Assembly: GCF_900188175.1 (NCBI RefSeq)
Contig: NZ_FZOQ01000002.1
Coordinates: 248,001 to 312,000 of the forward strand
DNA length: 64,000 nt
Direction of reading: 5' to 3'
Source of the DNA: Pontibacter ummariensis
Lineage (GTDB): Bacteria; Bacteroidota; Bacteroidia; Cytophagales; Hymenobacteraceae
The translations under genes and the position numbers were made by a program. Under the pieces are notes generated by a model. The model did no database searches and was not told the origin of the DNA. It saw only the letters and a list, made by a program, of their open reading frames with translations. Position 1 is the stretch's first letter. Every line of letters begins with the position of its first letter. Positions 1-64,000 of this stretch are shown here, one piece after another.

Positions 1-510
1 GTCGTAGTTACCGCCCCGCACAGAATAAGTGCTCGATAGCTCGTTATTGCTGGAAACACCGGGAAGCGTTACCAGTACTTTGTTGAAGTCGCCAAAGGCA
101 GAAGGAAGGTGTTTGATGTCGCGCGGGTTCAGCTTCGTGGTACTTACCTGTTCCCGGCTATCGGCATCATTCTTCCCGCGCACGTTCACGGTGTTCAGTT
201 GCTTTTGATCGGCTTCCAGCACCAGTTGCAGCTCCCGCACCTCTTTCGCCTCTAACCGCAAGGGCTGTGCTAACTCCTTGTAGCCCAGGTAACGCACCAA
301 CAACACGATCTCCTTTTGAGCCGGCACCTGCAGTTCAAAACGGCCTTCGGTATTTGTCTGGGTACCCACCGTAGTTCCCTTCACCGCCACAGTTGCCAGT
401 TCCAACGGTTCCCGCTCCCCGTTCAGCACTCTGCCGATTACTTTCGCCTGTTGTGCTGAAACACCAAAGGGCAACAGCAAGAGGATATAAACCGACAGGT
501 ACTTCAGCAT
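1..510 (-). CDS. TonB-dependent receptor, N-terminal 170 residues (partial)
   Basis: Outer-membrane TonB-dependent receptor whose C-terminal part lies beyond the left window edge. The protein starts MLKYLSVYILLLLPFGVSAQ, a clear signal peptide. It is followed by a carboxypeptidase-regulatory-like (CarbopepD_reg_2) beta-sandwich: the KVIGRVLNGEREPLELATV stretch, a TNTEGRFEL turn and LLVRYLGYKE. The start of the plug domain follows (STTKLNPRDIKHLPSAFGD, then TLPGV and SVRGGN). This arrangement is typical of Bacteroidota receptors; the substrate cannot be inferred. The start codon is only 11 bp downstream of the rpe stop, so the two are probably cotranscribed. Confidence 0.88.
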   Translation of the reverse strand, partial: MLKYLSVYILLLLPFGVSAQQAKVIGRVLNGEREPLELATVAVKGTTVGTQTNTEGRFELQVPAQKEIVLLVRYLGYKELAQPLRLEAKEVRELQLVLEADQKQLNTVNVRGKNDADSREQVSTTKLNPRDIKHLPSAFGDFNKVLVTLPGVSSNNELSSTYSVRGGNYD

Positions 511-521
511 CTTAATTGCTT

Positions 522-1178
522 TTACTTAGCAGATGATTTTAACGCGGCAATGGTTTGCAGCGGGTCAGCAGCAGAAAAGACAAAGCTTCCTGCTACCAGG
601 GCATCTGCTCCTTTCTCTAAGAGCAAGCGGGCATTATCCTGGTTCACGCCGCCGTCAATCTCGATCAGGGCCTGGGAGTTGCGTTGGATGATCAGGTCCT
701 TCAGGGCTTCTACCTTGCGGTAGGTGTTTTCGATAAACTTCTGCCCGCCGAAGCCGGGGTTCACAGACATGATCAGCACCAGGTCAAGCTCCGCAATGAT
801 GTCTTCCAGTAAGTGCACCGGCGTATGCGGATTCAGGGCAACACCGGCCTTCGCTCCACTTGCCTGTATCTGTTGTACGGTTCGGTGGAGGTGCGTGCAT
901 GCCTCGCTGTGCACGGTGATGGTATCGGCCCCGGCAGTTCGAAAGCGCTCAATGTATTGCTCCGGTTCCACGATCATCAGGTGCACGTCCAGGGGCTTTT
1001 GGGCATAGCGCTTTATGGCTTCCATCACCGGGAAACCGAAAGAGATGTTAGGTACAAAGCGACCATCCATGACGTCTACGTGCAGCCAGTCGGCCTGACT
1101 CTTGTTTAGCATCTCTACTTCTGATTGCAGGTTGGCAAAGTCAGAGGCGAGTACAGAAGGAGCGATGATGGGTTTCAT
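522..1178 (-). CDS. rpe: Ribulose-phosphate 3-epimerase
   Basis: Interconverts D-ribulose 5-phosphate and D-xylulose 5-phosphate in the pentose phosphate pathway (cytoplasm). The 218 residues match the family length. Visible signatures are the N-terminal IIAPSVLASDF strand, LHVDVMDGRFVPN (metal-binding Asp), LDVHLMI (metal-binding His), LIMSVNPGFGGQKF (phosphate and active-site loop) and IEIDGGVNQDNA with the catalytic Asp. The barrel is complete. The gene follows the S8 protease by about 55 bp and precedes the TonB-dependent receptor by 11 bp on the same strand, so it probably belongs to the mnmA-led transcription unit. Confidence 0.97.
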   Translation of the reverse strand: MKPIIAPSVLASDFANLQSEVEMLNKSQADWLHVDVMDGRFVPNISFGFPVMEAIKRYAQKPLDVHLMIVEPEQYIERFRTAGADTITVHSEACTHLHRTVQQIQASGAKAGVALNPHTPVHLLEDIIAELDLVLIMSVNPGFGGQKFIENTYRKVEALKDLIIQRNSQALIEIDGGVNQDNARLLLEKGADALVAGSFVFSAADPLQTIAALKSSAK

Positions 1179-1233
1179 GCGGGCAAAGTTATCTTTTTAG
1201 GGGTAATATGAAAAGGAGATAGCGTACTGATTA

Positions 1234-2883
1234 CTACAACTTTATAAAGCGAAGCGTCGTCATACGGCTCCCCGCGCGCAAGCGGCACAGGTATAAGCCG
1301 CTGGAAAGCTGCTGGGCCTGTACATCCAGGACTTGCTCCTGGCCTGCGGCTGGAAAAGATTGCCTGTGCACGAGTTTGCCGGTCGCGTCCAGCACCTGCA
1401 CTTCCAGCGCTTGCTGCCACCACTCCTGCCCTAGCGTTAGGACAATAGGCTGATCTCTAACCGGATTGGAAATGTAAGCTGTTTTACCGGTCGGCAGCTG
1501 CGGCAATGCCGTTAAGATGCGGCTATAGTCTGGGATACCGTAGCCCGTGTTATTATCCGGCGCCCCGGCATTGCTACTGATCTGCCTCACCAGACCGATC
1601 ATCTCCATATTGGTCTTCTCTTTGTTCGCCTGCCATAGGCAAGCCATGAAACCGGCCATGATGGGGCCGGAAAAAGAAGTACCGTTGCTCTGCACCACCT
1701 GGCCAGTTGTGCTCAGCACATAGGCCTTTTGGCCGAGGGCTACTACGTCCGGTTTGATTTGCCCGTCTGCAGTGGGCCCGAAAGCGCTAAAGCTGGCCTT
1801 TACCCCTGCCGAGTCTACCGCCCCCACCGTGAGCACAGAATCTGCATCTGCCGGGGCCGAGATGTATTTCCAGGATTTACTGCCATCGTTTCCGGCACTA
1901 ACGACCACCAGCATTCCGGTGGAAGCGGCAAAGTCCGCCGCCTGCGAGACAAGCGCCCTGTCGCCGTTCATGTCGCTGTACGTATAGCTAGTGGAAGGGG
2001 TATCAAAGGTCGTATAACCGAGGGAAGAATTGATAACATCAGCACCCGCACTATCGGCGTATTCTGCGGCTAGCAGCCAGTTAATTTCCTCGATGTTATG
2101 CTCGGTAGCGGCGTCCTCGGTACGCAAAAGCAGGTAGTTTGCTTCATAGGCTGTGCCGATCATTTTACCTGGCTCATAAGCCGCCATGGTGGATAAAACG
2201 GAGGTGCCATGCGAACTAGCGCCATACACGTCTTCCTGCTTCTGCACAAAATCATAGGTGCCCTTCAGTTTCCCGTTCTGGTACAGGTGAGCAAGGGCAG
2301 GGATGGTATTAACTGCAGGAAAACCGGCATCCAGTACAGCAATGGTTAGCCCCGCTCCACGGTACCCTGCCGCATGTAGCTTGTCTGCTCCCAGCATGTT
2401 TGCCTGGTGGTAAGCAGCGCCATATTCCTCTTCGCCAGGCAAGGGGGCGGCACCTATAGAAGAACTTACGGCTCCCAGCTGCTCTTTAGAGGATGGCAGG
2501 GCAAACTTGTTAAGCGTTCGGGAAGATTTAACAAATGGAAAGGATTCCATTTCTGAGAGCTTCTCTGCCGTTCCTTGTACCACGGCCGCATTAAACCAGC
2601 GGGAAGTATACCAAACGGCTATTCCTGCCTCTTGTAGCGCCGCTACATAAGCCGGATTAACCGGAAGATCTCTGTTGGTTAAGGAAATGTGCTGCCGCTC
2701 TCTGCGCGCAAGGGATGCCGGAGACAGGAACTCCAGGGGGCGCGCTAAGGAAAAAGGAGAGCTTTCTTTATCTGTAAAATACACCAGGCGCTTTTGCTCC
2801 TCTTCACTACTGCCAACCTGCCCCAGCACAGAAAACACAGGAAGCAGAACCAGAAGATACAAGAAGAGGAGCAAATGACGCAT
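1234..2883 (-). CDS. S8 (subtilisin-like) serine protease with T9SS sorting domain
   Basis: Secreted subtilase of 549 residues. An N-terminal signal peptide (LLLFLYLLVLLPVFSVLG) is followed by a prodomain-like region to about residue 150 and an S8 catalytic domain. The triad is Asp185 (IAVLDAG), His225 (SSHGTSV) and Ser403 (NGTSFSGP), with oxyanion Asn332 (VSAGNDG). The last 80 or so residues (SNPVRDQPIVLTL..., VLDATGKLV, LSSGLYL, RFIKL) form a type A C-terminal sorting domain. It should therefore cross the outer membrane by the type IX system and be surface-attached or released. It lies 2 bp after the lipoprotein gene. The substrate is unknown. Confidence 0.93.
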   Translation of the reverse strand: MRHLLLFLYLLVLLPVFSVLGQVGSSEEEQKRLVYFTDKESSPFSLARPLEFLSPASLARRERQHISLTNRDLPVNPAYVAALQEAGIAVWYTSRWFNAAVVQGTAEKLSEMESFPFVKSSRTLNKFALPSSKEQLGAVSSSIGAAPLPGEEEYGAAYHQANMLGADKLHAAGYRGAGLTIAVLDAGFPAVNTIPALAHLYQNGKLKGTYDFVQKQEDVYGASSHGTSVLSTMAAYEPGKMIGTAYEANYLLLRTEDAATEHNIEEINWLLAAEYADSAGADVINSSLGYTTFDTPSTSYTYSDMNGDRALVSQAADFAASTGMLVVVSAGNDGSKSWKYISAPADADSVLTVGAVDSAGVKASFSAFGPTADGQIKPDVVALGQKAYVLSTTGQVVQSNGTSFSGPIMAGFMACLWQANKEKTNMEMIGLVRQISSNAGAPDNNTGYGIPDYSRILTALPQLPTGKTAYISNPVRDQPIVLTLGQEWWQQALEVQVLDATGKLVHRQSFPAAGQEQVLDVQAQQLSSGLYLCRLRAGSRMTTLRFIKL

Positions 2884-2885
2884 AT

Positions 2886-3599
2886 TTATTCTTTTCCGTA
2901 GGAGACCAGCCTTTCGTGCCGCTCTCGTCCATCGAGTTTGAAATTCTCACCGAACTCACATTGGTCTGGCGTACAGGGTGAAAACGCAACACGGTTAAGC
3001 AATCGATATACCAAACCAACTCCTTTCGCATAAACTTCCTGGCGGTCATCCAGCCTGTTCATATCATCTGTAGGCTGGCCTTGTACGACGGTAACTGTCG
3101 TGTCGTATGTTACCCCGTTTACAAAGAAGCTTTCACCAACACTGCTGTAGCTGTACCGTTCTTTTACGTTACCAACGGTGCGATTATTGTAAGCATCGCC
3201 CTCCCAGGCTTTACCTTCCTTTACCGGGAACACCAGCTTTACATAGGTGGTATTGTCCTGTGTGAGCAGTACCATTAGGTCCGTCTTGGATACAACCAGC
3301 ACGGAATCGTCTTTCCAGCGGCTATTCGCATCCGGACGTACAGAACGTCTGATCTTATAATTTAGCGTGTTGGTCTGGTCGTAGAACGTCATGTCGACCC
3401 GCTCCTTTAGCTGGTAGCGGGTCGTGTCGCCTACATTGTGCTGGAACTTTATGTCCGTTACATCATAGATGCGGTAATCCCCGACCGCTAGAGGATAGTA
3501 GTCATACCCCATGGATTGCGGAACGTACTCCTCTTCCTTTGAGTCGCAGCCAGCGGCAATGCCTGCCCATACAACCAGAAGCAACAGCGCTTTTCTCAT
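2886..3599 (-). CDS. Predicted lipoprotein, unknown function
   Basis: A 237-residue protein with a lipoprotein signal peptide: MRKALLLLVVWAGIAAGC, with Cys18 in a GIAAGC lipobox. The mature part begins with a charged stretch (DSKEEEYVPQ) followed by beta-rich sequence (YYPLAVGDYRIYDVTDIKF, YKIRRSVR, TYVKLVFPVKEGKAWEGDAYN, VYAKGVGLVYR). This pattern is common in exported Bacteroidota lipoproteins that describe themselves by a YPL.VG..W/R-type motif. No enzymatic motif is visible. The start codon overlaps the end of mnmA by 4 bp (ATGA) and the stop is 2 bp before the S8 protease, so it is translationally coupled on both sides. Confidence 0.8.
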   Translation of the reverse strand: MRKALLLLVVWAGIAAGCDSKEEEYVPQSMGYDYYPLAVGDYRIYDVTDIKFQHNVGDTTRYQLKERVDMTFYDQTNTLNYKIRRSVRPDANSRWKDDSVLVVSKTDLMVLLTQDNTTYVKLVFPVKEGKAWEGDAYNNRTVGNVKERYSYSSVGESFFVNGVTYDTTVTVVQGQPTDDMNRLDDRQEVYAKGVGLVYRLLNRVAFSPCTPDQCEFGENFKLDGRERHERLVSYGKE

Positions 3600-4735
3600 T
3601 TCTGCAGCACGTCCAGCTTGATAAACTCCGGTTCCAGGTTATAGTTAGTTTCGATCCAACCACCTCCTACTACGTCTTCGCCTTCGTAAAAAACGGCGGC
3701 CTGCCCTGGGGCAATCGCATGCACACCGCTCAGGAAGTGTACCTTTATTTTATCGCCTTCCTGCTCTATAATAGCCTCAGTGCCCGGGTCATTGTAGCGC
3801 ACCTTGGTAACCGTATGCAGCGGCCTGTCGATCAGGTTCTCGTACTTCGACATGCTCAGCTTACCTACCGTCATGGCGTTTTTAGCCAACTCGTCGTAGT
3901 TACCGAGTACTACCTGGTTTGTATCTTTCTCAATGCGCGTAACATACGCCGGGAAACCTAACGCAACGCCTAAGCCCTTCCGTTGGCCTATGGTATAAAA
4001 AGGATATCCTTCGTGTTTGCCAACCACGGTGCCGTCTTCCAGTACAAAATCGCCTCCGGCTACCCTTTCCTCCAGGCCTTCTACACGGCGCTTCAGAAAG
4101 CCCCGGTAGTCGTTATCCGGGATAAAGCAGATCTCATATGATTCCGGCTTATTCACCAGTTCTGTAAAGCCACGGTCCAGGGCCATCTGCCGGATCTCAG
4201 ACTTGTGCAGTTTGCCCAAGGGGAAGATCGTACGGCTCAGGCTTTTTTGAGAGATGCCCCACAAGGCATAAGACTGGTCCTTGTTTTCATCAAGCCCTTT
4301 AGAGATAACATAGCGGCCGTTTTCCTCCCGTATGTTGGCGTAATGGCCTGTAGCGATAAAATCACAGCCAAGCTGATCCGCGCGGCGTAGCAAAGCATCC
4401 CATTTAATGTGTGTGTTACACAGCACACAAGGGTTTGGCGTACGGCCGGCCAGGTACTCGTCCGTGAAATGGTTGATCACATAGTCACCGAACTCGTCGC
4501 GGATATCAATAATGTAATGCGGAAAACCTAATTGTACGGCTATATTGCGGGCATCATTAATAGAGTCGAGGCTGCAGCATCCTGTTTCCTTCTTGTTTCC
4601 TCCGCTGGAGGCGTAGTCCCAGGTCTTCATCGTCATCCCCACTACCTCGTAGCCTTCCTCGTGTAACAGCACGGCAGCTACGGAGCTGTCGATGCCGCCA
4701 CTCATGGCTACCAGTACCCTTCTTTTGTTACTCAT
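3596..4735 (-). CDS. mnmA: tRNA-specific 2-thiouridylase MnmA
   Basis: Transfers sulfur to U34 of tRNA-Lys, -Glu and -Gln (s2U34). The 379 residues fit the family. The ATP PP-loop is at residues 12-19 (SGGIDSSV). The two catalytic cysteines are Cys103 (NPCVLCN) and Cys203 (SYEICFIPD). The C-terminal MnmA beta-barrel and tRNA-recognition domains follow (YTIGQRKGLG, VRYNDPG). It is the first gene of a minus-strand unit that continues into the lipoprotein, S8 protease, rpe and receptor. Its upstream region carries a TATATTTG -7 element. Confidence 0.97.
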   Translation of the reverse strand: MSNKRRVLVAMSGGIDSSVAAVLLHEEGYEVVGMTMKTWDYASSGGNKKETGCCSLDSINDARNIAVQLGFPHYIIDIRDEFGDYVINHFTDEYLAGRTPNPCVLCNTHIKWDALLRRADQLGCDFIATGHYANIREENGRYVISKGLDENKDQSYALWGISQKSLSRTIFPLGKLHKSEIRQMALDRGFTELVNKPESYEICFIPDNDYRGFLKRRVEGLEERVAGGDFVLEDGTVVGKHEGYPFYTIGQRKGLGVALGFPAYVTRIEKDTNQVVLGNYDELAKNAMTVGKLSMSKYENLIDRPLHTVTKVRYNDPGTEAIIEQEGDKIKVHFLSGVHAIAPGQAAVFYEGEDVVGGGWIETNYNLEPEFIKLDVLQK

Positions 4736-4778
4736 CTATGTAAAAAATATATTTCTGTAGAAAAATTTAGAATTGATA

Positions 4779-4786
4779 CAAATATA
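4779..4786 (-). promoter_or_regulatory. Candidate -7 element for mnmA
   Basis: On the minus strand this reads TATATTTG, an exact match to the Bacteroidota -7 consensus TAnnTTTG, about 43 bp before the mnmA ATG. I see no matching TTG at the -33 spacing, so the assignment rests on the -7 box alone. Confidence 0.5.
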
Positions 4787-4890
4787 GCAACAACAAGAGA
4801 GTTATAAAGATTCAGGATCGTAAAAAAGGGGTGGCAGGGAACCAGCGACTGTGCCAAACCCGCCGAAAGCCAGAAAAAAAGGATAAAAAG

Positions 4891-4922
4891 TTGGCATGGT
4901 ACGCGAAATGGCTTTTACTTTG
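4891..4922 (+). promoter_or_regulatory. Candidate promoter of the TrpF-like gene
   Basis: TTG at 4891-4893 is followed after a 21-bp spacer by TTACTTTG (4915-4922), seven of eight matches to TAnnTTTG. The arrangement fits the sigma-A promoter known from Bacteroidota and sits 50 bp before the start codon at 4973. Confidence 0.5.
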
Positions 4923-4972
4923 AACGACCATAACGGTGACCGAAATTTAAAATAACTTAAAGGAACATTACC

Positions 4973-5596
4973 ATGGGCTTACGTACCTCTGTGATAGTGA
5001 ATGGCATAAACAACCTGAGCGATGCGCGTTACTGTGCGGGTATGGGTGTAGATATAATCGGTTTTAACCTGAAACTGGACGACCAGGAGCGGGTGCAGCC
5101 GGAAACGCTGAAAGAGATCACTGGCTGGGTATCAGGTGTTAAACTGGCAGGTGAGTTTACGCGGGCCAGACCTGAACTAATCAATGAACTGGCCGAAGAG
5201 TTTGGCCTGGACTACATACAACTGGACACGCCCTACCTGATCGACGAGATCGAGGAGATTAAATGCCCGGTGATCCAGAAAATCTTTGTGAACAAGGATA
5301 CCGTGGAGAGCGAACTGCTGGAGATGATGGAGTTGTATAGCCCGGTCGTGCACGCCTTTATCGTTTACTCTGATGATTTTCAGCGGGTAGATGAGACAAA
5401 CATTAAGTTCCTACAGGATATTGCCCGCCAGTTCACGTTGTACATCGGCTTTGGCCTGGATAAAGAAAACGTTTCGGCTACTTTAAAAACAATTAAGCCA
5501 GCCGGCATCGGCCTGCAGGGAGGGCATGAGATAAAGCCTGGCCTGAAGGACTTTGATGAGTTACAGGAAATTTTTGAAGAAATAGAAGAAGCTTAG
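4973..5596 (+). CDS. TrpF-like (beta/alpha)8-barrel protein lacking the catalytic Cys
   Basis: A 207-residue protein that aligns over its length with phosphoribosylanthranilate isomerase (TrpF). The N-terminus VIVNGINNLSDARYCAGMG parallels the family's KICGITNLEDA segment. IIGFNL, IQLDTPYLIDE and the C-terminal IGFGLDKENV / PAGIGLQGGHEIKPGLKDFDEL correspond to the phosphate-binding end of the barrel. The family's general-base Cys is Asn10 here, and I cannot find an equivalent of the general-acid Asp in its usual context. No other trp gene is nearby. I therefore infer a divergent barrel with another, unknown role, possibly still binding a phosphorylated ligand. It is transcribed alone from its own promoter and ends at a hairpin terminator. 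Confidence 0.65.
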   Translation: MGLRTSVIVNGINNLSDARYCAGMGVDIIGFNLKLDDQERVQPETLKEITGWVSGVKLAGEFTRARPELINELAEEFGLDYIQLDTPYLIDEIEEIKCPVIQKIFVNKDTVESELLEMMELYSPVVHAFIVYSDDFQRVDETNIKFLQDIARQFTLYIGFGLDKENVSATLKTIKPAGIGLQGGHEIKPGLKDFDELQEIFEEIEEA

Positions 5597-5631
5597 CATT
5601 TAGTTAAAAACAAAATAGCTTCAGAAACAGT

Positions 5632-5667
5632 AAAAGCGCAGGGCTTCAATACCTTGCGCTTTTTTTT
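5632..5667 (+). terminator. Intrinsic terminator after the TrpF-like gene
   Basis: AAAAGCGCA at 5632-5640 pairs with TGCGCTTTT at 5655-5663, and the T-run continues to 5667. The hairpin begins 36 bp after the stop codon. Confidence 0.8.
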
Positions 5668-5725
5668 GCCCCTGGCCATGCAGGTCCTCCTGTTGCAAAG
5701 AGATTTAAATTTATAGCTAACTGGT

Positions 5726-6652
5726 ATGAAAACGTTTTCCCTGCTTTGTGCTTGCCTTGCCCTTACGATCATGCCCTTTTCAAAGGCTTCTGCACAGGAC
5801 CGTATTTTTGAGCTCCCATTGTACACCGGTAAGATTCCGCACGAGATTCCCGGTCCGGATGAAGAGCAAGCAGAGCGACAAGGGGACATAGTAAGAATTA
5901 AAAACATCCGGAAGCCTACCCTAACCGCTTATCTTCCTCCAAAAGAAAAAGCCACCGGAACAGCCGTCGTCATTTGCCCGGGAGGCGGCTATGCTATAGT
6001 GGCCGCCGAGCATGAAGGACATGCCGTGGCCAGGAAATTTACGGAACAGGGAATAGCAGCCTTTGTGTTGAAGTACCGCCTCCCTGATCCGAAGACCTCT
6101 ACCTTGCCGGAGGTAGCTCCGTTAGAGGATGCCCAACAGGCCCTGCGGCTCGTGCGGGAAAATGCACAGGACTGGAATATTACCCCTGGGAAAGTAGGTA
6201 TCATGGGCTTTTCGGCTGGTGGCCACGTAGCCTCCACGGCAGGTACGCATTTTCAGAAAGCGTATATCGAGAAGCCCAAAGCTGTGAGCCTGCGCCCGGA
6301 CTTTATGCTGCTGATCTACCCGGTGATCAGCGCAGACAAAGCCATCGCCCACCAGGGCTCTTTTACTAACTTGCTCGGTAAAGGGGCCTCTTCAGAAAAG
6401 TTGGAAGAGTTCTCAAACGAAAAGCAGGTCTCGCCTCAGACCCCTCCTACTTTCCTGGTGCATGCCGCTGATGACAAGGGAGTACCTGTACAGAACAGTA
6501 TTGCCTTTTACGAGGCCCTGTTAGCGCATCAGGTGCCAGCGGAACTACATGTTTACCAAAACGGAGGCCATGGTTTTGGACTGCAGAACCCTACGACCCC
6601 AGATGTTTGGTTCGAGCGCTGTCTGAATTGGCTAAAGGCAAACAGTTTATAG
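5726..6652 (+). CDS. Secreted alpha/beta hydrolase (esterase-like, BD-FAE/acetylxylan esterase type)
   Basis: A 308-residue exported hydrolase. The signal peptide is residues 1-23 (LLCACLALTIMPFSKASA). The oxyanion-hole motif CPGGGYA lies at 84-90, the nucleophile elbow GFSAGG has Ser163, the acid is Asp249 or Asp250 in LVHAADD, and the base is His282 in NGGHGFG. This layout is that of Bacteroidota esterases that deacylate plant polysaccharides or peptides (the IIFPGGGY/HGFG type). The exact substrate is not visible; carbohydrate esters are an inference from the family. It is a single gene between two terminators. Confidence 0.85.
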   Translation: MKTFSLLCACLALTIMPFSKASAQDRIFELPLYTGKIPHEIPGPDEEQAERQGDIVRIKNIRKPTLTAYLPPKEKATGTAVVICPGGGYAIVAAEHEGHAVARKFTEQGIAAFVLKYRLPDPKTSTLPEVAPLEDAQQALRLVRENAQDWNITPGKVGIMGFSAGGHVASTAGTHFQKAYIEKPKAVSLRPDFMLLIYPVISADKAIAHQGSFTNLLGKGASSEKLEEFSNEKQVSPQTPPTFLVHAADDKGVPVQNSIAFYEALLAHQVPAELHVYQNGGHGFGLQNPTTPDVWFERCLNWLKANSL

Positions 6653-6665
6653 GAACTACCAATAT

Positions 6666-6704
6666 AAAAGGGCCAGTTACAGATCCTGTACTGGGCCTTT
6701 TAAT
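6666..6704. terminator. Bidirectional terminator between hydrolase and trmB
   Basis: AAAAGG..CCAG at 6667-6677 pairs imperfectly (one internal G/G mismatch) with CTGGGCCTTTT at 6691-6701. A-rich sequence on the left and T-rich on the right would terminate both convergent genes. Confidence 0.65.
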
Positions 6705-6728
6705 TTAATTAAGAACAAGCTATCCTTT

Positions 6729-7397
6729 TTACTTGAACTGGAACTGGAACTGCAGGTACTTAATCGACACTCCTTCTGCCAAATACCTTTTCTCATAGGT
6801 CGTGTAAATCCCCATCGTATGCTCCTGCAAGTCAGAGTTATACAGGTCGGCTGTGTACTTCAGGTTTTTGATCTGGTCTTTTAGTTCTGCCAGTACTTCC
6901 AGGGTATATTGGTACAGACCCGTGTTGTCCGTCTTCAGGTGCACTACCCCGTCCGCTTTCAGAATCTGTTTGTAGAGTTCCAGGAAGCGCGGGGAAGTAA
7001 GGCGCCGTTTGATATCCCTGTCGCGGGGCCGGGGATCAGGAAAAGTAATCCAAATTTCATCTACCTCCTCCTCCGCAAAGTTTTCATCCAGTTTCTCTAT
7101 AAAGGAGCGTAGAAAGGCAACATTCTGCAATTCCTCCTCCTCTGCCATGGTGCTTCCCTTCCACAGGCGTGCCCCTTTGATGTCGGAGCCGATGAAGTTC
7201 TTCTCCGGGAACAGGCGCGCCATCCCTACCGTGTATTCTCCACGACCGCAGCCTACCTCTAGTACAAGCGGGTGCTGGTTCCCAAAATAAGACGTGCGCC
7301 ACTGTCCTTTCATCAGGCCATAGCGCTCGTCGCCTGGCTCTATGACATTTTCACTCTCGCCGATTGCGGCAAACTTAGCTAGTTTAGATCTTCCCAT
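6729..7397 (-). CDS. trmB: tRNA (guanine46-N7)-methyltransferase
   Basis: SAM-dependent enzyme that makes m7G46 in the tRNA variable loop. The 222 residues match the family. The SAM-binding loop is LEVGCGRGEYT, followed by FIGSDIKGARLWKG. The family signature WITFPDPRPRDRDIKRRLTSPRFLE follows, and the HLKTDNTGLYQYT segment and C-terminal TTYEKRY close the domain. The gene is 3 bp downstream of folC, the last in a long minus-strand run, and stops just before a bidirectional terminator. Confidence 0.96.
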   Translation of the reverse strand: MGRSKLAKFAAIGESENVIEPGDERYGLMKGQWRTSYFGNQHPLVLEVGCGRGEYTVGMARLFPEKNFIGSDIKGARLWKGSTMAEEEELQNVAFLRSFIEKLDENFAEEEVDEIWITFPDPRPRDRDIKRRLTSPRFLELYKQILKADGVVHLKTDNTGLYQYTLEVLAELKDQIKNLKYTADLYNSDLQEHTMGIYTTYEKRYLAEGVSIKYLQFQFQFK

Positions 7398-7400
7398 TAA

Positions 7401-8693
7401 TTAAAGTTCATCAATCTCTGCGACCACAAAGGTACTACCTCCGATAAAAATTACCTCATCCGGTTTTGCATTTGCTTTCGCCGCATGGATTGCTTCGCCT
7501 ACCGTTACAAAGGCCCCGCCTATTATACCTGCTTCCCGCGCTTTGGCCTGTAGTTCCTGAACCGGCAGTGCCCGGGGTATCGCAGCTTGGCAAAAATAGT
7601 AGCGGTATTTTTTAGGTAGTAGCTGCAGGATAACGCTTACATCTTTATCGTTTACCGCACCAAACACCACGTGTACCTGCTTGGGCTCCAATGCCTCCAG
7701 CTGATCCACGATCTGCCGGACGCCATCTACATTATGCCCGGTATCACAAATCGTCAGAGGCTCCTCGTTTAGTACCTGCCACCTTCCTTTTAGCCCTGTC
7801 AAACTTTTCGTGTTGGCAAGTCCCGACCGCAGGGCAGGCTCCGGAATAAGATAGCCCTGCTCCTGTAACAGAGCGAGCGCTTGTAACACGCCCGGAAGGT
7901 TGTATTGCTGATAATTGCCCGTCAGGTCAAGCTCGAGCCCCTCCAGGTAGCGTTTCTCTTCTTTGTAGACCTGGAACACCTGATGCTTCTGGTCTCCCAC
8001 CGTACGCTCGACTCTAACATGATCGGGTGCAAAGTAAATGGGAGCATTCATTTGAGCAGCCTTGGCCACAAAAACATCTTCCGCCTCCTGTTGCCTGGTG
8101 CTGATCACAACAGGAACCCCTGCTTTTATGATACCCGCCTTCTCTGTCGCGATCTCTCCTATGGTGTTTCCGAGCAAGGCCTGGTGATCAAACCCGATGT
8201 TGGTGATAAGGGAGAGCTCCGGCGTAATGATGTTTGTGGAATCCAGCCGGCCTCCAAGCCCCACTTCAATAACGGCTACATCTACTTGCTCGTCGGCAAA
8301 GTAGCGGAAGGCAAGAGCGACCGTCATTTCGAAAAAGGAAGGCTTTATCTTCTCAAACAGGCCCTTGTTCTGCTCCACAAAACGGATAAGGTAATCCTGC
8401 GGCAACTCCTGCCCGTTTACCCGTACACGCTCCGTAAAAGACTTCAGGTGGGGCGAGGTATACAGGCCGGTTTTGTAGCCACTCTCCTGTAGCACAGCGG
8501 CCAGCATATGGGAGCTACTCCCCTTCCCGTTCGTTCCCGCCACGTGAATGCTTTTAAACTGATGGTGTGGTTGTCCGAGGGCATCGCAAAGCGCAACGAT
8601 GTTATCCAGGCTCTTCTTAAAAGCAGCATTGCCGATGCGTTGGTACATCGGCAATTGCTGGTATAGGTAATCAAGGCACTCCTGATAAGTCAT
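7401..8693 (-). CDS. folC: Folylpolyglutamate synthase / dihydrofolate synthase
   Basis: Mur-ligase-family ATP-dependent enzyme that adds glutamate to dihydropteroate and to folates. The 430 residues match the family. The P-loop is HVAGTNGKGSSSHML, LYTSPHLKSFTERVRVNG is the FolC substrate loop, and IEVGLGGRLDSTNI, ITNIGFDHQALLGNT and EKAGIIK are typical. The C-terminal glutamate-ligase domain has ICDTGHNVDGV and VFGAVNDKD. It sits 11 bp downstream of the tonB gene and 3 bp upstream of trmB, so folate and tRNA modification genes appear cotranscribed with the Ton motor. Confidence 0.96.
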   Translation of the reverse strand: MTYQECLDYLYQQLPMYQRIGNAAFKKSLDNIVALCDALGQPHHQFKSIHVAGTNGKGSSSHMLAAVLQESGYKTGLYTSPHLKSFTERVRVNGQELPQDYLIRFVEQNKGLFEKIKPSFFEMTVALAFRYFADEQVDVAVIEVGLGGRLDSTNIITPELSLITNIGFDHQALLGNTIGEIATEKAGIIKAGVPVVISTRQQEAEDVFVAKAAQMNAPIYFAPDHVRVERTVGDQKHQVFQVYKEEKRYLEGLELDLTGNYQQYNLPGVLQALALLQEQGYLIPEPALRSGLANTKSLTGLKGRWQVLNEEPLTICDTGHNVDGVRQIVDQLEALEPKQVHVVFGAVNDKDVSVILQLLPKKYRYYFCQAAIPRALPVQELQAKAREAGIIGGAFVTVGEAIHAAKANAKPDEVIFIGGSTFVVAEIDEL

Positions 8694-8704
8694 GAAATCT
8701 ACTC

Positions 8705-9622
8705 TTAACGCGATCGGATAACGAAGGTAACTACGCCCGAAGCACCAGTGCTGCTAGTGCCACTGCCTGTGCGGCTGAAGGTCGTTTTGTAGAGCTGGTC
8801 CTTGTACCAGGCCACTACCTGTGGTGAAACAGTGCTCTCCAGCACATCCACGCTCACCAGGTTACCATCCCCATCTATCCTGATTCGGAATTTAACAAGC
8901 CCCGTTTCATTTTCATACGGGTCCTTTTTCGGTTCAATGTCGTAGCGCCAGCCGGGCATATTCAGAGATCCGCCTCCGCCACCTCCGGCTTTGCCGTACA
9001 GGGCTTTCGCATCTACCTTGCCCTCCGGGTTTCCCTTGTCGCCTACTTTGCCGGCATCATCGCCATTGTTATTTCCCGTAGCCTCGTCCGACGTCCCGTT
9101 CTTCCCGGTACCAGCGCTGTTGGTGGGCTTGCCCGGGTAAAGCGACTTGGGCTTCTCCGGTTCCTTCTTCACTACTTCCTCTTTCGGCTCGGGCTTAGGC
9201 TGCGGTTCTTTCACTACTTCCTTCACAGGTTGCGGCTTGGGCTGTGGCTTCACTTCTTCCTTTACAGAAACCGGGGCCTCAGCGGTCGTAGTTACGACCT
9301 TGGGAGTCTCCACTGGCTTGGCCGGCGGCGTTGGCTGCACTACCGGCTCGGGCTCAGGCAAAGGGTCTGGTTGCGTAGGCGCAGGCTTGCTGTCGAGCAC
9401 GTTCTCCGACTTGTTCGGCGTGGCCTTGGTTTGCAGATCGCCGCTTCCCACTGCATCCATACCGAAGTTCAGCTCAATGCCTAATTCCTGTGCAGGTGGG
9501 TCAGGCGCTTGCCAGGCCAGCATATAGATCAGGAACAGCAAAACAAGCACGTGTAGACCGACGCTCACGCCGGCGGCAATACGCTTGTTCTTTTCTTCCT
9601 GTTGTGATTGGGCAATTGCCAT
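8705..9622 (-). CDS. tonB: Energy transducer TonB family protein
   Basis: A 305-residue TonB-type protein linking the ExbBD proton channel to outer-membrane receptors. One N-terminal membrane helix (AAGVSVGLHVLVLLFLIYMLAW, residues 17-38) anchors it. Next is a long periplasm-spanning Pro/Lys/Glu-rich stretch (about 75-165, repeated KP.PKPEP units), then a Gly/Asn/Asp-rich linker with a GGGGGG run. The C-terminal TonB domain includes GLVKFRIRIDGDGNLVSVDVLES and VVTFVIRSR. It follows exbD by 9 bp. The Gly-rich spacer before the TonB domain is unusual but occurs in Bacteroidota paralogues. Confidence 0.9.
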   Translation of the reverse strand: MAIAQSQQEEKNKRIAAGVSVGLHVLVLLFLIYMLAWQAPDPPAQELGIELNFGMDAVGSGDLQTKATPNKSENVLDSKPAPTQPDPLPEPEPVVQPTPPAKPVETPKVVTTTAEAPVSVKEEVKPQPKPQPVKEVVKEPQPKPEPKEEVVKKEPEKPKSLYPGKPTNSAGTGKNGTSDEATGNNNGDDAGKVGDKGNPEGKVDAKALYGKAGGGGGGSLNMPGWRYDIEPKKDPYENETGLVKFRIRIDGDGNLVSVDVLESTVSPQVVAWYKDQLYKTTFSRTGSGTSSTGASGVVTFVIRSR

Positions 9623-9631
9623 AGATCGTAA

Positions 9632-10027
9632 TTATTCAGCTGGCACGGTGGCCAGTGTAACACTTGCATTCAGGTTTTTGGCGATACCGGCTACTTTAAC
9701 CAGGTGCTCTACCGGTACTGTCTTGTCTACATGTAACACCACGGCGCCCTCCTCTGTTCCTTGCAGGAGCTGCGTTAACTGCGGCTCAATTTCTTCCAGG
9801 GCAACTGGCTGATCGTTCAGGTAATACTGCAGGTCTTCTGTGATCGTCACGCTTATCTTCTGCATCACGATGTCGGAGGTCTTGCTGCTAGGCAAACTAA
9901 CCGGCAAGCCAGACGGTGTTACGAAGTTGGAAGTAAGCATGAAAAAGATAAGCAACAGGAAAATGATGTCCGTCATGGACGACATACTGAACTCTGGATT
10001 GATCCTGTTTTTAGAGCGAAGGTTCAT
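9632..10027 (-). CDS. exbD: Biopolymer transport protein ExbD
   Basis: A 131-residue inner-membrane protein of the TonB motor. It has a short cytoplasmic N-terminus (MNLRSKNRINPEFSMSSMTD), one helix (IIFLLLIFFMLTSNFV) that carries the conserved proton-path Asp at its start (SMTDIIFLLLIFF), and a periplasmic ExbD/TolR domain with the DGNLQYYLND-like and VVLHVDKTVPVEHLVKV segments. It lies 2 bp after exbB and 9 bp before tonB. The usual ExbB-ExbD-TonB order is kept. Confidence 0.95.
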   Translation of the reverse strand: MNLRSKNRINPEFSMSSMTDIIFLLLIFFMLTSNFVTPSGLPVSLPSSKTSDIVMQKISVTITEDLQYYLNDQPVALEEIEPQLTQLLQGTEEGAVVLHVDKTVPVEHLVKVAGIAKNLNASVTLATVPAE

Positions 10028-10029
10028 TC

Positions 10030-10737
10030 TTAAAGTTGTGGTTCTTGTAACAGATCAAGGAACTCGATAGAAGAGTATTCCATGGCATGCACAATGTTAT
10101 CGATCTTAGACACCAGGTAATTGTAGCCAACATAAGCCGGCAGACCGATGATCAGACCGGTGGCTGTGGTAACCATGGCTTCGTAAATACCGCTTGAGAG
10201 CAGTTTGGGGCTGACAGAGCCTTCTGCCTGCGCAATCGCGATAAAGGCACCGATCATACCGGTTACGGTACCCAGGAAGCCAAGCATAGGCGCCGCACCA
10301 GCAATAGTGGCCAGGGCCGATAGGTTCTTCTCCAAGCGGCTGATCTCGATCTTACCCACGTTCTCGATAGATGTCTCGATGTTCTTTAGCGGGTTACCGA
10401 TACGGTTCAGGCCTTTCTCCAGCATGCGGGAAACAGGCGTGTTTGTTTGCGAGCACAATAGCTTGGCTCCGTTAATGTCACCTGCCAGCACCATGCTCTT
10501 GATGCGGTCGTTAAAGCCTTCAGGGTTTTTAGCAGCCTTTTTAAGCGTCAGGTATCGCTCCACAAAAATGTAAACAGCAGCCAGCGACAGGAGTAACAAT
10601 GGGATCATGGCCCATCCCCCTGCCATGGCCAGGTCGATAAGCGAAACAGATTCTGATGCTGCTTCCGCGCCCTCTACCAGTGCTGCAGCAGTATCGGCAG
10701 GTGCCGAAGTGGTAATTTGTAATAAGAGTGATGTCAT
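10030..10737 (-). CDS. exbB: MotA/TolQ/ExbB proton channel family protein
   Basis: A 235-residue channel subunit of the Ton motor. After an N-terminal periplasmic segment it has helix 1 (GWAMIPLLLLSLAAVYIFVERYLTL), a cytoplasmic loop, and helices 2-3 with the family signature ATIAGAAPMLGFLGTVTGMIGAF and ATGLIIGLPAYVGYNYLVSKID. The spacing to the upstream SPOR gene is 1 bp and to exbD 2 bp, which argues strongly for one transcript. It is probably ExbB rather than TolQ because a TonB gene, not pal or tolB, follows. Confidence 0.94.
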   Translation of the reverse strand: MTSLLLQITTSAPADTAAALVEGAEAASESVSLIDLAMAGGWAMIPLLLLSLAAVYIFVERYLTLKKAAKNPEGFNDRIKSMVLAGDINGAKLLCSQTNTPVSRMLEKGLNRIGNPLKNIETSIENVGKIEISRLEKNLSALATIAGAAPMLGFLGTVTGMIGAFIAIAQAEGSVSPKLLSSGIYEAMVTTATGLIIGLPAYVGYNYLVSKIDNIVHAMEYSSIEFLDLLQEPQL

Positions 10738-10738
10738 G

Positions 10739-11899
10739 TTAGTAATTAAGTACCCAAAGTGTTTCTCCGTATTTCTTTCTGTAAGTCGTTAGCGCTGCCT
10801 GCGCTTCGGTCGCATTATCAAAATCAGCCACCGATACCCGGTACAGTTTGCTGCCTGGGTAAGGCACCAGTACTTTTGCCTCGTTGCCTTTTTTGCTGAG
10901 TGCCTCACGGCCAATCTCTGCCAGATCCTGGCGAGAGTACCCGCCTGCTATGATATAATAACGACCTGTCTTCGTGTTAATTGTTGGCTTTTCTGGTTTA
11001 GTTACTTCTGGTTGTGCAACTGCAACTTCCTCTTTAACCGCAGCTATAGATGCCTGCTCTTCAACCTCATACACTTCGTTGATAGAAGCACTAGTTGCAA
11101 AGCCCGGAATAATCAGTTCCTCACCCATCGCTCGCCACTCCTCTTCCTCCTCTACAGGGACAGCAGACACAGGAAGGATTCCTTTGTAAGAACTCATGCG
11201 CTCCGCTTCGGTTACTGGCACATAGCCCGCCGCATAATGGTTAAATGATACAGGCCCCGCAGTGCTGTAGGTGCCGCTAAACAATACCATCGGGTTCAGG
11301 CTGCCCAGGTTATAATCTGTCTGGATAGACAAGAGGTAAAGGGCTGAGGCTGTAAAACCAGCCAGCGCCAGACCTGCCGCCACATTATATACCCGCTTCA
11401 GGCGCTTGCGCACTGGCATCGGTTCCTTCTCCTGCTGCCGCTCTTTGATCAGCGTACGCAGTACGGCAGGTTCCTCTACCCGGATTGGTCTGACTGTTAA
11501 CTCCGGTAACCCAAAGCTTGCCTCCAGCATGTTGTCGCTCTCCACGTGCTCAAACTCCAAGCGGCTTTCCTCGTTGTAGCGGAACACGCCGATGTCTGAT
11601 AACTCGAATCGTTTCTCGGCATGCAGGTGAGCTTTTGCCTGGTGCACAAACGCTGCCACCAGTTGCTGTGCCTCTGCCTTCGTGATCCCGTTCTGATGCG
11701 CGATCGTGCTAATGAGCAGACCATCGTTCAGCACCAGTTTCTCGTTGAAGGCTATCTTCTTCGAGGGCGGGGCAAAGGTGTGCTTCACGGGGTTGATCCG
11801 GGCCGACACGTAACGTGTGATCAGTCCGCCAAACTCAGGGATGATGACACAGTCGTGATCGTAGAGCAGTGTCTTGATATGTGTTGCAACCATAGGCAC
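10739..11899 (-). CDS. HU-CCDC81-like domain and SPOR domain fusion protein
   Basis: A 386-residue bitopic membrane protein. Residues 1-75 and 76-150 look like the two HU/IHF-like modules of prokaryotic HU-CCDC81 proteins (LLYDHDCVIIPEFGGLITRY, NEKLVLNDGLLISTIAHQNGITKAEA, ELSDIGVFRYNEES). A basic stretch precedes one membrane helix (VYNVAAGLALAGFTASALYLLSI, about 180-200). A periplasmic linker then leads to a C-terminal SPOR domain (YYIIAGGYSRQDLAEIGREAL..., YRVSVADFDNATEAQAALTTYRKKYG) that should bind denuded peptidoglycan. It abuts the outer-membrane-barrel gene (0 bp) and exbB (1 bp). By inference it may tie the Ton motor to the cell wall or division site; DNA binding is not shown. Confidence 0.85.
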   Translation of the reverse strand: MPMVATHIKTLLYDHDCVIIPEFGGLITRYVSARINPVKHTFAPPSKKIAFNEKLVLNDGLLISTIAHQNGITKAEAQQLVAAFVHQAKAHLHAEKRFELSDIGVFRYNEESRLEFEHVESDNMLEASFGLPELTVRPIRVEEPAVLRTLIKERQQEKEPMPVRKRLKRVYNVAAGLALAGFTASALYLLSIQTDYNLGSLNPMVLFSGTYSTAGPVSFNHYAAGYVPVTEAERMSSYKGILPVSAVPVEEEEEWRAMGEELIIPGFATSASINEVYEVEEQASIAAVKEEVAVAQPEVTKPEKPTINTKTGRYYIIAGGYSRQDLAEIGREALSKKGNEAKVLVPYPGSKLYRVSVADFDNATEAQAALTTYRKKYGETLWVLNY

Positions 11900-13588
11900 T
11901 TAGAATGAGTAGGTAACGCCTCCTATCAGATTTATACTTTTGTTCGGGTAATTTACAAACCTTTCGTATTTCCGGCCCAACAGGTTATTTGCCATCAGGA
12001 ACACCGTAAAGTTATTCGTGAAGCGGTAATCTGCCTTTAGGTTCAGGTCCACGATCGCATCGGTCTCGCGAAGCACTGATGTTCCGTCCGGGCGGTAAAT
12101 ACGGCCGTATGAGCTCCCAATATAGTAAAGTTCCGAATTAAAGAGAATCTTATCGTAGAAGTTGTAGGTGCCGTAAATGCTTGCCATCAGCTCCGGACGG
12201 TGGAAGGGTTTCTCCAACTCAGCTATGTTATACTGGTTATAGTCAGCCTTTACGCCCAACCGTACTTCGTCGGAATAATTAAAAGAAGCTTCCGCATAAA
12301 TATTCAGCACGTTGGTGACCCCATCATCATATATTAACTCAAACTTGGTGGAGTCGGCGCGGGAATTATTATAGAAGTACAGGTTACGGAAATTCTGATA
12401 AGCGACCCGGCCGTTCAGTTGCACATAGTTCGCCACGTTCGCCTGGAAACCACCGTATACTTCCAGCCCTTTGTTGATATCGGCTACCTGCAGGTTAGGT
12501 GCCAGGAAAGGGTTTTCCTGTGTCAGCTGATATAAAGTAACCCTTTCTAAGTCGCCTCCTAAGCCCGCATATACCAGCAAGTTGCCTTTTACAGGTTCTG
12601 CCGCAATCCGTACGATCGGGTATATATTAAACTGACGGGCATCATGGATGGTATCGCCGGTATAGGCCACTTTAGCTCCTAAGGTAAGCCGGAACGCATT
12701 CAGCTGACGCTGGTAAGCGGCATCCAGCTCCACAAAATTACGGCTGGTGGTGGCAGAGTCCTGGTAAGAGAGAAAGGACAGGTCCAGGTCTGCCTTAAAC
12801 GCCGACTCTTCGTCTATCGCATACTGCGTCGCCAGGGTCAGCCCCAGGTTGCGCTCACTCAGGTCAAAGCGGTCGTTCAGGTACCGGAACGCCGCCGCTC
12901 CCCGGTACTGTAAGGGAGCGTCGGACGTCTGGTTGTGCAGAAACGCCTCTGCTTCCACCCGGTTATATACCTGACGAATAGAATCTCTGTCTATCGTTGT
13001 TTCGAGCGAAGGTGTATAGCCATAGAAGTGATACTTATCCCGGGCGTACTTTGCACTACCCCCAACGGTCAGGTCGCCCAGATAGCGTTCGCCATGCGCG
13101 CTGATCCTGCTGTTAGCTACCGCAGAGTTTCCTTTGTCTACCGGACCTCTCGCCGATGAGATGTGACTAACCGCTGCTCCGTAGGCTCCCTCTTCGCTGC
13201 GTTTGTTATGAAAGTAGCCCTGCAGATATAAGGTACCGTAGTTCCCGATGCCTCCCTTCACATAGTTGCCATACAGCTTCATCAGCTCGTCCTGCTTTAT
13301 TGTCAGGACCCGCATCTGTAGTTCTATGTCCTGAGACGGCAGGCGGTAGTCCACAAAGCGGTAATGCACGTTGCGGTCTCCGGTTTCCGGAGGAGCCACC
13401 TGAAATTTAGAGAAGTTGCGCGCTGCCTGTGGCAATTCAATCACGCGGTTCTTCTCCACTACCACTTCGGCGTCTTCCAGTTTGGCACCCTCTCCCCAGC
13501 CTTGTGTCTGTGCCTGTGCGTTGTTAAGATAGCTGTACCCTACACTCAGTACGATGGCAAGCGAGGCTAATCTTAGTTTATTTTTCAT
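11900..13588 (-). CDS. Outer-membrane beta-barrel protein (TonB-receptor-like, no plug)
   Basis: A 562-residue exported protein. It has a signal peptide (LRLASLAIVLSVGYSYLNNAQA) and then many alternating amphipathic beta-strands typical of a barrel (NGRVAYQNFRNLYFYNNS, RLGVKADYNQYNIAEL). The end ANNLLGRKYERFVNYPNKSINLIGGVTYSF closely resembles the last strands of TonB-dependent receptors, including a terminal Phe. I see no plug domain, so it is a porin or a receptor-derived barrel rather than a full transporter. The next gene, the HU/SPOR fusion, starts immediately after its stop, and the TPR gene ends 45 bp upstream. A cell-envelope partner of the Ton motor is a reasonable inference. Confidence 0.82.
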   Translation of the reverse strand: MKNKLRLASLAIVLSVGYSYLNNAQAQTQGWGEGAKLEDAEVVVEKNRVIELPQAARNFSKFQVAPPETGDRNVHYRFVDYRLPSQDIELQMRVLTIKQDELMKLYGNYVKGGIGNYGTLYLQGYFHNKRSEEGAYGAAVSHISSARGPVDKGNSAVANSRISAHGERYLGDLTVGGSAKYARDKYHFYGYTPSLETTIDRDSIRQVYNRVEAEAFLHNQTSDAPLQYRGAAAFRYLNDRFDLSERNLGLTLATQYAIDEESAFKADLDLSFLSYQDSATTSRNFVELDAAYQRQLNAFRLTLGAKVAYTGDTIHDARQFNIYPIVRIAAEPVKGNLLVYAGLGGDLERVTLYQLTQENPFLAPNLQVADINKGLEVYGGFQANVANYVQLNGRVAYQNFRNLYFYNNSRADSTKFELIYDDGVTNVLNIYAEASFNYSDEVRLGVKADYNQYNIAELEKPFHRPELMASIYGTYNFYDKILFNSELYYIGSSYGRIYRPDGTSVLRETDAIVDLNLKADYRFTNNFTVFLMANNLLGRKYERFVNYPNKSINLIGGVTYSF

Positions 13589-13633
13589 GATAATGATCCT
13601 GTTCTAAAATAATCTGGTATTCTGATCCTCCGC

Positions 13634-16600
13634 TTACTCTTGTTGGGTAGAGTCGTTGGCCGGGGCCGAGTTAATGTTTAAGGTATCGCTGTTGGGTGCC
13701 AGGTTTTGCTGGGGCACGCTCTCTACCTGCTGCTGGTCGGCATTCGTCTTTTTCCCCTCCAGCTTGGCCAGCTTCTGCTTCGCCTCAGCTACAATCTCTT
13801 GGTTCGGAGCGTTTTCGATGATAGAGTTCAGTGTTGCCTTGGCCTGGAACATCTCATTTTGAGCGGCATAGTTGTCAGCTATGATCAGGAAGGTCTTACC
13901 CAGCCAAAAGTCATAGTTCGCGTACTTGTTGTTATACTCAAAGGCCACGTCCAGCGACTCCTGGTACTTCTTCTGCTTGTGTAGGATCTCGGCGATCAGA
14001 TACTGCGCCTCAGCGCCGTTAATGTCAGAGGCGGACTTCACGGTCTCCCGCAGCTCTGTCAGGGCCTGTTCCAGGTTGCCCTGGGCATAAGAGGCTTTGC
14101 CTCTGTATAGCAGCGCTGAGTTATACGCATTAAGGGACGCATTCCCCTGGCTGATCAGTTCGTTGGCCATGCGCTTGGTGGCGGCATAGTCATTGGTGCG
14201 GAAGTAGCTCAGCATTAAACCCGTCAACGCGGTCTGCTGCTCTTTGCGGTTTGTGGCCAGGTCACGCAGGCGGCTATAATACTGTATGGCCTCCTTGTAG
14301 TTCTTCGCTTCAAAATACAGGTCTGCCACACGCTGTATGGCACGGTTCACGTATTCCGACTTATTCTCTGCGATCACATCTTTCATGTGCTGCACGCCCA
14401 GCTGCGTTTTGTTCTGACGCAGGTAAGAGTCTGCCAGGAAGTAGCGGGCATCCGGCAAGAACTTGCTCTTAGGGTAAGCTTTGATGTATGCCTCGAGCTT
14501 TGTTGCCGCCTGGTCGTACTTCTGGTTGAAGTACAGGGTTCTTGCCGCTTCGTACTCAATGCTTTCCAGCGCGCTGCTTTCCGGGTTTGCTGCCTTATAC
14601 TTATCCAGGTACTGGTCAAATTCGTTGCTCCTGTTCTCAGTGCCAAGCACCTCCTGTAAGCTATACAGGGCACCGCTTGCTACTTTAGAGCCCGGGAACT
14701 CATCCAGCACGCGTTTCTGGTCGGCAATGGCCAAGTCATACTGCTTTAAGTTCGAGTAAGCCGTACCCCGTTTCTGCAAAGCATTTGGCACTAATTTGCT
14801 GTCAGGCTGCTTTGAGATCAGGTTCGTAAAGCCACTCACCGCCGCCTGGTAGTTACCGGATTCATAATCGATCAAGGCCCGCTGATACAGGGCATCATCT
14901 ACATAGCGTGAGGTAGGGAACTTGGAAACTAGCCCTTCGAGCGTACTTTTAGCAATGTCATTACGCCCAAGGATGCTTAGCACCACCCCTTTCTGAAACT
15001 GGGCATAGTCCCGGTCAGGAGAACTGGAGGCAATCACCCGCTCGTACAGGTTCAGGGCCTCGAGGTAGTTCTTGTTCACATAGTAGGTGTCCGCCAGGCG
15101 AACCGTCGCATCGTTGTAGTTCGGGTTACTTGGCTGAATCGCGTCCAGATAGGCCTTAAAGTGTGTCAGGGCCTTGTCGTACTGCTTGGTGTTGAAGTAA
15201 GCATAGCCAATGCCATAGCGCGACTTTGTGTAGTAATCTGTTTTGGCTGTTGGTGCCGTACGGAACACGGCAGCGTAGCTGTTGATGGCGTCATCGTAGC
15301 GGTTACCGATAGAATAAGCCTCGCCTTTCACAAAGTGGCTGGCAGCCGTTACCTCTTTATCGTAAGGGTACTGCAGCGACTTGTCCAGCATCTGCACCGC
15401 CTGCGGAAACTTCGCATCGTTGAACAGGTTAACCGCGTGGTGGTACGTTACCCGCTGGTAGGTTTGCAGGATACGCCAGCTTTTCTTCTCCAAGCCCTCA
15501 ATATGGCGAATCGCATCGGCATAGTTGTTTGAACTGAAGTAAGCTTCGCTCAGCAATTTGTCTGCCTCTTCGCCTTGTTCAGAATCCGGGTAGTTTTTGT
15601 TGAACTCAGCCAGCGCGTTGATCACTTCCCGGAAGTTACCCAGGTCGTAGCTTACCTGCGCATACTTTAGGGTGGCCGCCTCGGTCACGTCCTTGTCCTG
15701 GTCATTTTTGCGGGCCTGGTCAAAAGCCGTTAAAGCAAACTGTTTGTTGTTCTCCTTTAAGTAGCTAAGGCCAAGGTAATAAGCCGCGTTCTGCCCCAGG
15801 GAGTCCTTCTTCAGCGCGATCTCTTTAAAGTTGGCTATCGCGTTCTTGTAGTTGTTGTTCTTGTAGTCGGTCAGCGCAATTTTGTACTGCACGACTGGCT
15901 CCAGGGAGCGCTTGCCCGAAGCAAACTTGCTGAAGTACTTCTCCGCCTCTTTGTAATCCGCTTTCTGGTAATACGCATCCCCCACCAGCAAGGCAATCTC
16001 ATCTGCCTGCTGTACGGCTGGTTTTCTTGCCAGGGCCGCTTCGCCATAGCGTATCACTTCATAAATGTCGTTTTCCTTGTACAGGATCTCGGTGATCATA
16101 TACGGCACGATACTGGCATAGGCCTCGTTCTTCTCCGCTATCTTCAGGTCGGCTTTAGCCGCTGCATAATCCCCTTTACGGTAAGAGATATAGCCGGCAT
16201 AGTAGTTAGAAGCATAGGCAAAGCGGTGCTCGTCTTTCCGGAAGCCGGTCGTTTTGTTCTTATCAAACCAGATCTTGGCGTTGTCAAAATCCTTTGTCGC
16301 AAAGTAGGAGTAGCCCAGCTTGAACTCCAGCTCGTTGTTCTGCTTGATGCTCAGAAGATGCGTCGGGGCGTCCTTCAACAGCTCCACTGCTTTCTTGTAG
16401 TCCTTCTGGTCAAAGTAGTACAGGCCCAGCTCGTAATTGGCCAGCGCTGTTTTGGGGTGCGTCGGGTAATCGCGCACGAAATTGAGGACGAGCTGCTCTG
16501 CGTCCGGATGCAAGAGGTACAAGCCGCTTAGGGCATAGTAATACTGCGCGTCCGCCGTTCTGGCATTGTCTCCCATCAGCTCGATGTACTTACGGAAAGC

Positions 16601-16756
16601 TTCCTGCGCCGGGCCATACTTTGCCCGGTCAAAGAGCTCCAGGCCCTCGTGGAAGTACCTCTCCTCTGAGTTAAACACCTGCGTGTGTTGTGCCGCCACC
16701 ACGTGCGAGCCACCCGCTAATACAGAAGCAAGTGCTACTTTGTAAGCTATCTTCAT
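13634..16756 (-). CDS. Large exported tetratricopeptide-repeat protein
   Basis: A 1040-residue protein with an N-terminal signal peptide (YKVALASVLAGGSHVVAAQ). Nearly the whole length is TPR-like helical pairs (repeated motifs such as YKEAEKYFSKFAS, YDKALTHFKAYLD, YPDSEQGEEADKLLSEAYF, YPKSKFLPDARYFLADSYL). The C-terminus is a low-complexity Gln/Asn/Ser/Asp tail ending NSAPANDSTQQE. Many repeats resemble the YbgF/BamD class of periplasmic TPRs. It is the first gene of the run leading to the barrel, HU/SPOR, exbB, exbD and tonB genes. A periplasmic scaffold role is inferred; partners are unknown. Confidence 0.88.
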   Translation of the reverse strand: MKIAYKVALASVLAGGSHVVAAQHTQVFNSEERYFHEGLELFDRAKYGPAQEAFRKYIELMGDNARTADAQYYYALSGLYLLHPDAEQLVLNFVRDYPTHPKTALANYELGLYYFDQKDYKKAVELLKDAPTHLLSIKQNNELEFKLGYSYFATKDFDNAKIWFDKNKTTGFRKDEHRFAYASNYYAGYISYRKGDYAAAKADLKIAEKNEAYASIVPYMITEILYKENDIYEVIRYGEAALARKPAVQQADEIALLVGDAYYQKADYKEAEKYFSKFASGKRSLEPVVQYKIALTDYKNNNYKNAIANFKEIALKKDSLGQNAAYYLGLSYLKENNKQFALTAFDQARKNDQDKDVTEAATLKYAQVSYDLGNFREVINALAEFNKNYPDSEQGEEADKLLSEAYFSSNNYADAIRHIEGLEKKSWRILQTYQRVTYHHAVNLFNDAKFPQAVQMLDKSLQYPYDKEVTAASHFVKGEAYSIGNRYDDAINSYAAVFRTAPTAKTDYYTKSRYGIGYAYFNTKQYDKALTHFKAYLDAIQPSNPNYNDATVRLADTYYVNKNYLEALNLYERVIASSSPDRDYAQFQKGVVLSILGRNDIAKSTLEGLVSKFPTSRYVDDALYQRALIDYESGNYQAAVSGFTNLISKQPDSKLVPNALQKRGTAYSNLKQYDLAIADQKRVLDEFPGSKVASGALYSLQEVLGTENRSNEFDQYLDKYKAANPESSALESIEYEAARTLYFNQKYDQAATKLEAYIKAYPKSKFLPDARYFLADSYLRQNKTQLGVQHMKDVIAENKSEYVNRAIQRVADLYFEAKNYKEAIQYYSRLRDLATNRKEQQTALTGLMLSYFRTNDYAATKRMANELISQGNASLNAYNSALLYRGKASYAQGNLEQALTELRETVKSASDINGAEAQYLIAEILHKQKKYQESLDVAFEYNNKYANYDFWLGKTFLIIADNYAAQNEMFQAKATLNSIIENAPNQEIVAEAKQKLAKLEGKKTNADQQQVESVPQQNLAPNSDTLNINSAPANDSTQQE

Positions 16757-16998
16757 ATTTTTATTTGCCCCGGAAGGCCACTCAAATTGTTCTGGACTGA
16801 AAGTTATTAATAAGCTTTACAAAGGGCGAACCACTACGTTTAAGCCTAACAACTAGTTTCAAAGTTAGTAAAATTTAGAAAGCGATTGTTCCGATCGCCG
16901 TATTTCTACTAGCAAAGATATTACCAAATATGGCGCAGCAACTATATAATGAGGGCGCCTCCGGTAATATTGTATCTGTGGATAAAAATAGCGGCAGC

Positions 16999-18045
16999 TT
17001 AGGAAGCCATCGCCCGGGGCACCGGGTGTAAGATTTTGAAAACCAGCTCACGGAGAATGTCTGCTTCTGACATGTCCCCCCCTGTTATACCTTTTACCTG
17101 CATATCGGCCACTCTTATAAAATGAATGACATCGGCGCAGCGCTGCAGCGGGAATACCCGGAGTGCCTGCATGTACTCCTTAACCAAAAAGGCCCGGTTG
17201 CCCAGGCTTTTCCGTAAACCCGCCTCCGACTTGTCGGCAGCAACGTGGAGGCTCAGAAGCTTTGTAAAAAAAGAAAACAGCAGCGACAGGTTCGGGATCA
17301 GGGGGTTGTTCTTGGGGTTGGCCTCGAAGTAATGAATGATGCGGTTGGCCTTTAACGCGTCCCGGGCAATCAGGGCAGATTGCAGCTCAAAGATGTTGTA
17401 CTCCTTGCTGATACCCACGTTCTCCTGCACTAACCCTTCATCTATCGTCGCGCCCGGCTTCAGGTTAATCAGCAGCTTGTCGATCTCGTTGGAAAGCCTG
17501 GACAGATCCGACCCGATAAACTCACTCAAGAGCAGCACTGCCTGCTGGGTAGCTTTCATACCCTTGCTTTTAAGGTAGTTGTTTACCCACGCCGGCACCT
17601 GGTTGTCGTAAAGTTTCTTGGTCGTGAGCAGTACGGCATGTTTGCTCACCGCCTTGGCCAGCGCCTTGCGTCCGTCCAGTGTTTTGTGCTTGTAACAGAA
17701 CACCAGTATGGTGGAGGCAAGCGGGTGCTGCAGGTATGCTTCCAACTGCCGCATCCCCTCCTCCTTCTCGATGTCCTGGATGCTCTGCGCTTCTTTCACG
17801 ATCACGACCGACTTATCCGACATCATCGGGAAGCGCTTCGCCTGCAGCAAAACCGTTGAAAGGTCTACATCCTTGCCATACAACACCACCTGGTTAAAGC
17901 CTTTCTCATGCTCCTGCAGGGCATGCTCTTCGATGTAGTCGGCAATCAGATCAATGTAATAGGATTCCTCGCCCTGCAGAAAATATACGGGGGCAAACTG
18001 CCGTTTCTGTAGTTGTTCGAGGATGCCTTCGGGTGTATGGGCCAT
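16999..18045 (-). CDS. holA: DNA polymerase III subunit delta
   Basis: Clamp-loader subunit that opens the beta clamp. The 348 residues match HolA. The N-terminal motifs PVYFLQGEESYYIDLIADYIEEHAL, LLQAKRFPMMSDKSVVIVKEAQ and STILVFCYKHKTLDGRKALAKAV correspond to domain I. LLSEFIGSDLSRLSNEIDKLLI is the family-typical domain II helix, and ISKEYNIFELQSALIARDALKANRII with LLFSFFTKLL and the collar-domain helices complete it. It is divergent from the DUF922 gene at 18309 and is separated from the TPR gene by about 240 bp. Confidence 0.95.
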   Translation of the reverse strand: MAHTPEGILEQLQKRQFAPVYFLQGEESYYIDLIADYIEEHALQEHEKGFNQVVLYGKDVDLSTVLLQAKRFPMMSDKSVVIVKEAQSIQDIEKEEGMRQLEAYLQHPLASTILVFCYKHKTLDGRKALAKAVSKHAVLLTTKKLYDNQVPAWVNNYLKSKGMKATQQAVLLLSEFIGSDLSRLSNEIDKLLINLKPGATIDEGLVQENVGISKEYNIFELQSALIARDALKANRIIHYFEANPKNNPLIPNLSLLFSFFTKLLSLHVAADKSEAGLRKSLGNRAFLVKEYMQALRVFPLQRCADVIHFIRVADMQVKGITGGDMSEADILRELVFKILHPVPRAMAS

Positions 18046-18308
18046 AGCGGTTGGTTTGTGGTAGTCTGCTGCTTCCGGAAAGCAGCCATAAGCTAATTAG
18101 CTGTTACCTGTTTGTGGACAGATGGCTTCTACTGCCTTCCTCCTACAAATTTATAGTATCAAAGCCAATTTAGCGTATAAATAAAACAGGAATAGCTTTA
18201 ACTGTTTAAAACCGAACCGATCGGGAAACATTGCTGTTCCTACAGAAGAAAGCCACCGCAGGATTGCGCTGTTGCTACCCTGTTTCGTCATACATGCAAT
18301 ACAAGCAC

Positions 18309-19463
18309 ATGATTTCGTCCTATCATACCGGCACCCTCTGGCAACAGCGGAAGCAGGCCAGGCGCTTTGTGCACCAGCTGGCCTTTTGGGCACTTGCCCT
18401 CTTGTTGCTGACAACGCTTTTATCAGCGAATCAGTCAGCCAATGATATTGCACCAATCATTTTACAGGAAACACCTTTCCCCTTTACAGCCAAGGAGTTT
18501 TACATTGAAAGCATAGTAGATGAGCGGGAGGACCGTAAGGCGGTCGCTTACCTCCTGCCTCCTACTGCAAGTGGGGGTAATTCCCCTGTAGCTGCCCAGC
18601 CAGTCGACTTACGGGGAGGAGGCCTGCAAGGAGTGCGCCAGTTTATTCAGAAAGGCATACCCCGGAATACCAGGCTGCGCCCTGTCGTGCTGCGCTTACA
18701 AGAGTACAAGGTAACCGAAAAAGCCGGTGAAAAAGGCCGTGTGAAAGGTGAGGCTGTTGTTTCCATCACTTTTGAGCTACAAGGCAACGGAGAAACGATT
18801 CCCCTCACAAGCTACAAAGGCGGCGTACGCTACGACCGGCCTGCCAGTCAGCTGAACGCCGTAGAACCAGCCTTGCGCCAGTCTTTGCTAGGTTCCCTCT
18901 CCTACTTTAACACCTGGATGGAACAGAAAGCCGGGTCAGACCCAAGGCTAGCCAGGGGTATCAAGGTGATCTTTTCAGATTATGCGCCCAACTCTGCCGG
19001 TGATACCGTTTTCTACGTGCCTGACCGCCCCCTGACGTGGGATGACTTTACGGGCAGCCCCTCCAAGCCCAGCAAGTTTGCGGCGGCAGTGTTCCCCAGC
19101 TTTTCTTATGCGGGCAGAACCGAGGTGGTGGACGGCATCCTGCACCTGTACCTGGACATGAAGGTGTACGTGTTGCAAAGCTCTTCCTGGGTTAAAGGAA
19201 GTAAAGACGCCTACGGCCTGGCGCACGAACAAAGGCACTTCGACATTGTAAAACTGGTGGCCGAGCGTTTCAAGCAGAAAATAAAGCCGGAAATTCTATC
19301 TGTGACAGACTATAACAGCATCATCCAGTACCACTTCATCGAATCATTCCGGGAAATGAACAAGCTGCAGGAGCAGTACGATGCCGAAACACAGCATGGC
19401 CTGAATAAGCAAGCGCAGGAAGAGTGGAACAGGCGGATTACAGCCGAGCTAGGGAAGCAATAG
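18309..19463 (+). CDS. Exported DUF922-type protein with HExxH motif (putative zinc metallopeptidase)
   Basis: Protein of 384 residues from the ATG at 18309. I chose this start because it places a hydrophobic segment (LAFWALALLLLTTLLSA) near the N-terminus; in-frame starts at 18231 and 18294 are alternatives. The C-terminal half carries the DUF922 signature RPLTWDDFTGSPSKPSKFAA, then LHLYLDMKVYVLQSSSWV and AYGLAHEQRHFDIVKLVAERF. HEQRH is a full HExxH zinc motif (His codon at 19224). Pfam classes DUF922 as a possible peptidase family; the substrate is unknown. A distal Glu ligand is not certain from sequence alone. It stands alone between divergent holA and tyrS. Confidence 0.78.
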   Translation: MISSYHTGTLWQQRKQARRFVHQLAFWALALLLLTTLLSANQSANDIAPIILQETPFPFTAKEFYIESIVDEREDRKAVAYLLPPTASGGNSPVAAQPVDLRGGGLQGVRQFIQKGIPRNTRLRPVVLRLQEYKVTEKAGEKGRVKGEAVVSITFELQGNGETIPLTSYKGGVRYDRPASQLNAVEPALRQSLLGSLSYFNTWMEQKAGSDPRLARGIKVIFSDYAPNSAGDTVFYVPDRPLTWDDFTGSPSKPSKFAAAVFPSFSYAGRTEVVDGILHLYLDMKVYVLQSSSWVKGSKDAYGLAHEQRHFDIVKLVAERFKQKIKPEILSVTDYNSIIQYHFIESFREMNKLQEQYDAETQHGLNKQAQEEWNRRITAELGKQ

Positions 19464-19782
19464 ACAACTAAGGGAATAGAGAGCCCTTCTTCCTGTACTG
19501 ATATACGGTTAATTAGAAGCATCATAGATCAGACAGATTCTTCTATTAGTTGAAGCACCTAGGCCTCCTGTAGTAGTAAATTAGTACGATGACTTGTAGG
19601 GCGCATCCTTTGCTACACCGATTGCACGTACTGCCGTTCCATAGGTGTATGCTTACCTGGCAGCCACAAACAAAATATAAGACAGCAGATATTTGCACAA
19701 GCCCTGGGGCAATCCCCGCCTTCCCAACGTCAATCTGGCAACTCTTTTTTATATTTGCCTAGAACAGACGATTTAGGACTAG
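19464..19782. other. Intergenic region upstream of tyrS, nothing coding seen
   Basis: No open frame with coding character and no strong hairpin. The only recognisable signal is the -7-like box near its right end. I see no T-box-like structure; such leaders are also not expected in Bacteroidota. Confidence 0.5.
19750..19757 (+). promoter_or_regulatory. Candidate -7 element for tyrS
   Basis: TATATTTG, an exact TAnnTTTG match 26 bp before the tyrS ATG. No TTG at the -33 spacing is evident. Confidence 0.45.
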
Positions 19783-21087
19783 ATGAACCTTATTGAAGAA
19801 TTACGCTGGAGAGGCATGCTCCATGATTTCATGCCGGGCACGGAAGAGCAATTAGCCGCAGAAATGACAACGGGTTATATCGGTTTCGACCCAACGGCAA
19901 AGTCACTGCATATTGGCAACCTTGCAACCATCATGCTACTAGTGCACCTGCAGCGTGCGGGGCACAAGCCTGTTGCCCTGGTAGGAGGCGCCACCGGTAT
20001 GATCGGTGACCCTTCCGGCAAGTCAGCAGAACGTAACCTGTTGTCGGAGGATGTGCTGCGTGAGAACCAGTTAGGCATTAAGCAGCAGCTGGAGAAGTTC
20101 CTGGATTTTAACAGCGGGGTCAACTCGGCCGAAATGGTCAACAACTACGATTGGTTTAAGGAGTTCAGCTTCCTTGGCTTTTTGCGTGAGGTGGGCAAGC
20201 ATATCACCGTGAACTACATGATGAGCAAAGACTCCGTGAAGAAGCGCATTAATGCGGATGAAGAAGGCGACCGTGCCGAAGGACTTTCTTACACGGAGTT
20301 CGCGTACCAACTCATACAGGGCTATGACTTCTACCACCTTTACAAAAACAAAGGGGTAAAACTGCAGATGGGCGCCTCTGACCAGTGGGGTAACATCACG
20401 ACCGGCACGGAGCTCATCCGCCGCATGGATGGCGGCAAAGCCTATGCTTTGGTGGGTAAGCTTGTAACCAAATCGGATGGTACTAAATTTGGCAAGTCTG
20501 AGGGCGGCAATGTATGGCTCGACCCTAACCTGACCTCCCCGTACAAGTTCTACCAGTTCTGGCTGAACCTCTCTGACGAGGAGGCCGAGAAGCTAATAAA
20601 GGTCTATACCCTGCTACCACAGGACGAGATCCAGAAAATAACAGAAGAGCACAACCAGGCGCCACATTTACGGGTGTTACAAAAAGCCTTAGCTAAGGAT
20701 GTTACAATTCGCGTGCATTCCGAAGAGGAGTATAATTCTGCTGTAGAAGCCTCAGAAATTTTATTTGGAAAAGGCGATCTGGAGACCCTGAAGGGCCTTC
20801 GGGAGGACGTTTTGCTATCTGTGTTCGAGGGAGTGCCCCAAATCGAGGTAAGCCAGGAAAGTTACGCCGGTGCTGCTACGGTTACGGATCTGTTGTCGGA
20901 GCTTACAGGCGGCCAGATCTTCGAGTCGAAAGGCGAGGCGAAGCGCATGATCAAGAATGGCGGCGTTAGCGTGAACCGGCAGAAGGTGCAGGGTGCCGAC
21001 GACGCCGTTGATTTTGAATTGCTGCAAGGCAAGCACCTGGTGGTACAGAAAGGCAAGAAGAACTACTTCCTTGTTTCAGTCAAATAA
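19783..21087 (+). CDS. tyrS: Tyrosyl-tRNA synthetase
   Basis: Class I aminoacyl-tRNA synthetase charging tRNA-Tyr, 434 residues. The HIGH motif is HIGN at residues 43-46. The KMSKS equivalent is KFGKS at 235-239, preceded by LVTKSDGT. The tyrosine/ATP pocket segments [28 protein letters not shown] and [15 protein letters not shown] are all present. A C-terminal S4 RNA-binding domain follows ([25 protein letters not shown]). It is complete and ends at a strong terminator. Confidence 0.98.
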
Positions 21088-21110
21088 CAGCATATCAAAC
21101 ACTTACAATA

Positions 21111-21145
21111 AAAAAGGTGATCATTTCTGATCACCTTTTTTATTT
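21111..21145. terminator. Bidirectional terminator between tyrS and histone-H1-like gene
   Basis: A perfect 13-bp stem: AAAAAGGTGATCA (21111-21123) with TGATCACCTTTTT (21128-21140), a 4-nt loop, and runs of A and T on the two sides. It serves the convergent genes at 19783 and 21165. Confidence 0.9.
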
Positions 21146-21164
21146 ATTGTCTGCCTTAGTAAGA

Positions 21165-21356
21165 CTATTTTGTCTCAGCCTGGCTGTTCTTGATGTCCTG
21201 AACTTCCTTGCGGATGTCCTGAGCCATGTTCTTCAGGTCCTGCATGCCTTTACGTACGCGAGTACCGGCAGCGGCATTACCTTTGTCGTAGAACTTTTCG
21301 AAGTCGCTTTCCAGAGACATCACAAGATCCTTGAGTTTGCTAAAGTTGTTGTTCAT
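21165..21356 (-). CDS. Small histone H1-like (Hc1-type) protein
   Basis: A 63-residue protein from the ATG at 21356 (MNNNFSKLKDLVMSLESDFE...). An upstream in-frame start at 21407 would add 17 hydrophobic residues that do not fit the family. It is a helical, charged protein: KLKDLVMSLESDFEKFYDKGN, AAAGTRVRKGMQDLKNMAQ, DIRKEVQDIKN. This pattern is that of the Bacteroidota proteins annotated histone H1 (Pfam Hc1), which lack the Lys-rich tail of the chlamydial protein. A nucleoid role is assumed from the family name only. It is convergent with tyrS across a shared terminator. Confidence 0.8.
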   Translation of the reverse strand: MNNNFSKLKDLVMSLESDFEKFYDKGNAAAGTRVRKGMQDLKNMAQDIRKEVQDIKNSQAETK

Positions 21357-21462
21357 TAGAGCTACTATTAATAGTGAAACATATGATTTTATTGCTCTAA
21401 TATACACATTTCATGAAAACAAGCAAAAATTAAGGATTTTTAATATATGGCTTTACAGCCCG

Positions 21463-22701
21463 CTAGGCGGTAACTGCGGGGCTTGCGTACAAGCCTTTAT
21501 CCAATTTTTGTGCAATTTTTTCGAAAGCCGCAATTGTCTCCTTCACGTCGTCCAAGGTATGGGCTGCCGTCGGGATGAGGCGCAGCATAATCACATCTTT
21601 TGGCACCACCGGGTACACCACGATAGAGCAGAAGATGTTGTAGTTCTCCCGCAAATCCAGCGTCAGCTGTGTTGCATCCGGAATCTGGCCGTTCAAAAAC
21701 ACCGGCGTTACAGGCGACTCAGTTGTACCTATATTGAAGCCTTTTTCACGCAGGCCGCTCTGCAGGGCATTCACTACCTCCCACAGTTTGTCTTTCAGCT
21801 CCGGCTTCGCGCGCAGTAGCTCCAGGCGCTTCAGGGCACCCACTACCAGTGGCATTGGCAGCGACTTGGCGAAGATCTGCGAACGCATGTTGTAGCGCAG
21901 GTACTCTACCACCTGCTCGTTAGAAGCCACAAAGGCTCCGATGCTGGCCATAGACTTGGCAAAGGTAGAGAAGTACACGTCGATCCCGTCCTGCACCCCC
22001 AGGTGCTCTCCAGTACCGGCGCCGGTCTTCCCCATCGTGCCGAAGCCGTGGGCATCGTCTACCAACAGGCGGAAGTTGAATTTCTCTTTCAAAGCCACCA
22101 CCTCGCGCAGCTTGCCAAGGTTGCCAGACATACCGAATACACCTTCTGTGATCACCAGGATGGCACCACCGGTGTTCTCCGCCCAGCGAGTAGCACGCTC
22201 CAGCTGTTTCTCCAGGCTCTCCATGTCGTTGTGCCCGTAAACGAAACGCTTGCCCTGGTGCAGGCGCACGCCGTCTATGATACAAGCGTGAGACTCGGCA
22301 TCGTAAACAATCACATCGTGGCGGTCGACCAAGGCATCAATAATAGACACCACTCCCTGGTAACCGAAGTTCAGCAGCAAGGCATCCGGCTTCTGCACGA
22401 ACTCTGCCAGCTCTGCCTCCAATTGCTCATGCAAGTTAGAGTTACCGGACATAATACGCGCTCCCATCGGATAAGCCATCCCCCACTCTGCTGCAGCTTC
22501 CGCGTCTGCTTTCCGCACTTCCGGGTGGTTAGCAAGTCCCAGGTAGTTGTTCAGGCTCCAGGTAAGCACTTCCTTTCCTCTAAACCGCATGCGAGGGGCA
22601 ATTTCACCCTCCAGTTTAGGGAATGTAAAGTAACCGTGCGCATAGTGCGAGTGGCTGCCTAGCGGGCCTCTGTTGGTCAACAACTTTTCAAATAAATCCA
22701 C
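21463..22701 (-). CDS. Alpha-oxoamine synthase, probable serine palmitoyltransferase
   Basis: PLP-dependent acyl-CoA/amino-acid condensing enzyme of 412 residues. The PLP Lys is Lys249 in STFAKSMASIGAF, Asp and His are in LLVDDAHGFGTMG (215-222), the ring-stacking His138 is in ESHAC, and GNSNLHEQLE is a family motif. The TF(A/S)KS.ASIG context resembles serine palmitoyltransferases more than the TLGKALG of BioF and Kbl, so I favour the first step of sphingolipid synthesis. Sphingolipids are known in Bacteroidota. BioF or another member cannot be excluded. It is divergent from the biotin carboxylase gene and has a good promoter. Confidence 0.75.
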   Translation of the reverse strand: MDLFEKLLTNRGPLGSHSHYAHGYFTFPKLEGEIAPRMRFRGKEVLTWSLNNYLGLANHPEVRKADAEAAAEWGMAYPMGARIMSGNSNLHEQLEAELAEFVQKPDALLLNFGYQGVVSIIDALVDRHDVIVYDAESHACIIDGVRLHQGKRFVYGHNDMESLEKQLERATRWAENTGGAILVITEGVFGMSGNLGKLREVVALKEKFNFRLLVDDAHGFGTMGKTGAGTGEHLGVQDGIDVYFSTFAKSMASIGAFVASNEQVVEYLRYNMRSQIFAKSLPMPLVVGALKRLELLRAKPELKDKLWEVVNALQSGLREKGFNIGTTESPVTPVFLNGQIPDATQLTLDLRENYNIFCSIVVYPVVPKDVIMLRLIPTAAHTLDDVKETIAAFEKIAQKLDKGLYASPAVTA

Positions 22702-22779
22702 TTGTGTAATAATTAAGTTATCTGGATAATTTCTAACACATCAAAATGCCGTTCAAACATTATAAGGCATAATGCGAAG

Positions 22780-22810
22780 CAAAGTTAAAATTTATTCGAC
22801 TCATATACAA
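22780..22810 (-). promoter_or_regulatory. Candidate promoter of the serine-palmitoyltransferase-like gene
   Basis: On the minus strand, TTG (22810-22808), a 20-bp spacer, and TAACTTTG (22787-22780), an exact TAnnTTTG. The -7 lies 79 bp before the start codon, leaving a 5' leader of about 70 nt. Confidence 0.6.
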
Positions 22811-22904
22811 TCAATGTCCTATACTCATAGCGGTTTTTAGGAACCTTGTTTTTATTTTCGGTGCAAAATGTTTTCTTTGACGAGAACTAAAACAGAGCGT
22901 CTGC

Positions 22905-24410
22905 ATGAGAAAAATAAATAAGATACTGGTAGCCAACCGGGGAGAAATCGCGCTGCGGGTTATGCGCACAGCTAAAGAAATGGGTATTAGAACGGTAGCT
23001 ATTTACAGCGAGGCAGACCGAAACGCCCTGCACGTGCGCTTTGCCGACGAGGCTGTCTGTGTGGGTGGTCCAAAGTCCAGCGAATCCTACTTGCGCGGAG
23101 ACGTTATTCTGGACGTATGCAGGCAACTCCAGGTGGACGCAATTCACCCTGGCTATGGTTTCTTATCAGAGAACGCAACTTTCGCCGCGAAGGTTAAAGA
23201 AGCAGGCTTTATTTTTATCGGCCCCTCGCCGGAGGCCATTGAACTGATGGGCAGCAAACTGGCCGCAAAGGCTGCGGTGGCGCGCTACCATATCCCCATG
23301 GTGCCCGGCACCGAGCATGCCATCACAGATGTTGAGGAAGCGAAGCAGATTGCCCAGCAGGTGGGCTTCCCGATCCTTATTAAGGCCAGCGCCGGTGGTG
23401 GTGGCAAGGGCATGCGGGTGGTTGAAGACGTTGCCTCCTTTGAAGAGCAGATGCGCCTGGCGGTAAGTGAGGCTATCTCGGCCTTCGGAGACGGCGCTGT
23501 CTTTATCGAAAAATACATCGGCTCACCCCGCCATATCGAGATACAGGTGCTGGGCGACACCCAGGGGAACATTGTTCACCTGTTCGAGCGGGAGTGCTCG
23601 ATACAGCGCCGCCACCAGAAGGTGATTGAGGAGGCTCCTTCCTCTGTCCTTACGCCCGTCCTGCGCGAAGAAATGGGCCGCTGTGCTGTAAACGTAGCCA
23701 AGGCATGTGACTATGTAGGGGCCGGTACCGTGGAGTTCCTGCTGGATGAGCAAAAGAACTTCTACTTTCTGGAAATGAACACCCGCCTGCAGGTAGAGCA
23801 CCCGGTAACAGAGCAAATTACTGGTCTGGACATGGTAAAAGAGCAAATCCTGATCGCAGAAGGCCTCCCTCTTAGTTTTACGCAGGAGGACCTCCAGATA
23901 CAGGGGCACGCGCTGGAACTACGCGTTTACGCCGAAGACCCTGCCAATAACTTCCTTCCCGATATTGGCAAGCTGGAGACCTACAAGCGGCCGCAGGGCC
24001 TGGGTGTGCGGGTTGACGACGGCTTTGAACAGGGTATGGATATCCCGATCTACTACGACCCAATGATCGCCAAACTCGTAACCTTTGGAAAAGACCGCCA
24101 GGAGGCGATCGACAAAATGCTGCGCGCGATTGACGAGTACCAGATCACCGGCATTGAGACAACGCTCCCCTTTGGGAAATTTGTGCTGCAACACGAGGCT
24201 TTTGTAAGCGGCGACTTCGACACGAAGTTCATAGAGCGCTACTTCAACCCAGAGGTGCTTTCCTTAGAGGCCGGTGAAACAGCACAGGAAATAGCGGCCG
24301 TGTTAGCTGCCACCTTGTTAGAAGAAAAGAAGGCTCCAAAGGCAGCCTCCGCCCCTGCCCCGACCTCCACTAGTAGCGGTTCCAGTTGGTTTAGAAACCG
24401 GACAAAATAG
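22905..24410 (+). CDS. accC: Biotin carboxylase subunit of acetyl-/propionyl-CoA carboxylase
   Basis: ATP-dependent carboxylation of the biotin carrier, 501 residues. The biotin-carboxylase N-domain is KILVANRGEIALRVMRTAKEMGI. The Gly-rich ATP loop is KASAGGGGKGMRVV. EKYIGSPRHIEIQVLGD, ERECSIQRRHQKVIEEAPS and FLEMNTRLQVEHPVTE are catalytic segments. The C-domain LRVYAEDPANNFLPDIGKL resembles the propionyl- and methylcrotonyl-CoA carboxylase branch. It is about 50 residues longer than E. coli AccC because of a Lys/Ala/Pro/Ser-rich tail (EEKKAPKAASAPAPTSTSS). No biotin carrier or carboxyltransferase gene is adjacent, so the acyl-CoA specificity is open. Confidence 0.9.
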   Translation: MRKINKILVANRGEIALRVMRTAKEMGIRTVAIYSEADRNALHVRFADEAVCVGGPKSSESYLRGDVILDVCRQLQVDAIHPGYGFLSENATFAAKVKEAGFIFIGPSPEAIELMGSKLAAKAAVARYHIPMVPGTEHAITDVEEAKQIAQQVGFPILIKASAGGGGKGMRVVEDVASFEEQMRLAVSEAISAFGDGAVFIEKYIGSPRHIEIQVLGDTQGNIVHLFERECSIQRRHQKVIEEAPSSVLTPVLREEMGRCAVNVAKACDYVGAGTVEFLLDEQKNFYFLEMNTRLQVEHPVTEQITGLDMVKEQILIAEGLPLSFTQEDLQIQGHALELRVYAEDPANNFLPDIGKLETYKRPQGLGVRVDDGFEQGMDIPIYYDPMIAKLVTFGKDRQEAIDKMLRAIDEYQITGIETTLPFGKFVLQHEAFVSGDFDTKFIERYFNPEVLSLEAGETAQEIAAVLAATLLEEKKAPKAASAPAPTSTSSGSSWFRNRTK

Positions 24411-24428
24411 TTTTAAAAGAAGAACAGG

Positions 24429-24466
24429 TAAAAAGCCAGGGCATATAATAATACCCTGGCTTTTTA
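24429..24466. terminator. Bidirectional terminator between accC and bshB1
   Basis: TAAAAAGCCAGGG (24429-24441) pairs with CCCTGGCTTTTTA (24454-24466), a perfect 13-bp stem with A- and T-rich flanks between convergent genes. Confidence 0.88.
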
Positions 24467-24527
24467 CTTGTTAATTAAATACAGGCCTTGAAGGTAAGCG
24501 CCTGTTTTATCTTTACGCAGTTTCCTT

Positions 24528-25247
24528 TTAAATAAGGTCAAAGAGGTTTTTCACGCCAATATACCGTTCTTTGGTAAAGCCTTCGCCATAAGTTACCCCA
24601 ATGGCATGGCCCAGCTCCTTCGCCCGCGCTTCTATAAAGTCCAGAAACTCCGGGGAGGAAATATAGGTATTCGGCGAATCATCCTTTGGATTATAGAACT
24701 GCGATTTAAAAGCTCTGATCGCCTGCATCTTCTCTGCCCAGTAAGGCGTGACATCCACCACGAGATCCGGCACAAGGAGCCGGTCCTGTATAAAATGGTA
24801 CACTACCTTCGGTCGCCAGGCTTCCTGCTGTTTGCCATTTTCATCGGTGGTAGGGATCATCTTCAGCCCTGCCTTAAAGCAGGATTCCGAAACAAGATCC
24901 GAGCCCCTGCCATGGTCCGGGTGACGGTCGTACACAGCATTCATGATCACGATCTCCGGCCGGTACTGGCGTATCTTTTGAATGACCTGCAGCTGATGCT
25001 CCCGGTCGTTCCGGAAAAAGCCATCTGCCATGCCCAGGTTGTCACGAATCCCGATGCCCATTACGGCAGCAGCATCCTTCGCTTCCTGCAGGCGGCCTTC
25101 CGGTGTTCCTCTGGTGCCCAGCTCCCCCTCCGTCAGGTCCACAATGCCGACCTTCTTCCCGGCTTTCACATGAGCTATCAGCGTTCCGGCGCAGCCCAGT
25201 TCAATATCATCCGGGTGAGAGGCAAAAGCCAGTATGTCTAATTTCAT
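24528..25247 (-). CDS. bshB1: Bacillithiol biosynthesis deacetylase BshB1
   Basis: Zn-dependent LmbE-family deacetylase that removes acetate from GlcNAc-malate in bacillithiol synthesis. The 239 residues match. The N-terminal zinc motif is LAFASHPDDIELGCAGT (His11, Asp13, Asp14). LTEGELGTRGTPEGRLQEAKDAA is the BshB1-specific loop. The third zinc ligand is in YDRHPDHGRGSDLV, and VVDVTPYWAEKMQAIRAFKSQF is typical. bshA and bshC are not in the window. It is 17 bp downstream of the M23 peptidase gene. Confidence 0.93.
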   Translation of the reverse strand: MKLDILAFASHPDDIELGCAGTLIAHVKAGKKVGIVDLTEGELGTRGTPEGRLQEAKDAAAVMGIGIRDNLGMADGFFRNDREHQLQVIQKIRQYRPEIVIMNAVYDRHPDHGRGSDLVSESCFKAGLKMIPTTDENGKQQEAWRPKVVYHFIQDRLLVPDLVVDVTPYWAEKMQAIRAFKSQFYNPKDDSPNTYISSPEFLDFIEARAKELGHAIGVTYGEGFTKERYIGVKNLFDLI

Positions 25248-25264
25248 GTTCTCTTCTCTTAAGA

Positions 25265-26320
25265 TTACTTGATGCGCAGCGATTTGCCGATACGCAGGGT
25301 AGTACGGCTACTGATTCCGTTTAGCCTTGTGATCTGCCCCACCGAAACCCCGTACTTCTTCGCGATGCCAGATAAGGTGTCTCCACTCTTTACGCGGTGG
25401 TAAACCGTGCGCCTGCCTCCGCTTACGCTGCCGCTGGATGCCCGGTTATTATAATTGAACAGGGCCGAGGTGATCTGGAAGTTATCGCCCTTCAGCAAGT
25501 AATCCGGGAAATCGTACAGGTGCTCGGGGTCAAGCGGGTTCCCCTGGTAGCGCACCTCGTAGTGCAGGTGCGGACCAGAACTACGCCCTGTGCTACCGCC
25601 CAGGCCGATCAGCTCGCCTGCCTTCACATATTGCCCTGGCTGCGCAATGGCTTTGCTCATGTGCCCGTACAGGGTCTCCAGGCCGTTGTAATGACGTACC
25701 ACGATGTAATTGCCATAGCCCCCGCCATCCCACTTGTTAATACGTATAACGCCGTCAAAGGCGGCAAAAATGGTGTCCCCTGTGTTAAGGTCTATGTCCG
25801 TGCCATAATGCCAGCGGCCGCCCCGCGCGCCGAAGTGGCTTGTGATAGGCGTGCTTTCCAGGGGCATGTTGTAGTCTCTGTTCTGGGTAGGATCGTACAG
25901 CTTGATGTCCACCGTATCCTTCAGTTTGCGGCTGTCCATCTTGTAAGGGTTCAGGTTGTGCGTATCCCAGATCGCATAATACCCGGCTATCTTGATCCAG
26001 CTGGAGTCTAGCAGTACCTCCTCAGACATCTCCACAATGTGCTGCTCGCCCAGGTCCAGCTCAGACGTGTCTTCGCTTACGATGGAAAGCTCCTTCTTAG
26101 GGTTGAACAAGATAGACTTCTCGGCGTCAGAGTCCTCGTCCGGAAAGTCTTCGTACTTGATCAGGACGGTGGTGTCTGGCCTTACGTACTGGATTTTGGG
26201 TGTTTTTACCTTAAACAGGTCTTTCACTTTACTTTGCGCCCATACGTCTCCGGATGATCCTAGTAAAAAGAGCGTAAACAGTGCAAAAAATAAGGGTGCT
26301 TTTATCTTTGACATTTGCAT
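25265..26320 (-). CDS. M23 peptidoglycan endopeptidase with LysM domain
   Basis: Exported cell-wall peptidase. I chose the ATG at 26320 (MQMSKIKAPLFFALFTLFLLGSSGDVWAQ) because it opens with a signal peptide. The frame extends upstream to an ATG at 26398 without adding a recognisable domain, and an ATG at 26314 is equally good. The M23 domain has ITSHFGARGGRWHYGTDIDL (HxxxD zinc ligands) and SGPHLHYEVRYQG (HxH), so it looks catalytically intact. A C-terminal LysM (YHRVKSGDTLSGIAKKYGVS..., LRIGKSLRI) should bind peptidoglycan. It shares a strand with bshB1 17 bp downstream. Confidence 0.9.
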   Translation of the reverse strand: MQMSKIKAPLFFALFTLFLLGSSGDVWAQSKVKDLFKVKTPKIQYVRPDTTVLIKYEDFPDEDSDAEKSILFNPKKELSIVSEDTSELDLGEQHIVEMSEEVLLDSSWIKIAGYYAIWDTHNLNPYKMDSRKLKDTVDIKLYDPTQNRDYNMPLESTPITSHFGARGGRWHYGTDIDLNTGDTIFAAFDGVIRINKWDGGGYGNYIVVRHYNGLETLYGHMSKAIAQPGQYVKAGELIGLGGSTGRSSGPHLHYEVRYQGNPLDPEHLYDFPDYLLKGDNFQITSALFNYNNRASSGSVSGGRRTVYHRVKSGDTLSGIAKKYGVSVGQITRLNGISSRTTLRIGKSLRIK

Positions 26321-26452
26321 CAAATTTGGCTGTGCTACTCTCTCCGCAACACAATTCGCTTCTTTAAACTGCAGCACAGCCATTTTATTGTGATACATCC
26401 AACACCACTTTTTCCGTGAAAGTGCGCGTAGAATGTGCGAAACCGCTTTTTG

Positions 26453-27391
26453 TTAGTGCAAATTTAACGCGGCCAGGTAACGCTCTGCATCCAAGGCAGC
26501 CATACACCCGGAGCCAGCCGCTGTAACTGCCTGGCGGTAGGTAAAGTCCTGTACATCGCCGCAGGCAAACACCCCATCCACGTTTGTTTTAGAGGTGCCC
26601 GGAATGGTACGGATATAGCCGTTCTCATCCAGCTTCAGGTAGTCTTTGAAGATAGCGGAGTTTGGCTCGTGCCCAATGGCTACAAAAAATCCTTTCGCCG
26701 GAATCTCCCGCGTCTCATTTGTCACCAGGTTCTTCACGCGCACAGCTTCTACTGCGTGCTCGCCAAGGATCTCATCCGTCACGGTATTCCACAGGATCTC
26801 GATGTTCTTCGTGTTCTTCACACGCTCCTGCATGATGGTGGAGGCACGCATTTCATCGCGGCGTACCAGCATGTACACCTTGCTGCACAGGTTAGCCAGG
26901 TAAGTGGCTTCCTCAGCAGCCGTGTCACCAGCCCCTACAATTACGACATCCTGCCCACGGTAGAAAAAGCCGTCGCATACCGCGCATGCCGATACACCGC
27001 TGCCGTTCAACCGGGCTTCCGATTCCAGGCCCAGCCATTTAGCAGAGGCACCGGTAGAGATGATGACCGTATGGGCTTCAATCACCTTGGAATCATCTAT
27101 TGTTACTTTGTGCGGTTTGGACGAGAAATCCACGGAAGTGGCAATGCCATAGCGCACATCCGTGCCAAAACGCTCGGCCTGCTTCTTAAAGTCTTCCATC
27201 ATCTCAGGCCCCATAACTCCCTCTGGGTAACCGGGATAGTTCTCCACATCGTTTGTAATGGTTAACTGCCCGCCTGGCTGCAGCCCCTGGTACAGGACAG
27301 GACTAAGGCCGGCACGGGATGCATAGATGGCAGCTGTATACCCGGCAGGTCCCGATCCGATGATCAGGCATTTTACTCTTTCTATTTCCAT
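26453..27391 (-). CDS. trxB: Thioredoxin-disulfide reductase
   Basis: NADPH-dependent flavoprotein that reduces thioredoxin, 312 residues. The FAD-binding GSGPAGYTAAIYASRAGL is at 12-29, the redox-active pair Cys136/Cys139 is in SACAVCDG, the NADPH motif is VVIVGAGDTAAEEATYLA, and the C-terminal FAD motif is VFACGDVQDFTYRQAVTAAGSG. All catalytic features are present. It is a single gene between the M23 peptidase and rpoD, on the same strand as both. Confidence 0.97.
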   Translation of the reverse strand: MEIERVKCLIIGSGPAGYTAAIYASRAGLSPVLYQGLQPGGQLTITNDVENYPGYPEGVMGPEMMEDFKKQAERFGTDVRYGIATSVDFSSKPHKVTIDDSKVIEAHTVIISTGASAKWLGLESEARLNGSGVSACAVCDGFFYRGQDVVIVGAGDTAAEEATYLANLCSKVYMLVRRDEMRASTIMQERVKNTKNIEILWNTVTDEILGEHAVEAVRVKNLVTNETREIPAKGFFVAIGHEPNSAIFKDYLKLDENGYIRTIPGTSKTNVDGVFACGDVQDFTYRQAVTAAGSGCMAALDAERYLAALNLH

Positions 27392-27490
27392 TCTGATCTA
27401 TTCTTTTGAAATTCGGTTGCAAGTATACAAAAAATCTATGCCTCTGCCTGCATCTAAGTTCGCAAAAAGGCGTATACAACCGCTCTTAAA

Positions 27491-27520
27491 AAGAAAGCCC
27501 TGGCTTTTGGCCAGGGCTTG
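27491..27520 (-). terminator. Intrinsic terminator of the sigma factor gene
   Basis: AAGCCCTGGC (27495-27504) and GCCAGGGCTT (27510-27519) form a perfect 10-bp stem with loop TTTTG. On the minus strand it is followed by TTTCTTTTTAAG. Confidence 0.85.
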
Positions 27521-27539
27521 TAAGTTCTTTTCTGTCCTG

Positions 27540-28403
27540 TTAGCCTAAGTACGGCTTCAAGGCTTTGCTTCTGGATGTATGGCGAAGTCTGCGGATCGCT
27601 TTCTCCTTGATCTGACGTACGCGCTCGCGTGTCAGGTTAAACTTCTCGCCGATCTCCTCCAAAGTAAGAGAATGCTCACCGTTTAGTCCAAAGTACAGGG
27701 TAATGACATCAGCCTCGCGCTTGGTTAGGGTAGAAAGCGCACGCTGCACCTCTTTGCGCAGTGAGTCGTTCATCAAGCCCATGTCCGGCGACTCTTCGTC
27801 TTCGTTCTCGAGTACGTCCAAGAGGCGGTTCTCCTCTCCTTGCACGAAAGGAGCATCTACCGACACGTGACGACCAGAAATCTTCAGTGTGTCCACTACC
27901 TCAGCGGTAGTAAGTTCAAGCACTTCGGCGATCTCTTCAGGAGACGGCTCACGCTCAAACTTTTGCTCAAGCTCTGAGAAAGATTTAGAAATCTTGTTCA
28001 GGGACCCCACACGGTTCAGCGGCAGACGCACAATGCGTGACTGCTCTGCCAAAGCCTGCAGAATCGACTGGCGGATCCACCAAACAGCGTATGAGATAAA
28101 CTTAAAGCCTCGTGTCTCATCGAATCGCTTTGCAGCCTTGATGAGACCCAGGTTACCCTCGTTGATAAGGTCGCCCAAAGAAAGGCCCTGGTTCTGGTAC
28201 TGCTTTGCAACTGATACCACAAATCGAAGGTTGGCTTTTGTTAGCTTCTCAAGAGCAAACTGATCTCCCTCTCTAATTCTCTGCGCCAGCGACACCTCTT
28301 CGTCTGGAGTAAGCAAATCTACTTTACCAATCTCTTGTAAATATTTGTCAAGCGATTGGCTCTCACGGTTTGTAATCTGTTTGCTTATCTTGAGTTGTCT
28401 CAT
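27540..28403 (-). CDS. rpoD: Primary sigma factor RpoD/SigA
   Basis: A 287-residue group 1 sigma-70, the short form normal in Bacteroidota. It lacks region 1.1 and opens with [26 protein letters not shown] (region 1.2). Region 2 includes [45 protein letters not shown] and [10 protein letters not shown]. Region 3 includes [16 protein letters not shown]. Region 4 includes [29 protein letters not shown]. It should recognise the -33/-7 promoters listed here. Confidence 0.97.
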
Positions 28404-28476
28404 CAGAGTATAATGTTATAGCAAAAAATGTGAAAATTAAAAATTTGGCTTGGTGTCTGAACAACAGAAAATCGTG

Positions 28477-28507
28477 CAAAGTTCTGACATCCTTTAAATA
28501 TAATCAA
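28477..28507 (-). promoter_or_regulatory. Candidate promoter of rpoD
   Basis: Minus-strand TTG (28507-28505), a 20-bp spacer, then GAACTTTG (28484-28477), six of eight matches to TAnnTTTG, with a 73-bp gap to the start codon. Spacing is ideal but the -7 is imperfect. Confidence 0.4.
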
Positions 28508-28532
28508 GATGTGCAGGTGCAGCGACTAAAGA

Positions 28533-28577
28533 AACTCTTGGCACCATGTCTTTAACCAAAGCCAGGCACCAAGAGTT
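28533..28577 (-). terminator. Possible terminator of pnp
   Basis: AACTCTTGG (28533-28541) is complementary to CCAAGAGTT (28569-28577). The loop of 27 nt is long, and the minus-strand T-tract (TTTCTTTAG) is broken, so this is weaker than the other terminators. Confidence 0.4.
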
Positions 28578-28599
28578 CTAAAAATGTTAGAATATGCTA

Positions 28600-30738
28600 C
28601 TATTTCTGCTCAGATTCGCCAGGTTTAGGTAAGGCAGCTTTGCGAGACAACTTAAACTTACCTGTTTTCTTATCGATATCGATGAGTTTTACCTTCACTT
28701 CTTCTCCGATCTCCAGCACGCCGTCCATCGTTTCGAGGCGCTCGTGCTTGATCTCAGAAATATGCAGCAAGCCATCTTTGCCCGGCATAAACTCTACGAA
28801 GGCACCGTATGGCTGTACTGACTTCACCTTGCCGATGTACACTTCGCCTACTTCCGGCTGCGCCACAATGCCTTTGATCTTAGACACCGCACTGTTCATG
28901 GCATCCTGGTTGCTGGCGAAGATGTTTACGTGGCCTTTCTCATTCTTCTCTTCGATAATGATGGTCGCGCCCGTATCCTTCTGTATCTGCTGGATCACTT
29001 TACCGCCTGGTCCGATCACCGCACCGATAAACTCCTTATCGATTACCATGTTGAAGGAACGTGGGGTATGTGGTTTGTAGTCCGGGTTAGGAACTTCAAT
29101 GGTTTTAGCCATCTCATTCAGGATGTGCAGGCGTCCTGCATTTGCCTGCTGCAGCGCCTGGCTCAGGATCTCATACGATAAGCCACGCACCTTGATGTCC
29201 ATCTGGCAGGCGGTAATCCCGTCTTTTGTACCGGCTACTTTAAAGTCCATGTCGCCCAGGTGATCTTCGTCGCCTAGGATGTCAGACAATACCGCCCATT
29301 TTCCGGTCTCCGCGTCTGTGATCAGACCCATCGCAATACCGGAAACAGCGCCTTTTACCGGCACACCAGCGTCCATCAGCGCCAGGCTACCCGCACATAC
29401 GGTCGCCATAGAAGATGAGCCGTTTGACTCCAGAATGTCAGAAACGATACGGATGGTGTATGGATTCTCCTCTTCCGGCGGAAGCACTTTCTTCAGGGCA
29501 CGCAGGGCCAGGTTACCATGGCCTACTTCACGACGGCCTGGTCCGCGGTTTGGTCTTACCTCGCCGGTAGAGAAAGCCGGGAAGTTATAGTGCAATAAGA
29601 ATTTATTCGTACCGGATACCATGGCGCTGTCGATCATCTGCTCGTCCAGCTTGGTACCCAGGGTTACTGTAGTCAGGGACTGCGTTTCGCCACGGGTAAA
29701 GATGGCGGAACCGTGCGTGGCTGGCAGGTAGTTCACCTCTGTCCAGATCGGACGGATCTCGTCCAGCTTGCGGCCATCCAGGCGAACACGGTCATTCAGC
29801 ACCATGTTGCGCACCGCCTCTTTCTCCACGTCGTGGAAGTAAGTCTTGATCAGGCCCGTATCATAGGTGTGATCCTCTGGCAGCGAAGAAACGAACGCTT
29901 CTAAAACAGAGGCAAAGCCCTCTTTACGCTCTGCTTTGTTGGCGCTACCTCTTCTGGCTACTTCCAGTGCCTTTTCGTAGGTAGCGTCGTATACTTTCTG
30001 ACGAAGTTCTTCGTCGTGCGTCTCGTGCGAGTAGGTACGCTTCACTGTTTTCCCTACCATTTCGGCAAGGTCTAACTGTGCCTGGCACTGTACTTTGATG
30101 GCTTCGTGCGCAAACTGGATTGCCTCCAGCATTTCCGCCTCAGACACCTCGTTCATTTCACCTTCCACCATTACCACGCTGTCGATAGAAGCACCGATCA
30201 TCAGGTCAATGTCTGCCCGCTGCAGGTCTGTTACGTTCGGGTTGATCACGAGCTGGCCGTCAATACGCGCCACACGCACCTCAGAGATAGGGCCATTGAA
30301 AGGAATGTCGGACACGGCCAGGGCGGCAGAGGCAGCGAGCGCTGCCAAGGCATCCGGCATGATCTCTGTATCGGCAGAGATCAGGTTGATGGTCATTTGT
30401 GTTTCGGCATGGTAGTCATCCGGGAACAGCGGGCGCAGTACGCGGTCTACCAGGCGCGACACCAATACTTCATAGTCAGATAGTCTAGCTTCTCTTCTCA
30501 GGAAACCACCGGGGATTTTACCGGATGAGGCAAATTTCTCCTGGTAGTCAACCGAAAGTGGCAAGAAGTCCACCCCTTCACGGGCATCTTTGTTAGAAAC
30601 AACGGCTGCAAGCAGCATGGTATTTCCCATTTTCACTACCACAGAGCCGTCTGCCTGCTTGGCAAGCTTCCCAGTTTCAATTGTGATCTCCCGACCGTCC
30701 GGGAGCAGTATCGTTTTGTTAATCGCGTTGTATGGCAT
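28600..30738 (-). CDS. pnp: Polynucleotide phosphorylase
   Basis: Phosphorolytic 3'-5' exoribonuclease, 712 residues. It has two RNase PH domains (first [30 protein letters not shown]; second [31 protein letters not shown] with [24 protein letters not shown]). A KH domain follows ([22 protein letters not shown], about 560-620), then an S1 domain ([33 protein letters not shown], about 625-695). It is complete, and lies downstream of rpsO as in most bacteria, with a terminator between them. Confidence 0.98.
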
Positions 30739-30827
30739 CTTCAGTTTTCTTTAACATCAAAAAGACAGGGCTACCCATTGTGGCCGCTGTCGGTATTGGC
30801 AATAGAGGAAGGGAAGGGGGTGCTATA

Positions 30828-30865
30828 AAAAAGATTAGGGAATTCCTGACTAAAGAATTCCCTAA
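30828..30865 (-). terminator. Terminator/attenuator between rpsO and pnp
   Basis: TTAGGGAATTC (30835-30845) and GAATTCCCTAA (30855-30865) form a perfect 11-bp stem. The minus strand then reads TCTTTTTTAT. It lies 16 bp after the rpsO stop, so pnp transcription depends on read-through or its own promoter. Confidence 0.8.
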
Positions 30866-30880
30866 CAAAGTATAAGCAGC

Positions 30881-31156
30881 TTACTTACGGATACCTAGCT
30901 CGGCAATAATCGCTCTGTATCGCTCAATATTGTTTTTCTGCAGGTAGTTCAGCAATCTTCTTCTCTTACCTACAAGCTTCAGAAGGCCAAGACGCGTGCT
31001 GAAGTCCTTTTTGTGAACTTTCAGGTGCTCTGTCAGGTCAGCGATGCGCGTCGTGAAAAGCGCAATCTGTGATTCTGCTGATCCTGTATCAGCCTTTGTC
31101 TTCGCGAAGCCGTGCTTTTCGAAAATTTCTTGTTTCGCTTCAGTGGTTAATTTCAT
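30881..31156 (-). CDS. rpsO: 30S ribosomal protein S15
   Basis: Small-subunit protein binding 16S rRNA, 91 residues, within the family range. Signature segments are [49 protein letters not shown]. The C-terminus [12 protein letters not shown] is also typical. It precedes pnp on the same strand. Confidence 0.98.
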
Positions 31157-31209
31157 TGCGTAAAAATATCAATCTAGGTTTTATCTTGCCACTCTTATTA
31201 TACAAGCCA

Positions 31210-31217
31210 CAAAGGTA
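31210..31217 (-). promoter_or_regulatory. Candidate -7 element of rpsO
   Basis: Minus-strand TACCTTTG, an exact TAnnTTTG match 53 bp before the start codon. A TTG lies 15 bp upstream, shorter than the usual 19-21. Confidence 0.45.
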
Positions 31218-31268
31218 TATAAATTACTTTTACAAAAAAATATTTACTTCATCTTTGTAGGGCAACTG

Positions 31269-32681
31269 CTACAGTTTGTTGCGGCGCAGGCGCGTCACCA
31301 GCTTACGCCAGAAGTCTACTTCCAGTAAGCTGGAATCGCTGCGGGCCTGGTACAGGAAGAAAAGGCCGATCGGCAACAGGACCATGTTGGCGGCCCAGAG
31401 CCCCGCTCCCACCGGCACGATGCCTTCCCGGGCCCACTTCTCCCCTAGTATCGACATCACATACATAAAGATGAAGAACATAATGGAGATGAGCACCGGC
31501 ACGCCGAGCCCTCCCTTTTTAATGATTGCTCCCAGGGGTGCCCCGATCAGGAACATAATGATAATAGCGGCTGACTGCGTGTACTTTTTCCAGATCTCAA
31601 TTTCGTAGTTATTGGCATCGCGCAGGGTGTTGTTCAGGCGCTCCACATAACTCGCCGTAAAGCTTTTGATGTTACGGGCCTTGTTCGTGGCCATGGCCAG
31701 TACCTCAGGGGTGGGCTTGGGCAGTTCCCGCTCCAGTGCCTTGCCCGTTAAACGTAAGCCGTTCTTCACGCTGCCGGTGTCGGCCTTAAAGTACATGTAA
31801 AACGGATCCACGTTCGGGGCATAGCGTGTTTCCTCACGGTCGGTATAGCGGCGCAGGGAGTCCGTCACCACCTTCAACTGTGAGATGTTCTTCATCATCT
31901 TATTGTCGGAGAAGAGCTCTTCGCGGGTACGGTCCAAGTTAAAGGAGGCCATGGACAGAACAATCTTGCTTTCGTCAAAGCGCTGGCGGGCAAACTGGTC
32001 GTTCGTGTTTCGGAAAGAGGCGTCGTTCTGGTCGATGTACGTATTGCCCCGGAATAACTCCAGGATGAGGTAATTGTCGTCGTAGGCCATGTACATCTCA
32101 CCGGAGTCTGCCAGGATAACCGTGGTATTGGCCCCGCCCTTGGAGTGGTCGTAGATCATCACGTCGCGCAGCGTCTGCCCGTCGTTCAGCTTTTCGTTCA
32201 CCTTAATGCTGTACCCCGGAATACCGTTGTAAAAGGCCCCCTCCTTAAAGTTCATGGCGGGTTTCTTCTGCCGGATGTCCCACAGCAGGCTATAGGCCTT
32301 TAGGTTGGCCTTCGGAACAATGTTGTTGTTGAAGAAAAAGGCGCCGATGGTGAGCAGCGACACAGCGATAAACACAGGGCGCAGGATGCGGGTAAGGGGG
32401 ATGCCGGCTGTTTTGATTGCCGTGAGTTCGTGGTGCTCGCCCAGTGTACCAAAGGTCATAAGCGCTGACAGCAGCACGGCCAAGGGCAAGGCCACAGGCG
32501 CCATGTTCATACTGAAGTAAAACAGAAGCTCAGCAAACACCTCGGCTCCCAGGTCCTTCCCTACGAGCTCATCAAGGTACTTGAGCATGTACTGGGTGAG
32601 CAGTATGAACTCCACCACAGCGAATGTAAGTAAGAAGGGTCCTAAAAAGGCCCGAAGGATTAGCTTATCTAGTTTCTTCAT
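31269..32681 (-). CDS. LptF/LptG family permease
   Basis: Inner-membrane subunit of the LptBFG exporter that feeds lipopolysaccharide to the periplasmic bridge. I used the ATG at 32681 (MKKLDKLILRAFLGPFLLTFAVVEFIL); the frame also opens 24 bp earlier. The family layout is seen: two N-terminal helices (LLTFAVVEFILLTQYMLKYL; APVALPLAVLLSALMTFGTLGEHHELTAIKTAGI), a third (VFIAVSLLTIGAFFF), a periplasmic jellyroll in the middle, and three C-terminal helices (AAIIIMFLIGAPLGAIIKKGGLGVPVLISIMFFIFMYVMSI, ANMVLLPIGLFFLYQA). It cannot be assigned to LptF or LptG from sequence alone. Confidence 0.92.
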   Translation of the reverse strand: MKKLDKLILRAFLGPFLLTFAVVEFILLTQYMLKYLDELVGKDLGAEVFAELLFYFSMNMAPVALPLAVLLSALMTFGTLGEHHELTAIKTAGIPLTRILRPVFIAVSLLTIGAFFFNNNIVPKANLKAYSLLWDIRQKKPAMNFKEGAFYNGIPGYSIKVNEKLNDGQTLRDVMIYDHSKGGANTTVILADSGEMYMAYDDNYLILELFRGNTYIDQNDASFRNTNDQFARQRFDESKIVLSMASFNLDRTREELFSDNKMMKNISQLKVVTDSLRRYTDREETRYAPNVDPFYMYFKADTGSVKNGLRLTGKALERELPKPTPEVLAMATNKARNIKSFTASYVERLNNTLRDANNYEIEIWKKYTQSAAIIIMFLIGAPLGAIIKKGGLGVPVLISIMFFIFMYVMSILGEKWAREGIVPVGAGLWAANMVLLPIGLFFLYQARSDSSLLEVDFWRKLVTRLRRNKL

Positions 32682-32779
32682 GAGCAAAAAGCGGCGGTAT
32701 ACCAAAGTGATAACCCGCCTAAGCCTTGCTTAAGTTTCTCAAAAATCATGCAAAGATAAGCTTTCGGTACAGAAGCCTA

Positions 32780-33184
32780 CTATCCTCCCACTATTTCACG
32801 CAAATTTTGCATCAGGTTGTCCCAGAGTTCCTCCAGTTCCTCCACGTCCTCCTCTTCGGTATAGTCCACCACCTTCAGGAATTGCTCCTGGGTTAGTTCG
32901 CTTGCCTCGATAGAGAAGTCGATATAAGAGGCGTCCGGCGTCGTGTTCTTATTCTGGTCCAGGAACAGGAAGCGCACCGAGCGGTTGGTGCGGTGGCTGG
33001 TCATCTCGGCAAAATGGTTGCGGCCGTCCCAGAAAAAATTGTATACTTTGTCCTCGTCCACGTTCACTTCGTCGCAAAACCATTGGGCCAGGCCGCTTGC
33101 TGTAGAGAGATAAGGGTAAAGAAGTTTTGCGGAAGCATTGATCGGGTACTCCCGAACAAATTTTGTCTTCGTAGCTCTCGTCAT
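32780..33184 (-). CDS. START-like (SRPBCC) domain protein
   Basis: A 134-residue cytoplasmic protein of the AHSA1/START-like fold. The N-terminal strand KFVREYPINASAKLLYPYLSTASGLAQWFCDEVNV is characteristic of a conserved small family in Cytophagales and Flavobacteriales. It ends with the acidic helix TEEEDVEELEELWDNLMQNLREIVGG. The fold often binds hydrophobic ligands, but no ligand is known for this family. It is a single gene upstream of the LPS permease, about 100 bp apart on the same strand. Confidence 0.85.
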   Translation of the reverse strand: MTRATKTKFVREYPINASAKLLYPYLSTASGLAQWFCDEVNVDEDKVYNFFWDGRNHFAEMTSHRTNRSVRFLFLDQNKNTTPDASYIDFSIEASELTQEQFLKVVDYTEEEDVEELEELWDNLMQNLREIVGG

Positions 33185-33277
33185 AATCAGGCTGTCTAAG
33201 TGTCTGAGTAAGTATAGTGTTTATTCTCCAAAGAATGTATATCTGAAAAATAAAATATTTTTTTTAGGAAAAGACGC

Positions 33278-33309
33278 TTGCATATTTCGAAATCTATCCG
33301 CTATATTTG
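33278..33309 (+). promoter_or_regulatory. Promoter of tRNA-Met
   Basis: TTG (33278-33280), a 21-bp spacer and TATATTTG (33302-33309), an exact TAnnTTTG, ending 11 bp before the mature tRNA. It is the best promoter match in the window. Confidence 0.75.
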
Positions 33310-33320
33310 CACCACAATTC

Positions 33321-33394
33321 GGCGGGGTAGCTCAGATGGTTAGAGCGCAGGATTCATAACCCTGAGGTCGGCAGTTCGATTCTGCTCCCCGCTA
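33321..33394 (+). tRNA. tRNA-Met (CAT)
   Basis: A 74-nt cloverleaf: acceptor GGCGGGG (33321-33327) with CCCCGCT, where the terminal pair is G-U. D-stem GCTC/GAGC, anticodon CAT in the loop TTCATAA, anticodon stem CAGGA/CCCTG with an A-C mismatch next to the loop, and T-stem GGCAG/CTGCT with loop TTCGATT. No CCA is encoded. The standard G/C-rich initiator features are missing, so it is an elongator Met tRNA. A TilS-modified Ile tRNA with CAT cannot be excluded without comparison to the other CAT tRNAs in the genome. Confidence 0.9.
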
Positions 33395-33402
33395 CTAGAA
33401 GA

Positions 33403-33434
33403 AAAAGGCTTGCTGGTAACCCGGCAAGCCTTTT
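33403..33434 (+). terminator. Terminator of tRNA-Met (hairpin copy 1)
   Basis: AAAAGGCTTGCTGG (33403-33416) pairs with CCGGCAAGCCTTTT (33421-33434), loop TAAC. The core AAAGGCTTGCTGG recurs at 34873. Confidence 0.85.
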
Positions 33435-33722
33435 CTGCTTTACAGCCCTTCCCTGCTCTCCTTTTGTGGGTACTCCGCGCCTTCTTTAAGATGAGGAGCA
33501 TTCTGCTACCTCTAACAGGCTTAGTACAGGCCGTCGCAACACAGGCTAAAGCACAAGGGGCATAAGTCAGCATAGCCTTTTCTTTGAAACCAAACGACAG
33601 CCTACACTTAGAAGCAGCAAGGAGGATGCGTGGCAAGCAGGTTATCAATAGAAAAAGTTGCGGTATGGAATTACTTTCTTAATTTTTCGCTTCTTTATGG
33701 AGTTAAGACAAGACACCATCTC
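33435..33722 (+). other. Region between tRNA terminator and first STAS-like gene
   Basis: No credible gene. A frame from GTG 33630 joins the downstream gene but adds 31 residues without family resemblance, so I treat it as 5' region. No direct repeat of the tRNA 3' end was seen. Confidence 0.4.
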
Positions 33723-34133
33723 ATGATTATTCCCAATCCAATTATCAAACTAGATTATAATCCAGCCCAGGATGTTCTGGTTGTGGAGTGGCCTGACGTA
33801 CACGAATATACAACAAGCCAGGCAGCCTATACCCTGGACATTATTGTTGAAACAGTAAAGCTGTACGATGTAAAGTACCTTCTCACAGACACGAGAAACG
33901 GTATTATTGATATCCCGGAAGCAAAGTACAAGGCGCTAATTCTAAGCTTTGCAAAGAGCCTGGCAACCACCCGCTTAAAGAAACTGGCACGGGTAGTAAC
34001 AGCAAGCACACTACGCGAGAAACCTATTAACGAGGTCCGCCGAGAAGCACAGCTTGCAGTCCCGATTAAAAGCTTCGACAATGCGGAGGAGGCCCTGGCT
34101 TGGCTGGTGTCCGAAAAGTATGAACTCTCCTAA
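33723..34133 (+). CDS. STAS/SEC14-like domain protein, copy A
   Basis: A 136-residue cytoplasmic protein from ATG 33723 (MIIPNPIIKLDYNPAQDVLVVEWPDV...). The pattern is alpha/beta: strands LDYNPAQDVLVVEW and VKYLLTDTRNGIIDI, a helix FAKSLATTRLKKLARVV, and a final IKSFDNAEEALAWL. This resembles STAS/SEC14-fold small proteins found in environmental Bacteroidota; the assignment is from pattern only. It is a paralogue of the gene at 35366: shared DYxPxxDxL, PDVxE, YDxKxLLxD and TRLxKLARV. No phosphorylatable STAS Ser is evident. The function is unknown. Confidence 0.65.
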   Translation: MIIPNPIIKLDYNPAQDVLVVEWPDVHEYTTSQAAYTLDIIVETVKLYDVKYLLTDTRNGIIDIPEAKYKALILSFAKSLATTRLKKLARVVTASTLREKPINEVRREAQLAVPIKSFDNAEEALAWLVSEKYELS

Positions 34134-34183
34134 CTTAGCAGCCCGGAACATCTACACTGTTAAATAACGCTGAAAAGCGAACC

Positions 34184-34216
34184 AGCCAGGTAGTGCAATA
34201 GCACCTCCTGGCTTTT
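34184..34216 (+). terminator. Terminator after STAS-like copy A
   Basis: AGCCAGG (34184-34190) with CCTGGCT (34207-34213), an inner AGTGC/GCAC extension and TTTTATATTTT afterwards. Confidence 0.7.
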
Positions 34217-34272
34217 ATATTTTGTAGGTATTCATGAGAGGAATACGGAACGCAGGGAACTCGCAAAAAACA

Positions 34273-34305
34273 AAAAGGATGCACCACCCTTAAGTGCACC
34301 CTTTT
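34273..34305. terminator. Second hairpin after STAS-like copy A
   Basis: AAAAGGATGCAC (34273-34284) pairs with GTGCACCCTTTT (34294-34305) with one mismatch. A-rich before and short T-run after; it could work in either direction. Confidence 0.55.
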
Positions 34306-34588
34306 AGCATTCCTATGTCTGGTATAACGTAGGCAATCATAAATGGTTATCTCAGCTTATTCCAGCACCCCTGCTGCTTCTGTTACTTTCCGTTAACAGA
34401 AATTTATTCCTTGCAACGACTCCCCCATTACGTAGAGCCAGCGATGAAAAGTATTTGTAGCCCACCCAGTTGAAAAGACCGCTGCCTCTAAGCAAACTTA
34501 AAATTCTTAGCGCTGAACAAATACGGATTATAAATATAAATACGTAGTTTTATGCCCCTGTATTTATACTTACCATATTACCGTTCCT

Positions 34589-34828
34589 ATGAGCGAATTA
34601 AAGGAATTTTTAGACAAGCTGAGCGCTTGTGATTGCAATCTGGTTGTGCTAACGCTAATTAGTGCGAATCGGGTGTACTGCCGCCTTTTTAAAGACGGAC
34701 AGTACATAGACAGAGTGTTTGTAAACGACCCGCTGATAGTAACAGAGCTTTATAAGCTCTGCGGTAGAGGAGAAGAAATAGATGCCGATGGGATCGCCAA
34801 GCTTCGACAGAAGTTTATAGCAGTTTAA
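34589..34828 (+). CDS. Hypothetical small protein (79 aa)
   Basis: Not recognised. 79 residues beginning MSELKEFLDKLSACDCNLVV. Two predicted helices (ELKEFLDKL; ADGIAKLRQKFI) flank a beta-rich centre (NLVVLTLISANRVYCRLFKDGQYIDRVFVND). A Cys-x-Cys pair (ACDCN) occurs early, and there is no signal peptide or membrane segment. It ends 45 bp before a hairpin terminator. The codon use and amino-acid pattern look genuinely coding. It sits between two paralogous STAS-like genes; a functional link is only a guess. Confidence 0.6.
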   Translation: MSELKEFLDKLSACDCNLVVLTLISANRVYCRLFKDGQYIDRVFVNDPLIVTELYKLCGRGEEIDADGIAKLRQKFIAV

Positions 34829-35365
34829 GAAGCCAGGACCCGGCTGTTGCTGTAGCCGCTAAACACATCATAAAAGGCTTGCTGGTTATTCCAGCAAGCC
34901 TTTGTGCTTCTAACTGCCCCCAGAGAGACCCAGTAACAAGAAAGCCAGACAGCACCCTACTGCAAAGAGGAAAGTGACAAAAAATAAGTTTAAATTTCAA
35001 CCCATTAGCTTATTGACCTTCCGTGTGTTACGTATAATACTTGTTGCTTTGCCATAGCGCGCCACCGCTAGTACACGGTGCTCAGGAGCTAAACCGCCTG
35101 TACAACCCGGCATGCACAGGACACTAAACCAAGCCGCCCTAACGACGGGAGGCTTCCAGGCATACACGTGAAGAGCCGGCTAGCTAGTTGCAGCTCACCT
35201 GTGGCAACTTACTTTGAAAGCTGCTGCAGATATATTATTTACAGTTTGCTTACCTAAACCTGAAATTTCCGTAAGCCGCTTTACATTGCCTTTCACAACT
35301 GAGGCGCTTCGTGTCGTATTGTTTTAATGCCGTAGAAGGGATTTCTTCACGCTACAATTTACCAG
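34829..35365. other. Intergenic, no gene seen except hairpin
   Basis: 537 bp. A hairpin near the left end (listed separately) would terminate the 79-residue gene. The rest shows no frame longer than about 30 codons with coding character. Confidence 0.5.
34873..34903 (+). terminator. Terminator-like hairpin (copy 2 of the tRNA terminator core)
   Basis: AAAGGCTTGCTGG (34873-34885) and CCAGCAAGCCTTT (34891-34903) form a perfect 13-bp stem, the same sequence as the tRNA-Met terminator at 33403-33434. The T-run is short (TTTGTG). Confidence 0.7.
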
Positions 35366-35782
35366 ATGCTGATTTATAACGGAATCATTACCCTCGACTA
35401 CGACCCAACAACAGACATCCTGGCAACCAGCATGCCTGACGTACGGGAGTTCGCGTTCCCGGAAGTAAGCTTTTGCCTGGGCCTGATCGTGGATAACGTG
35501 CGGGTGTACGACATCAAAAAGCTCTTGCTCGACTCCAGTAAATCAGTAATAGAAGTGGAAGACGAAGCTTATAAAGCTATCACCACCAAGTTTGCGATGG
35601 ACTTAATGGGAACACGCCTGCAGAAACTGGCCCGGGTAGGAACTGTAGACCTAAAGCGGGAGGAAAAGTCCACTAAACTGTCTGCGGAGCTTAGGCAGGA
35701 ACTGAACCTGCCGATGGAGTTTAAAAACTTCACGAGCAGGGCTGAAGCCATGGACTGGCTTTTGTCCCTGGAGCGGGTATAA
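35366..35782 (+). CDS. STAS/SEC14-like domain protein, copy B
   Basis: A 138-residue paralogue of the gene at 33723. It begins MLIYNGIITLDYDPTTDILA. Shared with copy A are DYxPxxDxL, PDVxEF, YDIKKLLLD (copy A YDVKYLLTD), TRLQKLARV (copy A TRLKKLARV) and a terminal AEAMDWLLS (copy A AEEALAWLVS). The region after the second strand (SSKSVIEVEDEAY) differs, so the two are diverged rather than recent duplicates. There is no export signal. The fold assignment is by pattern only and the function is unknown. It is followed 160 bp later by a leader/small-protein pair. Confidence 0.65.
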   Translation: MLIYNGIITLDYDPTTDILATSMPDVREFAFPEVSFCLGLIVDNVRVYDIKKLLLDSSKSVIEVEDEAYKAITTKFAMDLMGTRLQKLARVGTVDLKREEKSTKLSAELRQELNLPMEFKNFTSRAEAMDWLLSLERV

Positions 35783-35943
35783 GCATAGGCATCGTTTGAT
35801 CCTTACCGGTGCTTCCCGCTGCCCTGAAAAACCATACTGCAACATCTTACGCCCTATAGCCCCCTCTCCTAAGCTTAGGCCTATACCCTAGTACTTTAAC
35901 AGTAGGCTAGCACAAACACGTAGCTAAAAAGCAGTATTTATCC

Positions 35944-36009
35944 ATGAATTATTTACCTGATCGCGAGGTTACCTTTGTTCTTGAAGAGAAGGATACAGAA
36001 AAGGTATGA
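35944..36009 (+). CDS. 21-codon leader ORF coupled to the next gene
   Basis: ATG at 35944 opens MNYLPDREVTFVLEEKDTEK and ends with Val then TGA at 36007-36009. The stop overlaps the ATG of the next gene (36006) in an ATGA. Such overlaps normally mean translational coupling. The peptide is charged and not obviously a membrane toxin or an amino-acid-rich attenuator. It could be a leader, a real microprotein or the remnant of a longer gene. Confidence 0.4.
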   Translation: MNYLPDREVTFVLEEKDTEKV

Positions 36010-36275
36010 CCGATAAGAGCTGGAAAACATTTGAAGATTATGAGCAGCTGTTACAGCAGGGCCTGATCACGTGCTTCGCGGTGTATTTTAAGAACAAAGG
36101 CTTGCTGCTGACAGCAATAGATGGCCCGGAGGAGGAAGTACCTTTACCTGAAGACATGCTCCAGTCTGTAACCATCTATTTCTACGGCTTAGGCTCGGTT
36201 TCTTATGGCACTAGTGATTATGATAGCCTGAAAAGTCTGCTAAATACCCGTACCATACTGAAGAAGTTACTGTAA
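36006..36275 (+). CDS. Hypothetical small protein (89 aa)
   Basis: Not recognised. 89 residues starting MTDKSWKTFEDYEQLLQQGL. Visible features are an N-terminal helix (SWKTFEDYEQLLQQ), beta-rich stretches (ITCFAVYFKNKGLLLTAIDG and VTIYFYGLGSVSYG), an acidic Pro-containing loop (GPEEEVPLPED) and a C-terminal helix (YDSLKSLLNTRTILKKLL). No signal peptide is present. It begins in the ATGA overlap with the 21-codon ORF. The small protein at 34589 occupies the equivalent place after STAS-like copy A, but I could not align the two with confidence. Confidence 0.6.
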   Translation: MTDKSWKTFEDYEQLLQQGLITCFAVYFKNKGLLLTAIDGPEEEVPLPEDMLQSVTIYFYGLGSVSYGTSDYDSLKSLLNTRTILKKLL

Positions 36276-36376
36276 AAGGAGCAGCAATAAAGAAGAACAG
36301 ACACAAACAACTCGCTTGTATAAGGAAATTTGCCAAAGAGCTGCTACACAGCAAACCGGCATTTTACGCCAGGGCA

Positions 36377-36786
36377 CTATCCTTCTTTCCGTTTGTCGGC
36401 CAGGGTTGACTGCGCCAGTAATTCCCTGAGCCGCTCAATGTCTACCTTCATCTCCTCTCCCAACAAAGGCACTGTCTTCAAGATCACCTGCAAAGCTTAG
36501 GGACTTTTCTGCTGGTAGCAATGTTTCAGCAGTTCATAGCCAACCCCCCCCTGCCCCTCCTTGTTTAAGGCGGGGAGCTTGTTCTTTCTGCCATAACTGC
36601 AGCGGCGCCGTTGCTTCCGTTCCTCTCATGAAAGAGGTCAAAGCAAGCTTCTAGCCCTTGCTTTAACACGGGCAGCTTTAGGAGAAATCTTCTTATGAAT
36701 ATCTCCACAGGCGATCACCCCCACCCCAAGCGGGCCCTCTGCTGCTCCTCTTAGGGCACGTCCCTATTCATCGTGCTTTTCGGCAT
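36377..36786 (-). pseudogene. Decayed minus-strand gene, unrecognised
   Basis: From ATG 36786 a single frame reads MPKSTMNRDVP, stop, EEQQRARLGWG, stop, then SPVEIFIRRFLLKLPVLK, QGLEACFDLFHERNGS and NGAAAVMAERTSSPP to a stop at 36565. Past a run of eight C (36544-36551), another frame continues YELLKHCYQQKSP, stop (TAA at 36497-36499), ALQVILKTVPLLGEEMKVDI, ERLRELLAQSTLADKRKEG and a final stop at 36377. The amino-acid pattern looks coding, so I infer one old gene with three nonsense codons and a frameshift at the homopolymer. The family is not recognised. Sequencing error in the C-run would explain only the frameshift. Confidence 0.4.
36540..36585 (+). repeat. GC-rich palindromic repeat, copy 1
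   Basis: Reads CCAACC, a C-run, TGCCCCTCCTTGTTTAAGG, CGGGGAGCTTGTTC. It is near-identical, in inverted orientation, to copy 2 at 36824-36867. Each copy can fold (CCCCTCCTT against AAGGcGGGG). It resembles the short REP-like elements with a CCCCTCCTT...AAGGAGGGG core that I know to be scattered in Bacteroidota genomes. Confidence 0.65.
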
Positions 36787-36823
36787 GAACTCAAACTATA
36801 GAAATTTACCTTTATTAAAGTAG

Positions 36824-36867
36824 TAACAGAACTCCCCTCCTTAGGCAAGGAGAGCAGGGGTGGTTGG
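36824..36867 (-). repeat. GC-rich palindromic repeat, copy 2 (inverted)
   Basis: Minus strand reads CCAACCACCCCTGCTCTCC, TTGCCTAAGGAGGGGAGTTC, matching copy 1 with a few substitutions and one length difference in the C-run. It folds CTCCCCTCC/GG..GGGG imperfectly. The two copies are 238 bp apart and face each other. Confidence 0.65.
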
Positions 36868-37002
36868 ATAACAACTACACAAACCGTTCGTCAAGCCCCT
36901 TAAAACAAGCATCTTCCACCTCCTTGCCCGTCTTTAAAAATCCTGATTCAACTGTCTCCGTACATACAAAACTGAATTAACAGGACGTAAAAATTAGAGC
37001 AC

Positions 37003-38601
37003 ATGAAGGACCAACAATACTTATGGTGGCAAAAAGGACTCGTGTATCAGGTATACCCCCGATCTTTCCAGGACAGTGACGGAGATGGGGTTGGTGATTT
37101 AAAGGGCATCATTCAAAGGTTAGACTACCTGAAATGGCTGGGTATCACTGCTGTGTGGGTTTCGCCTATTTACCCCTCCCCAATGGCGGACTACGGCTAC
37201 GACATCTCTGACTACCAGGGCATTCACCCGCTGTTTGGCACGATGGAGGATTTTGACCAGCTGCTGGAGGAGGTACATAAGCGCGATATGAAGCTTATCC
37301 TAGACCTGGTGCCCAACCACACCTCCAACGAGCACCCCTGGTTCCTGGAGTCCCGCTCCTCCCGCAACAACCCGAAACGGGACTGGTATATCTGGGAAGA
37401 TCCCAAGGAAGACGGGAGCGAGCCCAATAACTGGCTGGCTGTGTTTGGCGGCAGCGCCTGGGAATGGGACGAGAAAACAGAACAGTACTACTATCATGCC
37501 TTTCTGAAAGAGCAACCCGACCTGAACTGGCGTAACCCGGAAGTGCAACAAGCCATGTTCGAGGTGATGCGTTTCTGGCTGGATAAGGGGGTAGACGGTT
37601 TCCGGGTAGACGTGATGTGGCACATGATCAAAGACAAGCAACTGCGGGACAATCCGCCTAACCCAAACTATCAGCCGCAACAGTCCACCTACGAGCAGGT
37701 AATACCCGCTTACTCTACGGATCAACCAGAAGTACACGATATCGTAGCCATGATGCGCGAGGTGATGAATAAATATGACGAGCGGGTGCTGATTGGAGAA
37801 ATTTACCTGCCTATCCACCGCCTGGTAACCTATTATGGACAGGATAACCAGGGCGCACACCTACCCTTCAACTTCATGCTCATTACCCTCGACTGGAATG
37901 CCAGAACCCTTACCTCCCACATAGATGAGTACGAGGCGGCCATACCGGAAGGCGGTTGGCCTAACTGGGTAATTGGTAACCACGACAAACCGCGTATCAC
38001 CAGCAGGGTAGGACAGGCACAGGCCAAAGTAGCGGGCATGCTGCTCTTAACCCTGCGCGGGACCCCTACCCTGTACTATGGCGACGAACTGGGTATGCGC
38101 GATGTGCCGATTCCGCCCGACGAGGTACAGGACCCACAGGGTCTGAACATGCCCGACAAGAACCTGAGCCGCGACCCTGCCCGTACCCCGATGCAATGGG
38201 ACACGAGTGAAAACGCTGGCTTTACGTCCGGAAAGCCCTGGTTACGCCTGCCAGCCAACTATAAGCGCGTAAACGTGGAAGTGCAGAAAGAAGACCCCTA
38301 CTCCTTCCTGTCCTTTTACCACAGACTGATCAAATTACGCCAGGAAGAACCGGCGCTGCATGTAGGAGACTATGTACCGGTTGTAACGGACGGACCGCTA
38401 CTGGCCTTTATCCGCGAACATGAAGAGAAGAGGTTCCTTATTGTCCTGAACTTGAGTCATAAACCTTCGATCTTTAGTCCTAAAAACATCTCTTATAAAG
38501 GGAAAGTAATACTAGCTACCGAGTCGGACCTGGAAAACAACAGGATAGAAGGTGTCATTACGATGGGTGGCGACGAAGGGCTGTTGATACAGTTGGATTA
38601 A
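37003..38601 (+). CDS. GH13 alpha-glucosidase
   Basis: Retaining glycoside hydrolase of 532 residues without signal peptide, so cytoplasmic. GH13 regions: DLVPNHTSNEHPWF (101-114), nucleophile Asp203 in GFRVDVMWH, acid/base Glu266 in VLIGEIYLP, and Asp328 in VIGNHDKPR. The N-terminal YQVYPRSFQDSDGDGVGDLKGI, together with a Val after the nucleophile Asp, matches oligo-1,6-/alpha-1,4-glucosidase-type enzymes acting on short maltooligosaccharides, and the C-terminal beta-domain is present. It is separated by 59 bp from treZ, suggesting a joint transcript for using and converting glucans. Precise linkage preference is not readable. Confidence 0.9.
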   Translation: MKDQQYLWWQKGLVYQVYPRSFQDSDGDGVGDLKGIIQRLDYLKWLGITAVWVSPIYPSPMADYGYDISDYQGIHPLFGTMEDFDQLLEEVHKRDMKLILDLVPNHTSNEHPWFLESRSSRNNPKRDWYIWEDPKEDGSEPNNWLAVFGGSAWEWDEKTEQYYYHAFLKEQPDLNWRNPEVQQAMFEVMRFWLDKGVDGFRVDVMWHMIKDKQLRDNPPNPNYQPQQSTYEQVIPAYSTDQPEVHDIVAMMREVMNKYDERVLIGEIYLPIHRLVTYYGQDNQGAHLPFNFMLITLDWNARTLTSHIDEYEAAIPEGGWPNWVIGNHDKPRITSRVGQAQAKVAGMLLLTLRGTPTLYYGDELGMRDVPIPPDEVQDPQGLNMPDKNLSRDPARTPMQWDTSENAGFTSGKPWLRLPANYKRVNVEVQKEDPYSFLSFYHRLIKLRQEEPALHVGDYVPVVTDGPLLAFIREHEEKRFLIVLNLSHKPSIFSPKNISYKGKVILATESDLENNRIEGVITMGGDEGLLIQLD

Positions 38602-38660
38602 CGTTCATTTTCTTAAATTTTAAAAGCCCGATAGTATAAGAACTGCTTCGGGGTCAGCAT

Positions 38661-40511
38661 ATGAAAATAGTAGGCGCTGAATACACCGGTAACGGCCATT
38701 GCCGCTTTACCGTGTGGGCACCAGAGAAAGAGCGCATGGTTTTGCACCTGGTGCAGCCGGAAGACCGATTAGTAGAAATGGATCGCGCCACGTGGGGCTA
38801 CTTTACAGTAGAGCTGGACAACCTATACCCTGGTGCCCGCTATTTTTACAGGCCTGAGGGTGAAAAGGACTACCCCGATCCTGCCTCTTATTATCAGCCG
38901 GAGGGGGTGCACGGCCCTTCGGAGGTGATAGACCATGCCAGCCACCTTTGGCGCGACACGAGTTGGCAGAACCTGCCCCTGCAGGACCTGGTGTTATACG
39001 AGCTCCATGTAGGCACTTTTACCCCGGAGGGTACCTTCGAAGCCATTATTCCCCGGCTGGAGGAACTGAAGGAAACAGGGATCAACGCCCTCGAGCTCAT
39101 GCCCGTAGCGCAGTTCCCCGGAGACCGGAACTGGGGCTACGATGGCACTTACCCCTATGCCGTACAACAGTCCTATGGCGGACCGGAAGGATTGAAGAAA
39201 CTGGTAGATGCCTGCCACGCGCAGGGGATAGCCGTTTTCCTGGACGTTGTGTACAACCACCTGGGGCCGGAAGGGAACTACCTGGAGCAGTATGGCCCCT
39301 ACTTTACCGACAAGTACAAAACGCCCTGGGGCAAGGCCATCAACTTTGACGGTCCTTACTCAGACGGTGTGCGGGAGTACTTCTCCAACAATCCCCTTTA
39401 CTGGCTGGAACACTACCACCTGGATGGGCTGCGGCTGGATGCTATCCACATGATCTTCGACCAGAGCGCCACTTCTATCTGGGAGCTGATGCGCAGCAAG
39501 GTGCAGGACATCACACAGCAGATGCACCGCCCCTTTTACCTTATTGCCGAGAGCAACCTGAATGCCCCACGCGTGGTGCAGAAAACAGAACTGGGTGGCT
39601 ATGGCTTCGACGCCCAATGGCTCGACGACTTTCACCACGCCCTGTACGTGTTACTGGATAAAGCAGGGCTGAAGTTCTATGAGGACTACGGCAAGATGGA
39701 GCAACTGGCCAAGGCCTTTGCCGAAGGATTTGTACACAGTGGCGAGTTCGTAAAGTTCCGGAAGCGCACCTTCGGGGCCTCCTCTGCCGGCGTGCCCGGC
39801 GATTGTTTTGTGGCCTTTACCCAGAACCACGACCAGGTGGGCAACCGCATCGAGGGCGAGCGCCTCACGCAGCTTGTTGGCTTTGAGCGTTTGAAGTTAG
39901 CTGCCGCAGCCCTGCTCGTTTCCCCCTACATCCCGATGCTCTTTATGGGCGAAGAGTACGGCGAGGAAGCCCCTTTTCTCTACTTCGTAAGCCATTCAGA
40001 TAAAGAGCTGGTCAAGGCCGTGCAGAAAGGGCGCAAAGAGGAGTTCGCGAATTACAAGTGGGAAGGAGACCCACCCGACCCGCAGGCGGAGCAAACGTTT
40101 AAGAAATCGAAGCTGAACTGGGAGCAGCGTGGACAAGGCAAGCATGCTCTTTTACGAGACTGGTACCAGGCGCTGATCGGCTTGCGCCGCCGGGAACCCG
40201 CGCTATCGAACTACAACAAAGCAGACGTACAGGTGCAGACCCTGGGACAGGAAGGCCTCGTACTGCTCCGTCAGGACAGAATCGATGATCAGGAGGTATT
40301 GTGTCTATTTAACTTCTCGGAGCAGACCATCCCTTTCAGCATGCCCCAGAGTAGCACCACCTGGCATAAACTGCTGTACTCAAAAGACCAACAGTGGCTG
40401 GAGCAAGAAGGTGCTGAGGCTGCCCCTGCAGAAGAGACCCTAACAGCCGGGCAGCACATAGAACTACCGGCCCTTGCTGTACTGTTGTACAGCAATTATA
40501 CCAGTATGTAA
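38661..40511 (+). CDS. treZ: Malto-oligosyltrehalose trehalohydrolase
   Basis: Releases trehalose from maltooligosyl-trehalose (TreY/TreZ route). The 616 residues match. The N-terminal CBM48-like domain ([27 protein letters not shown]) is followed by the GH13_10 catalytic domain: [23 protein letters not shown], nucleophile Asp260 in [13 protein letters not shown], acid Glu297 in YLIAESNLN, and Asp391 in [11 protein letters not shown]. The signatures [14 protein letters not shown] and [14 protein letters not shown] are diagnostic of TreZ rather than a branching enzyme. The partner TreY is not found in the window. It is convergent with the TreS-like gene; their stops are 4 bp apart. Confidence 0.95.
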
Positions 40512-40515
40512 ACGC

Positions 40516-42186
40516 TTAGAGGGTTTTGGGCTGGTTTACCCGGAACCACCTGTAGCCATAGCCGTTGAGCTTGACATGGGTAGTATCCTCTTTGGTCGGC
40601 TCATACAGCTCGTCAGAGAAAAAATCGACAAACTGGCGGGGATGGATGTCCTTGGACTGCACCTCCGCTTCACAAGGCTCTCCTGATAAGTTATGCGCGA
40701 AAACCAGCATGCTCTCATCCCACTCCACGGTATGCAGTAGTACCTGCGGGGTATCTGTCGGGATAGCGTTTGCCTCACCCCAGCCGATCTCCTTGCAATG
40801 TTTGCGCATCTGGATCAGGCGCTTCATCCAGGACAGCAGGGAGTCTTCGTCTTTGTGTTGTTCCACCACATTCACCTTCTTATAGCTGAAAGGGCCTGAA
40901 TCAAGCATTGGCCACACGACTTTATCGGAGGGTGCCGTGGAGAAGCCCCCATTCTGCCCGGCATTCCACTGCATGGGCAAGCGTACGCTACCTCGTCCCT
41001 GCTGCTTCAGGTCCTCCCCCATGCCAATCTCGTCGCCGTATACCAGCATCGGCGAACCGGGCATGGTGAACATCAGGCTATACGCCATTTCAATGTGCTT
41101 CCGGTCCCCCCCCAGCATAGGTGCCAGGCGGCGCCTGATCCCACGGTTAAAGATGCGCATGTTCTCATCAGGGGCAAAGCGTTTAAAGACCTCCTGCCGC
41201 TCTCCTTCCGACAGCCGCTCCAGGTCCAATTCATCCAGGTTACGGAGGAAGTTTACCCATTGGCACTGTACTGGAGGCAAAGGTTCTTTTAACCAACTGG
41301 CAATGGACTGTGCATCCTCTCGGGCTAGTCCCAGGAAGATATAGTTGTCCAGGATAAAGTTAAACAGCATGTTTATGCGCTCTCCTTTGCCAAAGTATAA
41401 GCTGATCTTGTCCTGTGGTACATCGGCTTCGCCCAGAAGTACCGTTTCCTCACTTTTCTGAGTTATGGTATCACGCAACTCCTGGAGGAATTGAGCTGGT
41501 TTTTTAACGCGTGTTCCTTCCTTGTCCTTGCCATCCAGCAGGTGTGTGGCAGCATCTATGCGAAAGCCGTCCACGCCAAAGGCCAGCCAAAAATCAATAA
41601 TAGACATAATCTCGTGCTGGACATCCGGATTGGCGATATTCAGGTCCGGTTGGAAGCTGTAGAACTTGTGATGGTAATAAGCCCCTGCGCTTTTCTCATA
41701 AGACCAAACGCTGTTTTCCTGCCCCGGGAACACGTTTTGGGCAGACGCCTCTGAAGGGCGGTCCTTGCGCCAGACGTAATAGTTAAAGAATTTAGAGGTA
41801 GGATCCGCACTGGCCGCCTGGAACCAGGGATGTTCATTAGAGGTATGGTGCACAATCAGGTCTACCAGTACCCGCATCCTACGCTGCTTTGCCGCCCTGA
41901 CAAACTGGGAGAAGTCGTGCAGCGTCCCCAGCCTACCATCCACCGACATGTAGTCCTTCACATCATAGCCATTATCCCGGTTTGGTGTGGAGTAGAAAGG
42001 AAGTATCCAGATGCAGTCCACGCCCAGGTCGCGCAAGTAGTCCAACCGGTCGATCAAGCCCTGGAAGTCCCCTACCCCGTCGCCATCCGAATCCTGGAAA
42101 CTCTCTACATCAACGGCATAGAAGACGGCGTCTTTGTACCAAAGTTCATTCTTATTGGGGGTGGTTCTAATGTCTTCTACGGTCAT
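40516..42186 (-). CDS. TreS-like GH13 protein (trehalose-synthase family, GH13_16-like)
   Basis: 556 residues from ATG 42186; the frame extends 14 codons upstream only to a TTG. N-terminal LWYKDAVFYAVDVESFQDSDGDGVGDFQGLIDRLDYL and LPFYSTPNRDNGYDV are close to trehalose synthase. GH13 regions: DLIVHHTSNEHPWF, nucleophile Asp211 in GFRIDAATHLL, acid Glu253 in VLLGEADVP, and a third Asp318 in FLRNLDELDLERLSEGER. The residue before Asp318 is Leu317 (codon CTG, 41236-41238) where GH13 enzymes normally have His. RRRLAPMLGGDRKHIEMAYSLMF and YGDEIGMGEDL follow TreS. There is no maltokinase fusion. It probably acts on maltose/trehalose, but the His change leaves activity uncertain. Confidence 0.8.
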   Translation of the reverse strand: MTVEDIRTTPNKNELWYKDAVFYAVDVESFQDSDGDGVGDFQGLIDRLDYLRDLGVDCIWILPFYSTPNRDNGYDVKDYMSVDGRLGTLHDFSQFVRAAKQRRMRVLVDLIVHHTSNEHPWFQAASADPTSKFFNYYVWRKDRPSEASAQNVFPGQENSVWSYEKSAGAYYHHKFYSFQPDLNIANPDVQHEIMSIIDFWLAFGVDGFRIDAATHLLDGKDKEGTRVKKPAQFLQELRDTITQKSEETVLLGEADVPQDKISLYFGKGERINMLFNFILDNYIFLGLAREDAQSIASWLKEPLPPVQCQWVNFLRNLDELDLERLSEGERQEVFKRFAPDENMRIFNRGIRRRLAPMLGGDRKHIEMAYSLMFTMPGSPMLVYGDEIGMGEDLKQQGRGSVRLPMQWNAGQNGGFSTAPSDKVVWPMLDSGPFSYKKVNVVEQHKDEDSLLSWMKRLIQMRKHCKEIGWGEANAIPTDTPQVLLHTVEWDESMLVFAHNLSGEPCEAEVQSKDIHPRQFVDFFSDELYEPTKEDTTHVKLNGYGYRWFRVNQPKTL

Positions 42187-42330
42187 ACAACGATCTTTTG
42201 TGTGCTTCAGATACTCTACAGAAGTCAAACGAAAAGACCAGTTTAGGGGTTAAAAGAACTTTATCCTTTAGGTAACCGCAACATTAAGGTAGTTAACTCG
42301 CCCTACTTCGAACTTGGTTATCGACCCATA

Positions 42331-42365
42331 AAAAAAAGGCGGCACAGGTGCTCCTGTACCGCCTT
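42331..42365 (-). terminator. Terminator of the ABC-F gene
   Basis: AAGGCGGCACAGG (42337-42349) pairs with CCTGTACCGCCTT (42353-42365) with one mismatch and a 3-nt loop. The minus strand then runs into T7 (A7 at 42331-42337 on the plus strand). Confidence 0.88.
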
Positions 42366-42389
42366 CTGTTCCTTTGCTAAATAAGCCTG

Positions 42390-44318
42390 CTAATCTGCCA
42401 GCTTTGTCTCGATATCCTCTGCTTCCAGCATTAACTCTTCCCACTCCTCCTGGGCTTTGTCCAGCTTTTGCTTGATGGCTTCAAACTCCTGCGTTTTCTC
42501 CTGAAGCAGCTCCACGTTCCCGAACACCTTCGGGTCGGCCAGCTGGGTCTCGCAGGCAGCCAGCTTTTGTTCCAGGGCCTGCACTTTTTGCTCTACCTCG
42601 CTCACCTGGCGGTTAACCTGCTTCAATTGGTTCGTAAGCTGTGAGAATTCGCTCTTATCTTTTGGCTGTTTCTGCTTCACTTCGGTTTTCTGCTCTATGG
42701 CAGCTTCCTTTTTAGCCTCCTTCTCCCGCTTCTCCTGCCAGGTCTCATACTCATGGTAAGTACCCGGGTACTCCTTCAACTCATAGTCCTCAATAAACCA
42801 GATCTTGGTGGCCACGTTCTCCACGAAGTACCGGTCGTGCGAGATCACGACAAAGGTTCCTTCGTACTGCTCCAGTGCCTGTATCAGGATGTTCACTGAT
42901 TGTATGTCGAGGTGGTTGGTCGGCTCGTCGAGCATCAGGAAGTTGGCCTCCGAAATCAGTGTCTTCGCCAGGGCCACGCGGCTCTTTTCCCCTCCCGAAA
43001 GCACCTTGATCTTCTTGAACACTGTATCACCGGTAAACAGGAAGGAACCCAGCAGCGTGCGCAACTCCACCTCCGTTTTGCCCGAGCCTGCCTGCTGCAA
43101 CTCCTGTAAGATCTCATTATCTACCGTCAGGGCCTCCAGCTGGTGCTGGGCGTAAAAAGACATAATCACATTATGGCCGAGCTCTCGCTTGCCTTTGATG
43201 GGCTCGGTACCGGCAATAATGCGTAGCAGCGTGGACTTACCCTTCCCGTTCGCACCGATCAGGGCAATCTTGTCACCCCGCTCGATGTGCACGTTCGTGT
43301 CTTTAAAGATCACCTTCTCACCATAGCTCTTACTCATGTGCTCGAGGCGCAGGATATGGCGTCCCGGCTGGGTATTAAAGCGGAAGCTAAAGTTTACTTT
43401 GGCTGCGTCCGGGGCAACTTCTTCGATACGGTCCATGCGGTCCAGCATCTTCTGGCGGCTCTGTGCCTGCTTGGCCTTGGTCGCCTTGGCCTTAAAGCGC
43501 TCGATAAAACGCTCTGCCTGCCGTATCTGGGCCTGCTGGTTCTCGAAAGCGCCTTGCTGTATCTCGTCGCGCAGCACTTTCTCCTCCATATAAAAGCTGT
43601 AGTTACCGGCATAAACGATCAGCTTGCTGTTAGAAACCTCCACGGTGATGTTGGTGGTGCGGTCCAGGAATTCCCGGTCGTGCGACACAATGACCACTGC
43701 CCCTTCAAAACGCTCCAGGTAAGACTCTAGCCATTTGATGGAAGGCAAGTCCAGGTGGTTGGTTGGTTCGTCTAGCAGCAGCAGGGAAGGCTTCTGTAAG
43801 AGAATCTTGGCCAGCATTACGCGCATGCGCCAGCCTCCCGAGAAAGAAGCCAGGGGTTGCTGCAGTTCTGCGGTGCTAAAGCCCAGGCCTTCCAGTATAG
43901 CCTCCGCCTCTGCCTGCATGGTATAGCCACCCAAGGCTTCAAACCGGTCCTGCAGGTGCGCCAGCTTATCTACCAGGCTGTCATGGAAGTTATTCTCAAA
44001 CTCCACCAACACCTTATCAATTTCCTTTTGCAGGTTGATGGCCTCTTCAAAGGCCTGCATCGCCACAGAAAGAATGCTTTCGTGTGTCTCGTAGCTCAAC
44101 AAATCCTGGTTCAGAAAGCCAATGGTCGTATCCTTGCTCATCTGCACGCTACCGCTGTCCGGCGTATACTCCCCCACAATAATGCGAAGCAAAGTAGACT
44201 TGCCTGTGCCGTTCAGACCAATCAGGCCGATCTTGTCCTTTGGTTTGATGTGCAGGTTAGCGTCGTCGTACATCGGCCGACTGCCAAAATGAAAGCTGAG
44301 GTTGTTTATGGAGATCAT
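42390..44318 (-). CDS. ABC-F family ATPase (ribosome-associated)
   Basis: 642-residue protein with two ABC ATPase domains and no membrane segments. Walker A are GLNGTGKST and GANGKGKST. Signatures are SGGWRMRVMLAKILL and LSGGEKSRVALAKTLI, each followed by LLLDEPTNHLD or FLMLDEPTNHLD. A linker between the domains contains RFIERFKAKATKAKQAQSRQK. The C-terminal 100 or so residues form a coiled coil (LTNQLKQVNRQVSEVEQKVQALEQKLA), as in Uup/YdiF-type members. ABC-F proteins act on the ribosomal E site; whether this one is housekeeping or antibiotic protective is not readable. Confidence 0.92.
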   Translation of the reverse strand: MISINNLSFHFGSRPMYDDANLHIKPKDKIGLIGLNGTGKSTLLRIIVGEYTPDSGSVQMSKDTTIGFLNQDLLSYETHESILSVAMQAFEEAINLQKEIDKVLVEFENNFHDSLVDKLAHLQDRFEALGGYTMQAEAEAILEGLGFSTAELQQPLASFSGGWRMRVMLAKILLQKPSLLLLDEPTNHLDLPSIKWLESYLERFEGAVVIVSHDREFLDRTTNITVEVSNSKLIVYAGNYSFYMEEKVLRDEIQQGAFENQQAQIRQAERFIERFKAKATKAKQAQSRQKMLDRMDRIEEVAPDAAKVNFSFRFNTQPGRHILRLEHMSKSYGEKVIFKDTNVHIERGDKIALIGANGKGKSTLLRIIAGTEPIKGKRELGHNVIMSFYAQHQLEALTVDNEILQELQQAGSGKTEVELRTLLGSFLFTGDTVFKKIKVLSGGEKSRVALAKTLISEANFLMLDEPTNHLDIQSVNILIQALEQYEGTFVVISHDRYFVENVATKIWFIEDYELKEYPGTYHEYETWQEKREKEAKKEAAIEQKTEVKQKQPKDKSEFSQLTNQLKQVNRQVSEVEQKVQALEQKLAACETQLADPKVFGNVELLQEKTQEFEAIKQKLDKAQEEWEELMLEAEDIETKLAD

Positions 44319-44583
44319 GTGCGCTGAAATACTATTGTCGCAAAGGTACTTATTTTTGGACGTCTCTTAAAAACACTCAGAAGCCCGAGATGGTGCACTA
44401 CTTTATAAAATTATGCCACATCCACCTATAGTCTTGTTGTTGCTAAGAATATTATAATTTAAGAAAATAAAAGGATAGGGAAGCCTGTACGTGAACAATA
44501 ATAAATTCCTCTCGTTTCATAGATTTACGTGTTAAACCTACGGCATCTAACCGGCAGGTAAATTTGTACTTAATACTTTCCCT

Positions 44584-45168
44584 ATGATTGCGATTACTTC
44601 GCTTCTGGATAAGAAGACTTCAGCCCGCGTGACTGAGCTCACGGAGCACCTGGAGGAAAAGTTTGGCCTTGCCGGCGTTAAGGTTACTCCTTACCCCCAC
44701 CTGACCCTGCTTACAGCCGAGATTCCCGACATGGAAGAGCTAAAGCAGTACCTGGAGTCGGTAACTTTTGAAACAGAGAACTTCACCATACGCACTACCG
44801 GTCTTGGGGTATTCCCGGGACCAAACCCGGTGGTGTACATACCCGTGCTGCGCACGGCACCCCTGAACAACCTGCACGGCACCCTGCACCGCGATATTGC
44901 TGAGATGAGCACCGAGATGGGCGTTTACTATAACCCGAACCTGTGGCTGCCTCATATTTCGCTTGCCTTGGGTGATACCTCCCCGGAAATACTGGGCCCC
45001 ATGTTTACCTTTTTGTGCCAGTACAACTTCAACTGGGAAATCACCCTCGACAACCTTACCATTTTACAGAAGTGTGGCGATTACTTTTTAAAGGACGAAG
45101 AGTTTCATTTCGGGAGGCCTGAGCTGAAAACAAACCGAAAGCAATCCCTAAAAGGCGACACCATATAA
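44584..45168 (+). CDS. 2'-5' RNA ligase family (2H phosphoesterase) protein
   Basis: 194-residue cytoplasmic 2H phosphoesterase. The two catalytic motifs are HLT at residues 39-41 (TPYPHLTLL) and HIS at 124-126 (LWLPHISLALG), separated by about 85 residues as in the family. Members hydrolyse or ligate 2',5' or cyclic 2',3' phosphodiesters in RNA; the substrate is unknown. It stands alone, followed directly by a bidirectional terminator. Confidence 0.85.
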   Translation: MIAITSLLDKKTSARVTELTEHLEEKFGLAGVKVTPYPHLTLLTAEIPDMEELKQYLESVTFETENFTIRTTGLGVFPGPNPVVYIPVLRTAPLNNLHGTLHRDIAEMSTEMGVYYNPNLWLPHISLALGDTSPEILGPMFTFLCQYNFNWEITLDNLTILQKCGDYFLKDEEFHFGRPELKTNRKQSLKGDTI

Positions 45169-45171
45169 ATT

Positions 45172-45209
45172 AAAAGGCCTGCAGCTTAACACTGCAGGCC
45201 TTTTAATTT
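45172..45209. terminator. Bidirectional terminator
   Basis: AAAAGGCCTGCAG (45172-45184) and CTGCAGGCCTTTT (45192-45204) form a perfect 13-bp stem between the convergent 2H phosphoesterase and deoxyhypusine-synthase-like genes. Confidence 0.9.
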
Positions 45210-45224
45210 ATCGTCTTCCGACAC

Positions 45225-46196
45225 TTACATGTCTAACACCATCGCAAAGATAAGCGGCGCCACGATTGTAGCATCCGATTCGATCACGAACTTCGGCGTA
45301 TCTCTGCCCAGCTTACCCCAGGTGATCTTCTCGTTCGGTACAGCACCGGAGTAAGAACCATAGCTGGTAGTAGAATCAGAGATCTGTGCAAAGTACCCCC
45401 ATAGCGGCACATTCGTGCGCTGCAGGTCCTGGTGCAGCATCGGTACCACGCAGATCGGGAAGTCACCGGCAATACCGCCTCCAATCTGGAAGAAGCCAAT
45501 CTTAGATTCTTCTGTTGCTGTTTCGGTATAAAAATCGGCCAGCTCTATCATGTACTGAATACCCGTTTTCATGGTATGTACGTTCTTGATGTCGCCGCTG
45601 ATCACGTGGCCGGCATAAATGTTACCCAGCGTAGAATCCTCCCATCCTGGTACAAAGATCGGCAGGTTCTTCTTAGCTGCCTCCAGCATCCAGCTGTTCT
45701 TCGGGTCGATCTGGTAGTACTGCTCTAACTCACCTGATAACAGGATCTGGTAGAAGAACTCGTGCGGGAAGTAAGACTCCCCGGCTTTGTCTGCTTTCTC
45801 CCAGTATTTCAGTACCACGTGCTCTAAACGGCGCATCGCTTCTTCTTCCGGAATACAAGTATCTGTCACACGGTTGAGGTGACGGCTCAGAAGCGCCTCC
45901 TCATCAGCAGCTGAAAGTTCGCGGTAATGTGGTACGCGCTCATAGAAGTCGTGCGCTACCAGATTAAAGATATCTTCCTCCAGGTTGGCCCCTGTACAGG
46001 AAATGGCATGCACCTTATCCTGACGGATCATTTCGGCCAAAATGATGCCGAGCTCTGCTGTCGACATGGCACCTGCCAATGTGATAAGCATTTTTCCACC
46101 TGTGTCGAGGTGTGTTTTATAAGCTTCGGCAGCATCCACCAGAGAGGCTGCGTTAAAATGCTTGTAGTGTTTCTTAATAAAATCTGTTACCTGCAT
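45225..46196 (-). CDS. Deoxyhypusine synthase homologue
   Basis: 323 residues from ATG 46196 (MQVTDFIKKHYKHFNAASLVDAA); an upstream in-frame start adds 17 residues of no family character. Deoxyhypusine synthase folds as a tetrameric NAD/spermidine enzyme. Conserved here are LITLAGAMSTAELG, HAISCTGANLEEDIFNL, IFVPGWEDSTLGN, IGFFQIGGGIAGDFPI, and SGAVPNEKITWGKLG, in which Lys295 aligns with the catalytic Lys of the eukaryotic SWGK segment. Bacteria lack eIF5A, so a deoxyhypusine role is unlikely; homospermidine-type aminobutyl transfer is a published function for some bacterial homologues. I cannot choose from sequence. Confidence 0.88.
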   Translation of the reverse strand: MQVTDFIKKHYKHFNAASLVDAAEAYKTHLDTGGKMLITLAGAMSTAELGIILAEMIRQDKVHAISCTGANLEEDIFNLVAHDFYERVPHYRELSAADEEALLSRHLNRVTDTCIPEEEAMRRLEHVVLKYWEKADKAGESYFPHEFFYQILLSGELEQYYQIDPKNSWMLEAAKKNLPIFVPGWEDSTLGNIYAGHVISGDIKNVHTMKTGIQYMIELADFYTETATEESKIGFFQIGGGIAGDFPICVVPMLHQDLQRTNVPLWGYFAQISDSTTSYGSYSGAVPNEKITWGKLGRDTPKFVIESDATIVAPLIFAMVLDM

Positions 46197-46436
46197 AGTT
46201 GATAATTTTGTCCCAATACCTGCTTTTTGTGCAGCTTGGCACGGCAATTTATTAAATTTTTACTGATTTATACCTTACGGCATATATACAGCAGCTGTTC
46301 GAACACCAGACGTATGCGGGTGGAATGATAGCCGGTTAGCTATATGACCTCCAGTTTCAGTAGCATAACATAAATTCTGCAAAAAAATTCATGTGCTATC
46401 CCCCTTTTCTATATCCGAAAAGCGTGCGAACCAGGC

Positions 46437-46979
46437 TTATTGTGCCGGTTTTTCTATAATCAGGTTATGGTTGGTATAGATACAAATATCGGCTGCAATG
46501 TTAAGGGCCTCGCGTACCATCTCTTCTGCAGAAAGATGCGGCGCATGCTTTTTAAGTGCCAGCGCAGCGGCATGGGCATACATACTACCAGACCCAATGG
46601 CTGCAATCTGATTATCCGGCTCCAGCACATCGCCGGTGCCTGAAATGATCAGCAACTCCTCTTTGTTAGCCACTACCATCATGGCCTCTAGCTTGCGGAG
46701 GTACTGGTCTTTGCGCCAGTCCTTGGCCAGCTCTATGGCGGCGCGCTTCATATTGCTTTGGTAAGCATTCAGCTTCTCCTCAAAACGCTCCAGCAGCGTA
46801 AAGGCATCAGCGGTGGAGCCAGCAAAACCTGTCACAATTTTGCCATCCAGCAACTTCCGGATCTTTTTGACATTGCTTTTTGCGATATGCTTGTCCATGG
46901 TCGCCTGCCCGTCGGCTCCTAAGGCCACCTCTCCGTTATGGTAGATGCCACACACAGTGGTTGATCTGATTTTCGTCAT
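46437..46979 (-). CDS. hslV: ATP-dependent protease subunit HslV (ClpQ)
   Basis: Proteolytic core of the HslUV protease, a two-ring Thr protease, 180 residues. The active-site Thr follows a short propeptide: MTKIRS then TTVCGIYHNGEVALGADGQATM. Further family segments are SNVKKIRKLLDGKIVTGFAGSTADAFTLLERFE and ISGTGDVLEPDNQIAAIGSGSMYAHAAALAL. The ATPase HslU is not adjacent. It is a single gene with a 771-bp gap on the 5' side. Confidence 0.95.
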   Translation of the reverse strand: MTKIRSTTVCGIYHNGEVALGADGQATMDKHIAKSNVKKIRKLLDGKIVTGFAGSTADAFTLLERFEEKLNAYQSNMKRAAIELAKDWRKDQYLRKLEAMMVVANKEELLIISGTGDVLEPDNQIAAIGSGSMYAHAAALALKKHAPHLSAEEMVREALNIAADICIYTNHNLIIEKPAQ

Positions 46980-47052
46980 TCGTTTTATCTTTTGATTTCG
47001 CTATACGAAAAGCAAAGGTTTAGGCTCCGCTTTTCTATGAACACTTAAAGCT

Positions 47053-47181
47053 ATGGGATCTTCAAAGAAAAAGCCAAAGGAGGTGCAGGTGACAAATTGG
47101 CTGAATAAACAGACGACGGAAAGGTCTTTTACACAGTGGCCTACTAGTCCTGTTAAGGCATACTGCAACTTCAAGCATTAG
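47053..47181 (+). CDS. Possible small protein (42 aa), low support
   Basis: ATG 47053 to TAG 47181. The peptide begins MGSSKKKPKEVQVTNWLNKQ and ends SPVKAYCNFKH. There is a purine-rich stretch before the start (CACTTAAAGCT) but no good ribosome site. The composition is plausible for a basic microprotein; it could also be chance. Confidence 0.2.
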   Translation: MGSSKKKPKEVQVTNWLNKQTTERSFTQWPTSPVKAYCNFKH

Positions 47182-47701
47182 TTAACTAAGCTATCGTAGT
47201 GGCTGCTTCGCCAACGGAAAGCTGGGTAGTTTTTTTCTTCGGCTAGCAGGACAGTCCTGTTCTATCATCCACAACCACTGTATCATCTCAAACTTTTTTT
47301 CATTTGATGCTTAACGAAAAATCTATCGGTGATTCCCCAAAATTTCTCTCCCAAAGGTCGAGATGATGGGATAGCATAAGCAACTTTCTTTCTTCTGTTT
47401 TTAGCGCGTGAAGCAAAGCCTTTACAGGTTTTGCTAGCTACAGGGCAAACAGGAGGGCCAAGTGCATTTAATGACACCCCACTGTTGAAGCATCGAGTGG
47501 GAGTAAGGAACCTCTAGTGGGAGGCTCTTGATTCTTTAGCCAGCTTGGGGAGAAGGCTCCCTCGAATCTCCAGGCGGCCTCTTAGCCTATCCAGGAGAAA
47601 CGCAGGCCCAGCCAGCGAGGCGAAAACATGCCAAGAACCTGAACAGCACGAACTGTAGCAAGTCTTTTTACACCCTCACATTGGCTTTTTAAAAGCATAA
47701 A

Positions 47702-47729
47702 AAAACCTCTCCTTTTCAGAAGAGGTTTT
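47702..47729 (-). terminator. Terminator of aceF
   Basis: AAAACCTCT (47702-47710) pairs with AGAGGTTTT (47721-47729). The minus strand continues with T-rich TTTTTATGC. Confidence 0.8.
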
Positions 47730-47750
47730 CCTTTTATCTATTCTCTTAGA

Positions 47751-49439
47751 TTACACCAGTATTCTCACTGGGTTCTCCAACAGGTTCTTGAATGTTTGCA
47801 GGAAGGCGGAACCAACGGCGCCGTCCACTACTCGGTGGTCGCAAGAAAGGGTTACTTTCATCACGTTACCAACCTTGATCTCACCGTTCTTCACTACCGG
47901 CACTTGCGAAATACCGCCTACTGCGAGGATACATGCATTCGGTGGGTTAATGATGGCTGTAAACTCATCAATACCGAACATGCCTAAGTTCGAGATAGAG
48001 AAGGTGCTGCCTTCCATTTGTGCTGGCTGCAACTTCTTGCTCTTTGCTTTGCCCCCAAGGTCTTTCACCTCAGCAGAAATCGCGGAAAGAGACTTGAAGT
48101 CAGCGTTGCGTACCACCGGCACCAACAAGCCCTCCTCAACCGCTACGGCCACACCAATGTTGATGTGCTTGTTGTAACGGATCTTGTCGCCTAACCAGGA
48201 TGAGTTAACCGCAGGATGCTGTCTAAGGGCAGCAGCAGCAGCTTTGATTACCAGGTCGTTGAACGAGATTTTAACCGGAGAGATCTCATTCATGCTGGCA
48301 CGTGCTTCCATCGCTTTGTCCATATCAATCGACATGGTCAGGTAGAAGTGTGGTGCCGTGTAAAGGCTTTCCGACAGGCGACGTGCAATGACCTTGCGCA
48401 TCTGCGAAACGTTCACTTCTTCGTATTCCTCTGTAGGAACTCCCTGGAAAGCAGCAGGAGCAGCCTGCGGCGCAGCTGTCTTGCTTGCCTGTTGCTGTGG
48501 CGCAGCGGATGGGGTGAAGTTCTCGATATCGCGCATCACGATACGGCCACCTTCGCCAGTACCTTTGATCTGGGCCAGCTTATAGCCTTTCTCCTCGGCC
48601 ATTTTCTTGGCGAGCGGAGACGCTTTGATACGACCTCCGTCAGCCGAAGCACCCGTTGTGTCCTGCTCAGCGGCCGTTTGTCCGGGCACCTGTGTCTCCT
48701 CCACTTTATCAGAAGTAGCAGGATCTGCCGCGTTCTCTATAGCCTCGTCTGTCTTCGCGTTTTCCTGGCGGTTCTCCTTGTTAGAAGAAGCAGCCTTCAA
48801 GAGCGTTTCGTAGTCTGCTCCTGCTTCCCCGATGATCGCAATGATGGCATCAACGGCTACCGAATCGCCTTCTTTTACGCCAGTATACAGCAATACGCCG
48901 TCTTCATAAGACTCCAGTTCCATGGTCGCCTTATCGGTTTCTACTTCTGCCAGGATGTCCCCGGATTTCACTTTATCGCCTGTCTTCTTCTGCCAGCTCA
49001 CCAGCACACCCTCTGTCATGGTGTCGCTCATTTTCGGCATTCTGATCACAGAAGCTTTGATGTTGCTCGTATCTATTGCGACATTCGCCGGTGCCTCTTC
49101 TCTGGATGCAACCGTTTTTGTCTCTTCTTCTTTTTTCTCTTCTCTAGCAGCAGGCTTCCCTCCTCCTTTTGCTTCATCCAACAGGCCAGAGATATCTTCT
49201 CCCTCCTTACCGATGATAGCTATTACGGCATCCACAGGAACAGAATCCCCTTTTTTAGGACCAATGTACAAAAGTGTACCATCCTCATAAGATTCCAGTT
49301 CCATGGTAGCTTTGTCAGTTTCTACCTCGGCCAGGATGTCGCCGGAGCTCACCTTATCGCCTGTTTTCTTAAGCCAAGATGCAATCACCCCCTCCGTCAT
49401 CGTGTCGCTCATCTTGGGCATTCTTATCACTTCAGCCAT
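47751..49439 (-). CDS. aceF: Pyruvate dehydrogenase E2, dihydrolipoamide acetyltransferase
   Basis: 562-residue core of the pyruvate dehydrogenase complex. Two tandem lipoyl domains, each with a lipoylated Lys in VETDKATMELESYEDG (about residues 40 and 170), are joined by a Glu/Lys/Ala-rich linker. Next come an E3/E1-binding domain (IKASPLAKKMAEEKGYKLAQIKGTGEGGRI) and the C-terminal CoA-dependent acyltransferase domain with the catalytic SCDHRVVDGAVGSAFL. The N-terminal EVIRMPKMSDTMTEGV is typical of the Bacteroidota PDH form (often called pdhC). E1 and E3 genes are not adjacent. Confidence 0.95.
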   Translation of the reverse strand: MAEVIRMPKMSDTMTEGVIASWLKKTGDKVSSGDILAEVETDKATMELESYEDGTLLYIGPKKGDSVPVDAVIAIIGKEGEDISGLLDEAKGGGKPAAREEKKEEETKTVASREEAPANVAIDTSNIKASVIRMPKMSDTMTEGVLVSWQKKTGDKVKSGDILAEVETDKATMELESYEDGVLLYTGVKEGDSVAVDAIIAIIGEAGADYETLLKAASSNKENRQENAKTDEAIENAADPATSDKVEETQVPGQTAAEQDTTGASADGGRIKASPLAKKMAEEKGYKLAQIKGTGEGGRIVMRDIENFTPSAAPQQQASKTAAPQAAPAAFQGVPTEEYEEVNVSQMRKVIARRLSESLYTAPHFYLTMSIDMDKAMEARASMNEISPVKISFNDLVIKAAAAALRQHPAVNSSWLGDKIRYNKHINIGVAVAVEEGLLVPVVRNADFKSLSAISAEVKDLGGKAKSKKLQPAQMEGSTFSISNLGMFGIDEFTAIINPPNACILAVGGISQVPVVKNGEIKVGNVMKVTLSCDHRVVDGAVGSAFLQTFKNLLENPVRILV

Positions 49440-49527
49440 AAATTTCGTCGTTGTTTTGTTCGCCCAATTGGTCTAGTATATCCGCCCAAAATTAGATTTA
49501 AAAATATTTTATTCAAACTATATGCTT

Positions 49528-50187
49528 CTAATTTGTTCGTATTTGCTGTGCCGCCCTTTCTCCTTCCTGCACTTGCTTCAGGTGGTCCACATCGCAGAAC
49601 TTTTTCACGACAAACATGCTACCGGTATAATCCAACTGGTACAGGCACAGGTTCTCGTGCGGAAACAGGTCCATGCAGTGCAAAGGGTAGCGCAGGATGT
49701 GGCACAGCAATATACGCATGGCTCGCCCGTGCATGCAAATAAGCACATTTTTCTCCTCCGGCCGGCTTAGCATTAACTCTACAAAAGGCTTTTGGCGCTC
49801 GTATACCAGCTGCGGGCTCTCCCCCCCTTCTATGCAAATGTCAGTCCCTCCATTGTTCCAGGTTTGCAGCATGTCCCGGTAGTACTCATCTACATCGGTT
49901 GTAATACGCTTGCCTTCGCGTACGCCCCAGCTGATCTCGTTCAGGCCTGGATGCTTGTCATGTGGAATGCCTAAATCTATAAACCCCTGCACAGACTCTA
50001 TGCTTCTTTGTAGGGTGGAAGTATATACCTTATCAAAAGGCACCTCCTTGTACTTCTCAAAAAAAAGAGCCGACTGGTGCTGGCCTTTTGCATTTAAGCT
50101 GGTGTCCACGCCGCTCCCCTGCATGATGCTCTGCAGGTTATAATCTGTCTGTCCGTGCCGGATGAGGTAAACTTTCTTAATACTCAA
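49528..50187 (-). CDS. Histidine phosphatase family protein
   Basis: 219 residues of the phosphoglycerate-mutase-like superfamily. The phospho-acceptor His11 is in the RHG motif YLIRHGQTDYNLQS. Further active-site segments are VYTSTLQRSIES (Arg), ISWGVREGKR (Glu), and VLICMHGRAMRILLCHIL (second His). The Met in that last segment departs from the more usual GHG motif but retains the His. It could dephosphorylate small molecules or act as a phosphoglycerate mutase homologue; 219 aa is short for a dPGM. It is divergent from the menaquinone cluster and separated from menI-like by 59 bp. Confidence 0.85.
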   Translation of the reverse strand: MSIKKVYLIRHGQTDYNLQSIMQGSGVDTSLNAKGQHQSALFFEKYKEVPFDKVYTSTLQRSIESVQGFIDLGIPHDKHPGLNEISWGVREGKRITTDVDEYYRDMLQTWNNGGTDICIEGGESPQLVYERQKPFVELMLSRPEEKNVLICMHGRAMRILLCHILRYPLHCMDLFPHENLCLYQLDYTGSMFVVKKFCDVDHLKQVQEGERAAQQIRTN

Positions 50188-50195
50188 AATTCTTA

Positions 50196-50203
50196 TACTT
50201 TTG
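50196..50203 (+). promoter_or_regulatory. Candidate -7 element of the menaquinone cluster
   Basis: TACTTTTG, an exact TAnnTTTG match, 43 bp before the ATG of the hotdog thioesterase. No clear TTG at -33. Confidence 0.45.
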
Positions 50204-50246
50204 CCTTTTCACATCAGAGAAGCCCAAATTCAGGCATCGCAATCCC

Positions 50247-50666
50247 ATGAACAAAGATACTAATACGTTAGAGCAGGTAAAACAGTGGTGCAAAAATACC
50301 ATGATGGAATACCTGGGCATTGAGATCACAGAAGTGGGCGGCGACTACCTGTGCGCCAGAATGCCTGTTGACCACCGCACGCACCAGCCCATGGGCCTGC
50401 TCCACGGAGGCGCCTCTGTGGTACTGGCAGAATCGCTGGCCAGCATGGGTGCTGCCTTACAAGTAGATCTAACCAAAAAGGCCTGTGTTGGTTTAGAAAT
50501 AAATGCAAACCACATAAAGGGGGTCCGCGAAGGCTGGGTGCATGGCAATGCCAGGGCGGTGCATGTGGGCCGTAGCACACAGGTCTGGGAAACTACTATT
50601 ACCACCGAAGCCGGGGACCTGGTTTGCATCAGCCGCATGACGGTAGCTGTAATCGATAAAAGATAA
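50247..50666 (+). CDS. menI: Hotdog-fold thioesterase, probable DHNA-CoA hydrolase MenI
   Basis: 139-residue PaaI/YbgC-like hotdog protein. The catalytic segment is MGLLHGGASVVLAESLASMGAAL, with a Glu on the central helix after HGG. The C-terminal VHVGRSTQVWETTIT is family-typical. Its place at the start of a men cluster points to 1,4-dihydroxy-2-naphthoyl-CoA hydrolysis in menaquinone synthesis; other acyl-CoA substrates are possible. It is separated from menF by 38 bp. Confidence 0.8.
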   Translation: MNKDTNTLEQVKQWCKNTMMEYLGIEITEVGGDYLCARMPVDHRTHQPMGLLHGGASVVLAESLASMGAALQVDLTKKACVGLEINANHIKGVREGWVHGNARAVHVGRSTQVWETTITTEAGDLVCISRMTVAVIDKR

Positions 50667-50704
50667 CTTAAAGCGAAAGGCTGTTGAGCCTTAGGAGATA
50701 AAAC

Positions 50705-51880
50705 ATGGGTAACCGTACCCTCTCGTACACCATAGAAGAAGTTTTTAAAGCCGCTGTGGCCGGAAACCGGGCCGTGGCGGTGTGGAGACTACCCGAATCG
50801 GAGAAGCTACAGGTTTGTGTATCGCTTCAATCAGGCCATGAGGTGGGACAGCCGCACCTGGAGCAGAGCCCCTTTGGATTCCTGTTCTGCCCTTTTCAGC
50901 CGCAAGACCACCCGAACATCTTTATCAAGGCAGATGTGTATCTGGACGATGCCTCTGGAGCGGTGATTGCCGCCCCGGATGCCCCGCTGGCAGCATTGGA
51001 GCAGTTCTATGTGCTGCTAAGCCAGCCCCTTACCGCCCTGTGGCACTTGCCCCCTCCCATGCCCCCTGCCTCCGAACAGACAGCGGCGAATTACATCAAA
51101 GCAGTAGCTGATGCCATAGAGGCCCTGCAGCAAGGGGAAATGGAGAAAGTAGTGCTGTCGCGTAATACCAGGCAGGAGTTAACCGAAGACTTTGACCTGC
51201 TGCAGGCGTTTAAAAAGCTTCAGCAGACTTACCCTCGCGCTTTTGTCTCGCTCGTTTCGGTGCCAGGCTTAGGCACCTGGCTGGGTGCCTCTCCGGAAAT
51301 CCTCGTCAGCATAGATCAGCAAAACCATTTCCGGACTGTAGCCCTGGCCGGTACACAACCCGCCGCGAATGCCGAGTCGGTGGCTTCAGCCATCTGGCGC
51401 CAAAAGGAAATTGAGGAACAGGCCATGGTGGAGCGGTATATTTTGAGCTGCTTTAAAAAGCTGCGCCTGCGCGAATATTCGGAGGTTGGGCCGCGCACGG
51501 TGGTGGCTGGCAACTTAATGCACCTGCGCACAGACTTTAAGGTAGACCTGGAGGAGGTAGACTTCCCGACGCTAGGATCGGACATGCTACAGCTGTTGCA
51601 TCCCACTTCAGCAGTCTGCGGCTTGCCTAAGGAGCCTGCCCTGGCCTTTATTCTGGCCTCCGAAGGGTATGACCGCAGCTATTACAGCGGTTACCTTGGC
51701 CCGGTGAACAGCGGTGCGGGAACCCACCTTTACGTAAACCTGCGTTGCATGCAGCTGCTGGCAACAGAGGCCATCCTTTACGCCGGTGCCGGCATTACGG
51801 CTGCATCTACCCCGGAGCACGAATGGTACGAAACAGAGCATAAGATGCAGACCATGACTCATATTTTGCAACAATTCTAA
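50705..51880 (+). CDS. menF: Isochorismate synthase MenF
   Basis: Converts chorismate to isochorismate, the first dedicated step of menaquinone synthesis. 391 residues, within the range of Bacteroidota MenF. Conserved blocks: EALQQGEMEKVVLSRNTR, FVSLVSVPGLGTWLGASPEILVS, FRTVALAGTQPA, KEIEEQAMVERYI, LLHPTSAVCGLPKEPALAFI, and RSYYSGYLGPVNSGAGTHLYVNLRCMQLL. The KVVLSRN and HPTSAVCG segments separate it from anthranilate synthase. It lies downstream of menI-like and upstream of menD. Confidence 0.94.
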   Translation: MGNRTLSYTIEEVFKAAVAGNRAVAVWRLPESEKLQVCVSLQSGHEVGQPHLEQSPFGFLFCPFQPQDHPNIFIKADVYLDDASGAVIAAPDAPLAALEQFYVLLSQPLTALWHLPPPMPPASEQTAANYIKAVADAIEALQQGEMEKVVLSRNTRQELTEDFDLLQAFKKLQQTYPRAFVSLVSVPGLGTWLGASPEILVSIDQQNHFRTVALAGTQPAANAESVASAIWRQKEIEEQAMVERYILSCFKKLRLREYSEVGPRTVVAGNLMHLRTDFKVDLEEVDFPTLGSDMLQLLHPTSAVCGLPKEPALAFILASEGYDRSYYSGYLGPVNSGAGTHLYVNLRCMQLLATEAILYAGAGITAASTPEHEWYETEHKMQTMTHILQQF

Positions 51881-51932
51881 ACGCTTTAAATTTAAATCCC
51901 TGAGGTAGCAGGGAAAATAACTGCGTAGTGCT

Positions 51933-53675
51933 GTGTGCAAACAAGCAGCCATTCATTTACTTAAAATTCACAAGGTGATCCTACAACCTGTTGTTAACAT
52001 CGCAGAAATTTGCGCCCAAAAAGGCGTGGAGCAAGTCGTGCTATCGCCCGGGTCGCGCTGTGCTCCGCTGACGATAGCCTTTGCCCGCCATCCTAAGCTG
52101 ACGGTACGAACTGTCACAGATGAGCGCTCGTCGGCCTTTATAGCACTGGGAATGGCCCTGACAAGCGGCAAACCAACCGTGCTGGTCTGCACTTCGGGCA
52201 CAGCTGCCCTGAACTATGCCCCGGCTGTTGCAGAGGCATATTTTCAGCAGGTGCCCCTACTGGTACTGACGGCAGACCGCCCGCCGGAGTGGATCGACCA
52301 GCTGGACGGCCAGACGATCCGGCAGCAGAACGTATATGGCCTGCATATCAAGCAGAGCTACTCCTTCCCTGCCGGCTTTGCGCACCCCGATGCGGCCTGG
52401 CACGCAGAGCGCATGGTATCCGAAGCACTAAACGAGGCCCTTGCTTTCCCCGCCGGGCCAGTGCACATCAACGTGCCCCTACGGGAGCCCTTCTATCCTG
52501 CTCCAGATGAGGAAGTAACGTTTGACCAGCAGGTAAAGGTCATCGAAGAAGTAGCCAATAACTTTGCCCTTAGCCAAACGCAGGCAGTGCAACTGCAAGA
52601 GGAACTACAGCAGTACAAAAAAATACTGGTAGTGGCCGGACAGGATGTCTTAAAGCCTGACTTGCTCGATAGCTTGGAGAAATTCAGTGCAAACACAGGT
52701 GCAGTAGTTGTCGGCGATATTATAAGCAATGTGCAACGAAGCCCTGGGGTAATTCGCTACCAGGATGCGATCTTCTCCTCACAGGACGAAAGCCTGCTAC
52801 AGCAGTTGCAACCGGACCTGCTGCTGACGTTTGGGAAGTCGATCATCTCGAAAAGCCTGAAGCTGTACCTCCGCAAATTCAAGCCGAAGGCACAGTGGCA
52901 CCTGCAGCCGGCAGGGCAAGTGGCGGACACCTTTCAAACACTCACCAAAATTATCCGCTGTGCGGCCCCGGACTTTTTCTCAAGCCTTGGGGAAAGAGAG
53001 TGGGCTGATAGGGCCTATGCTGAAATCTGGAAGCGTACCGATGGCAGGGCTGGTCGCTTCCTAAAAAGCTACACGGCAGAGGCTGGGTTTAGTGAATTAG
53101 CCGTAGTAGCGCAAGTACTACAGCAACTGCCCCAGCAAAGCCATTTACACCTGGCCAACAGCATGTCGGTACGCTATGCCAACATCCTGGCTTTGGCTCC
53201 CGGACAGCAGGTAGCGGTGTTCGCAAACAGGGGTACGAGCGGCATTGATGGCAGCAACAGCACCGCCGTAGGTTGCGCCTTAACAAGCCCGGGCATCACC
53301 ACCCTCCTGACCGGTGACCTCGCTTTTTTCTATGACCGCAATGGCTTGTGGCACAATTACCTGCCGCAGAACCTGCGCATCGTGTTACTGAACAACCATG
53401 CAGGGGGGATATTCCGACTGATCGACGGGCCTAAGCAGCAGCCGGAGTTAGAGCCATTCTTCGAGACAAAGCAGGCGCTGAACGCAGCGAATACAGCCAG
53501 CGATTTTGGCCTAAACTATTGGGCCGTTCGCAACTACGAAGAACTGACAGAGGCATTGCCGAAATTCTTTGCCGCGGATGCCGGCGCGGGCATCTTAGAA
53601 ATTTTTACCGATAGCAAGGAAAACGCTGCGGCTTTCGCCGCTTACAAGCAAGCGCTTGTAAAAGCCCTGAGCTGA
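51933..53675 (+). CDS. menD: 2-succinyl-5-enolpyruvyl-6-hydroxy-3-cyclohexene-1-carboxylate synthase MenD
   Basis: Thiamine-diphosphate enzyme that joins isochorismate and 2-oxoglutarate. 580 residues from ATG 51933. A GTG at 51975 (VILQPVVNIAEICAQKG) fits the family N-terminus better and may be the true start. Conserved: LSPGSRCAPLTIAFARHP, ERSSAFIALGMALTSGKPTVLVCTSGTAALNYAPA, PLLVLTADRPPEW, FANRGTSGIDGSNSTAVGCAL (diphosphate motif), LLTGDLAFFYDRNGLW and VLLNNHAGGIFRLI. The Gly-Asp-...-Asn-Asn metal and cofactor motif is intact. Confidence 0.94.
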   Translation: MCKQAAIHLLKIHKVILQPVVNIAEICAQKGVEQVVLSPGSRCAPLTIAFARHPKLTVRTVTDERSSAFIALGMALTSGKPTVLVCTSGTAALNYAPAVAEAYFQQVPLLVLTADRPPEWIDQLDGQTIRQQNVYGLHIKQSYSFPAGFAHPDAAWHAERMVSEALNEALAFPAGPVHINVPLREPFYPAPDEEVTFDQQVKVIEEVANNFALSQTQAVQLQEELQQYKKILVVAGQDVLKPDLLDSLEKFSANTGAVVVGDIISNVQRSPGVIRYQDAIFSSQDESLLQQLQPDLLLTFGKSIISKSLKLYLRKFKPKAQWHLQPAGQVADTFQTLTKIIRCAAPDFFSSLGEREWADRAYAEIWKRTDGRAGRFLKSYTAEAGFSELAVVAQVLQQLPQQSHLHLANSMSVRYANILALAPGQQVAVFANRGTSGIDGSNSTAVGCALTSPGITTLLTGDLAFFYDRNGLWHNYLPQNLRIVLLNNHAGGIFRLIDGPKQQPELEPFFETKQALNAANTASDFGLNYWAVRNYEELTEALPKFFAADAGAGILEIFTDSKENAAAFAAYKQALVKALS

Positions 53676-53697
53676 TACTTTTTGGACCAAGCAGCAC

Positions 53698-53733
53698 AAA
53701 GCCTGGCCATGCCTCCACATGGTCAGGCTTTTT
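53698..53733 (+). terminator. Terminator after menD
   Basis: AAAGCCTGGCCATG (53698-53711) with CATGGTCAGGCTTT (53718-53731), one G-T wobble, followed by TTTTT. Confidence 0.85.
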
Positions 53734-53741
53734 CGTGTTCA

Positions 53742-53778
53742 GCCCCAGGAGCAGAGGGTGATCTTCTGCTCCTGGGGC
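53742..53778. repeat. Perfect 14-bp inverted repeat without T-run
   Basis: GCCCCAGGAGCAGA (53742-53755) and TCTGCTCCTGGGGC (53765-53778), 9-nt loop, directly after the menD terminator. It lacks the features of a terminator. Confidence 0.6.
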
Positions 53779-54032
53779 AAACAAAGAGCGTGTTTGAGCC
53801 GGGTGTGCTGAAAAAGTATTTCCCCCAATACTGTTTCCACTCTTTTGCATAGCTCCCCCGACAAGTGCTGTTCTGATCAGGAAGAGTCGCGCATACTTTC
53901 TATACTCCTCGGCTGCACCTACTTATATCCTGGTAAACTGGTCTCAATTAATGCAATTTTTTATGGCCTCTTCCGGCTCAAAGGCGTTTATATAATTATA
54001 TATCAGGATGTTTCACAAAACGTAAGACTGCC

Positions 54033-54503
54033 ATGGATATAACACATAACGCCAGCCGCTCCCGTCACAAAACCAGTGCCAGCAACCCTGTCTGGATGGA
54101 CAGCCTTCGCATCCTGCTTGGCCTCTTCCTCTTTGTTAAGGGCATCTTGTTTTTAGAACATACCTCCGATGTGTTCTATATTTTTAGCCAGAGCCAGGAC
54201 ATCATCAGTTTGCGCAAAGCCTCGGTAATCACCAGTGGCGTGCACATTGTGGGAGGCCTTATGATTGCCTTTGGCTGCTTAACACGCCTGGCGATCCTAC
54301 TGCAGATACCGGTGCTTTTAGGTGCTGTGTTGGTCGTGAACCCCCAACGCGGCGTACACCTGGAAAACACCGAGCTATGGGTGTCCTTCGTGGTATTATC
54401 ACTCCTGCTGTTTTTTATGATCGTTGGTCCTGGTCGCTACTCTGTTGACAATAAGATACTCCGGCAGCGGCGGCCGAAAGCGCAAGAGGACAGGCACACC
54501 TAA
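54033..54503 (+). CDS. DoxX family membrane protein, copy 1
   Basis: 156-residue integral membrane protein with four predicted helices: RILLGLFLFVKGILFL, ASVITSGVHIVGGLMIAFGCL, LAILLQIPVLLGAVLVV, and LWVSFVVLSLLLFFMIV. These and the helix spacing fit DoxX/TQO small-subunit-like proteins, with a conserved RxGxHxENTELW-like NPQRGVHLENTELW loop. It is a paralogue of the next gene. DoxX proteins are linked to quinone reduction or membrane redox, which would suit a menaquinone neighbourhood, but this is an inference. Confidence 0.8.
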   Translation: MDITHNASRSRHKTSASNPVWMDSLRILLGLFLFVKGILFLEHTSDVFYIFSQSQDIISLRKASVITSGVHIVGGLMIAFGCLTRLAILLQIPVLLGAVLVVNPQRGVHLENTELWVSFVVLSLLLFFMIVGPGRYSVDNKILRQRRPKAQEDRHT

Positions 54504-54650
54504 CTCGAGGAGCCTTTAACTGGACTAAAGCGCAGTCTTTAACGCACAACATTTTAAGTAGTTAAAACAAGACGTCAGAAGTGCCCGATTCATCACAAAA
54601 CTCGTTTAAGTTATTACCTATCAGTTTGTTTCACTTAACCGTTTAAAGTT

Positions 54651-55097
54651 ATGAACCTGACACATGACATGCACCGCATAGAGCGTTGGGCCGACACACA
54701 CCACCCGCTCTGGATTGATTTTCTGCGTGTTGCCCTGGGGATCTTTCTGCTCGTTAAAGGCATCATGTTTGTACAGGACACGGAGGCACTGTATAGCATT
54801 ATGCGGAAAAGCCAGTTCCCCTGGGTATCTATCGGGTTGGCCCACTATGTTGCCTTTGCCCATTTAGTAGGCGGTATTCTCATCGCTATCGGCTTAATTA
54901 CCCGCGTGGCTATCCTGTTTCAACTGCCTATCCTACTGGGAGCGGTTTTCTTCGTAAACCCAGAGCGGGGATTTTATTCCGAGAACACAGAGCTATGGGC
55001 ATCTGTCATTGTACTGGCACTGCTGATCTTTTTCCTGGTTTTCGGCTCGGGTCGTTTTTCAGTGGACCACAAGATGCGTGAAAAGGATGTTGTGTAA
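54651..55097 (+). CDS. DoxX family membrane protein, copy 2
   Basis: 148 residues, same architecture as the gene at 54033. Matching segments are the helix VALGIFLLVKGIMFV, AHLVGGILIAIGLITRVAILFQLPILLGAVFFVNPERGF, YSENTELWASVIVLALLIFFLVFGSGRFSVD. The identity to copy 1 is high across helices 2-4 and low at the N-terminus, as expected of an older tandem duplication. It lies 147 bp after copy 1 and before menE. Confidence 0.8.
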   Translation: MNLTHDMHRIERWADTHHPLWIDFLRVALGIFLLVKGIMFVQDTEALYSIMRKSQFPWVSIGLAHYVAFAHLVGGILIAIGLITRVAILFQLPILLGAVFFVNPERGFYSENTELWASVIVLALLIFFLVFGSGRFSVDHKMREKDVV

Positions 55098-55140
55098 TTA
55101 AGCTTAGCACACGCTCTTTACCAGCAGGACAACTGATGCA

Positions 55141-55171
55141 GGCCTTGCTTTACGAAAGGTAAAGCAAGGCC
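55141..55171. repeat. Perfect 13-bp inverted repeat
   Basis: GGCCTTGCTTTAC (55141-55153) and GTAAAGCAAGGCC (55159-55171) around loop GAAAG. There is no T-run on either side. Confidence 0.65.
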
Positions 55172-55341
55172 TATGCATTAAAGCTCCCCCTACCACAGCT
55201 TAAAAAGCAGCTCCCCCACTTTAAACAAAAGCGGCAATGCCTTACTTTTACAGGCAAAAATGGTATGTTGCCTCCGGCCTCGCCCCAACTGTTTCATAGA
55301 CCACAGCTAATATCCGGAGAGTGCATACATCCGGAACGCTT

Positions 55342-55373
55342 AAGCAGGCAAAGGGAGTTACCTTTGCCTGCTT
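55342..55373 (+). terminator. Terminator-like hairpin upstream of menE
   Basis: AAGCAGGCAAAGG (55342-55354) and CCTTTGCCTGCTT (55361-55373), perfect 13-bp stem, loop GAGTTA, then TGCTTATTTTAG. The U-run is interrupted. Confidence 0.55.
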
Positions 55374-55486
55374 TGCTTATTTTAGAGTTGTGGGGGCCCC
55401 TTTTTATAGAATAGCTCGTAAATTTCCAACGTGCCGTGCCGTCAGCCGTCCTTACAGGCAGTGGCCGGGTTTAATGCTTCTTAAAC

Positions 55487-56599
55487 ATGACAGACAAGTA
55501 CCTCCTCCTCAACGGAAAAAAGTTTTACTACGACGAGATTGCGAATTACTCTTTCCGCAACAGTATACCGATCAACGGCTATGAAGCCAAAACGCTGGAG
55601 TTCTGCCGCAACTGGCTAAACGGCGTGCAGGAATTCCCGATCCAGACCTCCGGTTCTACAGGGGCACCCAAGAGAATCGTGCTGACCCGCCAGCAGCTTG
55701 AGGCGAGTGCCCGCCGCACCATCCGGCTGCTGAACCTACAGCAGGGAGATACGACGCTTGTTTGCCTCAACACTGAGTATATTGCGGGCATGATGATGTT
55801 GGTGCGTGGCTTTGAGGCAGACCTGCAAATGCTCATTGTGAAGCCCATCAGCAACCCGCTGACCTTAGTGGACCGCGAAAAAGAGATTGCCTTTGCCTCG
55901 TTCGTGCCCATGCAACTGCAGACCATCTTGCAGGAAATGCCGGACGCCCTGCCACGGCTCAACAAAATGAAGGGCATTCTGGTGGGGGGTGCCCCCTTAA
56001 CCCCTAGCCAGCAACGGGACATGCAACTGATCGCAGCACCTATTTATCATACTTACGGCATGACGGAGACGGCCTCTCACATCGCCCTGCGCAAACTAAA
56101 CGGTGCTGACGCCGCAGACTATTACGAGGTGCTGGACAACATAGAGGTTGGCCTGGACAAGAGGGGTTGCCTGACGATCAAAGGGGACGTCACGAACAAC
56201 GAGCGCCTGGTAACAAATGACATTGTAGAGCTTTTGACCGCTACCCGCTTTCGCTGGATTGGGCGTGCCGATAACACGATCAACACGGGCGGTGTGAAAG
56301 TACAGGTAGAGAAAGTGGAGCAGGGCATAGCGGAAACTTTTGTTGACTTTGCAGATTCCCCGCGCTTCTTTATCGCCCCACAGCCGGACGAGCTGCTCGG
56401 GGAAAAAATTGTGCTGATCATAGAAGGACAGCCCTTTAACACGGCAACGGAAGACGAGCTCCTCTACCGTTTACGCAGCCACCTCGATAAGTTTGAAGTA
56501 CCCAAGGATGTCTACTACAGTACTGCTTTTTCAGAGACCAGCACGGGTAAAGTATCCCGTAAACGCACCTTGCAGAAGCTAGGTCTGTACACCGCCTAA
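55487..56599 (+). CDS. menE: o-Succinylbenzoate-CoA ligase MenE
   Basis: AMP-forming acyl-CoA ligase of menaquinone synthesis. 370 residues, the short Bacteroidota form. ATP signature QTSGSTGAPKRIVL, CLNTEYIAGMMMLVRGFEADL, GILVGGAPLTPSQ, YHTYGMTETASHIALRKLNG, and the hinge RWIGRADNTINTGGVKVQVEKVE. The C-terminal KVSRKRTL holds the catalytic Lys. It completes the menF-menD-menE set in the window; menB and menA are not here. Confidence 0.93.
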   Translation: MTDKYLLLNGKKFYYDEIANYSFRNSIPINGYEAKTLEFCRNWLNGVQEFPIQTSGSTGAPKRIVLTRQQLEASARRTIRLLNLQQGDTTLVCLNTEYIAGMMMLVRGFEADLQMLIVKPISNPLTLVDREKEIAFASFVPMQLQTILQEMPDALPRLNKMKGILVGGAPLTPSQQRDMQLIAAPIYHTYGMTETASHIALRKLNGADAADYYEVLDNIEVGLDKRGCLTIKGDVTNNERLVTNDIVELLTATRFRWIGRADNTINTGGVKVQVEKVEQGIAETFVDFADSPRFFIAPQPDELLGEKIVLIIEGQPFNTATEDELLYRLRSHLDKFEVPKDVYYSTAFSETSTGKVSRKRTLQKLGLYTA

Positions 56600-56661
56600 C
56601 CCGGGAAAAAATAACAGCAAAGCAGCCCAGCCGTAAAAAGTATAAACCAACATTCAAAATA

Positions 56662-57537
56662 ATGCGGATTATACTTACCCGAATTTTTACACTAATGCTT
56701 ATTGTTAGCCTGAGTGGCTGTGCCGGCGGGCTCTTTAGTTCCAGGCCCCCGGTAGAACTGGAACAGGCGTGGGCCTCTGACAACGTGTTCAAAACACCGG
56801 AATCTACCCTGTACGATCCACAGCGAAACATCATCTATGTCTCTAACCTGAACAAGAGCAACAAGAACAGAAAGGATGGGGATGGCTTTATCTCGAAACT
56901 GGGAACAGATGGCGAAGTAGAGGAACTGTACTGGGTAACGGGCTTAAACAACCCAAGAGGCCTGGCCCTTTACAACAACGTGCTTTACATAGCGGACATA
57001 GATGAGATCGTAGCAGTCTCGACACAGTCCGGCGCTATTCTGGGGCGCTACGCGGCAGAAGGCGCAGAGTACCTGAACGACGTCGCGATAGACGAAGAGG
57101 GCAATGTTTTTGTGACTGACACGGAGCAAAAAAGAGTTTACCAGTTGCGGAATGGCCGCGTGAGTACCTGGCTGGAGAACACGGCCCGCGAAAAGCCGAA
57201 CGGCATTTTCATTAACGGCGACCGTATGCTCGTGGCCTTTATGAGCAATGGCGAAGTGCGCTACCTGGATCCTCAGACAAAAGAGTTTTATGACTGGGTG
57301 GAAGGTATTCCTTCTGCTGACGGCATTGCTAGAATGGCAAATGGGGGCTACTTTATCTCGAGTTGGGATGGCGAAGTGTTTTACGTGAACGAGGATGGCA
57401 AAAAGTGGAGCCTCCTTAATACAAAAGGGCAGAAAATAAATACCGCCGATATTAGTTATACAGACAGGCTGGACCTGCTTTTGGTACCAACCTTTAACGA
57501 CAACAGGGTTGTAGCCTACGATGTATCCCTAAGGTAA
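56662..57537 (+). CDS. SMP-30/NHL-like beta-propeller lipoprotein
   Basis: 291 residues with a lipoprotein signal peptide: MLIVSLSGCAGGLFSS (lipobox LSGC). The mature part has repeated blades, e.g. ESTLYDPQRNIIYVSNLN, GLNNPRGLALYNNVLYIADIDEIVAV, YLNDVAIDEEGNVFVTDTEQKRVYQL, and PNGIFINGDRMLVAFMSNG. These match SMP-30/gluconolactonase-like propellers. Lactonase activity is not demonstrated by the sequence. Downstream and on the same strand are a DUF1835 protein and a small exported protein. Confidence 0.85.
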   Translation: MRIILTRIFTLMLIVSLSGCAGGLFSSRPPVELEQAWASDNVFKTPESTLYDPQRNIIYVSNLNKSNKNRKDGDGFISKLGTDGEVEELYWVTGLNNPRGLALYNNVLYIADIDEIVAVSTQSGAILGRYAAEGAEYLNDVAIDEEGNVFVTDTEQKRVYQLRNGRVSTWLENTAREKPNGIFINGDRMLVAFMSNGEVRYLDPQTKEFYDWVEGIPSADGIARMANGGYFISSWDGEVFYVNEDGKKWSLLNTKGQKINTADISYTDRLDLLLVPTFNDNRVVAYDVSLR

Positions 57538-57606
57538 TTTTATCGACTAGAAGTGAGGCAGCTCATACCCTGGGTATAGCTGCCTTCATATTTTACAGTA
57601 CATGCT

Positions 57607-58545
57607 ATGAAAAAACTGCCTACCCTACACATCCTGAACGGAGATGAAACAGTGAAGGCCTTTGCGGAGGCAAGCATACCGGGTAACACCTTGGTATGGC
57701 GCGAGGTACTATCAGAAGGACCGGCAGTAAACACCATCCCCGAAAAAGAGTTCTGGGAAAAAAGGCAGGAGTTTGTAACCAATGCATATCCCGGCGCCAG
57801 CGAAGAGGATTACAGGCAAAAAGTGTTGGAGGAGCTGTCGAAACTGGAAGGACTAAGTGCTTTCTTTGAAGTAGTGCTTTGGTTCGATGCAGATTTGATG
57901 TGCCAGCTAAACCTCCTCTACCTCCTGCACCGGCTCCAGCAAAATCCTCCCAGCATGATATCAGTTTGTACGCCTGCCCCTGAGACAAACATAGCACATC
58001 TCAGCCCCTCAAAGCTAGACGAGTTGTTCCAGAAACGGCAGCAGCAAAGCGCGGAGCAGTTAAACCAGGCGCACGACCTGTGGGAACTGTACGCCGGCCC
58101 TGACCCGCTCCGCCTGCAACTGTACCTGGAGCAGTTTAAAATCATTCTCCCTCACATGGAGGCTGCACTTAAACTCCACGTCCTGCGCTTCCCTGATTGC
58201 CAGACAGGCTTAAGCTACCCGGAGCAGGCCTTGCTTGAACTGGTAAACGAGGGAGCCAACACAAAAGAGCTTTTGTTACAGGAGTTTTGGCATCAACTAC
58301 CGGAATACGGCTTTGGAGACGCCCAGATACTATACCTGCTGAACCGCCTGCAACCAGACCTGATACAGGAAACAGCGCACTTAAGGCTAAGTTTCTTTGG
58401 CGACAGGGTGCTGGAGGGAATTGGCGCCTTTATGCCTAAGCCTCATTGGCTGGGTGGCGTAAAAGTGGATGCCCACACGGCCTGGTGTTATAACAAATCC
58501 ACAAAAAGGCTGGCGCTTAACGGGAACAGTACGAAGCGGAAGTAG
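57607..58545 (+). CDS. DUF1835 domain protein
   Basis: 312-residue cytoplasmic protein. The N-terminus LHILNGDETVKAFAEASIPGNTLVWREVLSEGPAV is the DUF1835 signature, followed by VLWFDADLMCQLNLLYLLHRLQ. The family has no firmly known function. The C-terminal part (EQALLELVNEGANTKELLLQEFWHQLPEYGFGDAQILYLLNRLQP) is helical and typical of the Bacteroidota and Firmicutes members. It follows the propeller gene by 69 bp. Confidence 0.82.
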   Translation: MKKLPTLHILNGDETVKAFAEASIPGNTLVWREVLSEGPAVNTIPEKEFWEKRQEFVTNAYPGASEEDYRQKVLEELSKLEGLSAFFEVVLWFDADLMCQLNLLYLLHRLQQNPPSMISVCTPAPETNIAHLSPSKLDELFQKRQQQSAEQLNQAHDLWELYAGPDPLRLQLYLEQFKIILPHMEAALKLHVLRFPDCQTGLSYPEQALLELVNEGANTKELLLQEFWHQLPEYGFGDAQILYLLNRLQPDLIQETAHLRLSFFGDRVLEGIGAFMPKPHWLGGVKVDAHTAWCYNKSTKRLALNGNSTKRK

Positions 58546-58599
58546 GTCTGGCCCCAAATGTGCAGTGGCTTCTGGTACTTACTTCTTACTAAAACGCAC

Positions 58600-58995
58600 A
58601 TGAAACCTAAATACGCGCAATTTGTACTAGCAAGCCTGCCCCTCGGATTGATGCTGGCCTTTACCGCTGCTGCACAAACCACTCCGCTTCCCAAACAAGA
58701 AAAAACCCATATCCTCGTCCGTGCCGATAGCCTCGAAGAGACTCTATCCGGTATTCATCTGCGCCCGGATAAAAAAGGTACCTTTTACCTGGATTTTTCG
58801 CAAGACCTAGAAGAGGATGCCACCCTGCAGGTAAAGAATAAAGCAGGTCTTGTCGTGTTTCAGCAGCCCCTTCTCCTTGCAAGCAAAAAGAACCGCTGGG
58901 GCTATCATTTGGGGCGACTAAAGCCGGACACTTACCTCGTCGAGGTCAGAACGTCTGACACCACGTATTGGACGAAGTTCAGGGTAAGCAAGTAG
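58600..58995 (+). CDS. Small secreted protein, unknown
   Basis: 131 residues from ATG 58600 (MKPKYAQFVLASLPLGLMLA, signal peptide ending in TAAAQ). An in-frame ATG 42 bp upstream (58558) would bury the signal sequence. The mature part is beta-rich: GTFYLDFSQDLEEDATLQVKNKAG, LKPDTYLVEVRTSDTTYWTKFRVSK. The C-terminal motif resembles the fold of DUF/Por-type sandwich domains, but it is too short for a T9SS domain plus cargo. Not recognised. Confidence 0.7.
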   Translation: MKPKYAQFVLASLPLGLMLAFTAAAQTTPLPKQEKTHILVRADSLEETLSGIHLRPDKKGTFYLDFSQDLEEDATLQVKNKAGLVVFQQPLLLASKKNRWGYHLGRLKPDTYLVEVRTSDTTYWTKFRVSK

Positions 58996-59014
58996 CTTAT
59001 AAAATAAAACAAAC

Positions 59015-59063
59015 AAAAAGGCGTAGTATAAGTCCTGTAGGTGCTTTTGCTACGCCTTTTTTT
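59015..59063. terminator. Bidirectional terminator
   Basis: AAAAAGGCGTAG (59015-59026) with CTACGCCTTTTT (59050-59061), perfect 12-bp stem between the convergent secreted protein and hutG. Confidence 0.85.
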
Positions 59064-59115
59064 AAAGAAACGCGAAGCCATGGTTGGTGAGACGAAAGTA
59101 AAGAAGACCGACCAA

Positions 59116-60090
59116 CTATAGTCGGCTCCACCATTTTACTGCGTGATAGATTATTCCGGCTCCTAGCTTTGCCGTATGGTTATCTATGTCCTGACCCGGG
59201 TTGAGCTCAGCGATGTCCAGGCTCAGCAGCTTGCCACTCTGTACTACTTGCTGTAATAAGCAAAGAACAATGTCGGGTTGAAGACCCAGCGCATTAACGG
59301 CACTGACGCCAGGTGCATAAGCGGCGGCAAAAACATCCAGGTCTATGGTCACGTACACCGCGTCTACCTCCTCCAGGAAGCTTTGTACGCCCTGGAGCAC
59401 CTCAGCGAACTGAGCGCTCTGCATCTCCTCCGCCAGAGTATAGCGTACCCCGAGCTTCTCTGCCACCTGAAACAGCGCCTGGGTATTCCCCTGCTCCTGT
59501 ACCCCGAGCACTTGGTAATGGAAGTCCCGCCCTTTCGCCTGTAGCCTGTCCGCCATTTGCAGAAAGGGAGTACCGGAACTCGCTTGCTGCGCATAACTAC
59601 GCAGATCGAAATGGGCATCAAAATTCAGGATGCCTAAACGCTGTTGGGAGGTTACCTGCTCAAGGCCCAGCAAGTGGCCATAGGCTGTTTCGTGTCCGCC
59701 CCCCAGCACAAGGGTGCTATAGCCCTGTTGTTGTAGGTGGGCTACTTTCTTGCCCAGCTGCTCTTGGGCCTCCTCCAGGTGTTGCCCTGTACAAAGCACG
59801 TCCCCGGCGTCGTAGAGCGTTACGTGCGCCGGCAGATGGTAAGCAAAGGAAGCCATGGCCGCACGAAGGACTGCAGGACCTGCGATGGCCCCTACTCTCC
59901 CCTGGTTGCGCCTGACCCCTTCATCACAGCAAAAGCCGAGAAAGGCAAAGCCGCGCTCCCCCTCCGCTACTGCCGGTACCGTACCTGCCATATCTAACAA
60001 ATGTACTGCCTGGTGCCAGCGTGAGCCAAGGGAGCCATCCTGTGCATCTACTCTCCCTTTCCAGTATTCTTTTGTAGCGGGTCTATACAT
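59116..60090 (-). CDS. hutG: Formimidoylglutamase
   Basis: Arginase-family Mn enzyme that hydrolyses formiminoglutamate in histidine degradation. 324 residues. Metal motifs GGGHETAYGHLLG, LNFDAHFDLRSY and YVTIDLDVFAAAYAPGVSA are all present with the expected His/Asp ligands. N-terminal FAFLGFCCDEGVRRNQGRVGA is the HutG-like substrate loop. It is 39 bp downstream of hutI on the same strand. Confidence 0.93.
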   Translation of the reverse strand: MYRPATKEYWKGRVDAQDGSLGSRWHQAVHLLDMAGTVPAVAEGERGFAFLGFCCDEGVRRNQGRVGAIAGPAVLRAAMASFAYHLPAHVTLYDAGDVLCTGQHLEEAQEQLGKKVAHLQQQGYSTLVLGGGHETAYGHLLGLEQVTSQQRLGILNFDAHFDLRSYAQQASSGTPFLQMADRLQAKGRDFHYQVLGVQEQGNTQALFQVAEKLGVRYTLAEEMQSAQFAEVLQGVQSFLEEVDAVYVTIDLDVFAAAYAPGVSAVNALGLQPDIVLCLLQQVVQSGKLLSLDIAELNPGQDIDNHTAKLGAGIIYHAVKWWSRL

Positions 60091-60129
60091 GTATTTCTGC
60101 TTAATCTTACTGCAGTCCTTCCAAAGGCT

Positions 60130-61407
60130 CTAGTAAAGCCGATCTGCTTTTTGGCTTTTAACCGTGATTTTTCCTTTCTTCCAGATAACGGCTGGCTTCA
60201 TCTTGCCCTGCAAGTACAGCACTTCCCGGTAATCGGAGGTAGGGAAAGCGATGAAATCCGCTAATTGCCCCTGCACAATCCGGCCTCTGTCTAATAAGTT
60301 CAGGGCCCGGGCAGCACGCACGGTGATAGCCGCCAGTGTTTCGGCAAGGGTAAGTTTTTCTGCTGCCCCTAATAAAGCGGCCTGCAATAAAAGGTCTCCC
60401 ATGGGAGCTGAGCCAGGGTTCCAGTCTGTGGCAATAGCCAGGCATAACCCGCCATCCAGCATTTTACGGGCCGGGGCATAAGCCATGCCCAACCCCAAAG
60501 AGGCACCCGGCAGGACCGTCGCCACCACATCAGCCTCCTTTAACAAGGCTATTTCTTCGTCTCCGCTCGCCTCCAGGTGATCGGCACTCAGCGCCCCAGC
60601 CTCCGCTGCCACCTTACTGCCATTTGTGCTAAACTGATCGGCATGCACGGTGAGCTCAAAGCCTTGTTCTTTGGCTGCCAAAAGGTACTCCAGGGCCTCC
60701 TCCTGTTTGAAGGCCGTGTCTTCAATAAAAATATCGACCCGATTCGCCAGTCCCTGCTCTTTTACCTGGGGCAGCAGTTCTTCCAGTACGTGCTGCAAGT
60801 AGGCGTTGGCGTCAGCATGCTCGGGTGGCCGCATGTGCGCTGCCAGACAGGTTGGCACCAAGTCTATCACGTGGTGCTTGTGCACCAGATGGATCGCCTC
60901 CAGCATCTTTAACTCCTCATCCACTGATAAGCCATAGCCACTCTTTACTTCTGCCGTTGTGATGCCTTCCCGCAAGTGGCGATCACAACGCTTTTTCAGG
61001 AGGTCTACCAGTTCCACTAAGGTGGCCTCGCGTGTTTTGCGAACGCTTTCCAGTATCCCGCCTCCCTTACGGGCTATATCCAGGTATGATTTCCCGGCTA
61101 CGCGCATGGCATAATCTGCCGCACGAGAGCCTGCAAAACACATGTGGGTATGCGCGTCAATTAAACCAGGCATCAGCACCATCGGCTGGTCTATCTTTTC
61201 CAGGTCGTAGCCCTCTTCGCTTGCCAGTTGAAGTAAGGCACCATAGTCACCGACCCGGACGATCTCTTCTCCCTGCACCAGCACGCCCGCATGCTCAAGT
61301 ACCTGCAATTCCTCATCCTGTATAGGACCTGCCTCCGGCAGCGCCGCCATGGTAAGGAGTTGGCTGAAAGGACCAATTAAAGTATAGTCATTTTGAGTTG
61401 CTTCCAT
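60130..61407 (-). CDS. hutI: Imidazolonepropionase
   Basis: Metal-dependent amidohydrolase, 425 residues, that opens imidazolone propionate. LMPGLIDAHTHMCFAGSRAADYAMRVAGKSY carries the HxH metal site and substrate residues. GGGILESVRKTREA is typical. LTVHADQFS and LSADHLEAS hold the other His ligands, and ATDWNPGSAP the Asp. It belongs to the hut group, hutU upstream by 295 bp and hutG downstream. Confidence 0.95.
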   Translation of the reverse strand: MEATQNDYTLIGPFSQLLTMAALPEAGPIQDEELQVLEHAGVLVQGEEIVRVGDYGALLQLASEEGYDLEKIDQPMVLMPGLIDAHTHMCFAGSRAADYAMRVAGKSYLDIARKGGGILESVRKTREATLVELVDLLKKRCDRHLREGITTAEVKSGYGLSVDEELKMLEAIHLVHKHHVIDLVPTCLAAHMRPPEHADANAYLQHVLEELLPQVKEQGLANRVDIFIEDTAFKQEEALEYLLAAKEQGFELTVHADQFSTNGSKVAAEAGALSADHLEASGDEEIALLKEADVVATVLPGASLGLGMAYAPARKMLDGGLCLAIATDWNPGSAPMGDLLLQAALLGAAEKLTLAETLAAITVRAARALNLLDRGRIVQGQLADFIAFPTSDYREVLYLQGKMKPAVIWKKGKITVKSQKADRLY

Positions 61408-61702
61408 ATTCTTGCTTTTGTTTATCTCCCTGTACCCGGTTTAGAAGGTAGGAGTTTTGCCAGAGGGGAAGTGCGCCAGTGCAGCTGCACTGGGACACAA
61501 GGCATGACTGGGTAGCTGCCCCAGCACTAAATTAGCCTGTCACCAGACACAGAGTACGCTTAGGTACTATCCACCCTATAAGAAAATCCCTGCCAAAGCC
61601 CAAGCTGTGCCTACCCGGCTATCGCTCTTAAGAATTGTGGTTTACCCCTCTTTCCTAATATATCTTGAACTTAGAGAACAGAACCTTGTAGTTTACCGCT
61701 AC
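61408..61702. other. Region between hutU and hutI
   Basis: 295 bp with a perfect 18-bp palindrome (61476-61493) in its hutI-proximal half. AACCTTGTA at 61682-61690 and TACAAGGTT at 61704-61712 form another hairpin that includes the hutU stop. No coding frame seen. Confidence 0.5.
61476..61493. promoter_or_regulatory. Perfect 18-bp palindrome, possible operator
   Basis: CCAGTGCAGCTGCACTGG reads identically on both strands without spacer. It lies 69 bp upstream of the hutI start. A dimeric regulator such as a GntR-type HutC could bind it; no HutC gene is in view. Confidence 0.4.
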
Positions 61703-63406
61703 TTACAAGGTTAAGCCAAACTTCCGGGCATTTTCCTGAGCCGTTTCATATCCGGCATCCGCATGACGGTAAATTCCCATGGCTGGGTCATTGTAGAGGA
61801 CCCGTTGCAGGCAGCGATCCGCCCGGTCAGTACCATCGGCCACTACCACCATACCAGCATGCTGGGAATACCCCATCCCGACACCACCGCCATGGTGGAA
61901 GGAGACCCAGGTAGCCCCACCGGCCGTGTTGGCCATCAGGTTGAGCAAAGGCCAATCAGATACCGCATCGGAACCGTCTTTCATGCCTTCTGTCTCCCGG
62001 TAGGGAGAGGCTACTGAGCCGCAGTCCAAGTGATCACGGCCAATCACGATCGGCGCTTTTACTTTCCCTTCCCGCACCAGTTGGTTAAACAGCAAGCCCG
62101 CTTTCTCGCGCTCTCCCATCCCCAGCCAGCAGATACGGCACGGAAGTCCCTGAAAAGCGACCTTTTCTTCTGCCTGCTCCAGCCAATTGATCATGTGGGT
62201 GTTCTCGGGGAACAGCTCCTTTAATGCTTCATCCGTTACCCGTATGTCCTCCGGGTCTCCTGAGAGCGCAGCCCAGCGGAAAGGGCCTTTGCCCTCACAG
62301 AACAGGGGCCGCACATACTCCGGCACAAAGCCCGGGATGTTAAAGGCATCTGCCTCCCCACCCTGCTTGGCAAACTCCCGCAGGTTGTTGCCATAATCGA
62401 AGGTACGGCTGCCACGGCGCTGCAATTCCAGCATAAAGCCCACATGCCGGGCCATGCTCTGAAGGGCCTGCACTTTATAGGCAGCAGGATCGCTCAACCG
62501 CAACAAGGCCGCTTCTTCCAGGGAGAGGCCGTTGGGCACATACCCATTGATCGGATCATGTGCAGAGGTCTGATCAGTAAGGATGTCCGGCGTGATATTG
62601 TCTTTTAGTAAGCGCTCCAGCACATCGCCGATATCTCCTACCAGTCCTACTGAAATCGCCTCACCCTGCTCCTTCGCCTCCAACACCCACTTTTTAGCCT
62701 CCTCGTAATTGTACGTCATGCGGTCGATGTAACGGGTCTCCAGGCGCTTTTTGATGCGCTCCGGATCAACGTCCACCCCCAGAAAGGTAGCACCCGCAAT
62801 GGTGGCTGCTAAGGGTTGTGCGCCTCCCATCCCGCCCAGGCCTCCTGTCACCAACAGTTTGTGGCGCAAGTCCCCGTTAAAATGTATCCGCCCACAAGCC
62901 GCAAAGGTCTCGTAGGTGCCCTGCAATATCCCCTGCGTCCCGATGTATATCCAGCTACCTGCTGTCATCTGCCCATACATCATCAGTCCCCGCTCCCGCA
63001 ACTCATTAAAGTGCTCCCAGGTAGCCCAATGCGGCACCAGGTTGCTGTTCGCGATCAAGACCCGCGGAGCTTCCGGGTGCGTCCGCACCTTGCCCACAGG
63101 CTTGCCAGACTGTACCAGCAGGCTCTCATCCTCCTCCAGGGTTAAGAGTACCTCTATGATCTTGCGTGCGTCTTCCGGAGTGCGGGCAGCCTGCCCGATG
63201 CCTCCATACACGACCAGCCGTTTTGGGTCTTCGGCCACTTCATCCGTTAGATTGTTCAGGAACATGCGCAGGGCCGCTTCGGCCTGCCAGTTCCTGGCAT
63301 GCAGCTGGGGGCCCCTGGGCGGGATATAAGTGGGATGATTGGCGTACTTCTGAATGAACTCGTTTACAGACAGGCCTGCCTGAGCAGGTGCAGGGGTGTT
63401 GTTCAT
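61703..63406 (-). CDS. hutU: Urocanate hydratase
   Basis: NAD-dependent enzyme converting urocanate to imidazolone propionate. 567 residues, close to the family 550-560. Signatures are [97 protein letters not shown], and [19 protein letters not shown] with the active-site Cys region. [52 protein letters not shown] ends the core. It is the first hut gene on this strand. Confidence 0.97.
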
Positions 63407-63513
63407 AGTTTTAGGGTTTAGGTAAGCATCTACTCAAGTATCCGAAATTTTTAGAAAAAAGTATAGAAATTCTGTTATAAATTGAAGGCGTCGCATCACA
63501 AAGCATATGCCCC

Positions 63514-64000
63514 ATGACTGTACCCTCCCTTTCTACCTTACCCTCTCTTTTCGGTAACATAGACCTTTACCTGTTCGATCAAATATTGAAAAGGCGCATC
63601 AGCGAAGGCATGTCTGTGTTAGATGCGGGTTGTGGCACCGGAAGAAACATAGAGTACCTGATGCAGGCAGGCGTGGCGGTACATGGGGTAGACAGTTCAG
63701 TAGCAGCTATAGAAAAAGTGCGGGAACTGGCAAAGCTACTGGCACCGCAAAATCCTACAAACCATTTTATCTTAGCAGACATAGCAGATTTGCCTTATCC
63801 GGATGCTTCTTTTGAAGTCGTACTATGCAGCGCGGTACTCCATTTCGCTAAAAATGAAAACCACTTCAGAATGATGGTACAGGAATTATGGCGTGTGCTA
63901 CAACCTGGCGGTATGTTGTTTAGTCGCTTTAGCACTACCATTGGCATGGCCGGGAAATTACAGCAAGCAGGAGAACACCTTTACCAGATGCCGCATGGAC
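63514..64000 (+). CDS. SAM-dependent methyltransferase (partial, 3' end outside window)
   Basis: The first 162 codons from ATG 63514; the gene runs off the window. Class I Rossmann methyltransferase with motif I VLDAGCGTGRNIEYL, motif II VHGVDSS, and ILADIADLPYPDASFEVVLCSAVLHF for motif III/IV, then LWRVLQPGGMLFSRF. These are the hallmarks of small-molecule or quinone methyltransferases of the UbiE/Methyltransf_11 group; the substrate cannot be told. It is divergent from hutU. Confidence 0.88.
   Translation, partial: MTVPSLSTLPSLFGNIDLYLFDQILKRRISEGMSVLDAGCGTGRNIEYLMQAGVAVHGVDSSVAAIEKVRELAKLLAPQNPTNHFILADIADLPYPDASFEVVLCSAVLHFAKNENHFRMMVQELWRVLQPGGMLFSRFSTTIGMAGKLQQAGEHLYQMPHG

Follow-up and report, generated by a model that had tools for sequence, protein, structure and literature searches.

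Two paralogues beside a tRNA-Met gene of Pontibacter ummariensis belong to a lineage-expanded family of predicted STAS fold, part of which has recurrent H-NOX neighbours

The window analysed here is a 64,000-nucleotide stretch of the Pontibacter ummariensis genome (contig NZ_FZOQ01000002.1, positions 248,001 to 312,000, forward strand). Within it, four plus-strand genes lie between a tRNA-Met (33321..33395, plus strand, identified by tRNA search and Rfam) and an open reading frame at 37003-38601, presumably a GH13-type gene, that bounds the block downstream. These are STAS-like protein A (33723..34133, 136 aa), small protein 1 (34589..34828, 79 aa), STAS-like protein B (35366..35782, 138 aa) and small protein 2 (36006..36275, 89 aa). 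A sequence-only reading of this DNA had described two diverged paralogues with a small protein after each, and the description held at these coordinates: A and B are 41% identical over 134 aa (E 5e-35 in a single comparison), and the open reading frames of 79 and 89 aa follow A and B, respectively. The interval given in that reading stops at 35782 and omits the small protein 2 gene. Four of the five motifs quoted as shared are indeed found in both A and B; the fifth, AExAxxWL, is present in A only, the form common to both being EAxxWL. Protein A was assigned from the paralogue alignment, the tree and a sub-threshold PF11964 match of 19.6 bits, and B from the alignment, the tree and a model with a predicted STAS fold. 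An upstream GTG at 33630 could serve as an alternative start of A; 33723 is the one that agrees with how B and the other relatives align.

The small proteins, called as open reading frames with homologues, represent two lineage-restricted families, that of small protein 1 being multi-copy. Protein-level matches (E 0.01) were found for small protein 1 in 19 of 59 genomes and for small protein 2 in 16 of 59, and in the genes compared replacement differences were well below synonymous ones, which were mostly saturated. Such relatives, together with the low level of replacement differences, argue at the sequence level that A, B and both small proteins are all real genes. Between the two small proteins, no similarity was found. 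The model of small protein 1 (pLDDT 84.7, from a two-row alignment) gave no convincing match in the PDB, the best Foldseek E being 0.12 and the best VIA Z 4.7.

The spacing of the four genes is not operon-like, with gaps of 455 nt between A and small protein 1, 537 nt between small protein 1 and B, and 223 nt between B and small protein 2. Hairpins are present after the tRNA, after A and after small protein 1, and none was seen between B and small protein 2. The one 3' of A (34183..34223, plus strand) is terminator-like with a T-rich tail (-25.3 kcal/mol for 34165-34230), and the one 3' of small protein 1 (34873..34906, plus strand) is terminator-like with a short T tail (-23.7 kcal/mol for 34865-34912). 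Both were spotted by eye, then folded, and are absent from the list of a pattern scan that returned 15 terminator-like sites versus 5.0 in shuffles and 5 promoter-like sites versus 5.3. Given the three hairpins, A is probably transcribed separately from small protein 1, and small protein 1 separately from B. Upstream of small protein 2 there is a match to what we take to be the Bacteroidetes-type -7 element, without the -33 part. At the gathering score, Rfam found the tRNA alone in 28000-40000. Two of the hairpins, at 34872-34903 (after small protein 1) and 33403-33433 (after the tRNA), are 87.5% alike over 32 nt.

All 16 syntenic relatives lack any family or small-protein gene in the interval from the START-domain gene to the GH13 gene. 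The stretch 33454..36955 gave no blastn match (E 1e-3) to any of them: their nucleotide similarity to the window ends at 33395-33453 and, in a comparison whose query included just the first 98 nt of the downstream gene, returns in 13 of the 16 at the start of that gene or just behind it (in one case two bases early), in another relative at 36956, and never in two (L309 and L311). The GC content of 33437-37002 is 46.2%, versus 49.5-53.6% in 14 of the 16 4-kb bins of the window. Among 30 START-gene loci compared with 1.5 kb flanks, such genes were found only at the window's own locus and in genome G006, where the same tRNA-Met is followed by a 101-aa open reading frame, a small protein 1 gene and an outer-family STAS-like gene. 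Since the block is absent from the relatives and has this parallel in G006, the tRNA-Met site looks like a place where STAS and small-protein genes accumulate. Self-comparison of the locus revealed no copy of the tRNA end. A defence or phage origin was rejected, with 0 PADLOC matches at E 0.1 and a single PHROGs match at E 0.07 that was judged to be noise.

Genes related to A and B are found well beyond this locus. The family is multi-copy in Pontibacter, Rufibacter and Adhaeribacter, and the relatives found by sequence carry the names Pontibacter, Rufibacter, Adhaeribacter, Sabulibacter and Botryobacter. With B as the query, 36 of 59 genomes were matched (34 of 37 within the genus), and a profile search matched 97 of 200 genomes of the taxonomic family, including all 50 of the genus. 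Matches at E <=1e-20 occurred in 47 of these 50 and in 26 genomes of three other genera; the remaining 21 matched genomes, from two further genera, gave weak matches only. The highest copy count was 18 matches in one genome, at a loose cut-off and with outer copies included. Among 174 full-length copies, compared after five partial domains had been set aside, the median identity of detected pairs was 33%.

We defined the inner family as copies scoring more than 100 bits against our own profile, a cut-off of our choosing. A tree was built from 131 inner members, with 30 of its 128 inner branches open. In it, A falls into a supported clade of six rows and B into supported clades of six and nine, apart from that of A, and both have closer relatives in other genomes than in each other. 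Judging from these separate supported clades, A and B are old paralogues that meet here and not the product of a recent tandem duplication. A same-strand neighbour within 150 nt was present for 56 of 133 inner copies, A and B included, or for 42 of 133 counting neighbours outside the family, with neighbour genes called by a longest-ORF rule instead of a gene finder; thus, for most inner copies no operon is evident. In genome G001, STAS-like genes occur as identically arranged tandem triplets both on the main contig (C1, L092) and on a second contig of 116 kb (C2, L093).

The small proteins were then considered as possible partners. Small protein 1 has 29 other copies in the 59 genomes, and 9 of these have a STAS-like gene within 1.5 kb, counting one outer-family copy and one weak fragment that a stricter search did not list (8 without the fragment). 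For small protein 2, this applies to 3 of 18 other copies, and the STAS-like gene is in all three an outer-family copy or a fragment. With 4,500 genes assumed per genome, we estimate from the copy numbers that about 0.2 and 0.12, respectively, would be expected by chance. The association of small protein 1 with STAS-like genes in general is real. The sequence-only reading had named conserved adjacency in other genomes as a check of its module; general proximity was seen for small protein 1, but the proposed order was not supported. STAS followed by small protein 1 within 500 nt on one strand was found at 2 of the 29 other loci, and STAS followed by small protein 2 within 500 nt at none of 18. 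Where pairs exist, the reverse order is commoner, with small protein 1 upstream of the STAS-like gene on the same strand within 150 nt at 6 of the 29 loci; the two genes overlap by 4 nt in L161 and lie 2 nt apart in L154.

These close arrangements, and the succession of small protein 1 and an outer-family STAS-like gene behind the same tRNA-Met in G006, would fit an old functional pair of small protein 1 and the STAS-like gene that follows it, of which small protein 1 and B would be a loosened copy. We regard such a pair as unlikely: 20 of the 29 copies of small protein 1 are without a STAS-like gene within 1.5 kb (one flank being cut by a contig end), the partner is a fragment in two of the six close cases (L064 and L077), and the gap of 537 nt at the present locus contains a hairpin.

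The STAS/SEC14-like fold proposed from the sequence was recovered in the predicted structure of B, whose best alignments were to RsbS and SpoIIAA. The AlphaFold model, built with 63 aligned sequences (pLDDT 82.2, pTM 0.79), aligned best by VIA-align to Bacillus subtilis RsbS (Z 12.7, rmsd 2.4 over 114 residues), followed by the Listeria stressosome (11.6), SpoIIAA (about 10-11), 2q3l, a SpoIIAA-like protein of solved structure (9.3), and, near background, a SEC14 protein (8.1). Foldseek alone gave nothing below E 0.001 for this model, its best match being an anti-sigma factor antagonist complex (E 2.7e-3); SiaC and CD38, in high rows of its output, had an rmsd of at least 6 Å and were set aside. 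A sequence search against solved structures reached E 0.17 at best. Like A, B scored below the 25-bit gathering cut-off of PF11964, the SpoIIAA-like family of Pfam (15.4 bits), which was matched by 8 of the 63 aligned family members at E 0.01.

The family nevertheless has features of the SpoIIAA-like kind. Among 189 distinct inner-family members (241 copies, merged where the last 110 residues were identical), positions 89, 122, 128, 131 and 132 (Ala/Phe/Ala/Trp/Leu) are conserved in 182-187, with a near-invariant C-terminal Phe (186), Ala (187), Trp (186) and Leu (182). This Ala/Phe/Ala/Trp/Leu cluster corresponds to the second of the conserved clusters described for the solved SpoIIAA-like pair 2q3l and 2ook, the one by which helix 4 is packed on the sheet (PMC2954212). 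The likeness of fold to PF11964, Z 9.3 to 2q3l, is taken from the predicted model of B alone, and the family of A and B differs in falling below the Pfam cut-off, in conserved positions of its own, in a polar helix 3 and in recurrent H-NOX neighbours in part of the family. On the predicted fold, it is a lineage-expanded STAS-fold group outside the Pfam SpoIIAA-like cut-off but of that kind.

STAS-like single domains of other bacteria take part in phospho-regulated partner switching, which the sequence-only reading had brought up for A and B. The acceptor position at the start of helix 2, located from the register of the sequences and not from a structural alignment of single residues, is nine residues beyond the Asp at the end of strand 3. 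It is occupied by Pro in A and by Glu in B, which gives such switching no support in these two proteins. With RsbS, B shares a single-domain STAS fold and has its best structural match; A and B differ from it in having no acceptor Ser, and the same genome encodes a separate rsbR/S/T-like cluster on another contig. The RsbS-like protein of this genome has, by eye, Asp-Ser at the acceptor position. The cluster is located at 72.3-75.6 kb of contig C52 (L409), where genes that we take to be rsbR, rsbS and rsbT are accompanied by a SpoIIE-type gene; a further STAS-like copy (C52:48871) is located about 24 kb away.

One could still imagine A and B as proteins of the anti-anti-sigma type, with the serine kinase and SpoIIE-type phosphatase that switch them encoded at other loci. 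The fold is nearest to that of RsbS, 62 of the 189 distinct inner-family members have Ser or Thr at the acceptor position, and besides the rsbR/S/T-like cluster, searches of the whole genome at E 1e-4 matched HATPase_c_2 15 times (9 of them above the cut-off) and SpoIIE 3 times. We nevertheless judge such a switch improbable, and as a leading idea for A and B it was rejected on account of the missing acceptor residue. The residues of the family at this position resemble ordinary helix caps, and none of the kinase and phosphatase matches is on the contig of the window, in agreement with the earlier remark that no kinase or phosphatase is nearby (the search covered HATPase_c_2 and SpoIIE). Most SpoIIAA-like members are reported to have Glu or Asp in place of the acceptor Ser (PMC2954212). 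With the acceptor residue missing, we infer that A and B may bind partners without this switch.

For the solved Shewanella SpoIIAA-like pair, a role as carrier of lipids or other hydrophobic ligands, with SEC14/CRAL-TRIO-like open and closed states, has been proposed (PMC2954212), and the fold matches of B to 2q3l and, near background, to the SEC14 protein would allow the same for A and B. This is even less probable: helix 3 is on average polar in the aligned family (mean Kyte-Doolittle -0.81, with 32% of residues charged), in contrast to the Leu, Trp, Val and Phe listed for the Shewanella lid, and the GxLxH motif cited by the same source is missing from A and B. Finally, the idea in the sequence-only reading of a two-gene module of a STAS protein and the small protein after it, duplicated in tandem, can be set aside as very improbable, for despite the 9 of 29 copies of small protein 1 near a STAS-like gene and the abutting genes in L161 and L154, the small proteins share no similarity, A and B belong to different clades, hairpins follow A and small protein 1, and the proposed order recurs at just 2 of 29 and 0 of 18 loci.

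The one clear partner in the flanks of the fetched family copies was H-NOX (PF07700, E 6.2e-30 for L117). In the 107 regions compared, H-NOX accounted for 7 of 177 immediate neighbours versus 1 of 634 genes three or more genes away (p 1.4e-4), with orthologous regions counted separately and neighbour genes below 100 aa excluded. The 50 Pontibacter genomes contain 46 H-NOX genes, in 28 genomes, and 12 of the 46 directly follow an intact inner-family gene of the same strand at a distance of 19-85 nt, where about 0.1 would be expected by chance, by a rough estimate made in the same way as for the small proteins. Three further H-NOX genes have only pieces of a family gene in the upstream spot; without an intact copy directly upstream are 34 of the 46. 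H-NOX open reading frames below 190 bits were omitted from the adjacency table, their genes remaining in the 46, and two H-NOX rows of genome G151 were counted as one gene. Outside the genus, the 26 genomes of three other genera with strong family matches include 14 with H-NOX (21 genes in total), and an intact family gene is directly adjacent on the same strand in 5 of the 21, all in the genus g27, which, judging from matching coordinates, includes Rufibacter hautae. Loci duplicating the same genes (e.g. L359/L425, L332/L187, L318/L316) were not added to the counts of 46 and 21. The YxSxR motif is kept in all 46 distinct H-NOX sequences of at least 170 aa, shorter open reading frames being excluded from this count. 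A histidine kinase was rejected as a general partner: kinase-like genes made up 11 of 177 immediate neighbours versus 16 of 634 farther genes (p 0.03), a weak signal obtained with one query kinase.

Close relatives of both proteins take part in this pairing. In P. diazotrophicus a 71% relative of B sits 67 nt upstream of an H-NOX gene, and in P. silvestris a 62% relative of A sits 32 nt downstream of one. Among the fetched copies, one of the five relatives of B at 68% identity or more is H-NOX-paired, and the five relatives of A at 55% or more include one direct neighbour of H-NOX and another with H-NOX within 3 kb. The H-NOX adjacency of one close relative each of A and B hints at function. 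A and B themselves have no adjoining H-NOX gene, and no STAS-like gene was found within about 4.9 kb of the single H-NOX gene of this genome (contig C65). H-NOX is lacking in 22 of the 50 Pontibacter genomes, and 21 of these 22 have strong family members; thus, H-NOX cannot be the only partner.

Our main reading, to which we assign a probability of roughly 45%, is that A and B, two scattered members of a single-domain STAS family that has expanded in Pontibacter and its neighbours, most likely serve as small non-catalytic subunits, adaptors or antagonists, that would bind a sensory partner. Such binding would not depend on a phosphorylation switch of the usual kind. In part of the family this partner is probably H-NOX, the heme gas sensor whose gene directly adjoins that of the STAS-like protein. 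Since A and B stand alone in this genome, any partner would be met in trans, and small proteins 1 and 2 would be separate genes. A precedent for single-domain STAS proteins that act by partner binding is MlaB, for which phospho-control is unproven; its partner is an ABC ATPase, and it has no fifth strand and last helix, both of which are present in the model of B (PMC7367683 for MlaB). A heme sensor linked to STAS proteins is also found in the O2-sensing stressosome of Vibrio brasiliensis, in which a heme globin is fused to a STAS domain and an RsbT kinase takes part (PMC4976288). In the pairs described here, H-NOX is instead encoded by a gene of its own next to the STAS-like gene, with no kinase as a regular companion.

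A bolder and somewhat doubtful extension of this reading is that the family might provide H-NOX with a partner of a new class, a STAS adaptor that would relay the heme gas signal (NO or O2) independently of phosphorylation in Pontibacter and Rufibacter, with A and B listening in trans to H-NOX or related sensors. If true, one gas sensor would fan out to many STAS paralogues. Bacterial H-NOX sensors act via histidine kinases and cyclic-di-GMP enzymes. The pairing of H-NOX with a stand-alone STAS protein, if real, would be another output route, tying gas sensing to the stressosome fold. We found no description of such a pairing among the open-access papers searched, most subscription papers lying outside that search. 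The role of the family, with its many fast-diverging copies per genome, can now be tested on the copies linked to H-NOX.

Several minor observations were made around the H-NOX genes. In P. silvestris (L187/L332), Rufibacter glacialis (L359/L425) and genome G064 of g27 (L422), H-NOX lies between two same-strand inner-family genes, and outer-family copies are near H-NOX at some loci. Copies of small protein 1 were seen on the opposite strand at 643 nt (L269/L406) and 203 nt (L273/L350) from H-NOX genes. An open reading frame with a constant length of 167 aa occurs near the H-NOX genes of L342, L343, L361 and L365, and the two copies scanned, those of L342 and L365, match a GAF domain.
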